DNA of 41,981 nucleotides from Candidatus Poribacteria bacterium (GCA_028821605.1 JAPPFM010000046.1:97124-139104), one strand, 5' to 3'; shown: positions 1-41,981, counted from the stretch's first letter. Numbers and translations are program-made. Notes: generated from the letters alone by a model not told the origin.

Positions 1-121
1 TTTGCTGAAGCGTAGCGTTTTCAATCTGCGTCGGGGATTTTACCTGCTTGAGATAATCGTTTTCTGTTTTTAGAGCCTCGATCTGCTTTTCCTGCCGAGC
101 TATTAAAGCATAATTTTCCAT
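1..121 (-). CDS. N-terminal fragment of a coiled-coil protein, cut by window edge
   Basis: An open frame of 40 codons runs from an ATG at 121 off the left edge of the window with no stop. The start is supported by a GGAAG ribosome-binding site seven bases upstream. The visible residues (MENYALIARQEKQIEAL and onward) are charged and heptad-like, with Leu/Ile at regular spacing, as in a coiled coil. I cannot identify the family. Leaders of some transposases such as IS66 TnpC also begin with a Leu/Lys/Glu coiled coil, so a mobile-element origin is possible but unproven. Confidence 0.5.
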   Translation of the reverse strand, partial: MENYALIARQEKQIEALKTENDYLKQVKSPTQIENATLQQ

Positions 122-547
122 TGTTCGACTTCCGTTCAATATAAGTTTGCGAATTCGCAAGAGCCTTCTGCCTCTCACATTCTTATTTATCTTCTTAGTC
201 TTGCAACTCCCATAAAATTAACTCATAGCGAGTAAGATCTAAGAACTCAAAATAAATAGGTATCTGAAGCGAAAAGAACGGGGCATAAATTATCCCTTTT
301 CTTTCCCTATTTCACCACCTTCTTATGTTTTACTCAATATGACTTCATAGTAAAACCTACAATGAATTGGACACTCTTAAACAGTCTGAATGCCCGTTAG
401 AGGCATTCAGACTGGCACAAACTAAAAGTTTATGCTACGAATATGTTGTTTTATTTTTGGGATTCACTATAAATTCTTAAACTCTATGTAACCTCGCCTA
501 TTTTGCGTACTATGTAGGGACTCATGAAAAAATGCGTAAGTTCTAAC
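122..547. other. Intergenic region, AT-rich, no gene seen
   Basis: No convincing coding frame was found between the edge ORF and the peptidase gene that ends at 548. The stretch is AT-rich. It contains one strong inverted repeat (382-414) and, directly after it, a short palindrome of the form GCACAAACT..AAGTTTATGC. That second palindrome resembles the hairpin at 30407-30428, so it probably belongs to a dispersed repeat family. Confidence 0.5.
382..414. repeat. 13-bp perfect inverted repeat (hairpin)
   Basis: CAGTCTGAATGCC (382-394) and GGCATTCAGACTG (402-414) are exact reverse complements separated by a 7-base loop. No T-run follows on either strand, so an intrinsic terminator is not the best explanation. 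It may still act as a transcription barrier or mRNA 3' end for the convergent-side genes, or be a dispersed palindromic repeat. Confidence 0.75.
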
Positions 548-3514
548 TTAATTCCGTGCCTCAGGGGTAACGGTCAACTTCACCCGTTTCCCGTCTCGTA
601 GCACAACAACTTCAACAGGTTCCCCAATTTTCACAGCGTCAAGTGCGTATGTATAGTCATAGATGTTGGTAATCTCCTGTCCACCAAATTGGACGATGAT
701 ATCGCCGCCCTGTAAACCGGCTTTATCGGCGGGCCCACCTGCACGAACACCGGAGAGTTTGACCCCGGTGCCTTCGGTTGTATAATCCGGGATCGTCCCC
801 AGATATGCGCGCAGTGTATCACGACTCCCTTCCTCTGATTGGCTCCGTTCAACTCGCACGTATTCGGGACGTTCAGCAGCACCGATTAAGTCCATAACAA
901 TGCCGTGTGCTAAGTCCGAAATCCGCTCTATGCCATCATAGTTCAGCGTCTCTGGATCGTCCGTTGGACGATTATAGTCTTCGTGTCCACCGGTGAAGAA
1001 ACTGAGCACCGGCACCTCTTTTGGATAGAAAGCAGTCACATCTGTTGGCAGATAGGGATCCTCTTGGAGTGTCAGATTAAAGCCGATAGGAACATTCCGT
1101 TTTTCAATCAGTTTTGTCCACACAGAAGATGAACCAACACCTTGCAAGATGAGCTTGTTGTCACGGAGTCGTCCTACCATATCAAAGTTGACGTACGCCG
1201 CGATTTTGTCTAAGGAGACAACAGGATGGTTAACAAAATGGGTAGAGCCGATGAGTCCGAGTTCCTCACCCGACCAGAGTGCGAAGATAACACCTCTGCG
1301 GAACTTTTCTGGCTGTTTCTGGAACGCCTCACTGAGTGTCGTCGCCAATTCCAGTACAACAGCGGTGCCGGAAGCGTTATCATCTGCTCCATTGTGAATC
1401 TGTCCTTCTTCACCTTTCCGTGCGAGGGAACCGATTTCACCGTAACCGATATGATCGTAGTGCGCCCCGACAATAATATATTCAGTATCGTCTGTTAGTT
1501 CGGATGGAGGCAGAAGGGCAACCACGTTCTGATCGGTTTTCTTAACTTTTTCAACCGAGACAACAATTTTGACTTTGACATCGGGTAACGGAAATTGTCC
1601 GAGAAAGTGTGGATTTTCCACGTCAAGCCCGGATTGAACATCTTTTAGGTCTTTACCTGATGGCGCAAAAAGCGCATTCGCCACAGTATCGCTTATTGAG
1701 GCGGCAACAATCCCTGAATCCGCGAGGCTACTGTCGAAATCAAGCGGGATCAACTTCCCCGCATTTGGAGAGTTCGGACCAGCAACGACAAGGAATGCTT
1801 TTGCTCCTTGTTCTCGTGCTTGCATCGCTTTGTAACGTAATCCCGCGTACCGATTCAGTTGTTGACGGCGTTCGGGTTCAACCTCTTCAGGAACATACCG
1901 GAGTGCGACAACAATTTTATCTTTCACATCCAAACCAGCGTAGGCATTGTAGCCTTCGCCTAATTCACCAGGTACAAATAATCCGTATCCAACAAACACG
2001 ACCTCACCTTCAACAACACCGTTACGAGAGAAGGAGAGCGGCTGAAAGTCTCGTTCCACACTGAATTCCATCACTTGTTCGGAGCCGTGCGCTTGACGTG
2101 TGACATGAAAGTGATTCTCTCGCTCTATGATCCGTCTTCCCGCAGTGAATTCAAATTCTTGAAAGTAATCCGATTTATCGCCGACCGGCTTGAGATTAAG
2201 TTGTGCGAATTGAGTAGCAATATGTGCTGCTGCCTGCTCTGCCCCTTTGGAACCGGTCATCCTGCCTTCCAGCGCATCGCCAGCCAGAAATTCGATGTGT
2301 TGTCGGCTGCTCATTTTGGTTTTATTAGAAGATTCGGAGTCAGCAACCGTTCGTACAGGATGCGCGGGTGAATTCTGGCTTTTCGGCGCATCCAATACTG
2401 CCGCCAGCGCTGCTTGGTGATTCCATTCTGCGAGATAGAGTTGCGAAACCTCTTGGCTGTTTCGATTCGAGGTCCAGCATAGTTGGTTACCGTCAGGTGA
2501 GAAGACAGGAAGCCCATCAAATCCATCGGTTGTGGTAACCCGAACCGGTTCGTGTCTGCCCCTCCCATCAACGAGATACAATTCAAAGTTAGAGAATCCG
2601 AGTTTGTTGGAAGCGAAGATAACGTAAGCACCACTCGGATGGAAGTAGGGTGCCCAGGACATACTCTTGAAATCGGTCAGTCGCCTCACATTTGAACCGT
2701 CTATCCGCATCGTGTAGATGTCGGCTTGACTGCCATCAGGTGTGAAGTGCCGCCAGACGATGTGCTGTCCATCAGGTGTAAAGAAGGGTCCTCCATCGTA
2801 ACCGGGTGAATCCGTCAAGCGCATCTGATCGGAGCCGTCGGCATTCATGAGATAAATTTCGCCGAAATAGGCAGGATCCACCTCCAGCTGCTTTAGTTCT
2901 TTCGGAGAGAGTTGACTTTTAGGGTATGCATCTCGAAGCGAACAGAAAACAATCAGTTTACCATCAGGTGAATATGAGGCTTCAGCGTCATAACCCGGGG
3001 CATTTGTCAGCTGTGTGAGATTGCTGCCATTTCGGTTCGCCGAGAAGATGTCCATTGCTTCATCGTAATCCCAACTATAGCGTCTTTCTTCCCCCGATGC
3101 CCGGAACTTCAGTTCCTCTTCTTGTTTTGCCTTCGCGAAAGCATCGTGATGTGTTGACGCGTAAAGCACTTCATCGGTCCCTGGACGAAAGAAAGCACAA
3201 GTCGTCTTACCAACACCAGTAGAGACGCGATGTGTATCGCCCGTCAATAGGTCTAAAAGATAAATCTGATAAAATGGGTTGTCCGGTTCACGTTCACTTT
3301 GGAAAATAAGGGCGTTCCCGTCTTCAGAAAAATAACCTTCACCAGCACGTTTTCCATCATAAGTGAGTTGTCGAATATTGCTGAGAAATTGGGATTCTCC
3401 AGTAGAATCCATCTCTGTCTCGTTTGACATCGCGTGCTGTGCTCGCACCTCGCCTGTTAGAAAAATGGCAAAGACTATGGCAGAGAAAAAACTGACCCAT
3501 TTGATACAACGCAT
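548..3514 (-). CDS. Secreted TolB-like propeller / M28 aminopeptidase / PDZ protein
   Basis: This is a predicted exported zinc aminopeptidase of 988 residues. The start is placed at 3514 because AGGAGGG lies six bases upstream; an in-frame ATG at 3538 lacks a site. A signal peptide (MRCIKWVSFFSAIVFAIF) ends near an AxA-like site. Next come PD40/TolB-type repeats (about 45-365, motifs such as YSPDGKLIVF and FTPDGQHIVW), a PA-like insert (about 490-630) and an M28 peptidase domain (about 660-880). A C-terminal PDZ domain (about 900-985, GGPADKAGLQGGDIIVQ) follows. The M28 zinc and catalytic residues all appear present: H685, D711, E750/E751, D778, H844. The propeller-peptidase-PDZ fusion suggests substrate recruitment or quality control in the periplasm, which is inference. 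The gene lies 66 bp downstream of the sugar epimerase gene on the same strand, so co-transcription is possible. Confidence 0.88.
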   Translation of the reverse strand: MRCIKWVSFFSAIVFAIFLTGEVRAQHAMSNETEMDSTGESQFLSNIRQLTYDGKRAGEGYFSEDGNALIFQSEREPDNPFYQIYLLDLLTGDTHRVSTGVGKTTCAFFRPGTDEVLYASTHHDAFAKAKQEEELKFRASGEERRYSWDYDEAMDIFSANRNGSNLTQLTNAPGYDAEASYSPDGKLIVFCSLRDAYPKSQLSPKELKQLEVDPAYFGEIYLMNADGSDQMRLTDSPGYDGGPFFTPDGQHIVWRHFTPDGSQADIYTMRIDGSNVRRLTDFKSMSWAPYFHPSGAYVIFASNKLGFSNFELYLVDGRGRHEPVRVTTTDGFDGLPVFSPDGNQLCWTSNRNSQEVSQLYLAEWNHQAALAAVLDAPKSQNSPAHPVRTVADSESSNKTKMSSRQHIEFLAGDALEGRMTGSKGAEQAAAHIATQFAQLNLKPVGDKSDYFQEFEFTAGRRIIERENHFHVTRQAHGSEQVMEFSVERDFQPLSFSRNGVVEGEVVFVGYGLFVPGELGEGYNAYAGLDVKDKIVVALRYVPEEVEPERRQQLNRYAGLRYKAMQAREQGAKAFLVVAGPNSPNAGKLIPLDFDSSLADSGIVAASISDTVANALFAPSGKDLKDVQSGLDVENPHFLGQFPLPDVKVKIVVSVEKVKKTDQNVVALLPPSELTDDTEYIIVGAHYDHIGYGEIGSLARKGEEGQIHNGADDNASGTAVVLELATTLSEAFQKQPEKFRRGVIFALWSGEELGLIGSTHFVNHPVVSLDKIAAYVNFDMVGRLRDNKLILQGVGSSSVWTKLIEKRNVPIGFNLTLQEDPYLPTDVTAFYPKEVPVLSFFTGGHEDYNRPTDDPETLNYDGIERISDLAHGIVMDLIGAAERPEYVRVERSQSEEGSRDTLRAYLGTIPDYTTEGTGVKLSGVRAGGPADKAGLQGGDIIVQFGGQEITNIYDYTYALDAVKIGEPVEVVVLRDGKRVKLTVTPEARN

Positions 3515-3580
3515 CTCAAACCCTCCTACTCTCGGCATAACTTACTACAAAAACCTCTGTGATTTTGGCTACCGCTTATG

Positions 3581-4432
3581 CTACAAGTATTCAGCTGCCT
3601 TCTGCTTGAGAAACGCGAGTCCATCTATCGCGAGACTCTCAGCACTCGGTGCGATGTCGCGCCAGATGCACGTTGCGGCGGCGATTTCCTTTACAGCTGG
3701 TGTAAACGATTCAATCACGAGCCATCTGTCATAGTTCACTTTCGCAAGTGCTCCGAACACACCGTCCCAATCTACAAGTCCTGTCCCCGGTGTCCCACGA
3801 TCGTTTTCACAGCAGTGAACGTGATGCAAGAAATCGCCAGTCGCAATAATAGCATCCGCTTGATTTTTTTCTTCAATGTTCATGTGGAACGTGTCCAGAT
3901 GCACCTTGAAGTATGGATTATCCACCGCTTCACAAAGTTTAACAGCATCTGCAGCGATGTTAACAAAATAGGTTTCAAACCGGTTGAGCGGTTCACTCGC
4001 GAGCGTGACACCGTGCGTGCCGCCGAATTCTGCGACCTCTTGTATACCTTCGACGCACCATTCCCATTCCTGTTCGTTTCTGGCGCGTCCAACGAGTTTA
4101 CCAACAGCACTATACATCGGTCCGACGAGTGTATCGGCACCCAATTCAGCAACAATTTCACAACAACGTTTGAGATAGGTTTTCCCGTTCTCGCGAATAG
4201 CAGGATCCTCGTCAATTGGATTTCTGTCCCCTGCCATGATATTACATCCGATAGGTTCTAAACCTGTATCCTTCAGTAATGCTTGGGTATAAGGGATGTC
4301 CACTGTATCTGGATCAAAGATAGGGATTTCGACACCATCAAAACCCATTTCGGCGACTTTAGGAATCAGGTCTGCAGTCTCTCTGTCAAACTTATCTGCC
4401 CAGAGTAATAAATTTACACCAAACTTTGGCAT
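3581..4432 (-). CDS. Sugar phosphate isomerase/epimerase, D-tagatose/D-psicose 3-epimerase-like
   Basis: A 283-residue TIM-barrel protein of the AP-endonuclease-2 superfamily. In the ketose-3-epimerase branch the four metal and catalytic residues are Glu, Asp, His and Glu. They can be placed here at E147 (SEPLNRFE), D180 (HLDTFHMN), H206 (HVHCCEN) and E241 (VIESF). The SEPLNRFE segment closely follows the family pattern ExxNRFE. Length is typical of the family (about 290). The start at 4432 has a GGAG site about ten bases upstream. A cytosolic enzyme that interconverts ketoses at C3 is most likely. The substrate (D-psicose, D-tagatose, an inositol intermediate or another sugar) cannot be told from sequence. 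It is the upstream neighbour of the secreted M28 peptidase gene. Confidence 0.85.
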   Translation of the reverse strand: MPKFGVNLLLWADKFDRETADLIPKVAEMGFDGVEIPIFDPDTVDIPYTQALLKDTGLEPIGCNIMAGDRNPIDEDPAIRENGKTYLKRCCEIVAELGADTLVGPMYSAVGKLVGRARNEQEWEWCVEGIQEVAEFGGTHGVTLASEPLNRFETYFVNIAADAVKLCEAVDNPYFKVHLDTFHMNIEEKNQADAIIATGDFLHHVHCCENDRGTPGTGLVDWDGVFGALAKVNYDRWLVIESFTPAVKEIAAATCIWRDIAPSAESLAIDGLAFLKQKAAEYL

Positions 4433-4486
4433 TGTGTGTTGTTCTCCTTAAAAATAGCGTGTAATATTTTTTTAGTTTAGCACAAA

Positions 4487-6523
4487 TTACAAAGCGTTTT
4501 CAAGTTTTTTCGGATAACTTTTAGGGTCATTTAGTTTATAGAACGGTTTCATATCCCAAAGCAGGACGGTGCCATCATAACTGCTACTTGCCAAGAGTTC
4601 GCCATCCTTTGAAAAAGCGAGATTTTGAACATCTGAGGTATGCCCCCAGAAGGTATGGATGTTTTCCCCAGTGGCAACCTCCCATAAACGGACAGAGACT
4701 TTGTCTGTTTTGTTCCACCAAGAACCGGAGGCAAGATACTGACCACACGGAGAAAACACCACGACACCAACAACCCAGGAGCAACTCGCAGGTAGAATCA
4801 TCCCCATGCGCGGCTCTAAAGTTGCAGCATCCCATAGATGAATCCCACCGAATAATCCACCAGCCAACAAAGTGCCGCAAGGTGAAAATGTAATTGAATG
4901 GAGATTCTTTGAAGGTTTGTTAGGTGACTGGATTTGTCGCTGGATTTGTCGCATATCTCCTTTATATAGGGCAACAAAGGTGGAGTCTACAGAAGGCGAA
5001 CCCAGCTGTTCACCACTCGTAACGTCCCAAAGAAATATACTACCCCCGTCAGTCGTAGCGAATTGCTTTCCATTGGGGTGAAAGGCTGCTGCCCGAAACG
5101 GCCTTGCATGCCCTATAAATGCATGCTGCTTTTCCCAACTTTGGACATGCCACACAACAAGTTTTCCATCTATATCTCCACTGATGAGGTACTCCCTTGA
5201 CGGCGAGAACACCACGGTGGTGATTAAACTCTGATGTTCGATGAGTTCTGCTATTCGGGTTCCGGACGCGATGTTCCAGACTTCAAGCGTTTGTCCATCT
5301 TCTCCGTTACAAGCCAATAATTCTTCACAAGGAGACAATGCACACCTCTTGCCTCCGCTCTTTGTCTTGATGGGAGAAGGTATCACCTGTTTTTGAACAA
5401 CATCCCAGAAAACGATACCTTCAGTCCAGTATTTGCAAATCAACCTTTTGTCCGATTGATAAAAAAACAGAGAGTCTGGCACTTGATTAGGCACTGTAAG
5501 CGGTGCTACTATGGTAGGTGTGCCTGTACGCCACACGCGGATATCGCGATCAGTGAGAATTGCGAACTGCTGTCCATCCGTAGAGATACATTGTTCCGTC
5601 CTACCTTTTCCTTGATATTCAATGGTATCAAGTTTTTCCCCGCGGGACGCATCCCACATCACTACCTTGTCTTCATAAACATCGGCAACCCGTAGGGTGC
5701 TATCAGGGGAATAGGCAAGAACCGCCCGAGTTCCGCCGTAGTCTGTGTAAGTTGTCTCCAAGGTCTCTTTATCAATATTCCACACTTGTACCTCAATGTT
5801 CTCACGTGTTGTTCGATCCTGAAGGCTCGCAGCAAGAAACTGACCACAAGGTGAAAAGACGAGATCATAGAGATGTCCTGATTCGCACAGATGACGCTCT
5901 GGATTCAGATAAGCGAAACGTTCTTTCGTTATTAGGTTTCGGACAATAAGGGCGCACGAGCTAGTAGAATAAGCAAGCAGCTGCCCATCGGGCGAAAAAC
6001 AGAGCGGAAAACGAGTAGGATACTTTTCATCTTCCTTCAGTGTGCCTCCCACTTTGAAACTTGTGACGTGTTGCCCAGTTTTTGGACACCAGACGTAGAT
6101 GTCTCCGTCTCCGTGACCAGATGCGGCGATGTATCGGCTATCTGGTGAAAAGGCAAGTCGGGAAGTACCGCCGTGCCATCCTTGTATTTTCGCGACACGC
6201 TGCTGGGTCTCTATTTCTCGCACATTGATGATGCCGTCCGCATTGCTGGTTGCAACCCATTTTCCATCGGGTGAAAAGACGACGTTAGAAATCATGCCTC
6301 GTTCGGTTTCAAACAGTGTGGCGGGCTGCATCGTGTCGAGCTCATACATCCATACCCCAACACGAGTTCCAACAGCAAGAGACGCTTTATCCGGTGAAAA
6401 CGCCATGTCAAATATGAGTCCTGGTCCAAATCGGGCAATTGCGCCATCGGGGAGTTCCCAAGTTGTTGCATCGCTGTTTATCTGGGTAAATTGTGTAGTT
6501 GTCTGTGAGTGTCGGTTTTCCAT
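4487..6523 (-). CDS. WD40-repeat protein, 14 blades, cytoplasmic
   Basis: This 678-residue protein is almost entirely WD40 repeats. Fourteen blade motifs can be counted, from FSPDKASLAVG near residue 45 to FSKDGELLASS near 640. Fourteen fits two seven-bladed propellers in tandem. No signal peptide or membrane segment is seen, so it is probably a cytoplasmic scaffold, and no catalytic domain is attached. The start is the ATG at 6523 with GGAG seven bases upstream; a TTG one codon earlier is also in frame. It starts 35 bp after the stop of a paralogue (6559-8613) and shares with it the N-terminal motif TTWELP(D/E)GAIAR. The two form a tandem duplication and very likely one transcript. Its partners and role are unknown. 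Confidence 0.85.
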   Translation of the reverse strand: MENRHSQTTTQFTQINSDATTWELPDGAIARFGPGLIFDMAFSPDKASLAVGTRVGVWMYELDTMQPATLFETERGMISNVVFSPDGKWVATSNADGIINVREIETQQRVAKIQGWHGGTSRLAFSPDSRYIAASGHGDGDIYVWCPKTGQHVTSFKVGGTLKEDEKYPTRFPLCFSPDGQLLAYSTSSCALIVRNLITKERFAYLNPERHLCESGHLYDLVFSPCGQFLAASLQDRTTRENIEVQVWNIDKETLETTYTDYGGTRAVLAYSPDSTLRVADVYEDKVVMWDASRGEKLDTIEYQGKGRTEQCISTDGQQFAILTDRDIRVWRTGTPTIVAPLTVPNQVPDSLFFYQSDKRLICKYWTEGIVFWDVVQKQVIPSPIKTKSGGKRCALSPCEELLACNGEDGQTLEVWNIASGTRIAELIEHQSLITTVVFSPSREYLISGDIDGKLVVWHVQSWEKQHAFIGHARPFRAAAFHPNGKQFATTDGGSIFLWDVTSGEQLGSPSVDSTFVALYKGDMRQIQRQIQSPNKPSKNLHSITFSPCGTLLAGGLFGGIHLWDAATLEPRMGMILPASCSWVVGVVVFSPCGQYLASGSWWNKTDKVSVRLWEVATGENIHTFWGHTSDVQNLAFSKDGELLASSSYDGTVLLWDMKPFYKLNDPKSYPKKLENAL

Positions 6524-6558
6524 CAAATATCTCCGATTTTATTGCGGTAAGCAGTCCC

Positions 6559-8613
6559 TTAAGAAGCAATAAAAGGGTTCATATCCCAGAGCAGAATGGT
6601 GCCGTCAAAACTTCCACTTGCTAAGAGCGTGCCGTCCGGTGAGAAGGCAACATCTTGAACGTCTGTGGAATGTGCCCAGAAGGTGTGGATGTGCTCACCG
6701 GTGGCAACTTCCCATATCCGAATAGGTGCTTTGTCCAGACCTCGACACCACCAAGCCCCAGAGATAAGATAGCGTCCACAGGGCGAAAATGTCAGTGCCC
6801 ACGGACGAATAGTCCCTTGAGATGGAAGTATAATCATCTGTGTTTCTAATGTTTCTGCGTCCCACAATCGGATTTCGTTGGTTAACCCATCGGCGAGCCA
6901 GGTACCGAGACCGCCAGCAATCAGGGTGCCACAAGGCGAAAACACGATGGATTGAATGTGTTGGTGTCGTTTCCATTGTAGATTTCCGCCGTTGATGACT
7001 CGCTCGATTTCCTCGGGTTCACCTCTATACCCGGTAGCATCTTCTAAAGTGTCTGGTAAAGGGAGTAGGGTGATTTGTTCACCGGTTTCAACATTCCAGA
7101 GTCGAGCAGTCCCGTCCCTGGAGGTAGTGACAAATAATTTTCCATCTGGATGAAAGGCAATGTCTACAACTGAGTCTGTCTGTTCTATAAGTGAGTGCCG
7201 TTTTTCCCAAAGCGCAACATCCCATACATAGGACTCATTCTCCCAGCCGCCGCTGACAAGGTATTCCCTTGTAGGCGAGAACGCTAACGTGATTCCATGT
7301 CCATGCTTCTCATGTTCGGTGAGTTCCGAAACTAATGTTTCAGACGGAATATGCCAGACTTCGATGTTCGCATCGCTCGTATCAACTGCCAGCAGTTCCT
7401 CACACGGGGAGAGTGCCATACCTTTTTGAAAAAAAGAGGTACGCTCAGTTAGCGGCGGGAATATCCGCTGCGTTTCCCTACTCGCCACATTCCAGAACAC
7501 TTTGCCGGTTGTTCCCCAATGGTTACTGATCAATGTGCTGCCGTCCTGCAAAAATACGACTGACTCAGCGGTGCTTTTAAATCCAGAAAATAGTGCCGCC
7601 GTGGAAGGGGTGCCTTCTTTCCAAACTTGAACATTACCGCATGTACTACAGACTGCGAATTGCGTTCCGTCGTTTGAAAAACGCGATGCCCGGTCTGTGT
7701 ATCCCTCAGTTTCAAACGCATCTAACTTTTTACCCTTTGACGCATCCCAAATCACTACTTTGTTCCCATGAACGTCTGCAACCCGCAGCGTGCTATCAGT
7801 CGTATAAGCCAGTCTCACTCGATTTCCCTCATAAGTAGTAGGCTCCATTACGAAGGATTTACCCTGAATATCCCATATCTGAACTGTGGCACCGAGGTTC
7901 GCACCGGCGAGGTACTGTCCACAAGGGGAAAAAAGAAGCGAGTGCAACGGCGCAGTGTGTCCGGTGAGTTCCGCTATAGCTTTACCGGTATTTATATCTG
8001 AAATTGTAACCGTGTGCGGAGAAGACACGAACGCAAATAGATTGCTATCGGGTGAAAAAGCGATAGGAAAATTTCTATCGTGATTAGGATCGAATTTTTT
8101 CGCGTAGTCGTCGAATTTGAGATCTTCAACCGTAAAACTCACTATAGGCGTTTCACGGTCTGTGCGCCAAGCATAAACGGCGCTGTGTCCAAAACCAGAG
8201 GCAGCGAGGTGTTGACCGTCCGATGAAAAGCGAACATGAAAGACATCATCAAACCGATGAGTGCTTCCGTAATCTATTTTCGTAACGCACTGTCCATCTT
8301 GTGTGTCCCATACTTTAACCATGCCATCCTGATCGCCGGAGGCAATCCACTGCATATCGTTTGAAAAGGTAACGACATTGGACATCCCTCGTTCAGCCCC
8401 CCATAACGCTCGAGGTGCCATTGTTGTCGTGTCATATAGCCAGAATCCGATTTCGGTTGCAACGGCAAGATATGACCCATCAGGTGAGAATCCCACATCA
8501 CGTAATCCACCTTGTCCCAATCGGGCAATTGCGCCTTCTGGGAGTTCCCAAGTTGTTACATCTGTGTCGTCAAAGGGTCTCAGCGCGGGAATTATGGATT
8601 GTCTATTTTCCAT
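6559..8613 (-). CDS. WD40-repeat protein, paralogue of the downstream gene
   Basis: A WD40 protein of 684 residues made of consecutive propeller blades (FSPDGSYLAVA, FSPCGQYLAGA, FSPDGTLLASG). It aligns along its length with the downstream neighbour and also starts MENR. The start is set at 8613 from that homology and from an AAGGAGAT site just upstream. The longer frame reaching 8775 begins with TTG, has no site, and its extra 54 residues have no counterpart in the paralogue. No signal peptide is seen. The promoter at 8791-8819 would give a leader of about 170 nt. The protein probably serves as a protein-interaction platform. No linked kinase or effector gene hints at a pathway. Confidence 0.85.
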   Translation of the reverse strand: MENRQSIIPALRPFDDTDVTTWELPEGAIARLGQGGLRDVGFSPDGSYLAVATEIGFWLYDTTTMAPRALWGAERGMSNVVTFSNDMQWIASGDQDGMVKVWDTQDGQCVTKIDYGSTHRFDDVFHVRFSSDGQHLAASGFGHSAVYAWRTDRETPIVSFTVEDLKFDDYAKKFDPNHDRNFPIAFSPDSNLFAFVSSPHTVTISDINTGKAIAELTGHTAPLHSLLFSPCGQYLAGANLGATVQIWDIQGKSFVMEPTTYEGNRVRLAYTTDSTLRVADVHGNKVVIWDASKGKKLDAFETEGYTDRASRFSNDGTQFAVCSTCGNVQVWKEGTPSTAALFSGFKSTAESVVFLQDGSTLISNHWGTTGKVFWNVASRETQRIFPPLTERTSFFQKGMALSPCEELLAVDTSDANIEVWHIPSETLVSELTEHEKHGHGITLAFSPTREYLVSGGWENESYVWDVALWEKRHSLIEQTDSVVDIAFHPDGKLFVTTSRDGTARLWNVETGEQITLLPLPDTLEDATGYRGEPEEIERVINGGNLQWKRHQHIQSIVFSPCGTLIAGGLGTWLADGLTNEIRLWDAETLETQMIILPSQGTIRPWALTFSPCGRYLISGAWWCRGLDKAPIRIWEVATGEHIHTFWAHSTDVQDVAFSPDGTLLASGSFDGTILLWDMNPFIAS

Positions 8614-8790
8614 GAAAATATCTCCTTTTGTTGCAAATAGACGGACAAAATTAGAAGTTCTCTTGTCCCAAAGTCCACGTATGCAGTGTTGAGGGTCGTT
8701 AGAAGTGGAAAGAGATAAGTTGAAAAAAGATCGCTGCGTGATGGGTGAGAGATACGAATTTTTAATTATTCGCAAAGTCAGAATATCTTA

Positions 8791-8819
8791 ATTATACGTG
8801 TATATGTGATTTTTGTCAA
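8791..8819 (-). promoter_or_regulatory. Consensus sigma-70 promoter of the WD40 operon
   Basis: On the minus strand, TTGACA (8819-8814) and TATAAT (8796-8791) are separated by exactly 17 bases, a perfect match to the housekeeping consensus. Initiation would fall near 8784, leaving an untranslated leader of about 170 nt before the start at 8613. Confidence 0.75.
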
Positions 8820-8982
8820 TGTATCTGTTTGGGCGTTTGGGCGCATCAAGGCTATTTATGGTAGATTTTAGAATTACTTAGACACTGTCGTTGATGAAGT
8901 TAGGAAACCTCACCGACGAAAACGGCGGAGGATCGGGGTTGAAAACCTCTCCTACAAAAGCATCGCTTCTACAGAATTCTGC

Positions 8983-9011
8983 TTGACAGGCAGGGAATAT
9001 CCAAGTAAAAT
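8983..9011 (+). promoter_or_regulatory. Sigma-70 promoter of the membrane gluzincin gene
   Basis: TTGACA (8983-8988), a 17-base spacer and TAAAAT (9006-9011) predict a start near 9018, about 26 nt before the ATG at 9044. Confidence 0.7.
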
Positions 9012-9043
9012 GGACACTAAATCCGACTTACAATCTTCAAGAG

Positions 9044-11455
9044 ATGCACAGAAAACCTACGATACATAAGGCATTTTCATATTGGCTGTGGTTCATCGTG
9101 TTCGGTGTGTTGGCACTGGTACTTGCCAACGTTCCCTTGTTTAACATTCTTGCTTTTGAGTTTTGCGCGGTGATGGCACTCGGTATCTCTTTCGCTGGCG
9201 CACACGTAACACTGACGGTGGTGCAGCAGATGAGACGGCAACCCGATGCGCTTGCTGGTTCACCGGGACAAATTGTCGTCCGGTGTTTTTGGGAAGCACT
9301 GACATTCAACTTGGGTTTGTTCGTATTGCCGCTCGGTATCATTTTGTTGAACGCGTTTCGCGTTGAAAACTGTAACTTTAGTGAAGGGTTCCTCTTTTTT
9401 GTTATCTTGTCCGTAATTAGTTGTGCGTACGCAACGGCGGCAGGCGTGTTTTTCGGGTTCTGGATAAAAAGACGGTGGTTGGCATATCTTGCCTATCTCG
9501 GCTACCTGTTGATTTCTTGTGTTCCAGTGGTTATCAATCTAATATTTCATCCACCGGTGTTTGCGTATCATGCGACCTTCGGGTATTTCCCTGGACCGAT
9601 CTACGATTTTGTTATCCCGATAACAGACACGTTGCTAATTGCACGCGCAGAAACTTTGTTGTGGGCGTTGCTGTTTTTGGGGCTTACTGTCGGTATTTGT
9701 GAGGTAAGTAGAGATACCGGATTGATGCCACAACTGAGATGGCGTAAACTTTTCAGTCCGCTCACAAAACGTGTATGGTTATATCTGTTGATTGTCTGCT
9801 TATTCGGTTTTCAGTTCTATGCTGGAGCATTGGGAATTCGTCCAACTCGCAACGATATTGCACAAAGACTTGGGGGTTTCCGTGAAACAGAACATTTTGA
9901 AATTTTCTATGCCAGCGAACTTGAAGCGGAAATTGAACGGATCGTTGAGGATTGCGAATTCCAGTACGCGCAATTGTCCGCCTATCTCATGCCTGAAGGA
10001 GACGAACTATATCAGAAGGTCCGCGCGTATATTTATGCCTCTCCTCAGCAGAAAAAGCGGTTAATTGGCGCGCGCGAGACATCTGTCGAAGACCCGTTTG
10101 GACACGGATTTCATATCCATGCACACGGCTTTCCACATCCTGTCCTGAAACATGAACTGGCGCATGTTTTCACTGTCCCTTGGTCGCCATTGAAGGTAAG
10201 TCTGAAGGTAGGACTTCACGAAGGGATTGCTGTTGCGGCGGATTGGAGTGAAGACAGACTTATAGGGCATCAGTGGGCAAAAGCGATGCATCAGATGGAA
10301 ATTGCACCACCCCTATCAAGTGTTATGGGGTTTGGGTTCTGGGGACATGCTGGCTCGCAGAGTTATTTGTTAGCCGGCTCCTTCGTCCGGTTTCTTGTTG
10401 ATACCTACGGCATAGAAAAATTTAAGGGCGTTTTTCCGACCGGTAATTTTGTGAAACACTACGCGAAAGACTTATCTGCATTGGAAGCAGAATGGATTGA
10501 ATTTTTGGAAACTATTCCGGTACAAGACAGTGATACGACTTACGCGACACACCGCTTAAAACGACCGAGTGTTTTTGAACAGGTCTGTGCCCATGAAATG
10601 GCAGCATTGCGAGATACCGCTTGGCAGGCATATTATCGAAGAAATTTTGCCACCGCTGCGAAAACTTTTGGAACAATGCTATCGGAAGAACCGGACAACT
10701 TGCGCACGCTGCGAGGCTTAATGTACACCGAATATCGAATGCGGAATTATGATAAAGCATTATCATTAGCGACTCGTATTGTAAGTGCGGAGGACACACG
10801 ATTCAGTCCAGAAGCGATGCTCTTGAAGGGCGACATCTATTGGCTAAAAGATGAGCATGAAGAGGCAATAAACGCGTACGCTGCCCTCACAACAGAACAC
10901 GAGACGATTGAGCATGGACGTATCAAGCGCATTGCTGCACTCGCTTATCCAGATGTAGCTCCAATCGGTTGGAATGCCCAATTGGATGAAGCGATGCGAG
11001 AGAATCGGTCCCTACGTGAGTTACTCCGTGTCGTGTTAGTTGAACGCGTAGATTCGGCTGAAAAGATGGCATATCTATCGATGTGCCTACAGGCAGAACC
11101 GGATATGTGGTTGGCGTATTTCTTAGTTGGTGAGTTGCTTCACGGCGATGAAGCATGGCAGAGTAGTAATCAGTACCTTCGCCGTGCGGTAGCACTCTTG
11201 GAGAAGACAGAGGTATCGGGTGAGATTTCTCCAGAGACTTCATTGTTGGTGCAACTAACACCACAACAGTACCAAAATCTTGTGTTATATGCCCGGAGGA
11301 CAATAGGTATCAACGCCTATCATCAAAAAGATTATGGGGCTGCACAAGATGCGTTCCAATCAATAGCAGAGGACACAGCACTTCCGTTGGGAATTATCCT
11401 TTCAGCAAAGGATTGGATACAGCGGTGCCAATGGGCACAGCGTCGCGCACTGTAA
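9044..11455 (+). CDS. Membrane-anchored gluzincin peptidase (MA-like) with TPR C-terminus
   Basis: An 803-residue protein with three parts. Residues 1-265 contain about seven hydrophobic segments (around 10-50, 82-105, 115-140, 145-165, 188-218, 245-262) and form a polytopic membrane domain. Residues 280-500 carry a zinc-protease motif: H370-E-L-A-H374 with a third ligand at E393 in GLHEGIA. This is the HExxH-x18-E spacing of gluzincins such as M1 and peptidase MA-like proteins. Residues 520-800 hold tetratricopeptide-like helices (NYDKALSLATRI, EEAINAYAAL). The topology suggests a surface or periplasmic protease with a TPR interaction arm, which is inference. Only a weak AAGAG precedes the start, but the promoter at 8983 fits this ATG. 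Substrate unknown. Confidence 0.75.
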   Translation: MHRKPTIHKAFSYWLWFIVFGVLALVLANVPLFNILAFEFCAVMALGISFAGAHVTLTVVQQMRRQPDALAGSPGQIVVRCFWEALTFNLGLFVLPLGIILLNAFRVENCNFSEGFLFFVILSVISCAYATAAGVFFGFWIKRRWLAYLAYLGYLLISCVPVVINLIFHPPVFAYHATFGYFPGPIYDFVIPITDTLLIARAETLLWALLFLGLTVGICEVSRDTGLMPQLRWRKLFSPLTKRVWLYLLIVCLFGFQFYAGALGIRPTRNDIAQRLGGFRETEHFEIFYASELEAEIERIVEDCEFQYAQLSAYLMPEGDELYQKVRAYIYASPQQKKRLIGARETSVEDPFGHGFHIHAHGFPHPVLKHELAHVFTVPWSPLKVSLKVGLHEGIAVAADWSEDRLIGHQWAKAMHQMEIAPPLSSVMGFGFWGHAGSQSYLLAGSFVRFLVDTYGIEKFKGVFPTGNFVKHYAKDLSALEAEWIEFLETIPVQDSDTTYATHRLKRPSVFEQVCAHEMAALRDTAWQAYYRRNFATAAKTFGTMLSEEPDNLRTLRGLMYTEYRMRNYDKALSLATRIVSAEDTRFSPEAMLLKGDIYWLKDEHEEAINAYAALTTEHETIEHGRIKRIAALAYPDVAPIGWNAQLDEAMRENRSLRELLRVVLVERVDSAEKMAYLSMCLQAEPDMWLAYFLVGELLHGDEAWQSSNQYLRRAVALLEKTEVSGEISPETSLLVQLTPQQYQNLVLYARRTIGINAYHQKDYGAAQDAFQSIAEDTALPLGIILSAKDWIQRCQWAQRRAL

Positions 11456-11598
11456 ATTCTATTAATGGCTGTCAGCAATCAGCAGTCAGCGGTCAATAGA
11501 GGAGATGCTTTGGAATGGAGGGGTCGGGAATTGGAGTGTTTTTGCTTGGGTTTTCTTCGGATTTCTTTGGGTTTCTTTCCTCCTACAAAAAAACTGAA

Positions 11599-11627
11599 TT
11601 GACTTACTGAAAACTCTATAATATAAT
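11599..11627 (+). promoter_or_regulatory. Promoter placing transcription start at the ATG (leaderless)
   Basis: TTGACT (11599-11604) and TATAAT (11622-11627) are spaced by 17 bases. The -10 box ends six bases before the ATG at 11634, so transcription should begin at or next to the start codon. No Shine-Dalgarno sequence is present. Confidence 0.7.
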
Positions 11628-11633
11628 ATAAGT

Positions 11634-12461
11634 ATGGCAATCGAAGTTTCCTTTAGTGATAATGCAGGTTGGGTATTGGACAAAGCAAAGGTATTTCTGC
11701 GTTCAAAGCCTGTCCATAACAATGTGATTCTTACACTTTTACACGCCCGAGTTAAGCACTTTATACCTGGTCGCTACTGGGTAGCAATGGATGGAAACGC
11801 TGTCGTCGGTGTCGCTTTTCAGTCCCCTTTGAATCTTCCCGCAATTGTCACGCCGATGGGACCTACTGTAGTTCACTCGGTGGTGGATGCAATATCGGGG
11901 GCAACGGTAAAATTGCCCGGCGTGGGTGGCGATGCCACAACAGCAGCACACTTTGCGGGGCAATGGGCAGAGCGGCAAAAGTCAGCAGTGGTTCCGTTCA
12001 TGGGACAGCGCATTTATGAAGTAGATCAAGTGGCGGAACCTACTGGGGTTAAAGGGGACTTGCGGAAAGCCGTTCCGAGTGACCGGGAACGCCTCATTGA
12101 TTGGGTTCGCCATTTTTGGGCTGATATAAATGCCGTGCAAGAGAGCAACGCCGAATCCCTTGTTGACCGGCGGATCTCTGCTGGACAAATCTGGCTATGG
12201 GACAGTGCTGGACCTGTGTCAATGGCAGGACTGACACCACCTGTGGAAGGTGTCGTTCGGGTGCAGCTCGTCTATACACCGCCGGAGAATCGAGGCAAGG
12301 GGTACGCCAGCGCATGTGTTGCCAGTCTCTCGAAACAGGTTCGTGATGAAGGACACCGTTGTATTCTCTACACCGATTTGGGTAACCCAATTTCCAACTC
12401 TATCTATCGCCGAATCGGCTACTTTGTTGTTGCCGAAGGCATCCAATATCGATTTGCGTGA
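11634..12461 (+). CDS. GNAT family N-acetyltransferase
   Basis: A 275-residue protein with a C-terminal GNAT fold (about 140-275). The acetyl-CoA pyrophosphate loop is visible as PENRGKGYASA (motif A, R/Q-x-x-G-x-G/A), preceded by VRVQLVYTPP (strand beta-4). It is followed by LYTDLGNPISNSIYRRIGY, the usual motif B with the Asn-x-x-(Ser)-x-x-x-Tyr pattern near the C-terminus. The N-terminal 130 residues look like a second, degenerate GNAT half, as in two-domain FR47-like enzymes. It would acetylate a small molecule or a protein amine; the substrate is unknown. The ATG has no ribosome-binding site but sits directly after a promoter, which suggests a leaderless mRNA. Confidence 0.82.
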   Translation: MAIEVSFSDNAGWVLDKAKVFLRSKPVHNNVILTLLHARVKHFIPGRYWVAMDGNAVVGVAFQSPLNLPAIVTPMGPTVVHSVVDAISGATVKLPGVGGDATTAAHFAGQWAERQKSAVVPFMGQRIYEVDQVAEPTGVKGDLRKAVPSDRERLIDWVRHFWADINAVQESNAESLVDRRISAGQIWLWDSAGPVSMAGLTPPVEGVVRVQLVYTPPENRGKGYASACVASLSKQVRDEGHRCILYTDLGNPISNSIYRRIGYFVVAEGIQYRFA

Positions 12462-12470
12462 GGCTGTTAA

Positions 12471-12589
12471 GCAAGTTTGGATATTAAATATGCACATTTT
12501 CTGTCAATGGCGGGCGGGGAGACCCCGCCCCTACGAGGTTCGCACGCATCAGAAATCCGAAAAACCATAATTTATTATTTAATATTGCT
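12471..12589 (+). repeat. 119-bp intergenic repeat, copy A
   Basis: This stretch aligns without gaps to 23413-23531 with ten mismatches over 119 bases, most of them in one short patch (about 12499-12510). The core GGGCGGGGAGACC..CGCCCCTAC is palindromic. The ends carry an imperfect inverted repeat around ATATTAAATA. It ends 37 bp before the kinase fusion gene and is probably a MITE-like or REP-like element. Confidence 0.8.
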
Positions 12590-12626
12590 CAATGCTATTC
12601 TATAAAACTTATAATAAGGACACACT

Positions 12627-14546
12627 ATGAAACTTTTTGTGCCGGGAAGAATTTGCCTGTTCGGGGAACACAGTGATTGGGCAGCAAGGTACCGGCAAAA
12701 TAACTCACAAATTGAAAAGGGTTATACGTTAATAACGAGCACGAACCAAGGGGTATACGCCGAGGTTAAACCGCATCCAACGCAGCTGATTTTAAATACA
12801 ACTCTCAGTGATGGTACCCGTCACGGTCCTTATAGCCTGCCCATGGAGAGGAGTGCACTTCTCGCCGAAGCTGAAAAAGGCGGATTTTTCAGTTATGCCG
12901 CCGGTGTTGCATATCAAATTTTAACCAACTATCGGGTGCAAGGGCTGGAAATTGACAATTATCTCACCGATTTGCCTGTGAAAAAAGGGTTGTCTTCAAG
13001 TGCAGCCATCAGTGTGTTGGTCGCGCGTGCCTTCAACCGTACGTATGATCTGAAGATGACAACACGCGGTGAAATGGAATATGCTTACCGCGGTGAGACG
13101 ACAACGCCTTCGCGTTGTGGACGGATGGACCAAGGGTGTGCATACCAACGACCTATCCTCATGACGTTTGATGGCGACAATGTTGATGTCCGAGAACTCA
13201 GTGTGCCGAAAGACCTATACCTTGTGATTGTTGACCTCGGTGCCGGTAAAGATACACGTCTGATATTGAACCAATTAAATCACTGTTATCCGTTCGCTGA
13301 GAGCGAATTAGAGAAAAATGTACAACACTACCTCGGTCCCATAAGCGCGCAGATTACACAAGAGGCATATCAAGCACTTCGTGACGGAGACGCAGAAACG
13401 GTAGGCAAACTGATGACGCGCGCGCAAACCGAGTTTGACAAACATCTGATTCCGGCATGTCCTTCGCAATTGACAGCACCTGTCCTCCACAAAGTCCTCA
13501 ATTATGAACCGATTCAGCCGTATATTTGGGGTGGCAAGGGGGTCGGCTCACAAGGTGACGGATCCGCTCAATTTATTGTGAAAGATGAAGAGTGTCAGGA
13601 GCGTGTCATTGAGATTATTGAACAGGATTTGGAGATGTCGTGTCTGAAGTTGGTCATCGAAGCGAGCAGCCACGTCCGAAAGGCTGTCATTCCTGCTGCT
13701 GGGTTCGGGACTCGGTTATTCCCTGCTTCAAAAGCGATGAAAAAAGAGTTGTTTCCTGTGATTGACAGTTCAGGACAGGCAAAACCGGCGATTATGGCAA
13801 TCGTTGAAGAGGCGATCAACGCTGGCATTGAGGAAGTCTGTCTCATTGTTCAGAGTGGAGATACGGAACTTTTTGAATCGTTTTTCAAAACGCCGCCACC
13901 GATTGAACATTACAATAAACTCAGCAAAGAGAATAAAACATATTGCGACTATCTGCTGGAATTAGGGAGTCGGGTGACGTTCGTCACACAGGACGTTCAA
14001 GAAGGTTTTGGGCATGCTGTTTATTGTGCCAGAGAATGGGTTGGAAACGAACCCTTTCTATTAATGCTTGGCGACCATCTCTACGGTTCAGATGAGGAAA
14101 AATGCTGCGCGCAACAGGTCGTTGAGGCTTATGAACAGGTGGGGCATAGTGTCGTTGGACTTAAAGAGACACCGATTGAGGACTTATCAAACTTCGGCTG
14201 CGTAACGGGTGTATGGAAAGAAGAGAATTCACTGCTTTCGGTGACTGAATTTTATGAAAAACCGGATCCTGAGTATGCAATGGAGCATTTGCACGTAGAT
14301 GGAATGGATATAGACCAGTTCTTGACGGTGTTCGGCATCTATGTGCTTCAACCTCAGATTTTCGAGTTTCTGGAACAGAACATCGTGCATAATTTGCGTG
14401 AGCGCGGGGAATTCCAGTTGACATCCTGTTTAGACGAGTTGCGGAAAGCGGATGGATTTTCAGGATATGTTGTCAAGGGAAGACGGTTTGACATCGGTCT
14501 CCCGGAAGAGTACCGGCAAACGGTTATTGATTTCAGGAATGCATAG
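12627..14546 (+). CDS. Fused GHMP sugar kinase / GalU-type nucleotidyltransferase
   Basis: A 639-residue protein joining two full-length enzymes. Residues 1-350 are a GHMP kinase of galactokinase type. They show the substrate signature PGRICLFGEHSDW (6-18), the ATP loop KKGLSSSAA (119-127), the catalytic Asp in RMDQ (D168) and the third motif GGKGVGSQGDGSAQF (302-316). Residues 352-639 are a UTP-sugar-1-phosphate uridylyltransferase-like domain. They show PAAGFGTRLFPASKA (356-370), K372/K373, LGDHLY (491-496, metal Asp) and DIGLPEEY (622-629). Kinase product would pass directly to the pyrophosphorylase: sugar to sugar-1-phosphate to UDP-sugar. The logic matches FKP (fucokinase/GDP-fucose pyrophosphorylase), but the domains are in the opposite order and the second is GalU-like. 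AAGGA six bases upstream supports the start. The sugar is not determined. Confidence 0.85.
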   Translation: MKLFVPGRICLFGEHSDWAARYRQNNSQIEKGYTLITSTNQGVYAEVKPHPTQLILNTTLSDGTRHGPYSLPMERSALLAEAEKGGFFSYAAGVAYQILTNYRVQGLEIDNYLTDLPVKKGLSSSAAISVLVARAFNRTYDLKMTTRGEMEYAYRGETTTPSRCGRMDQGCAYQRPILMTFDGDNVDVRELSVPKDLYLVIVDLGAGKDTRLILNQLNHCYPFAESELEKNVQHYLGPISAQITQEAYQALRDGDAETVGKLMTRAQTEFDKHLIPACPSQLTAPVLHKVLNYEPIQPYIWGGKGVGSQGDGSAQFIVKDEECQERVIEIIEQDLEMSCLKLVIEASSHVRKAVIPAAGFGTRLFPASKAMKKELFPVIDSSGQAKPAIMAIVEEAINAGIEEVCLIVQSGDTELFESFFKTPPPIEHYNKLSKENKTYCDYLLELGSRVTFVTQDVQEGFGHAVYCAREWVGNEPFLLMLGDHLYGSDEEKCCAQQVVEAYEQVGHSVVGLKETPIEDLSNFGCVTGVWKEENSLLSVTEFYEKPDPEYAMEHLHVDGMDIDQFLTVFGIYVLQPQIFEFLEQNIVHNLRERGEFQLTSCLDELRKADGFSGYVVKGRRFDIGLPEEYRQTVIDFRNA

Positions 14547-14587
14547 ATGATTGCAGCGGGCGAAAAGTTCTATTTGACACTCGTGGA

Positions 14588-17500
14588 TTAAGGAACTTTG
14601 ATGACGACGATTGTCATATCATCGTATTGTTCCGCTTCACCGACGAAGCCTTGGACATCCGAAACGATGCTTTGAATTACTTCCTCTGCAGTGTAGTGAT
14701 CAGGGATTCTTGAAACTAAATCCTTTAAGCGTTCCGTCCCGTACATTTCCTCATCCGTATTGAGGGCTTCAATGAGGCCATCTGAATGGAAAATCAAGAC
14801 ATCATCCTCATTTAAATCGAAGGTGATGGATTCATACTCGACCCTTTTCATACTGCCAAGTGGGAGGTCGCTGCTGTCAATCTCAAAGACATTCGTGCCT
14901 CGCTTGAGAACGGGATAGGGTTGCCCGCCGTTGGCATAGTCAATCTGTTTTTTCTCTTCATCAAGGATTGCGAGATTGAGTGCGATGAAACTCGGTCCGT
15001 ACATACGGGGTGCTAACCCCCTATTGAGATCGGTGAGAATGATGTCTGCTTCAGATTTGAAACGCGAGACTTCATACAGCATCCCGTTTGTCAGCACTGC
15101 ATTCATTGCGCCTCGTAACCCTTTTCCTGCAGCGTCTGCCACCGCAATTGCAGTCTGCCCGTTCGCGACGGTGAGGTAGTCGTAGAAGTCGCCACCTACC
15201 TGCGTTGCGGGGACCGACATCCCTGCGACATCGAATCCCTTTGTATCCGGTGCTTCCGTAGGTAGAAGTCCCATCTGGATATTCTGTGCTTCGTTCAACT
15301 CATCACGGATACGTTGTACCTCCGCCTCTTCTCTTTCACGCATTTCGTTGCGTAGCTGTACCGTGTGTCGACGGTTGACGACCAAACGTCCAATCAAAGA
15401 GAGGACAACAGTCACAAAGATGAGTGTCGGAAGGTATCTTCGCCATCGCGTCCAGAAAGGGGCTGAGATACTAAAGTCCACTGCTGCTGCGGGTTCCGTG
15501 TAAGGCGAGCCTTTACGGAACGCCTTGACGAGGAAGCTGTAGTTACCCGCTTTAAGACCTGTATACCGAATACGCAGAATCCCATTTTGGTTTTGGAATT
15601 CCTGTGTAACGCCGCTATCCTGCAGGAGTTGTTGATCTGGCAATCCGATTGCCGAAGCGTCCGTCCACTCTTTGGATCGAACGCCAGAACCGGTTTTCAA
15701 GAGAGAGAACGCCTCTGCTGAAAGGGTGGTCCACGTTGGGATATCCAATCCGGTTAATTTGAATTCGTAGGAAAGTCCTTCTCGGAGTGGACTGATGCCT
15801 TTCACATTAAAGGTTTTTGAGCCGCGTGCTGGTAGCGTTAAACTGGCTGAGAGGTCAGTGTAGGTTGTATCCGCCTCTAAGGCGGTTAACCGACAAAATG
15901 GGAGTCCACCGATCGTCGGTGTATAGTGTGTAACACCGCCTTCGGTTGCGAACCAGAGGTCTTTGTCCGAGGACTCATGAATTTTCGAGATGTTATTATG
16001 CGCCAAACCGTTTTTGGTTGTAAGGGGATAGAAGGTCTCGCCATCATAGCGGAGGATGCCTCCGCCCCATGTTGCGAACCATATATTTCCGCGGCTATCT
16101 TCCATCACATCTCGCACGTTGTTAACAAGAAATTCATCTTCTTTTTTTGCATATTTTGTGAGTCTTTTTCCATCATATCGAACGGCTCCCTGAGATGTTG
16201 CTAACCAGAGGACTCCTTCTTGTGAAGTTAGGAAGGCTTGAACATCAGCGAGGTTAAGGTCGTCAACAGTGATGAGTGCTATGCCGTGATATGTTTTAAG
16301 AACGTCAGGAAAAAGAAAGGTTATTCGATTATTTTCTTGCTGGGGATCCTTCCATACTGCGAGTGGGGCTGAGCTGGACTCTCCGTCGAGTAAAATTGGT
16401 CCACCGAGTTCAGTATCACTCCAGATTATCAACTTTCCTGTTACCGCGTTGAAAAACCATTTGCTTCCCGATGCAGCTTTCAACAGCATTGTCGCTTTCA
16501 GAGGGAGAATTTCTGGCTTAATAGGACGGTCTGTGGGTTTTAATTGTGTAATGGTTTTCGGATAGCGCAGCACCTTTCCGTTCTCAAAATGTACCCAAAG
16601 TCTTTCGTTGGTATCCGTGTACAAGTCAGTAATGGCGGCTGCGCCGTGATCAAGCGGGTTTATTGGCTTAGGGACTGTACCCGGACCGGTTTGTTGAAAG
16701 AGAATCCTCTGGAAGCCGGTGTCCGTGAGCCGCAATAATCCTGTCCTGTCTGCTTTGAAGAGATGCCCCCCAAAAGCCAGCCATACGTCTTTCCCTTCAA
16801 TGATGTGTATATCAGTGCTGCTCCCCGACATTTCTCCGCCGGGTCCGACTTGGGTTCGGATAGGAATGGATACCTGATCAACTTTTCCGCTTGCGAACCG
16901 GAAAAACGTATATATAGGTCGCGTGGCACCAGCGCGCGCTCTCGGTTCATCAATAAACCAGACATCTCCGCCAACTTCAAATATTCTTTCAATTTCAGTT
17001 CGAGGTAACCGAGAGCGATCTATACTACTGGGGTTAGCTTGGGAGTTGGGGGACAAAATGTTTTGTGCTGAATCTACTCTGAATAAATGTGTGGTAAGTT
17101 CTGTTGTCGTCGGATTATAACGCCTAACGCCGCCAAGAATACTGAACCAGAGATAACCTCGACTATCCTCATACACCATTCGGACCCTGTTCGTGCCGAG
17201 TCCAGCATGTGTACTAATTACAGGTGTTGGGTCGAATACTGTCGTACCGTTATTGTGACCGAACCACAATTTACCGTCGACGGCTTCAACAATCGTATGG
17301 ATGCCCTCAATTCCGAGTTCACTATAGACGCTATCAGGTGCTAAATTAAGCTGACTATCGTATTGGTGTGCCCCAAGTTCATCCGTCACCCATAGATTTC
17401 CCAAAGCATCCTCAAGCTCAAGGAATCCTATCAGATTTCCGTGTAGTGAACCCTTCAACCACCTTGTGGTGCGTCCATCACTAAACCAAACTCGTCCTTG

Positions 17501-18562
17501 CTTGTCACTTCGGATTGACGTTCTCTTTCCGGTCGGTGAAGGGTTACGCGTCCTTGTGCTGCCTTGTCCCCAAGCAAGAGGAAGCACCTGTTCAAAAGTC
17601 TGCCCATCGAACCGCAAGAGAAGATTGTAACCACCGAACCAGAGGTTTCCGTCCGGATCTTCGGCTATCGCCTCGATGGCACCAATGGCGTTGAGATTCT
17701 CCATATTGTAACGTTTGAATCCAGCACCTTGGCTGACACTCGGCATTTGGTTTTCTGTTTCATCATCTGCTTGATCGCTATCGCTGGGTTTTGGAACTTC
17801 GCGGACCCAACGCGTCTCTCGGAAACTCAAAATTACGCCGGTCTGTTCCTCCGTTCCTTCATGTCCACCGAGCCAGATGGTGCCATCTTTGCTTTCAAAG
17901 ATGACGTTTATTGTCAAAGTCGCTGAACGAGCGATATCCTCGCCTATGATTTCGTTTGGCTGTGCTTGTGGTGGGCGTTGGACACCTGGGGTGACGTACT
18001 TCGTTAGCCTCTGATTGTCGCCGATCCAAACATCACCCTTTCGATCAACGATCAACCAATTGCCTCTGCCGATAAGGCTGATTGCAGTGCCATCAAACAG
18101 GCTGACTCTGCCTGAGGTTTCTGCAGGCACACGCGTGAGGAACCAGATATGTCCCCACTTGTCTTCAACGATTTGTCGAGTCTCTCCAAGCAACGCACCG
18201 GCTTTTCCATCAGGCACAGACAGGTCTTCCGAAGTGTCCGGGTACCCAATGTGGGGTTCAAATGTATTCCCATCAAATCGACTTACGCCATCCTGATTGG
18301 AGCCGAACCAGAGGGTCCCTCGACTGTCTTGGAAAATAACAGGAACAACTGGACCCACTAATCCATCGGCAACGGTGTAGGTTTGAATTTGCTCAATGCC
18401 TCTTGCTTCAACGGAAATAAGGACCGTGGCAAGGACTATGCTAAAGATTAAAGTGAGGTTTTTCGCAATGTAGTAGGCGCGAGGTCCCCTCGCCCGTGTG
18501 ATCAGGTTCGGAGACCCAACCCCTACATAAGGGGTGATGTGTGTCATAATCTTTTTTGCCAT
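14588..18562 (-). CDS. Sensor propeller / Y_Y_Y / membrane / SpoIIE (PP2C) phosphatase
   Basis: A 1324-residue one-chain signalling protein. A signal or anchor segment (about 33-52) is followed by many Reg_prop blades (RGTLWFGSNQDGVSRFDG, YLWFSILGGVRRYN). They are arranged as in hybrid two-component sensors and probably form the periplasmic ligand-binding propellers. Next are a Y_Y_Y-type domain (about 920-1035), one transmembrane helix (about 1044-1064), a charged coiled coil (about 1065-1095) and a C-terminal SpoIIE/RsbU serine phosphatase. Its metal aspartates appear intact: D1125 (GGDFYD), D1143 (VADAAGKG), D1261 (HSDG) and D1314/D1315 (YDDMT). The expected output is dephosphorylation of an anti-anti-sigma factor; none is encoded here. 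The start is uncertain: TATAAT overlaps the ATG at 18562, so the ATG at 18547 may be used. The N-terminal codons include a palindromic repeat. Confidence 0.85.
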   Translation of the reverse strand: MAKKIMTHITPYVGVGSPNLITRARGPRAYYIAKNLTLIFSIVLATVLISVEARGIEQIQTYTVADGLVGPVVPVIFQDSRGTLWFGSNQDGVSRFDGNTFEPHIGYPDTSEDLSVPDGKAGALLGETRQIVEDKWGHIWFLTRVPAETSGRVSLFDGTAISLIGRGNWLIVDRKGDVWIGDNQRLTKYVTPGVQRPPQAQPNEIIGEDIARSATLTINVIFESKDGTIWLGGHEGTEEQTGVILSFRETRWVREVPKPSDSDQADDETENQMPSVSQGAGFKRYNMENLNAIGAIEAIAEDPDGNLWFGGYNLLLRFDGQTFEQVLPLAWGQGSTRTRNPSPTGKRTSIRSDKQGRVWFSDGRTTRWLKGSLHGNLIGFLELEDALGNLWVTDELGAHQYDSQLNLAPDSVYSELGIEGIHTIVEAVDGKLWFGHNNGTTVFDPTPVISTHAGLGTNRVRMVYEDSRGYLWFSILGGVRRYNPTTTELTTHLFRVDSAQNILSPNSQANPSSIDRSRLPRTEIERIFEVGGDVWFIDEPRARAGATRPIYTFFRFASGKVDQVSIPIRTQVGPGGEMSGSSTDIHIIEGKDVWLAFGGHLFKADRTGLLRLTDTGFQRILFQQTGPGTVPKPINPLDHGAAAITDLYTDTNERLWVHFENGKVLRYPKTITQLKPTDRPIKPEILPLKATMLLKAASGSKWFFNAVTGKLIIWSDTELGGPILLDGESSSAPLAVWKDPQQENNRITFLFPDVLKTYHGIALITVDDLNLADVQAFLTSQEGVLWLATSQGAVRYDGKRLTKYAKKEDEFLVNNVRDVMEDSRGNIWFATWGGGILRYDGETFYPLTTKNGLAHNNISKIHESSDKDLWFATEGGVTHYTPTIGGLPFCRLTALEADTTYTDLSASLTLPARGSKTFNVKGISPLREGLSYEFKLTGLDIPTWTTLSAEAFSLLKTGSGVRSKEWTDASAIGLPDQQLLQDSGVTQEFQNQNGILRIRYTGLKAGNYSFLVKAFRKGSPYTEPAAAVDFSISAPFWTRWRRYLPTLIFVTVVLSLIGRLVVNRRHTVQLRNEMREREEAEVQRIRDELNEAQNIQMGLLPTEAPDTKGFDVAGMSVPATQVGGDFYDYLTVANGQTAIAVADAAGKGLRGAMNAVLTNGMLYEVSRFKSEADIILTDLNRGLAPRMYGPSFIALNLAILDEEKKQIDYANGGQPYPVLKRGTNVFEIDSSDLPLGSMKRVEYESITFDLNEDDVLIFHSDGLIEALNTDEEMYGTERLKDLVSRIPDHYTAEEVIQSIVSDVQGFVGEAEQYDDMTIVVIKVP
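18473..18526. repeat. 54-bp palindromic repeat inside the SpoIIE-type gene's 5' end
   Basis: The ends GTAGGCGCGAGGTCCCC and GGAGACCCAACCCCTAC are imperfect reverse complements. The element resembles the GGGGAGACC core of the 119-bp repeats. It lies within the reading frame and encodes roughly residues 13-30 of the regulator, just before the hydrophobic anchor. Confidence 0.65.
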
Positions 18563-18593
18563 TATAGGCGAGAGTTTGTGTCCTGTCTAACAA

Positions 18594-19769
18594 TTAGTGC
18601 GAGAAGTCGCGAATGCGGGAAATCGCTTCCTCAATCACTGTGTCTGGATACGTAAGTGAGATTCTGAAATAACCTTCACTCCATTGTCCGTATCCGAGTC
18701 CGGGTGTTACAACGACGCCTGCTTCCTCAAGCAGTGCTGTCGCAAAGGCGCGGCTGGATCCGTTAAACCGCGATGGAACGGGTGCCCAAACATATATAGT
18801 CGCCTTCGGTTTCTCGATTTCCCATCCGCTATCTGTAAGCGCGTCTACCACCATATCTCTGCGCTTTTGATAAACAGCATTTATCGCTGGTGTAATTTCG
18901 TCTACGATTGAGAGTGCCTTCGCACCAGCGAACTGGAGGGCACGGAGCGAACCGTTATCAATATTATCTTTGACCTTCTTGACGGCATCGACAGCGATTG
19001 GATTACCAGCGACAAATCCCAATCGCCATCCTGTCATATTGAACGCTTTGCTTAGTGAAAAGAATTCGACAGCGACCTCGGCGGCACCCTCTACTTGCAA
19101 AATGCTTGGTGAGCGATACCCATCGTAAGTATTTTCGCTGTAAGCGTTGTCATGTGCAATAAGAATGTCGTTTTGTCGTCCAAATTCTACGGCGCGCTCG
19201 AAAAAATCGAGGTCGGCAGTGGCTGTCGTGGGGTTGTTTGGATAGTTGATCCAGAGGACTTTGGCGAGGCGTTTCACTTCGTCAGGAATAGCGTCAAAGT
19301 CAACATAGAAATCGTTTTCTCGCAGAATCGGCGCGTAGTAGGTCGTCGCGCTGGCAAACACGTGTCCAATGTTGTAGGTTGGATAGCCTGGACTCGCTGC
19401 GATGCCGATGTCGCCTGGATTGAGAATGCCCAGTGCCATTTTAACAATGGCGTCTTTACTACCGAGCGTTGTCACAACCTGTTCATCGGACAGTGGGACC
19501 CCGTAACGATGTTGGTAAAAGTCGAGGACTGCTTGTGGGAAATCGTCGACGGGGATGTCGCACCCGTAGCGGTGTCTGTCCGAGTCATCGGGGTTTTGAA
19601 TCGCGCTACATAAGGTCTCAACAACTGGATCTGGTGTTGGAATATCCGGGTCACCGATGCCGAGGCTAATCACATCGACACCTCGTGCTTGTGCTGCCTG
19701 CATTTTTTGACGTAAATCTACAAAGAGATAGGGTGGAAGTTTCTCTAACCGTTCTGCGATCGTAATCAA
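18594..19769 (-). CDS. dapL: LL-diaminopimelate aminotransferase
   Basis: A 391-residue class I/II PLP aminotransferase. The start is a TTG at 19769 with GGAG six bases upstream. The PLP lysine is K241 (SLSKAFNMTGWRLG), with cofactor contacts at N179 (NYPNNPTT), D207 (AHDNAYS) and the C-terminal substrate Arg in YFRISLT. The N-terminal motif (LPPYLFVDLRQK, SLGIGDPDIPTP) is typical of DapL, which converts tetrahydrodipicolinate to LL-diaminopimelate in one step and bypasses DapC/D/E. Two dapB genes in the same direction upstream support this assignment. The start is 11 bp after the PhyH stop, so the genes are probably co-transcribed. A broader-specificity aminotransferase remains an alternative. 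Confidence 0.82.
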   Translation of the reverse strand: MITIAERLEKLPPYLFVDLRQKMQAAQARGVDVISLGIGDPDIPTPDPVVETLCSAIQNPDDSDRHRYGCDIPVDDFPQAVLDFYQHRYGVPLSDEQVVTTLGSKDAIVKMALGILNPGDIGIAASPGYPTYNIGHVFASATTYYAPILRENDFYVDFDAIPDEVKRLAKVLWINYPNNPTTATADLDFFERAVEFGRQNDILIAHDNAYSENTYDGYRSPSILQVEGAAEVAVEFFSLSKAFNMTGWRLGFVAGNPIAVDAVKKVKDNIDNGSLRALQFAGAKALSIVDEITPAINAVYQKRRDMVVDALTDSGWEIEKPKATIYVWAPVPSRFNGSSRAFATALLEEAGVVVTPGLGYGQWSEGYFRISLTYPDTVIEEAISRIRDFSH

Positions 19770-19780
19770 AGTATTCTCCT

Positions 19781-20524
19781 TTATTTCAGATGAAGGATTG
19801 ACTGTTGGGTTTCGCTGAGGCTTTCCATAACGTTAGGACTGAAGTGCAGACCTTGACCGCCCCAATCTGGCATATAACCGATGCTGTAGCAGTAATAAAG
19901 CGTCCGACGCGGGTTGCCAGAAACGTTGATGACGGACCCGTGTGTGAGTGCCTCTGTGAAGATGATAGCGTCCCCTGCTTTTGCTGGGATCGGTGTTAGT
20001 ACAGGGTTTTCGTCGGGATGGCCTCCCCAAGGTTTTGGGAAATTGCTCTTATGGGCACCCGGTATAACAGCGAAACACCCGTCTTCTACATCGCAATCCA
20101 GCATCGGAAAGACTGCTTTTGTTAAGGTTGACACCATCTCTCCGTTTTTGCAATGGTATTGGCATTTCGGGATAATTGGTGTTCCGTGCATGTGTAACCC
20201 GGTATAGCCACCGCCCCACCGGTAAATCGTATACGTGTGATTGAGTCGATAGGGACCGCCGGTTACGCCTTGGATTACATCCAACACCTCTGGAATGTCG
20301 ATGAGGTCGTTAAAGGTGCTGTCTGCCTCCAAAATATTGGAGATATAGAGTTCTTTCTCCGTTCGCTGTGTGCCGAGGCACAGGGGAGATGGATAATCGT
20401 CAGGCGGCATGTTCTCGTACTCATCTAACACAGTGTTACACGCATCAATCACTGACTGCGGGATAACACTCTTTAGCAGAATGAAACCTTGTAAGTCAAA
20501 TAGATATTTTTGTTCGTCTGTCAT
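19781..20524 (-). CDS. PhyH-like (phytanoyl-CoA dioxygenase family) protein
   Basis: A 247-residue double-stranded beta-helix protein of the Fe(II)/2-oxoglutarate PhyH family. Recognisable parts are the N-terminal helix (LFDLQGFILLKSV), the first iron-ligand region (GLHMHGTP, H111), the conserved DGCFAVIPGAHKSNFP segment (148-163), the distal His (THGSV, H195) and the 2-oxoglutarate Arg (RRTLYY, R206/R207). The usual H-x-D acid is not seen: the sequence reads H111-M-H113-G. It may belong to a subfamily with an altered metal site. AAGGAAAAG precedes the start. The gene lies between the YCF48 lipoprotein and dapL genes. Substrate unknown. Confidence 0.8.
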   Translation of the reverse strand: MTDEQKYLFDLQGFILLKSVIPQSVIDACNTVLDEYENMPPDDYPSPLCLGTQRTEKELYISNILEADSTFNDLIDIPEVLDVIQGVTGGPYRLNHTYTIYRWGGGYTGLHMHGTPIIPKCQYHCKNGEMVSTLTKAVFPMLDCDVEDGCFAVIPGAHKSNFPKPWGGHPDENPVLTPIPAKAGDAIIFTEALTHGSVINVSGNPRRTLYYCYSIGYMPDWGGQGLHFSPNVMESLSETQQSILHLK

Positions 20525-20557
20525 TTTTCTTTTCCTTCATAGTATCGGAGTGCTTGT

Positions 20558-22570
20558 TTACGGAACAGCCTCATACCTGAGAATTGTTCCGTTTTGACCA
20601 ACCACCCATCCGCTGTCTCTGCTGCTTATGTAAATAGCCTTCAAATCCGTTCGGGTCTCTGTGTGCTGGGGTCTCCAATTTTGCCCGCCATCCTTTGTGT
20701 GCAGGACAAGCCCCTCTTTTCCAACGATCCAACCTTCTGTTTCTGAGATAAAAAATACGTCGTCAAGGAAATTGGCGGTATGACTCTCTTGGCGTTGCCA
20801 TGTCTTGCCGCCGTTCTCCGTGTGTAGAATCAACCCATCCATACCCAAACTGCGTAGATCCAATCCTACGACCCATCCAATTTCTGGTGAGACGAAGGTA
20901 ACGGCATCTAAAAAGAAAAATGGATGCCGTCTACTGATAGATGCCAACTTCCAATTGGTGCCGCCATCAACTGTGGAAAGCATTGTGCCATTCATTCCGA
21001 CGACCCAACCGCGTTGTTTGGAGGTGAAGTGAACGTCAAACAGGTTCCAAGTCGTTCCGCTCTTTTGTCGGTTCCACGTTTTTCCACCGTCATTTGTGTG
21101 GATGATTTCGCCGCCGCTTCCGACACACCATCCGTTTTCTTTGTCGAGAAAAAAAAGAGAGAGTAAGTCCTGTTCTGTGTTTGAGGTTTGACGATGCCAA
21201 ACACTTCCGCCGTTTGCTGTGTGCAGAACCACGCCTGCTTCAGCAACTGCCCACCCGACTTGTGCGGACACAAAGTGAGTCGCACCGAAACACTCTGTCG
21301 TGCGGCTGTCTTGTGCGTTCCATACAACGCCACCATCTTCGGTTCGTAGAATCGAACCTCGGTCTCCAACGACGTATCCTTCCTTCGACGAAGTCGCGCA
21401 CACACCGACGAGGAGATGGCTGGGACTTGATTGTGATTCCCATGTTACGCCGCCGTTGCGAGTGTGCAGGATCGTCCCGTTCTCACCGACTGCCCAGCCC
21501 AATCGTTTAGAAACGAAGTCGATACCCAATAGGACAGCGTCCGCGCTGTTGTGAAAGCGGGGACCGCCGCGTTGATGTTTCCATTTTCCTTTTCCACCAG
21601 ATGAGGTGTGAAGAATCACCCCTAAATCGCCGACAATCCAACCGTTTTGGGCATCCGTGAAGTCAATATCGTAAAGTGTAAAGGTATGTAGTGGCTCTTT
21701 GCCGAGATACTCCGGTTGTCCGTAACTGCTTTTATGACGTTCATTTGTTCCGTGTGTAATAAATTCCCACGTCTCTCCGCCATCGGTTGTTGCGAAGACG
21801 CTCCGTCTATCGCCTACAACCCAGCCTGTCTGTTCGTCTATAAAGTGAAGGTTGAATAGGGCAGCTTCTGTCTCGAATTGGGATTGCCACGTCTCTCCGC
21901 CATCGGTTGTTCGATAGATGTAACCCGCATTTTTATTATGTGTTGATGTCGGTGTATTGTAGGTGATAATCCAACCCAGATTTTCGTTTACGAAGTGGAC
22001 ACCTTTCAGTGATTTTCTGTTGAACACCTTTCCATCAATCTTTGTAAACGTCTGTCCGTCATCGGTTGTTTTCAGCAGTGTGCCCCAATCCCCGACGATC
22101 CAGCCCGTAGCCTCGCCTATAAAAAGATCGTGCAAGTTGTTTTCTGTACCTGTTTCAATATGCCGCCACGTTTGACCACCATCCACTGTATGGATCAGAA
22201 CACCGCCTTCACCGGTGCACCAACCTTCCAATGCGGAGCGAAAATAGACGTTTCGCAAGGGCTTGCCGAAAACACCGCTGCTCTGTCTGTGCCACGTCTG
22301 TCCGCCACTTTTTGTATGGATAATGAGGCTTTCCGCATCCTCTTCACGATCAAGACTTGGAATTAGGTCTACCGCGTTGCCAACTGCCCAGCCCAAAGTT
22401 TCGCTTACAAAATGGACATCGTATAGGTGCGAATTCCAATCTCCCTCCATGACGGTCTTCCATCTGTACCGCGTTTGTGCATTAGACGTTGTATCTTCAC
22501 ATCCGATTATAAATAATGCAATGATGAGGACAACAGACACGGAGGGAACACGCGAATGACGTTGCAGCAT
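20558..22570 (-). CDS. YCF48/BNR-repeat propeller lipoprotein, 14 blades
   Basis: A predicted exported lipoprotein of 670 residues. The N-terminus from the ATG at 22570 reads as a lipoprotein signal ending in the lipobox LFIIGC. The rest is a series of YCF48-like repeats of the form GW-x-VG-x-x-G-x-x-x-x-T-x-DGG-x-x-W. Fourteen GW/GY-VG motifs can be counted (for example GWAVGENGT, GYVVGDRGS, GWVVGQNGT), which fits two seven-bladed Ycf48/Hcf136-type propellers. Ycf48 assists photosystem assembly in phototrophs; outside them the role is unknown, so extracellular binding is only inferred. The start is four bases after the dapB stop. An upstream ATG (22615) inside dapB is an alternative. Confidence 0.8.
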   Translation of the reverse strand: MLQRHSRVPSVSVVLIIALFIIGCEDTTSNAQTRYRWKTVMEGDWNSHLYDVHFVSETLGWAVGNAVDLIPSLDREEDAESLIIHTKSGGQTWHRQSSGVFGKPLRNVYFRSALEGWCTGEGGVLIHTVDGGQTWRHIETGTENNLHDLFIGEATGWIVGDWGTLLKTTDDGQTFTKIDGKVFNRKSLKGVHFVNENLGWIITYNTPTSTHNKNAGYIYRTTDGGETWQSQFETEAALFNLHFIDEQTGWVVGDRRSVFATTDGGETWEFITHGTNERHKSSYGQPEYLGKEPLHTFTLYDIDFTDAQNGWIVGDLGVILHTSSGGKGKWKHQRGGPRFHNSADAVLLGIDFVSKRLGWAVGENGTILHTRNGGVTWESQSSPSHLLVGVCATSSKEGYVVGDRGSILRTEDGGVVWNAQDSRTTECFGATHFVSAQVGWAVAEAGVVLHTANGGSVWHRQTSNTEQDLLSLFFLDKENGWCVGSGGEIIHTNDGGKTWNRQKSGTTWNLFDVHFTSKQRGWVVGMNGTMLSTVDGGTNWKLASISRRHPFFFLDAVTFVSPEIGWVVGLDLRSLGMDGLILHTENGGKTWQRQESHTANFLDDVFFISETEGWIVGKEGLVLHTKDGGQNWRPQHTETRTDLKAIYISSRDSGWVVGQNGTILRYEAVP

Positions 22571-22574
22571 CCAA

Positions 22575-23390
22575 TTAATCGGACTTCTGAGAATGAAAAA
22601 GGACTTCGCTGACATCGTGTAAGCCTTTGGAAGCGTTGACGACCCATCTCGCTGCGCGAATCGCGCCTTTCGCAAACGCCTCTGGACTGTGGGCGCGATG
22701 AACAATACTCAACTGCTCGCCCTCGGTTGTAAACAGCACGGTATGATCCCCAGCAATATCGCCACCTCGCACCGCATGGATACCAATCTGTTTCTTGGGT
22801 CTGGCACCGACAATACCGTGTCTGCCGTAAACGCCGACCTGGTCTAAATCCCGTTTGAGTGTCGTGGTGACCGTCTCTGCTAAACGAAATGCTGTGCCGC
22901 TCGGTGAATCTGCTTTGTGGTTGTGATGTGCTTCTATTACCTCAATATTATAATCATCTCCGAGGGCTTTTGCAATTAATTCGAGTGCTGGGATCATTAC
23001 GTTGACACCGAGGCTCATGTTCGGTGCCATTACGCAGCGAATCTGGGATGCGAGTGTTCTGATGGTGGCGAGTTCATCAGGATCAAATCCTGTTGTTCCA
23101 ATAACGATGGCTTTCTCTGTATTGACAACCTGCTGGAGATGTTCCAAGGTCGCTGTCGGTTTTGAAAATTCAATGACGACATCAGCGTTTTGGAGGACAT
23201 CTTCAAGTTTACCCGTGATGGAGACACCTATTTCACCAATACCCGCGACAATACCCGCATCACTTCCGATGTGTGGATGCGATGGGTATTGGATAGCCCC
23301 AACAAGTTCCATATCTGATTGTTGAGCGATGCCTTGTGTGATGCACCGTCCCATACGACCACAGACACCGGTGATAACTACACGAATCAT
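22575..23390 (-). CDS. dapB: 4-hydroxy-tetrahydrodipicolinate reductase, copy 1
   Basis: A complete 271-residue DapB. Dinucleotide-binding motif GVCGRMGR lies at residues 8-15 and IGTTGFDPDEL at 97-107. The substrate and catalytic segment is AHHNHKADSPSGT (154-166), with H155 and K159 equivalent to E. coli H159 and K163. The enzyme reduces the DapA product to tetrahydrodipicolinate, the substrate of DapL encoded downstream. The start is placed at 23390 by alignment with copy 2; upstream in-frame codons to 23510 run into the 119-bp repeat and are not real coding sequence. No strong ribosome-binding site is seen. About 80 percent identical to copy 2 by eye. Confidence 0.92.
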   Translation of the reverse strand: MIRVVITGVCGRMGRCITQGIAQQSDMELVGAIQYPSHPHIGSDAGIVAGIGEIGVSITGKLEDVLQNADVVIEFSKPTATLEHLQQVVNTEKAIVIGTTGFDPDELATIRTLASQIRCVMAPNMSLGVNVMIPALELIAKALGDDYNIEVIEAHHNHKADSPSGTAFRLAETVTTTLKRDLDQVGVYGRHGIVGARPKKQIGIHAVRGGDIAGDHTVLFTTEGEQLSIVHRAHSPEAFAKGAIRAARWVVNASKGLHDVSEVLFHSQKSD

Positions 23391-23412
23391 TTTTTTAATT
23401 ATGAGCCTCTGG

Positions 23413-23531
23413 GCAAGTTTGAATATTAAATATGCACATTGTTGATTTATGACGGGCGGGGAGACCGCGCCCCTACGAGGTTCGCACCCATCAGAAATCC
23501 GAAAAACCATAATTTATTATTTAATATTGCT
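23413..23531 (+). repeat. 119-bp intergenic repeat, copy B
   Basis: Ungapped match to 12471-12589 with ten differences. It lies between the two dapB genes, 22 bp upstream of the copy 1 start, and includes the palindromic GGGCGGGGAGACC core and the 3' end TTTAATATTGCT. Confidence 0.8.
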
Positions 23532-23596
23532 TGGGCACCGTTTAAGTCAATGGGATTGCTGCTAAGAAGTATATTTGAGGTTAAAGGTCGCGTCTC

Positions 23597-24400
23597 TTAC
23601 TTCTGAAAGAGAACTTCGCTGATGTCGTGCAATCCCTTGGGAGCATCGACGACCCATCTCGCTGCACGGAGCGCGCCTTTGGCGAATGCCTCTGGGCTGT
23701 GGGCACGGTGGACAACACTTAATTGCTCACCCTCGGTTGCGAACAGCACGGTATGATCCCCGGCAATGTCACCGCCTCGTACCGCATGGATGCCGATCTG
23801 TTTCTTGGGTCTGGCACCGACAATACCGTGTCTACCGTAGACACCTACCTCGTCTAAGTCTCGATCCAATGCCGCAGCGACGGTTTCCGCTAAACGGAGT
23901 GCTGTGCCACTCGGTGAATCTGCTTTGTGGTTGTGATGCGCCTCTATGACCTCAATATCGTAATCGTCTCCAAGAGCCTTAGCGATTAATTCAAGGGCTT
24001 GGATCATCACGTTGACACCGAGACTCATGTTCGGTGCCATCACGCAGCGGATCTGTGAGGCGAGTGCTTTGACAGTTTCCAATTCGTCAGGATCATATCC
24101 AGTTGTTGCGATTATCATCGCTTTGTCGGCATTGACGACCTGTCGGAGGTGTTCAATAGTTGCTTCAGGTTTGGAGAATTCGATGACGACATCAGCGTTC
24201 TGAAGTACGTCGTCAAGTTCACCTGTGATGGGAACACCAATGTCGCCGATACCTGCGACGACACCCGCATCGCTCCCGATTTGGGGGTGTTCAGGGAATT
24301 CAATCGCGCCGACAAGTTCCATATCGGCTTGTTGGGAGACACCTTGGATAATGAGCCGTCCCATACGGCCGCATGCCCCATTAATAATTACACGAATCAT
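23597..24400 (-). CDS. dapB: 4-hydroxy-tetrahydrodipicolinate reductase, copy 2
   Basis: A 267-residue DapB paralogue, collinear with copy 1. GACGRMGR lies at 8-15 and the catalytic segment AHHNHKADSPSGT at 154-166 (H155, K159). One difference stands out: the family's GTTG loop reads ATTG here (A98), where copy 1 keeps Gly. This loop lies near the nicotinamide in known structures, so coenzyme preference or activity may differ; that is inference. Both copies are full length with no frameshift, so both are probably expressed. Neither copy has a strong upstream ribosome-binding site. Confidence 0.9.
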   Translation of the reverse strand: MIRVIINGACGRMGRLIIQGVSQQADMELVGAIEFPEHPQIGSDAGVVAGIGDIGVPITGELDDVLQNADVVIEFSKPEATIEHLRQVVNADKAMIIATTGYDPDELETVKALASQIRCVMAPNMSLGVNVMIQALELIAKALGDDYDIEVIEAHHNHKADSPSGTALRLAETVAAALDRDLDEVGVYGRHGIVGARPKKQIGIHAVRGGDIAGDHTVLFATEGEQLSVVHRAHSPEAFAKGALRAARWVVDAPKGLHDISEVLFQK

Positions 24401-24514
24401 CTTTTAAATTTTCCTTGCGGTTAAATGACGTGGGTTTGAACTTTGACGGTTTTTGATATAGGTCTGAAACCTCTTTGCTGAAAGCTGAGAGCGAAGCGAC
24501 CTGACTGCTGATGG

Positions 24515-25435
24515 CTATTTCAACGTGAACAGATATGCCAGAAGGTCATGCATCTGCTTTACTGACAGAATATCAGCGAAGTTTTCAGGCATAACGCCTG
24601 CTTGTGGGACACTCGTGCTTATCAAATCCTTTTTAAAGTAAGTTGTCCACAGTTTTCCAGATTCGTCGAGTATCTGGATTGTTTCAGGGTCCTCTCTGCC
24701 TCTGTGATCGTACAGATAACGCTTTCTACCGGTAACTTCCTTCCCATCCTTGGTGAGAATGGTAATCATCTCATATTCAGGCGCGATATAAACGCGTGGA
24801 TTGAGGATAGATTCAATGATGAATTGGGGTGAGCGGGTGCGGGCAATATAGGTCATATCTGGACCTATCTCACTTCCAGTACCGGTCGCTCCCCTTCCGT
24901 GAACTGTGTGGCATTTACCGCAAGCGTATCCTTCTGAGAAAAAGATTTCTTCTCCTGTTTTGGGATCGCCCTGCATATAGGGGGTCCAATCCTCAGAAGG
25001 TTTTGTTTCCTCTACGGAAACCCCTGCGGCTTTTGCTTGTTCCGATCGGACGTAACCAACAATCATGTGAATCGCTTCGTCAGAGAGTTTGCCACCGAAC
25101 TTTTGCATCCGCGTCCCCGGAAGTCCATTGAATATTGTCTGGAAGATACCGTCATCCGTCCATCCGTAAAGCCACTGCGGTTTGAAGAGGTCCGGTGCCT
25201 CCCTACCGCGTGTCTCTCCTGCATGACACCCCCAACACATCAAACGGAAATAGAACGCTCCGTCTATAACGTCTTCCTCAGTGGTGTCTTCTCTCGGTGC
25301 CGCGGGGGCAATGTCTACCTCTAATTCTTGGGCGTTTACGAAGGTTAAGAGAAATAGGCTGATGCCTAAGAAAACAAGGAGAATGCTACACGCTATGCGT
25401 ATAGTGGAAGTTGTAATGTGGGTAGAGTGCCTCAT
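24515..25435 (-). CDS. Diheme c-type cytochrome (XoxG/MxaG-like electron acceptor)
   Basis: A 306-residue exported cytochrome. An N-terminal signal sequence (about 12-36, ending FVNAQ) precedes two heme c sites: C67-W-G-C70-H71 and C172-G-K-C175-H176. Likely axial methionines are M110 (GTRMQKFGG) and M282 (GVMPENF). The first domain resembles small class I cytochromes. The second, larger domain (about 155-306) has a beta-rich insert (MITILTKDGKEVTG) like the cytochrome domains found beside PQQ enzymes. It would take electrons from the quinoprotein dehydrogenase in the periplasm. The gene overlaps the binding-protein gene by four bases (ATGA), indicating translational coupling. Confidence 0.85.
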   Translation of the reverse strand: MRHSTHITTSTIRIACSILLVFLGISLFLLTFVNAQELEVDIAPAAPREDTTEEDVIDGAFYFRLMCWGCHAGETRGREAPDLFKPQWLYGWTDDGIFQTIFNGLPGTRMQKFGGKLSDEAIHMIVGYVRSEQAKAAGVSVEETKPSEDWTPYMQGDPKTGEEIFFSEGYACGKCHTVHGRGATGTGSEIGPDMTYIARTRSPQFIIESILNPRVYIAPEYEMITILTKDGKEVTGRKRYLYDHRGREDPETIQILDESGKLWTTYFKKDLISTSVPQAGVMPENFADILSVKQMHDLLAYLFTLK

Positions 25436-26307
25436 TTCTTTTCATCCTCCTGAAATGGAGCGAAGTAAGGCAAATAGTACTTCTCGGAGAGCTCTTTAAG
25501 TTTCTCTTCACTCCATTTCTGTTCGATAATTGTGTTAACAACATCTTGAAGTTCACTGGTCTTTCGCGTTGGTGTGTCTTTGCTGAAAGCAATAGCAACG
25601 TTCCAACGGAGGCGGGGTTCAGGAACGTACCCTTCAACAATCTCTAATTCAGGGTAAACACGATTCATCTGTTCTGCCTGCTGAATTCGGGAACCCTTTT
25701 CAAGCAGCCACCCAATATTTGCCCAGACACATGCGTAAGCGATTTTTCCGTCTCGGACGGCATTCAAGACATCAATTTGTGAGCGGTAGATGCGACGGTT
25801 ATATCCCATCTGTCGCAGTACATCGCTTGCGATGGATCCTGCTTCCGCGCCAATCATTTCTAATTTGATGTCTTCCAGTTTTTTAGGTGCCTGTTGGTTG
25901 TCTTTTCGCTTTACCAATACGTAACCAGTGCCGTAAAAGGGTTTAGAGAAGTCAACGCGTTCGCCTAATTGGATTGCTTCAGCCATGGCGCGCTCCTCAA
26001 TAGGGACTCCGATCACACAGTCACAATGCCCGCGTATCATGTCAGCAAGCAGGCTATCACGGAGGGTGTTAAGCCAGTGGAGTTCCAATTTAACGCTGAG
26101 TTCCTCTGCCAGTAGATGTGCTATCTCCACATATAACCCAGGAAGTTCCGGATCGGTATTGGAATAAGGCAAATTTCGGACATCCATGCAGACTGTTAAG
26201 ACACCCTTTGCCTTAATTTCTTTCAAGGTGCTCTCAGCGTTTGCATTGTGTAGCATCAAAATAGGCAATATGAGAAGCGCAATCCACAAAGTAATATAAT
26301 GTTTCAC
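25432..26307 (-). CDS. Periplasmic quinoprotein-associated binding protein (XoxJ/MxaJ-like)
   Basis: A 291-residue family 3 solute-binding-type protein with a signal peptide (MKHYITLWIALLILPILML, cleavage near NANA-E). The segment GVLTVCMDVRNLPYSN (35-50) matches the quinoprotein-associated branch typified by MxaJ/XoxJ (V-C-x-D-x-x-N-x-P-[FY]-S-N) rather than amino acid transport. No ABC permease or ATPase gene is adjacent. The position between a PQQ dehydrogenase gene and a cytochrome c gene is the usual xoxF-J-G context, where J is thought to help mature or activate the dehydrogenase. Confidence 0.85.
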   Translation of the reverse strand: MKHYITLWIALLILPILMLHNANAESTLKEIKAKGVLTVCMDVRNLPYSNTDPELPGLYVEIAHLLAEELSVKLELHWLNTLRDSLLADMIRGHCDCVIGVPIEERAMAEAIQLGERVDFSKPFYGTGYVLVKRKDNQQAPKKLEDIKLEMIGAEAGSIASDVLRQMGYNRRIYRSQIDVLNAVRDGKIAYACVWANIGWLLEKGSRIQQAEQMNRVYPELEIVEGYVPEPRLRWNVAIAFSKDTPTRKTSELQDVVNTIIEQKWSEEKLKELSEKYYLPYFAPFQEDEKK

Positions 26308-26319
26308 GGGCTATCTCCA

Positions 26320-26435
26320 TTTAATAGTTGTCAGTTGTCAGTTCTCAGTTGTCAGACAAACACCGCTTGTGATAGGTTAGATCCTTCACAACTGCCACGC
26401 GATTAACTGACAACCAACAACTGATAACCGATAAC
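26320..26435. repeat. Inverted TTGTCAGTTGTCAG-type repeat
   Basis: Direct runs of GTTGTCAG near 26328-26355 are mirrored by CTGACAACC..AACAACTGATAACC near 26407-26432. Together they form a potential large stem in the gap between the PQQ dehydrogenase and XoxJ-like genes. Similar motifs recur near 11470 and 38490. Confidence 0.55.
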
Positions 26436-28138
26436 TATTTATCAAAGAGCGCGAACACAAAGAGGGTTCCGCCTTGGCGCGCGTTCACTTCAGCATATTT
26501 CACAGCACCTGACGCTATCGCAACGTATTGCGTCCCGTCGAGTTGATAGGTAATGGGTGGTGCGAGAACCCCGGATCCGGTTTGGAAATCCCAAAGCACT
26601 TCGCCATTTTCTGCCGATAGTGCCATAAATCTCCCCTCTAAATCGCCAGCGAAGACGAGACCCCCTGCTGTTGTGAGGCAGCCGCCCCATTGTGGGAAGT
26701 TCGTTTTGTGCCGCCATTTAATCTCACCTGTAGAAATATCAATCGCACTGATATGTCCCCACATCATCATGTCCCCGTCTTCGTCTCTCTCGGCTGTCAT
26801 ACCGCTTCCAAGATAGGGTAAACCCTTCAAGTAGAAAACACGCCCTTGATGGTAAGAGCCACAGAGTTCCAGCGAAGGAACGTAGAGGTAGTTTGTGAGT
26901 GGATTATAAGCTGAGGGGGGCCAGTTCTTGCCGCCTTCAACACCCGGACAGACACGAATCGTGCCTTCTTCTGAGGTGGATACGCCAGGTAGGACCGTTG
27001 GACGACCGTTTTCATCGAGTCCCGCAGACCAGTTCTGTTCGCAGTAAGTGCTTGCATATAGGAATTTCCCGTTGGTTCTATCGAGGACATAGAAGTAACC
27101 GTTGCGGTTCGCTTGCATCAACGCTTTAACCGGTGCGCCGTCAATTTCCATATCAATCAGGACAGGTTCACTCACACCGTCCCAATCCCAGAGATCGTGG
27201 GGTGTCGCTTGAAAGTACCATTTGAGTTTTCCTGTATCGGCATCTAATGCAACGATGCAGTCGGTGTAGAGGTTGTCGCCTCTCCGGACAGCACCGTTCC
27301 AATCGGGTGCGGGATTACCCGTTCCCCAGTAGACGAGATTCAGTTCCGGATCGTAGGAACCTGTGACCCACGCGGATCCGCCGCCTGTCATCCATGAATC
27401 GCCTTCCCATGTGTCCCCGCCGGGTTCGTCTTTTGAAGGGACGGTATAAAATCTCCATGCCTGTTCACCCGTTTCAGCGTAATACGCATCAATGTAGCCT
27501 CGGATGCCGTATTCCGCTCCTGATATACCGACAACCACTTTATCTTTCACGACTAAGGGGGCAACGGTGAGAGATTCAGCGTTCGTCAGATCGCCGACAA
27601 CTCTATCCCATAATACCCTGCCGGTTTTCACGTCAAGCGCGAGAAGGTGTGCGTCAAGCGTTACCCAGAAGATTTTTTCGCCCAGAATGGCAGCCCCTCG
27701 ATTCACCATACCACAGCAGATCGCCAAATCGTCGGGGAGTTCATAGTCGTACCGCCATATTTCCTTACCCGTTCTTGCGTCCACGGCGTAGATCGTGCTG
27801 TAAGGGGTCGTAATGATCATCACACCGTTGACGACAAGTGGGGTGCATTCAAACTTATCGAATGGTGTTCCAATTTGGAATGCCCATTTTGGGACGAGTT
27901 TGTTGACGTTTTCGGTGTTAACTTCTGTCAGTTGACTGTATCGCCAGCTTCTGTAGTCCCGTCCATACATCAACCAACTTTCGGGATCGTCTTGTGCTGA
28001 AAGCAGCATCTCGTTGGTGACAGGTTGGATATTTTCTGTCCCGGCGTTGGCTGGAACGGGACTCAATATCGCAACAAGGACTAAGGCTACTACAAAGATG
28101 GCGAGGGGGACTGCTTCGAGAAAAATGTGCCTCTTCAT
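26435..28138 (-). CDS. PQQ-dependent alcohol dehydrogenase, XoxF/MDH-like
   Basis: A 567-residue periplasmic quinoprotein. The start is 28138 (MKRHIFLEAVPL), with GGAGGC upstream; the longer frame to 28222 has no site. The signal peptide ends near PANA. An eight-bladed propeller follows with W-motifs such as TGKEIWRYDYE and TGRVLWDRVVG. The adjacent Cys pair C141-C142 (CCGMVNRG) is the disulfide ring typical of methanol-dehydrogenase-type enzymes. Metal ligands align as E209 (GAEYG), N275 (GTGNPAP) and D318 (HDLWDWDG). A further Asp, D320, two residues on matches the D-x-D signature linked to lanthanide-dependent XoxF, ExaF and PedH. D-x-D also occurs in some Ca/Mg quinoproteins such as membrane glucose dehydrogenase, so the metal is not proven. 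It heads the dehydrogenase-J-cytochrome cluster. Confidence 0.88.
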   Translation of the reverse strand: MKRHIFLEAVPLAIFVVALVLVAILSPVPANAGTENIQPVTNEMLLSAQDDPESWLMYGRDYRSWRYSQLTEVNTENVNKLVPKWAFQIGTPFDKFECTPLVVNGVMIITTPYSTIYAVDARTGKEIWRYDYELPDDLAICCGMVNRGAAILGEKIFWVTLDAHLLALDVKTGRVLWDRVVGDLTNAESLTVAPLVVKDKVVVGISGAEYGIRGYIDAYYAETGEQAWRFYTVPSKDEPGGDTWEGDSWMTGGGSAWVTGSYDPELNLVYWGTGNPAPDWNGAVRRGDNLYTDCIVALDADTGKLKWYFQATPHDLWDWDGVSEPVLIDMEIDGAPVKALMQANRNGYFYVLDRTNGKFLYASTYCEQNWSAGLDENGRPTVLPGVSTSEEGTIRVCPGVEGGKNWPPSAYNPLTNYLYVPSLELCGSYHQGRVFYLKGLPYLGSGMTAERDEDGDMMMWGHISAIDISTGEIKWRHKTNFPQWGGCLTTAGGLVFAGDLEGRFMALSAENGEVLWDFQTGSGVLAPPITYQLDGTQYVAIASGAVKYAEVNARQGGTLFVFALFDK

Positions 28139-28331
28139 GTTCCGCCTCCATGTTTTCGTGCTCAGACAATTGCAATTTCCTGTCGCTAAATCGTATCGTG
28201 AAGAAAAAGGGTAGCATTTCACAGTGTTAAAAAAATGGGTGCCTCAGACCTTAGTTTACCAAAAATCAGATTTTATGTAAAGTGTGAAAAATTTCTCGGT
28301 GGGTTGTTTATGATGAATTATAAAAACAGAT

Positions 28332-28397
28332 AGACACTTTCGCCACTCGGTAGGCGAGATTTTTAACCTCACCAGCGGTGGCGATGTGTCTACCGAG
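28332..28397. repeat. Nested palindromic repeat upstream of PQQ operon
   Basis: AGACACTTTCGCCAC (28332-28346) and GTGGCGATGTGTCT (28378-28391) form imperfect inverted arms, and CTCGGTAG and CTACCGAG add an inner pair. The middle holds GGCGAG..TTTTTAACCTC, related to the palindrome at 28963-28991. Confidence 0.6.
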
Positions 28398-28424
28398 GAA
28401 AGTCGGGTGTTTTACTTGGGGTCG

Positions 28425-28799
28425 TTACCATGTCTCGGATCTGCGTCGATAGTCCATCTTATAGATAACCCCGGCACTGTTCACATAGACATAGATATGG
28501 TAGTAATCGTCGTGCCCCGTATTTGTGTCTCCCATTGCCGCTAATATATTGATAACGATTTCAGTTTGTGATTCAATATCGTAAACGTAAGTATGCCTAT
28601 AGTTGCCTTGACCTATAGGGATTGACTGTTTCGGATCGGGATACTTCTCCAAAAATTCTTCAAAGGACTGGTTCAGCCAAGGACTATAGAAGGCTTCAAC
28701 ATCTTGGTCATGTTGGATGGTGTGTGTCGCGCATCCGATTACTGCGAATATAAGCACGCAGATGACAAACAGTATCATATATTCACATCTGGGATTCAT
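28425..28799 (-). CDS. Small predicted lipoprotein, function unknown
   Basis: A 124-residue protein with a hydrophobic N-terminus ending in a lipobox (FAVIGC, Cys at about 23), suggesting export and lipidation. The mature part is polar with aromatic strands (YRHTYVYDIESQTEIVINIL, DYYHIYVYVNSAGVIYKMDYR). This resembles the small SmpA/BamE-like or DUF-type outer-membrane lipoproteins, in which a short motif ends in a beta strand carrying K-x-x-Y. No family can be named with confidence. The start has AGGAGG six to seven bases upstream. It stands alone between repeat elements. Confidence 0.7.
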   Translation of the reverse strand: MNPRCEYMILFVICVLIFAVIGCATHTIQHDQDVEAFYSPWLNQSFEEFLEKYPDPKQSIPIGQGNYRHTYVYDIESQTEIVINILAAMGDTNTGHDDYYHIYVYVNSAGVIYKMDYRRRSETW

Positions 28800-28962
28800 A
28801 GGTTCCTCCTGATGAACGAGGTTGGAAACCCCCTGGGTAGTTGTGTAAACCTAATGGATCGCTCTACTCATGAGAAAAATTACTTCAAAATCATCATTTT
28901 CCACAGTAGTAACGTCAGTCGTGTTTCCTTCGTTTACATCTTTATTGCAGAGGGATGCACAC

Positions 28963-28991
28963 CGCTGGCGAGGTTTTAAACCTCGCCAGCG
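28963..28991. repeat. Perfect 14-bp palindrome with one central base
   Basis: CGCTGGCGAGGTTT (28963-28976), a single T, then AAACCTCGCCAGCG (28978-28991). As RNA it could fold only with a small opened loop. It lies 27 bp downstream of the lipA stop, so it could serve as the lipA mRNA 3' hairpin, and it is related to the repeat at 28332. Confidence 0.75.
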
Positions 28992-29017
28992 AAAGGAACG
29001 TGTAAGCCCTAATATTG

Positions 29018-29923
29018 TTAGTTTTGGTCTAATCTTGCTTGTTCGCCGGCGTGGTAGGAACTCCGCACTAATGGACCCGATTCTACATGTCGAAATCCCA
29101 TTTCCATTCCTGCTTCTTTGAGTTCCTCAAATTCTTCAGGGGTGTAGTAGCGTTGAATCGGTAAGTGGCGTGGAGAGGGGGAGAGATATTGACCTATGGT
29201 GAGAATGTCACATTCGGTATTGCGGATGTCTTGCATTGTCTCTAAGAGTTCTGTCACGGTTTCGCCTAAGCCTACCATGAGTCCGGATTTTGTGAGTATC
29301 TGCGTATCCAATTGTTTACCGATTCGGAGGAGATTCAGGGTTTGTTGGTAATTCGCATAGGGACGGACGCGGCGGTAGAGGCGCGAGACTGTCTCTGTGT
29401 TATGATTGAGCACTTCTGGATGTGCTTGCACGATGACGGCGAGTGCGTCCCAGTTTCCCTCAAGGTCGGGGATAAGGACTTCCACTGTGCATCCGGGACG
29501 GTGTTTCCGCGCTTCAGCGATACATTCGGCAAAAACGCTCGCGCCACCGTCTGTGAGGTCGTCGCGGTTGACTGAGGTGATAACGATGTGATTGAGTTTT
29601 AGATAACCGACTGCCTCGCCGAGTCTACGCGGTTCATCTGTATCGACGACACCGCCGGGCGCGCCTTTTTTGACAGCACAAAACATGCAGCGGCGTGTGC
29701 AGATATCTCCAAGTATCATGAAGGTGGCAGTGCGGCTATTCCAACATTCACCGATATTGGGACAGCGTGCCTCTTCACAAACCGTGTGAAGCTGCAGATC
29801 CCGCATGAGTTTTTTGAGCTCAGCGTAGTTACCGCCGCTCGGCATCTGCGCCTTGATCCAGGTCGGGTGCCGTCTTTGCTGGGTTTTGGGTTCAACGAGC
29901 GGAAGTGTTTTTGTTTTTAGCAT
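29018..29923 (-). CDS. lipA: Lipoyl synthase
   Basis: A 301-residue radical SAM enzyme that inserts two sulfurs into octanoyl-carrier proteins to make lipoyl cofactor. Both iron-sulfur sites are present. The auxiliary cluster motif is [12 protein letters not shown] (C49, C54, C60) and the radical SAM motif is C75-T-R-R-C79-M-F-C82. The C-terminal [14 protein letters not shown] supplies the Ser/Arg of the auxiliary site. Length and order match the family. Only an A-rich stretch precedes the ATG, with no clear ribosome-binding site. No lipB is adjacent; the upstream neighbour is the selenocysteine tRNA gene. Confidence 0.95.
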
Positions 29924-29982
29924 TTTTTAATTTTGCCCTAACGGGAGCTGTCAAGGAGGTCTCGGTAGGAGACGTACCTTTC

Positions 29983-30013
29983 AAAAATCCGCCATGCGCC
30001 GTTGTTGCATGGC
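29983..30013 (-). terminator. Possible intrinsic terminator after tRNA-Sec
   Basis: On the minus strand a 7-bp stem (GCCATGC / GCATGGC, 30013-29991) is followed after three bases by TTTTT (29987-29983). It lies about 90 nt downstream of the tRNA 3' end and could end the selB-selC transcript. The short stem keeps confidence modest. Confidence 0.4.
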
Positions 30014-30102
30014 TACTGTTTCGTGCTTGGCTGTTTTCTGTTTCTTTTTTACTTTTACCCCTAACGGAAGTTGGCGGGAAGGTCGCTTAGTTTTTTAGTT
30101 GA

Positions 30103-30196
30103 TGGCGGGAGAGGGTGGGAATCGAACCCACCTATCCACTTGCATGGACAAGCCGGTTTTGAAGACCGGTAGAGCCACCAGACCCTATCCTCCCCC
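30103..30196 (-). tRNA. selC: tRNA-Sec (anticodon UCA)
   Basis: This 94-nt tRNA has the hallmarks of bacterial selenocysteine tRNA. The acceptor stem has eight pairs (GGGGGAGG with CCTCTCCC) and a 5-bp T stem (GTGGG/CCCAC), giving 13 stacked pairs. The D stem has six pairs with a 4-nt TGGT loop. The anticodon loop is CTTCAAA, with TCA at 30162-30160. A long variable arm (TCCA-TGCAAG-TGGA) is present, followed by discriminator G and an encoded CCA. It would be charged with Ser by SerRS and converted by SelA (not in this window). selB lies 262 bp upstream on the same strand. Confidence 0.95.
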
Positions 30197-30406
30197 ATAA
30201 TTTTTGAACTATTAAATCCGATCATCTGTAGGACAATTGTTATGAAGATTCAGAATTTAATTGGGTAACGTGCGGTGTTAATTGTCTGAATCAGGATTTA
30301 CAGGATTTGTGGATTTTCAGGATTGGACATCCTTGATGATTCAGAACTGCGGTCATAGCATTACCGAAATATTTATTGAATCTTCATTTAGGTTGTGCCT
30401 CTACGT

Positions 30407-30428
30407 GCGCAAACTGGAAAGTTTGCGC
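30407..30428. repeat. Short palindrome GCGCAAACT / AGTTTGCGC
   Basis: Nine-base arms with a GGAA loop lie about 30 bp downstream of the selB stop. The same motif in degenerate form occurs near 416-440, so this is a dispersed repeat. It could also form the 3' hairpin of selB mRNA. The flanking gap (30197-30458) also has repeated CAGGATTT units (30292-30325). Confidence 0.6.
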
Positions 30429-30458
30429 TACAAAACCTTATCTTATAAAGTGATGTGT

Positions 30459-32399
30459 TTATGTTTCCTTGTGCCGCGGGTGCAACCTTCGGACATTGCC
30501 GTCTCGAACCGTGAGATTCTGGCTATCGCAATACTCAAGGAACGGGACAGCGTATTTTCGCGAGGTTTGGGCAGTTTCGCGGAATTCAGCGACACTTATT
30601 ATATCATTTTCTCGGAGATAAGTGATGAGTAATTCGCGTGTCTCCTCAAAAACGGTTTGATGAATGAAGAAATTATCCGCTATTTTGACGAATCGTCCCA
30701 AGTTTAGGAGCGCGAAAAATGTGGATTCAATCACCTGCGGTGTGTATTCTGGAAGTGAGATGTTGAGTTCATTGAGCGTCGGTGTGTTGATACCCGCTTC
30801 CAAGAATAGTTTCTCTAACGTCTCCTTCGCATCTTCCTCCTCTTGGGAAAACTGGATTTCGTGGGATGCCAACCGAATCAAATTTCCCTCTTTGACGAGT
30901 TGATTCTCGGCAATGAGTCGGTTCTCGAGTTTCTCAAAGCCGGTTTCGTCCAATTTAAGTTCGCGACGAAGTTGCGAAACGTTTTGACCGGCAAGGAGTG
31001 GTTGGGCTTCGTGGAAATCTGCCAATGTCTCCATTATGTTTTCTTTCGCTGTTGTCGTGCGTGCTGCGTCAGAAACGAGGGGTGCTCTCCCTGATTTATC
31101 CCATCGCACAATTTTCTCGTCTGCTTCAAGGCTGTCCAAGATGGCTTTCACATTCACCTGCGAATGTGGTAGATAGTAATAAAGAAACGATTCTGGAACG
31201 CAAAAGGTGTCGCTGTTTTCTAACACAGTGTTCACTATCTGGGCATCGTTGGCTTCTTCCCACTGCGCTAAAGTGGCGATGGTTTCCGGGACGAACCGCT
31301 TATGCCGCGGAGCAAACGGATTAATAACCTCGCCGCCACCTACTGTGTATTGCGCTGAGAAATCTCGTAGAATGATTCGATCCCCTCTAAACGTGAGAAT
31401 CGGTTGCTCTAAGCGGAGTTGAACTTGCACGGTGTCGCCCGGTAGAATTGCTTCGTCAACCAGTAGAATGAGGCGGCAAAATATTTCGCGAGTGCCGAGA
31501 TACGCACGCAGACGCGTCCAGTGTTCAAGTATCCTTGGAAATGATGTTAGCACTTGCAACGACATATCAATGTTGTCGGTCACTTGTGAGAACTCAATTG
31601 GACAGAGCACATCGCCGCGTTGGATGTCCTGTGCCGAGATACCAGAGAGGTTCAATGCTGTTCTTTGTCCTGCTTGTGCAACCGGTGCAGTTTCGTTGTG
31701 TACCTGTATCCCGCGCACGCGGATAGGATCACCTTGGGGAAGAATCACCATCCGTTGGTCTTGGTTAATTGAGCCACCGATGAGGGTGCCTGTCACAACC
31801 ACGCCAAATCCTTGCACCGTAAAAACCCTGTCAACGTATAGTCTCGGAATTCCGTCGTTTTCCTCTGCTTTTGTTGCGATGGTTACCTGTTTGACAATCG
31901 TCTGCTTTAGTGTTTCGATGCCTTCACCGGTTATCGAAGAGACGCTAACATTTGGGATGCCTTCCAGACTCGTTCCGACGAGCATTTCCTGCGTCATTTC
32001 GGTCGCTTCCGCCAATTCATCGGGCGTTGCCAAGTCCGATTTTGTCATCACGAGGATGCCGTTTGAAATCCCAAGCAGATCCAAGATTGCCAAGTGTTCA
32101 AGCGTCTGTTCCTGAACGCCTTCCTTCGCATCGACGACGAAGAGGACGATATCCATTCCGTAAGCACCGGAGAGCATGCTTCTGATGAATTTCTCGTGAC
32201 CCGGAACATCGACAATACCGGCACGCGAACCGTCGGGAAGGTCGAAGTAGGCAAAGCCTAACTCAATGGACAAGCCGCGCTCCTGTTCTTCTTTGAGGCG
32301 GTCTGTTTCCATTCCGGTGAGTTTTCCAACGAGCGCAGTTTTTCCGTGGTCAACGTGTCCTGCTGTTCCAATGATGAGGTGTCGTCTATCTTGATGCAT
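30459..32399 (-). CDS. selB: Selenocysteine-specific elongation factor SelB
   Basis: A 646-residue translational GTPase that delivers Sec-tRNA(Sec) to UGA codons marked by a SECIS element. The G domain shows GTAGHVDHGKT (11-21), the switch region RGLSIELGFAYF (41-52), DVPGHEKF (64-71) and the NKxD equivalent TKSD (119-122). EF-Tu-like beta barrels follow (about 175-360), then C-terminal winged-helix repeats (about 380-640) that bind SECIS RNA. Length is typical for bacterial SelB. It starts six bases after the upstream signal peptidase stop. Together with selC it shows that the organism decodes UGA as selenocysteine. selA and selD are not in the window, and I saw no open frame here interrupted by an obvious Sec TGA. 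Confidence 0.95.
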   Translation of the reverse strand: MHQDRRHLIIGTAGHVDHGKTALVGKLTGMETDRLKEEQERGLSIELGFAYFDLPDGSRAGIVDVPGHEKFIRSMLSGAYGMDIVLFVVDAKEGVQEQTLEHLAILDLLGISNGILVMTKSDLATPDELAEATEMTQEMLVGTSLEGIPNVSVSSITGEGIETLKQTIVKQVTIATKAEENDGIPRLYVDRVFTVQGFGVVVTGTLIGGSINQDQRMVILPQGDPIRVRGIQVHNETAPVAQAGQRTALNLSGISAQDIQRGDVLCPIEFSQVTDNIDMSLQVLTSFPRILEHWTRLRAYLGTREIFCRLILLVDEAILPGDTVQVQLRLEQPILTFRGDRIILRDFSAQYTVGGGEVINPFAPRHKRFVPETIATLAQWEEANDAQIVNTVLENSDTFCVPESFLYYYLPHSQVNVKAILDSLEADEKIVRWDKSGRAPLVSDAARTTTAKENIMETLADFHEAQPLLAGQNVSQLRRELKLDETGFEKLENRLIAENQLVKEGNLIRLASHEIQFSQEEEDAKETLEKLFLEAGINTPTLNELNISLPEYTPQVIESTFFALLNLGRFVKIADNFFIHQTVFEETRELLITYLRENDIISVAEFRETAQTSRKYAVPFLEYCDSQNLTVRDGNVRRLHPRHKET

Positions 32400-32405
32400 C
32401 GGTCT

Positions 32406-33176
32406 TTAAGGATGTGCGTGGATGAGCTTGCCAATTCGGTTGAATCGGACGTTCCGTACCATCTTCCACACTTCCCACAGTTTCGCTGGGCGAGCATCGA
32501 ATGACCAGTACACCATGAATGCTTGCCCTTTAATGTCATTTACATCTACAGGTCCCCAAGAACGGCTATCGCTGCTCTGGTCTCGGTTATCACCCATCGC
32601 GAATACCGTGCCTTTGGGAACAGTGAAGGGTTTCCCCTCAGGAAACCTACGTCTAAATTGATTTGTGGTTAGCGTGTAGTCTGAAAAAGCCTCTGTCTCT
32701 GGCAGATACTCTGGTTGACGGAAGGGTGGGAAATCACCCCTTCTGAAATGGCTGAATGTTATATGTTTTGCATAATGACTATCCTCAGCCGCTTTGCCGT
32801 TGATATAAAGTGTATCGCCGCGTGTTTCAATTGTATCCCCTTCAACGGCTACGATGCGCTTGATAAAATTTCGTTCTCGATCATGTGGCGGGATAAAAAC
32901 GAAAACGTCACCACGGGCGGGTTTGTGGAAATCGAAAACTTTAATGTCCGTGCCGGGGATTTTAAGGCCGTAAATAAATTTGCATACCAGAATCCGGTCT
33001 CCGATAAGGAGCGTATCTTCCATTGAACCCGATGGGATTTTGAAAGCCTCAACAACAAAGGGTCGTATAAATCCGAAAACGAGAATCAGTGCGACAACGA
33101 TAACTTGCGCATATTCCCATACAATCGTTTTCTGAAATTTTTGCCATTTAGATAATTGGGTGTCGTTATCATTCAT
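32406..33176 (-). CDS. lepB: Signal peptidase I, copy 1
   Basis: A 256-residue S26 leader peptidase with one N-terminal membrane helix (about 22-40). Box B IPSGSMEDTLLIGDRI has nucleophile S51, and box D ERNFIKRIVAVEGD has the general base K106. Box E MGDNRDQSSDSRSWGPV is intact. It cleaves Sec and Tat signal peptides at the outer face of the inner membrane. It is a close paralogue of the gene at 33234-34031 and lies between that gene and selB. No strong ribosome-binding site precedes the ATG; AAGGAG occurs about 30 bases upstream. Confidence 0.92.
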   Translation of the reverse strand: MNDNDTQLSKWQKFQKTIVWEYAQVIVVALILVFGFIRPFVVEAFKIPSGSMEDTLLIGDRILVCKFIYGLKIPGTDIKVFDFHKPARGDVFVFIPPHDRERNFIKRIVAVEGDTIETRGDTLYINGKAAEDSHYAKHITFSHFRRGDFPPFRQPEYLPETEAFSDYTLTTNQFRRRFPEGKPFTVPKGTVFAMGDNRDQSSDSRSWGPVDVNDIKGQAFMVYWSFDARPAKLWEVWKMVRNVRFNRIGKLIHAHP

Positions 33177-33233
33177 GATGTTTTGCAGTCTCTATGCGTA
33201 GAAAGCACTCTCCTTTTCCCAGTTTAGTTTACC

Positions 33234-34031
33234 TTAGAATGTTTCCGATTCCGAGGGGATAAGTTTACCAATTCGATTAAACCGGATATTTCCTATCATC
33301 TTCCACGGTTCCCATAACTTCGCCGGACGATTGGCAAACGAAAATACAACCATAAAAGCCTGTCCTTTAATATCATCTACAGCGACAGGTCCCCAGAACC
33401 GACTATCACTACTCTGGTCGCGATTATCGCCCATCGCGAACACCATCCCTTTAGGTACAGTGAATGGATTTCCTTCAGGAAACTTTCGCCTAAACTGACT
33501 TTCGGTCAAGGTATAGTTGTCGTAATTTTCACCAGTTGGGAGATATTCCGGATACCGAAACGGCGGGAAATCCTTTCTGAAAGGGCTGAACCTTAGATGT
33601 TTTGTATAGGTGCTGTCATCAACGGCTTCGCCGTTCACATAAAGCGTATCATCACGCGTTTCAACGGTATCTCCGTCAACGGCTACAATGCGCTTGATAA
33701 AATGTCGCTCGTCATGTGCTGGAATAAAAACGACGACATCGCCGCGTGTCGGTTCGTGAAAATCAAAAATTTTTATATCTGTGCCGGGAATCTTGACCCC
33801 GTAGATAAACTTGCACAGTAGAATCTGATCGCCGACGAGGAGTGTATCTTCCATGGATCCAGAAGGGATTCTATACGCTTGAACAATAAATGGATTTACG
33901 AAACCGAAAACGAAAATGAGTGAAACAATAATTTGCTTTATACACTCATGAACCTTTGATTTGTGAAGTCTTTTGTGTTTGGCTAATTTGGGTTCAGGGA
34001 CTTGTGTGCGTTTTTGTGTATTCTTCTTCAT
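33234..34031 (-). CDS. lepB: Signal peptidase I, copy 2
   Basis: A 265-residue S26 peptidase with a longer, basic N-terminal tail (MKKNTQKRTQVPEPKLAKHK), a membrane helix (about 31-50), nucleophile S59 (IPSGSMEDTLL), base K113 (HFIKRIVAVDGD) and an intact MGDNRDQSSDSRFWGPV box. It lies 71 bp downstream of lepA, the classic lepA-lepB arrangement. The two lepB copies are highly similar (roughly two-thirds identical by eye), which points to a tandem duplication. Different N-termini may give different localisation or substrates. Confidence 0.92.
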   Translation of the reverse strand: MKKNTQKRTQVPEPKLAKHKRLHKSKVHECIKQIIVSLIFVFGFVNPFIVQAYRIPSGSMEDTLLVGDQILLCKFIYGVKIPGTDIKIFDFHEPTRGDVVVFIPAHDERHFIKRIVAVDGDTVETRDDTLYVNGEAVDDSTYTKHLRFSPFRKDFPPFRYPEYLPTGENYDNYTLTESQFRRKFPEGNPFTVPKGMVFAMGDNRDQSSDSRFWGPVAVDDIKGQAFMVVFSFANRPAKLWEPWKMIGNIRFNRIGKLIPSESETF

Positions 34032-34102
34032 GATAGAACCGTCGGGTAAAACGGTGATCTCCTTTCTCCGGTCTCAGTGTCTTTGTCGGTCGCGATTGTG
34101 CG

Positions 34103-35908
34103 CTATTCATCAGTTGCAAGCATTGCCATGAATGCTTCTTGGGGAACATCAACGTCGCCGATCTGTTTGAGTCGTTTTTTGCCCTCTTTCTGTCTTTCAA
34201 GCAATTTCCGTTTCCGTGTCACATCGCCGCCGTAGCATTTCGCGGTAACGTTTTTTCGGAGTGCCCGCACTGTTTCGCGTGCTACGATCTTATTTCCGAT
34301 TGCGGCTTGGACTGGCACTTCAAACATCTGCCGTGGAATTAACGCTTGCAACTTGGTCACTAACGTCTTTCCACGTGTTTCTGCCTCGTCTTGTGGTAAA
34401 ATCGTTGAAAGCGCGTCTACGGGTTTGCCGTTCAGTAGGACATCTAATTTGACAAGTTTTTCGGTTTTGTATTCCCCAATGTCATATTCTAATGAACCGT
34501 AACCGCGTGTCAACGATTTAAGTTTCGGGTAGAAGTCCATTAGCATTTCGCTGAGTGGAAGTTCATAGAGCAATTGCACGCGACTTGCGTCCAATTGGTT
34601 CATCCGCTTATATACACCCCGACGCTTCTGACAAAGTTCCATTGCATTTCCAATATACTCGCGAGGAACTATTATGTCAATATTGACATACGGTTCTTCA
34701 ATTCGTTCGATGTCATTTGGTTCTGGGAGATGCGCGGGATTGTCGACCGGTACATGTCCACCGGTTTTCAGGTAGACGCGATACATCACGCTCGGAGCGG
34801 TCCGCACAAGTTCAAGTCCAAATTCCCGTTCAAGGCGTTCATGGATAATTTCCATGTGAAGCAACCCGAGAAATCCGCATCGAAATCCGAAGCCGAGCGC
34901 AACGGATGTTTCGGGTTCAAAATTAAAAGAGGAATCGTTCAGACGTAATTTATCGAGTGCCTCACGCAGCGCATGAAATTGATTTGTGTCCGCTGGATAG
35001 AGACCACTGAATACAAGCGGTTTCATCTCTCGGTAACCGGGGAGTGGTGTCGCTGTCGGTTTTGTGTGGTGTGTGATTGTATCCCCGATTTTTGCCTTGT
35101 CAATCTCTCGGATGCCTGCAATAAGATAGCCGACTGCACCCGTGCGAAGTTCCGTGGTCGGTTGCATCTCTGGTGTGAAGATGCCGACCTCCTCAACTTC
35201 GTAGGAGCGTTTCGTCTCCATGAGTTGAATTCTCTCTCCCAACTTCACACTGCCGTCAAAGATGCGCGTGTACATGATGACCCCACGATAGTTATTATAG
35301 ATGGAGTCGAGCACGAGTGCCTTCAATGGGGCTTCAGTCTCACCTATGGGGGCGGGGATCCGGTTGACAATTGCTTCCAATATGGCAGGAATACCGGTTC
35401 CCATTTTCGCGCTAACGAGGAGCGCGTCGTCAGCGGGAATACCGATGACTTCTTCTATCTGCCGTTTGGCTTCGTCGGGTTGTGCCGTTGGCAAGTCGAT
35501 TTTATTGACGACGGGGATAATCTCAAGGTCGTTGTCAATCGCGAGATAAGCGTTTGCAAGGGTTTGTGCTTCGACACCTTGGGCGGCATCGACAATTAAA
35601 ATCGCACCTTCGCACGCAGCGAGGCTACGTGAGACTTCGTACGTGAAATCGACGTGTCCGGGTGTGTCAATCAGGTTGAGTTCGTAGCGGTTTCCATCGT
35701 CAGCGGGATAGTGAAGTTTGACAGCGGTTGCTTTAATGGTAATACCGCGTTCGCGTTCCAGATCCATTAAGTCAAGCACCTGTTCACGCATATCACGCTC
35801 GGTGAGTGTGTTCGTGTGCTCGAGAAGCCTGTCGCTCAGCGTGCTTTTCCCGTGATCGATGTGTCCTAAAATACAGAAATTCCGTATGTGTTGAAGATTC
35901 GTTGGCAT
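34103..35908 (-). CDS. lepA: Elongation factor 4 (LepA), back-translocating GTPase
   Basis: A 601-residue translational GTPase of typical length. It has the P-loop GHIDHGKS (15-22), [14 protein letters not shown], and the LepA-specific C-terminal domain ending in [22 protein letters not shown]4 binds stalled ribosomes and can promote back-translocation. It heads the lepA-lepB-lepB-selB-selC run. The ATG at 35908 has no Shine-Dalgarno sequence, and a TATACT -10-like box ends only ten bases before it. Confidence 0.96.
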
Positions 35909-35918
35909 GATATAGATA

Positions 35919-35924
35919 GTATAT
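35919..35924 (-). promoter_or_regulatory. lepA: Possible -10 box of lepA
   Basis: On the minus strand, TATACT lies ten bases before the lepA ATG. TAGACA is found 18 bases farther upstream. Initiation would leave only a few untranslated bases, consistent with the absent ribosome-binding site. Confidence 0.35.
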
Positions 35925-35983
35925 CACAACGTTTGTCTGTTTGTCTATAGAATTTCGTTTTCAGTACAGAGTCATTTTGTACG

Positions 35984-36694
35984 TTACTGGAATTGTCCTA
36001 TCACATCACCGAGTTTTTTGAGAGAATTATTGCGCTGCAATGTTTCTCTATTGATGACAATGTGTTCGACTACTTCAGGAGACAAGGCTTCACGGTATTT
36101 TTCACGGTTGATATTCCTTGGTCGGATATTGGGATTGAGTTCTGAGAGAATCTTTTCAGAAAACTCAATTAGGTATTCTTTCGGACCCTTACCGCCTTGT
36201 TCCGTCTCAACGATGTTCTCTGTATTCCCTTTCTGATAACGGTTTACTAAACGCTTGAGGGATGGGTTTGCTGATACTTTATCGCGACAATTATTCCTGT
36301 ACTGTGCGCGTTTTGTTGCGAAGTAACAGAATATTCCAAGACAATCTATGAGTAACCATGCCTCAAGTTCCTGAATAGCCTCTACAAGAAATACTTTACC
36401 AGCAAAATTTGGGTCGTTGACTACCTGTTTAATCTGATTTATTAGAGAATTCGGTTGTTGCAGTCTTTCATGGTGTGCTATCGGTCCGTCTCGGTCAATC
36501 ACTAAAATAACACAGTCCTCATCTTCAAGCAAAATTTGAATAGCCTTCCTGAGTCGTGTAGGGGGTTTAAGTCTACCAGTGGTGTCAATAGACATCGCTT
36601 CAAGTTTCAAATATTCCTTCAACTTATTTGCCAAACACTTCACTGCCTTTGCATCGTTGTCTGACTCTAAAGTCCAGATTCTTATGCTTGGCAT
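35984..36694 (-). CDS. TOPRIM-like DUF4276-type protein paired with ATPase
   Basis: A 236-residue protein whose acidic motifs fit the TOPRIM-like fold of DUF4276 and OLD-type nucleases. They are E10 (WTLESDNDAKA), D67-R-D69 (ILVIDRDG) and the helix VEAIQELEAWLLID (104-117, E105, E109, E111). A C-terminal KGPKEYL (169-175) and LSPEVVEHI (204-212) follow the family's DNA-end pattern. It overlaps the upstream ATPase gene by 13 bases, so the two are translationally coupled. AAA ATPase plus TOPRIM pairs are known in anti-phage systems (for example PARIS, and Gabija in a related sense). Defence is inference, and no phage or restriction gene was found intact beside it. Confidence 0.7.
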   Translation of the reverse strand: MPSIRIWTLESDNDAKAVKCLANKLKEYLKLEAMSIDTTGRLKPPTRLRKAIQILLEDEDCVILVIDRDGPIAHHERLQQPNSLINQIKQVVNDPNFAGKVFLVEAIQELEAWLLIDCLGIFCYFATKRAQYRNNCRDKVSANPSLKRLVNRYQKGNTENIVETEQGGKGPKEYLIEFSEKILSELNPNIRPRNINREKYREALSPEVVEHIVINRETLQRNNSLKKLGDVIGQFQ

Positions 36695-37863
36695 TCGGCT
36701 GTATCCTCCATTTCATCTGGCAGGAGTCCACTATCAAAGACAGCACTACCAATCCCGAAATCAGCAATCCAACCATCAAGTGCCTTCTTTTTACCGCGGT
36801 AATCCTCAAGGTTGAGCACCTCTGTGCCGAAGCCCGGACGGTTGCGTAACAGTAAAACCCCGAGTGAATCTCCCAAACTTTCTGGATTGAACGCGCCAAG
36901 CAGTTGTGAACTGTGTGTGGTAATGATAACCTGAGAATATTGTGCAATTTGCTCAAGTACATTGGCAATGTCAGATAGGGCACCGGGGTGTAAGTTTCGT
37001 TCTGGTTCTTCAATAGCGATGAGCGGGGGCAGTTCAGGTTCGTTGAGCAAAATGTAATAAGCAACTAAGCGTAGTGTACCATCCGAGGCACCATGCAACG
37101 GGATAGGATTTTTGTATCCTTCCAATAGACAAAGTTGGTTTTTTCCATCAATTGGCCGTTGGTCTATTTCTCGATTTGTGCTTAAGGCAAGGGAATCACT
37201 AATATTTTGGAAGCTCTCTGGAGAATACTTATGCCAGTTCCAAAGAACCTTTGCTAAGTCTACACCATAAGTGTCAAGTTTTGAAGGCTCTCGAATCTCT
37301 GTTTTACCAGGTGAGATTGTTGCAAGGTTGCCACGCATAAAGTTTGGCGAAAAATCGTAAAATTCCCATTCTTTAATAAATCCAGTTAATGCGCGTGTAA
37401 TTGGTTTGTTACCGTAATTTCCGGCAGACCCCAAAGCGAGTTTATTGGAGTTATACGTTGTCTCATTTTTACCATTTTCATCCCGAACTACTCCCTGGCC
37501 ATTCTCAATTGAAATCACGTTTACATCGTTAACGGATAATTGTTCCGCATGAAAAGGAAAATTAGGTTTTGCATTTACTTCTAAGTGGTATGAGGTTTTG
37601 TTTTCTTCTAATTTCGTCTCTAAACGAAAAGATATTTTTTCTGCCTCACTTGTCCAAAGAGAATCCATGATTAATTCGTCTAAAGGTAAACTTTCATCAA
37701 CCATCATCCTATTGAGAAGATGTAACGCCAAGAGGGTATTTGATTTTCCGCTTGCATTCGGTCCGACGAGAACTGTTAGCGGTTTAAATGGAAGCGTAAC
37801 GTCCCGCAAACTCAGGAAGTTTTTGATATGAATTTTTTCTAAAAATGCTTTCCCTTCAGACAC
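36682..37863 (-). CDS. AAA/ABC-type ATPase (AAA_15/AAA_21, RecF/OLD-like)
   Basis: A 393-residue ATPase with Walker A GPNASGKS (34-41), a signature-like loop HGASDGTL (257-264), Walker B LIAIEEPE (281-288) and switch His H317 (IITTHSSQ). The insert between Walker A and the signature is short, with no long coiled coil, so it is of the compact SMC-like class rather than SbcC/Rad50. The start is GTG at 37863 with AGGAGGTG nearby, a strong site. It is the first gene of the ATPase-TOPRIM pair and would act as sensor or motor with the downstream nuclease-like partner. Confidence 0.82.
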   Translation of the reverse strand: MSEGKAFLEKIHIKNFLSLRDVTLPFKPLTVLVGPNASGKSNTLLALHLLNRMMVDESLPLDELIMDSLWTSEAEKISFRLETKLEENKTSYHLEVNAKPNFPFHAEQLSVNDVNVISIENGQGVVRDENGKNETTYNSNKLALGSAGNYGNKPITRALTGFIKEWEFYDFSPNFMRGNLATISPGKTEIREPSKLDTYGVDLAKVLWNWHKYSPESFQNISDSLALSTNREIDQRPIDGKNQLCLLEGYKNPIPLHGASDGTLRLVAYYILLNEPELPPLIAIEEPERNLHPGALSDIANVLEQIAQYSQVIITTHSSQLLGAFNPESLGDSLGVLLLRNRPGFGTEVLNLEDYRGKKKALDGWIADFGIGSAVFDSGLLPDEMEDTAECQA

Positions 37864-37948
37864 AGTTATTCACCTCCTATTTCCTTTGCTATGATTATAT
37901 ATTGATATGTTGTGTATGTCAATCGCATTCCACCTTTTGGCGTAAGTC

Positions 37949-38029
37949 TTAAATCTCGGATTTGTTAAACAGATCAAGGTGATAATTGCTGTCTTTGAGG
38001 ATGGTTTGGATGATGTCGGGTTGCGTCAT
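37949..38029 (-). CDS. Small 26-residue ORF, probably a truncated N-terminus
   Basis: ATG at 38029 with AAAGGAAC upstream encodes a 26-residue acidic and hydrophobic peptide (begins MTQPDIIQTILKDS, ends NKSEI) before TAA. The opening resembles the N-terminus of a larger helix-rich protein such as a restriction or DNA-modification subunit. That is an impression only. It may be the surviving start of a deleted gene. It lies 23 bp downstream of the frameshifted ORF. Confidence 0.35.
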   Translation of the reverse strand: MTQPDIIQTILKDSNYHLDLFNKSEI

Positions 38030-38052
38030 AGGTTCCTTTCTTTAGCATGCAT

Positions 38053-38388
38053 TCACTTTCCGTGAAAATCTCTGAAGGCATCACGAGTTTTCATGGCAAT
38101 AGATTCAATAGTTCCTACATCAAATGTCAGCATATCCATATCTTCAAATTCAGCCTTGACCTGTTTTGACATCATGGCATAGATGAACTTATGAGATCTG
38201 AACCAGTCATTTATATCTATATCAGGAATTTCATCTTTTATCACTCTCATTCGCACCGTGTATTTATCGAGAGTCGCGGGAAGATCCGTCAGTTGATAGT
38301 GTATAAATTTGATTTCTACTAATTTCCACTTTATATCAAAGCCTTTTGATTCTTCCTTTAAAATTTCTGCTCAAAATTAACTTTCATT
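38053..38388 (-). pseudogene. Frameshifted small gene, function unknown
   Basis: A good ribosome-binding site (GGAAGGAAC) and ATG at 38388 open a frame (MKVNFEQKF) that stops after nine codons. A second frame, offset by one base, starts within those codons and continues for about 105 residues (through KWKLVEIKFIHYQLTDLPA and on to the stop at 38053). One missing base near 38370 would join them into a protein of about 110 residues. The encoded sequence is plausible, with a Lys/Glu-rich N-terminus and a C-terminal helix. I do not recognise the family. A sequencing indel is an alternative. The site does not look like a classic slippery heptamer. A 35-codon ORF (38484-38377, MANANCATC) overlaps its start. 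Confidence 0.5.
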
Positions 38389-38594
38389 GTTCCTTCCGTT
38401 TTCGGCATTTCGGATGGTGAACCTCAATGATTGTCTGTTTCTATCTTCCACTCTGTAGCAAGTAGCGCAATTGGCATTAGCCATCTGGTTGTCAGTTGTC
38501 AATGTTTACCATCCATTTTTCTGGCCGATTTTCACATCAAAGGGAGGCGCGATCGGATGATGTTACCTCCCTGCGTAGATGTACAACGGACTTT

Positions 38595-39203
38595 CTATAG
38601 CGGTTTGACCTTAATGTTTCGACACCAGATTTTTCCGCCGTGGTCTTGGATGCCGATATGTCCACTCCGTGGGAAGTCCTTGAGCGGAATACCGAATTTG
38701 TTGCGACTGCCGTCCGGGTTCTGATGTGCCGTATCCCATTCGTCGAGATCTGCACGGACAATTTCTTCACCGTTGAGCGTCACAGCAACGATACTGCCAT
38801 CACAGGTGATGGTCATCTGATTCCACTCACCGGCGGGTTTACAGGTATTCCGGGTCGGTGCCAGTGCATCATAGAGTGCACCGCAGTCGTGGGTATCCGT
38901 AGGCTCCTTGCCGTGTGTATCTAATATCTGAATTTCGAGTCCGCTCTGAACGGCATCGTCAAGGTCTGCCCATCGAATGAAAATTCCGCTGTTGACTTTC
39001 GGCTCGGTTTTGTAATCGAGTGCAAGGACGAAGTTATCGTAGTGTTGTTCGGTATAGAGATATTTTCCGCCCTGAACGGTGCAGAGAATACTCCCCTCGT
39101 CGATAACCCATCCTTCGGCGTTTCCGGTGGCTCCCCAACCGGTGAGTGTCTCACCGTCAAACAGGGATATCCATCCCTCATTTTTCTCTTTTTCTGTTAA
39201 CAT
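38595..39203 (-). CDS. DUF1080 (3-keto-disaccharide hydrolase-type) domain protein
   Basis: A 202-residue single-domain protein of the concanavalin-like DUF1080 family, recently named 3-keto-disaccharide hydrolase. Typical motifs are WISLFDGETLTGW (11-23), the beta strand NFVLALDYKTEPKVNSGIFIR, the THDCGALYDALAP loop (104-116), PAGEWNQMTITCDG and the C-terminal GHIGIQDHGGKIWCRNIKV. No signal peptide is seen, so it seems to be cytoplasmic, whereas many relatives are secreted. The start has AAAAGGAG upstream. It lies 24 bp downstream of the SDR gene. Substrate unknown. Confidence 0.82.
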   Translation of the reverse strand: MLTEKEKNEGWISLFDGETLTGWGATGNAEGWVIDEGSILCTVQGGKYLYTEQHYDNFVLALDYKTEPKVNSGIFIRWADLDDAVQSGLEIQILDTHGKEPTDTHDCGALYDALAPTRNTCKPAGEWNQMTITCDGSIVAVTLNGEEIVRADLDEWDTAHQNPDGSRNKFGIPLKDFPRSGHIGIQDHGGKIWCRNIKVKPL

Positions 39204-39227
39204 ATTTTCTCCTTTTATTTCTCGAAT

Positions 39228-40187
39228 TTAGGTTAATTCAACCAGTTTATAGCTTAAATCGACTAATTTCTTTGCAGTATCCATATTTCTGGCATTTGGA
39301 TTTGGAGATGTCATGGGCCAACCGCCATTTTTACATTCTTTGTCTCTATACAGCACGCTGCTTTGGCTGAAATACGCGCCTGAATGGTTTGGTGCATCAT
39401 CAGAGAGCAAACAGTGAAGTGATGTTTGGGCTGCTTCTTCATTACTGTCAGTGATGAAAGGGCTGAATGGTGCCATCACCACTCTCATGATTTTCATAAC
39501 CAAACTATTGCCTCCAAAGTTTGATCGTGCCCAACCTGGGTGAACAGAGGCTGCTGTAACACCTGTGCCTTCCAGTCTTTTCGCAAGCTCCATTGCATAT
39601 AATACAACGGCAACTTTAGCCTCGGCGTAAGCAGCGAAATTATTGAATTTCCTGGTGTTAAAATTCAAGTCATCCAAATGGACATTGGGTCGGTTTCGTT
39701 GACTTCCTGCATGAACAACAGACGAAACAATCACCATTCTTGATGGCGCGCTTTTCTTCAATATATCAAGCAATAATTCAGTAAGTAGGAAGTGTCCGAA
39801 ATAACTAACGCCTATAGCCATCTCAAATCCATCTTTCGTCCGTTCGATCGCGCTGCCAAAAGTCACGAGTCCCGCGTTGCATACTAAAGCATCCAGTTTA
39901 TCATATTTCTTTAAGAATTCGGCAACAAAATCTCTCACCTCTTGTAGGTCGGCAAGGTCTAATCTCATGACTTCGTAACTACCTTTTAATCCGGTAAAAC
40001 TTTTGGCCACTTCCTCTGCAGCATCGGGTCTTCTGCATGCCATTATTACATGGCCGCCCTGCTTGACGAGTTGTCTTGTGGTTTCGAGACCAACACCCGA
40101 ATTGGCTCCGGTTACGATATAAATTTTTCCACTTATGTCTTTTGAAAGCGTTTTTTCATCGACCCATAATACGTTACTTCTACCCAT
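39228..40187 (-). CDS. Short-chain dehydrogenase/reductase, retinol-dehydrogenase-like
   Basis: A 319-residue classical SDR of the retinol dehydrogenase/WW-domain oxidoreductase type. It has the cofactor motif TGANSGVG (26-33), D77 in RLDLADL, NAG (104-106), the catalytic Ser in VSSVVH (S155/S156) and YAEAK (Y187, K191). An Arg (C51-R52-R53) after strand beta-2 suggests NADP(H). The PGWARSNFG segment (after the catalytic Lys) is usual for the group. AAGGAAATA precedes the ATG. Substrate unknown. Its promoter region has three TTGTATAG repeats. Confidence 0.86.
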   Translation of the reverse strand: MGRSNVLWVDEKTLSKDISGKIYIVTGANSGVGLETTRQLVKQGGHVIMACRRPDAAEEVAKSFTGLKGSYEVMRLDLADLQEVRDFVAEFLKKYDKLDALVCNAGLVTFGSAIERTKDGFEMAIGVSYFGHFLLTELLLDILKKSAPSRMVIVSSVVHAGSQRNRPNVHLDDLNFNTRKFNNFAAYAEAKVAVVLYAMELAKRLEGTGVTAASVHPGWARSNFGGNSLVMKIMRVVMAPFSPFITDSNEEAAQTSLHCLLSDDAPNHSGAYFSQSSVLYRDKECKNGGWPMTSPNPNARNMDTAKKLVDLSYKLVELT

Positions 40188-40197
40188 TATTATTTCC

Positions 40198-40229
40198 TTG
40201 TATAGCTTTTGTATAGTTATCTTGTATAG
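40198..40229 (-). promoter_or_regulatory. Three direct repeats TTGTATAG upstream of SDR gene
   Basis: TTGTATAG occurs at 40198, 40209 and 40222 (plus-strand reading), spaced 11 and 13 bases. They lie 11 to 42 bases before the SDR start. They could be operator sites, about one helical turn apart, or overlap the promoter (TATACAA on the gene strand). Confidence 0.4.
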
Positions 40230-40269
40230 TTATAGTAACGTGAGTTTGAAAATAAAAATTAAAGCGTCC

Positions 40270-40496
40270 CGTAGGTTGGGTTGAACGGAGACTACTAAAA
40301 ATCGTACACAACACGGAATTTTCAAGCGGACAGAGAAATCTGAAATCACCAAAAACCGAGTGAAACCCAACACATTATGATACTGATACCGTTTGAGATG
40401 TTGGGTTTCGCTACTATCTATCCGAATGGTTCATTGAAGAACGGAACTGTGTATAGCGAAATACACTTGTGGTTTTACCGCTCAACCCAACCTACG
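40270..40496. mobile_element. MITE-like element with 19-bp terminal inverted repeats
   Basis: The left end CGTAGGTTGGGTTGAACGG (40270-40288) and the inverse of the right end (CGTAGGTTGGGTTGAGCGG, 40478-40496) differ at one base. A second, inner inverted pair GAAACCCAACA / TGTTGGGTTTC lies in the middle. TCC flanks both ends, a possible 3-bp target duplication. The 227-bp element has no coding capacity, as expected for a non-autonomous miniature element. Confidence 0.7.
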
Positions 40497-40539
40497 TCCT
40501 ACGATGCCACAGGCTAACAGTTTCCTATGCTACAATTGC

Positions 40540-41649
40540 CTATCGCAAACTTTCTAAAAATAGTCTTCCAACATCAACGTTATACTCAAAATCTGTTGCT
40601 GACCAAGGGCTGTTATAGCCGATGATCGGCACATAACTTTCGTGGCGCGATCCGTGTGAACGCACCGCGGTTGGCTCTACTGCTGTTTCCAATTCACCGA
40701 AAACGGTCGTTGCATCTGCTAACACAAAGATGTCGCCGATCCGCTCGCGGTGAAGGCGGAACGTCTGTGCTGCGTCTTCCGCAGCATAAGCCTCTTCAAT
40801 GCCGGGTGTGTTCAAAAGAATTTGGATCGCTTCGGCTATATCCGCTTGATTTTCGAGGAATACATAAGCGGCACCCCCCAAGTTGCCGTGGTGTGCGACG
40901 TACCGATCCTTGATAATTGGAATTGAACTTGCGGGGATGTCCTGTTCTGTGAGTACGCGGCCTGGGTCAAGTGCTGTAGTCTTCTCTAACATCCCGTGGT
41001 CGGCTGTGATATAGATTTCACGCGCTGGTTCGTCATCAATAATCTCCCCAATAATCCTGTCTAATTCTACAAGATGCTGTTGGGATAGATCCTCGTCGGG
41101 CGCGTATTTGTGTTGAACCCAATCCGTTGTTGAGCAGTAGACGAGTTCAGGGTCGTCTTTACGCAGCGTTTCTCGGACAGCGCGGAGTAGCCACCAATTG
41201 ATTTCAACGGAATAAATTGGCTCAACCGGTCCCGCTGTGTGGATGTATTCAGACGGTGGGTCTTCGGCGGCGACAGCGATATCCGTGCCCGCTTCCAGCA
41301 TCCGTAGTAGTTTTTTCTTTGTCACAAACAAGGCGGTTTTGTCTGCGAATTTGTGGGCTTTGGCGGTCTCAAAGAGTGTCGGCGCGAGAAGGAAACGGTT
41401 GTCCTCAATAAATTCGCCTTTGCCGGTTGTTCGATCGACATGATAGTTCGTCGTGATGCCGTGTGTTTCGGGGAATGTTCCGGTGGCGATGCTCACGTTG
41501 TTCACATTCGTAACGGAGGGGATAACGGCATTGGCGTGTACATAGAATCCGGTTTTTGCCAACTGACCGATGGTGGGGAGATCGCTTGCTGCAAGGTAGT
41601 CGTGGCTACCCGCATCGATACAGAGGATGAGAATTTTTCGTTTTTTCAC
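40540..41649 (-). CDS. Alkaline-phosphatase-superfamily hydrolase, phosphonoacetate hydrolase-like
   Basis: A 369-residue member of the type I phosphodiesterase/nucleotide pyrophosphatase family. The nucleophile is T47 (PSVTNVNNVSIATG), a pattern close to phosphonoacetate hydrolase PhnA. Metal ligands include D12 (LCIDAGS), D176 and H180 (STTDWVQHKYAP), D217-H218 (TADHGM) and H336 (SHGSRHESYVP). STTD-x-x-QHK-x-AP is typical of phosphonoacetate hydrolase, which makes acetate and phosphate. No phn transport or 2-aminoethylphosphonate genes are adjacent. Other phosphate esters remain possible substrates. The start is GTG at 41649 with GGAG about 14 bases upstream and a good promoter at 41712-41740. 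Confidence 0.82.
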   Translation of the reverse strand: MKKRKILILCIDAGSHDYLAASDLPTIGQLAKTGFYVHANAVIPSVTNVNNVSIATGTFPETHGITTNYHVDRTTGKGEFIEDNRFLLAPTLFETAKAHKFADKTALFVTKKKLLRMLEAGTDIAVAAEDPPSEYIHTAGPVEPIYSVEINWWLLRAVRETLRKDDPELVYCSTTDWVQHKYAPDEDLSQQHLVELDRIIGEIIDDEPAREIYITADHGMLEKTTALDPGRVLTEQDIPASSIPIIKDRYVAHHGNLGGAAYVFLENQADIAEAIQILLNTPGIEEAYAAEDAAQTFRLHRERIGDIFVLADATTVFGELETAVEPTAVRSHGSRHESYVPIIGYNSPWSATDFEYNVDVGRLFLESLR

Positions 41650-41711
41650 GCTGTGTGTGTTGCTCCGCTATCTGATATTCTGCTGTATTAACCTTTTTGT
41701 CTGGAGAAAAA

Positions 41712-41740
41712 ATTGTAGCAGCTATCTGTCTAAATTGCAA
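41712..41740 (-). promoter_or_regulatory. Sigma-70 promoter of the phosphonoacetate hydrolase-like gene
   Basis: TTGCAA (41740-41735), 17 bases and TACAAT (41717-41712) lie upstream of the GTG at 41649, with a leader of about 55 nt. It is divergent from the RNA promoter at 41768. Confidence 0.6.
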
Positions 41741-41767
41741 GTTTTTTCCGCAGACCGGAATTTTAGA

Positions 41768-41796
41768 TTGTTATTCCGTTGCGAATCTGTTATAAT
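41768..41796 (+). promoter_or_regulatory. Promoter of rnpB-like RNA
   Basis: TTGTTA (41768-41773), 17-base spacer, TATAAT (41791-41796). It predicts a start near 41803, just before the rnpB-like sequence. Confidence 0.6.
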
Positions 41797-41802
41797 TCAT
41801 TT

Positions 41803-41881
41803 AAAAATACGGAATCGAGACCCTACCTTTAGGTAGTGGGAGGAAAGTCCGCCCTCGTGTGTGAGACAACAGCGTTTTTTT
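41803..41881 (+). ncRNA. rnpB: RNase P RNA-like 5' domain (possibly truncated)
   Basis: A short RNA region with the hallmark CR-I of RNase P RNA (GAGGAAAGTCC, 41840-41850). Before it lies AATCG and a P3-type hairpin (CCCTACC-TTTA-GGTAGTGGG). After it comes GCCCTCGTGTGTGAGAC, which resembles the B. subtilis rnpB continuation (AUGCUCGCACGGUGCUGAGAUG) in order and bases. The run ends in a 7-T tract (41875-41881) that could terminate transcription after about 80 nt, unlike a full rnpB of 350-400 nt. It may be a remnant, a short rnpB-derived RNA, or the 5' part of a full gene continuing to the right. Confidence 0.55.
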
Positions 41882-41886
41882 AACAC

Positions 41887-41915
41887 TTGACATTCTCAGT
41901 AAATTGTGGTTTAAT
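41887..41915 (+). promoter_or_regulatory. Promoter of the edge hairpin RNA
   Basis: TTGACA (41887-41892), 17 bases, TTTAAT (41910-41915). It predicts a start near 41922, followed by a strong hairpin. Confidence 0.55.
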
Positions 41916-41921
41916 ATATGT

Positions 41922-41981
41922 ATCACGTTGGAGACCAGCAGATTCAGCATTACCGCTTGGTAATGTGCTGGTTTCCTCCCA
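41922..41981 (+). ncRNA. Structured RNA start, cut by right edge
   Basis: An 11-bp outer stem (GGAGACCAGCA 41930-41940 with TGCTGGTTTCC 41966-41976, one G-T pair) and a 7-bp inner stem (CATTACC / GGTAATG with a GCTT loop) surround a 7-base bulge. A promoter precedes it. The last bases TTTCCTCCCA are the exact inverse of TGGGAGGAAA in the rnpB-like unit just to the left. The identity is open; it could be the true rnpB 5' end (P3 helix) if the next bases contain GAGGAAAGTCC. Confidence 0.4.

Follow-up and report, generated by a model that had tools for sequence, protein, structure and literature searches.

A three-gene module of Candidatus Poribacteria is best read as encoding a periplasmic alcohol dehydrogenase that would depend on PQQ, and probably on a lanthanide, and would pass its electrons to a fused diheme cytochrome c, with the PQQ being scavenged; we hold this composite reading with moderate confidence. 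The original prediction of periplasmic PQQ-dependent alcohol oxidation at a D-x-D site is supported by a complete cofactor site, by the invariance of the motif in 24 aligned rows and by a predicted fold nearest to that of PedH. Its assignment of the module to the XoxF/XoxJ/XoxG type is not supported, as the dehydrogenase belongs to another clade and the cytochrome differs from XoxG in having two domains.

Gene organization and partner proteins

The window, meaning the whole stretch of DNA analysed here (41,981 nucleotides), carries three open reading frames running from 28138 to 24515 on the minus strand, exactly where they had been predicted. They encode a PQQ-dependent alcohol dehydrogenase of 567 aa (26435..28138), a MxaJ/XoxJ-like periplasmic binding protein of 291 aa with a GTG start (25432..26307) and a diheme cytochrome c of 306 aa (24515..25435). 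The bacterium that hosts the module is sponge-associated. All three proteins begin with a signal-peptide-like segment as read from the sequence, which in the dehydrogenase covers approximately residues 1-32 by eye. The genes for the binding protein and the cytochrome overlap by four bases (ATGA, 25432..25435, minus strand); the predicted overlap is thus present here, but it does not hold as a general trait, being absent from some relatives.

The dehydrogenase matches the TIGR03075 model (PQQ-dependent dehydrogenase, methanol/ethanol family) at 651.2 bits against a cut-off of 480.05, well beyond chance, and is the only above-cut-off match to this model in its genome. Its best sequence match in the PDB is PedH (6zcv, E 1.5e-136), compared with E 3e-116 for XoxF. 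Likewise, the solved fold closest to its AlphaFold2 model (pLDDT 79, pTM 0.84) is that of PedH (6zcw, E 4.3e-61, 42% identity). PedH is a lanthanide enzyme.

The second protein is homologous to XoxJ and MxaJ but distant from them, as judged from scores that lie under the curated cut-offs (TIGR03871, 72 bits, 4.5e-20, cut-off 212; TIGR03870, 46 bits, cut-off 258); its best PDB match is XoxJ (6onp, 2.7e-10). The cytochrome combines an N-terminal cL-like domain with a C-terminal TIGR02603 heme domain. It exceeds the TIGR02603 cut-off (71.3 bits against 68.15) and falls far below that of the MoxG model (32.8 bits, 6e-8, against 147.8); its first heme domain is similar to cytochrome cL and CcoP, and the second matches PDB 7zs0 at 8.3e-26. 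Both heme-binding sites, CWGCH (residues 67-71, 25223..25237) and CGKCH (residues 172-176, 24908..24922), are followed by a methionine (M110, 25106-25108, and M282, 24590-24592, all on the minus strand). The Cys, Cys and His of each CxxCH site and both methionines are invariant in an alignment of 10 homologues from Poribacteria, Verrucomicrobia and Acidobacteria. Because this conservation extends across phyla, both hemes are probably His/Met-ligated. XoxG is a single-heme cytochrome cL, and the presence of two hemes, already singled out as unusual in the original prediction, separates the Poribacterial protein from it.

A similar set of genes occurs in a Verrucomicrobial genome (nzgw608, locus L065), where a 55% identical dehydrogenase is accompanied by XoxJ-like proteins and a cytochrome of identical architecture. 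This locus differs in having two XoxJ-like genes and in being adjoined by pqqE- and pqqC-family genes. The partnership of alcohol dehydrogenase, XoxJ-like protein and diheme cytochrome therefore recurs in another phylum, beside PQQ genes.

Clade placement and metal site of the dehydrogenase

Phylogenies were reconstructed as a quick tree of 50 sequences and a careful tree of 39, with mutually consistent results; XoxF5, XoxF2, Sinorhizobium XoxF, MxaF, PedH and ExaA served as references, with XoxF1, XoxF4 and ExaF left out. A clade of 10 XoxF and MxaF sequences (100/100 support) and a clade of 5 PedH/ExaA sequences (100/100) both exclude the Poribacterial dehydrogenases, which cluster in a third clade (99/99) together with Verrucomicrobial L065, Acidobacteria and one Streptomyces sequence (L127). 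The trees also place the protein outside the glucose-dehydrogenase branch and outside any Ca-only clade, in keeping with the original prediction. Within the third clade, the alignment shows that the deep members retain the Cys pair of the active site and that derived Acidobacteria lack it. Membership in XoxF is ruled out by the tree and by the absence from the aligned Poribacterial dehydrogenase of both the XoxF-type insertion before the TWEGD segment and the C-terminal GGW. Two plasmid sequences, L133 and L139, do fall in the XoxF/MxaF clade, and their genes adjoin cytochrome oxidase genes. Such neighbours have been described for XoxF3 systems (PMC10875860), from which we infer that L133 and L139 are of the XoxF3 type.

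The module resembles both established lanthanide systems in part. With XoxF-XoxJ-XoxG systems, including XoxF3 of Acidobacteria and Verrucomicrobia (PMC10875860), it shares D-x-D and the adjacency of dehydrogenase, binding protein and cytochrome c, but differs in clade, in the missing insertion and GGW, and in its two-domain diheme cytochrome. It also has no adjacent cytochrome oxidase genes, and no PQQ genes were found in its genome. PedH/ExaF enzymes are alike in their soluble type, D-x-D, Cys pair, best sequence and fold match and lack of the XoxF GGW, but the Poribacterial dehydrogenase stands in a separate clade (100/100). A PedH-like neighbourhood (L129) encodes a separate PedF cytochrome, whereas the cytochrome of the Poribacterial module is a fused diheme protein.

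The residues named in the original prediction align with the active site of MxaF (1lrw), all codons being on the minus strand: the C141-C142 pair (27713..27718) with C103-C104, the metal ligands E209 (27512..27514) with E177 and N275 (27314..27316) with N261, the catalytic base D318 (27185..27187) with D303, and the extra aspartate D320 (27179..27181) with A305. Identity extends to 16 of the 17 positions that contact PQQ and metal in MxaF 1lrw (E97, C141, C142, V145, R147, T191, S206, G207, A208, E209, W257, N275, D318, R345, N405 and W484), the exception being T241, which is replaced by Ser (S255). The C-terminal G539-W540 of MxaF is missing, as it is from PedH and 1flg. In known enzymes, the Cys pair forms a vicinal disulfide that contacts PQQ. 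N275, D318 and D320 are invariant in the family alignment. The D-x-D motif is retained in 24/24 rows, a conservation that is partly selection-biased outside Poribacteria and Verrucomicrobia, as among the distant Acidobacteria, because PHDLWDWD was one of six patterns used in the collection scan; the Poribacterial genomes were recovered without this pattern. The Verrucomicrobial relative reads WDYD at the motif.

The position of D320 is Ala in MxaF, Ser in 1flg and Thr in 1kv9, all Ca enzymes, and Asp in XoxF and PedH. Together with the PedH fold neighbour, this motif suggests that the metal of the dehydrogenase is probably a lanthanide. D-x-D is no proof of lanthanide use, because glucose dehydrogenase carries it as well. 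Indeed, the membrane glucose dehydrogenase has been characterised with Ca/Mg, and the abundance of Ca in seawater is higher by approximately 9 orders of magnitude (PMC11996626); we also know of no assayed member of the third clade. The enzyme might thus be a Ca-dependent PQQ alcohol dehydrogenase whose second Asp does not select lanthanides. We consider this unlikely, though it deserves serious attention, since the solved Ca enzymes have Ala, Ser or Thr where the solved lanthanide enzymes have Asp, and since the nearest solved sequence and fold are both those of PedH.

PQQ supply

The absence of PQQ synthesis genes from the window, as originally predicted, extends to the whole genome in searches for pqqC and pqqE. 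Of 13 genomes from the same genus, three of which consist of a single contig, none gave a credible match to pqqC (TIGR02111); the controls were detected at 323 bits (a Mesorhizobium plasmid) and 332 bits (a Verrucomicrobial genome). True pqqE is likewise absent from the Poribacterial genomes, in which the best matches to the pqqE model score 118-128 bits against a cut-off of 381 and most likely represent other radical-SAM proteins. A partial PqqC-like match of 83 bits was observed in a genome of another family (G071), at a contig edge and in an assembly that is 7% contaminated.

The genome is therefore apparently unable to make PQQ. Scavenging of PQQ without synthesis is common (PMC12124388), and with pqqC and true pqqE missing where the controls score, PQQ is probably obtained from neighbours in the sponge community. 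The uptake receptor PqqU has the signature residues Y99, R304 and R365 (PMC12124388). Among 17 TonB-receptor plug matches in the genome, the receptor closest to the PqqU model scores 110 bits against 1200; it occurs in 3 of the 24 same-genus genomes searched, all three of them carriers of the module. The candidate (C32:89674-92058) lacks all three signature residues in a weak alignment (~25% identity) that covers five of the ~17 receptors. Since there are no PQQ genes and no PqqU signature among the receptors aligned, the dehydrogenase could alternatively be present in its apo form.

A further possible explanation is that the protein serves some other role as an 'empty quinoprotein' without PQQ, like the acidobacterial relatives so named by NCBI (TIGR04528, acido-empty-quinoprotein group A). 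These relatives belong to the broad third clade and retain D-x-D. The missing PQQ biosynthesis genes and a TIGR04528 score of 515.7 bits are consistent with this explanation. Yet that score lies below the TIGR04528 cut-off of 650 while the TIGR03075 cut-off is exceeded, and the Poribacterial protein keeps its Cys pair and PQQ contacts, whereas in the derived TIGR04528 Acidobacteria the pair has been lost, often along with E55 (MxaF numbering). The retained cytochrome partner and the pqqC and pqqE genes adjoining the Verrucomicrobial relative also argue against it, so that we regard an empty quinoprotein as improbable.

Evolutionary history and proposed function

The genome carrying the module measures 6.0 Mb and is 98% complete, and its close relatives that bear a name are MAGs of Candidatus Poribacteria. 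Whole or partial dehydrogenase genes are present in 26 of 38 same-genus genomes, its own included; the remaining 12 lack the gene, and the module is therefore dispensable within the genus. Outside the genus but within the family, 20 genomes yielded no dehydrogenase, and one of 14 genomes from other families in the order contains it at 81%. Wherever the contig reaches, the order of the carrier loci is constant (lipA, dehydrogenase, XoxJ-like, cytochrome, dapB, dapB). Purifying selection on the dehydrogenase is strong (median dN/dS 0.052), with medians of 0.112 for both the XoxJ-like and cytochrome genes, and of 0.053 and 0.045 for the flanking comparison genes dapB and lipA. These low values, together with the lack of internal stops in the three genes across 14 genomes, indicate that all three are in use.

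Remnants of the module persist in genomes that no longer carry it. In the non-carriers G015, G010 and G040, the last of which belongs to another genus, what survives between lipA and dapB is a 3' cytochrome-gene stub that is still in frame but has no heme sites. G038, from a third genus, has a weak, frame-broken cytochrome trace at the lipA-dapB junction, and G064, from another family of the order, contains a decayed dehydrogenase gene interrupted by frameshifts and by numerous stops of all three kinds. On this evidence, the module dates back at least to the ancestor of this family, with several deletions since then. The stubs, the trace and the G064 remnant rule out a recent horizontal gain in one genus.

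Regarding function, we propose that the exported dehydrogenase would hold PQQ and metal through E209, N275, D318 and D320. With the substrate alcohol placed near the PQQ-metal site, D318 would abstract a proton and a hydride would pass to C5 of PQQ. In the established quinoprotein mechanism, electrons depart singly to a c-type cytochrome. Here, the reduced PQQ would be reoxidised by the cognate diheme cytochrome, in which the cL-like domain is most likely the docking site for the dehydrogenase and the second heme would send electrons towards the respiratory chain. The fused protein could in this manner take both electrons and form a bridge to the chain. A role in aiding activation has been proposed for XoxJ and MxaJ, and the XoxJ-like protein most likely assists in loading or activating the dehydrogenase.

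The substrate would be a small alcohol and the product an aldehyde. A search for formaldehyde-handling genes found no match to Fae and, for glutathione formaldehyde dehydrogenase, relatives below the cut-off and none above it; methanol is therefore mildly disfavoured as the main substrate. A true XoxF-XoxJ-XoxG methanol dehydrogenase system giving Poribacteria lanthanide-dependent methylotrophy, which D-x-D, the XoxJ-like gene and the cL-like first cytochrome domain might suggest, is highly improbable given these searches, the missing insertion and GGW, and a placement outside the clade that includes L133 and L139; it is already refuted as a statement about clade, though the enzyme could still act on methanol.

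The lanthanide enzymes proven so far belong, to our knowledge, either to XoxF or to ExaF/PedH. Because the Poribacterial enzyme carries D-x-D but comes from a third clade that apparently has no assayed members, it offers a test of whether rare-earth use can be predicted from the motif alone. Within the literature collection searched, no paper names both 'Poribacteria' and 'lanthanide', and the only one with 'PQQ-dependent' is on a Methylacidiphilum genome. More tentatively, and with slightly more doubt than conviction, we suggest that the module may represent a lanthanide-dependent alcohol dehydrogenase clade outside XoxF and ExaF/PedH, with a fused diheme cytochrome of its own, in an abundant sponge symbiont that would depend on its community for PQQ as well as for rare earths. 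The enzyme would also add alcohol oxidation, the sharing of PQQ and perhaps a use of rare earths to what is known of the Poribacteria.

Genes downstream of the dehydrogenase module

Directly 3' of the cytochrome gene lie two tandem dapB-like genes (window 22575-24400, minus strand), and among the loci compared both genes are present in most Poribacterial carriers of the module; a single dapB-like gene is found in genomes G010, G019, G020, and G040. Further downstream on the minus strand are genes for a beta-propeller repeat protein rich in GWxVG motifs (20558-22705), judged YCF48-like by eye, and then for a protein that by eye resembles phytanoyl-CoA dioxygenase (19781-20524). Both are also kept downstream in the non-carriers among these loci.

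A TonB receptor and related dehydrogenase loci

The genome that contains the window also encodes a TonB receptor (L169:674-3058, plus strand of that locus; G000:C32:89674-92058) whose best NCBIfam match is the PQQ importer PqqU (110 bits). In a weak alignment at about 25% identity the receptor lacks Y99, R304, and R365, the published PqqU signature residues; it occurs in only three of 24 same-genus genomes (G000, G016, and G021), all of which carry the dehydrogenase. In G064, from another family of the same order, the dehydrogenase is a pseudogene (L044; G064:C155:59668-60717) with frameshifts and TGA, TAG, and TAA stops. The module region of Verrucomicrobia nzgw608 (L065:10583-15832) contains two consecutive XoxJ-like genes, with pqqE (13138-14265) and a pqqC-like gene (15032-15832), both on the minus strand, adjoining the module.

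D-x-D proteins without the Cys pair

Plasmid loci L128 and L130 form a separate D-x-D clade with QLHPT in place of the Cys pair, and a Rieske 2Fe-2S protein gene adjoins each. Acidobacterial 'empty' quinoproteins (L069, L070, L072, L076-L079, L088, L090, L099, L101, and others) have lost the PQQ-contacting Cys pair and retain D-x-D, Asn261, and the catalytic Asp; in several, Glu177 (MxaF numbering) is replaced by Asp. In these proteins the metal site, as predicted from sequence, survives loss of the Cys pair.
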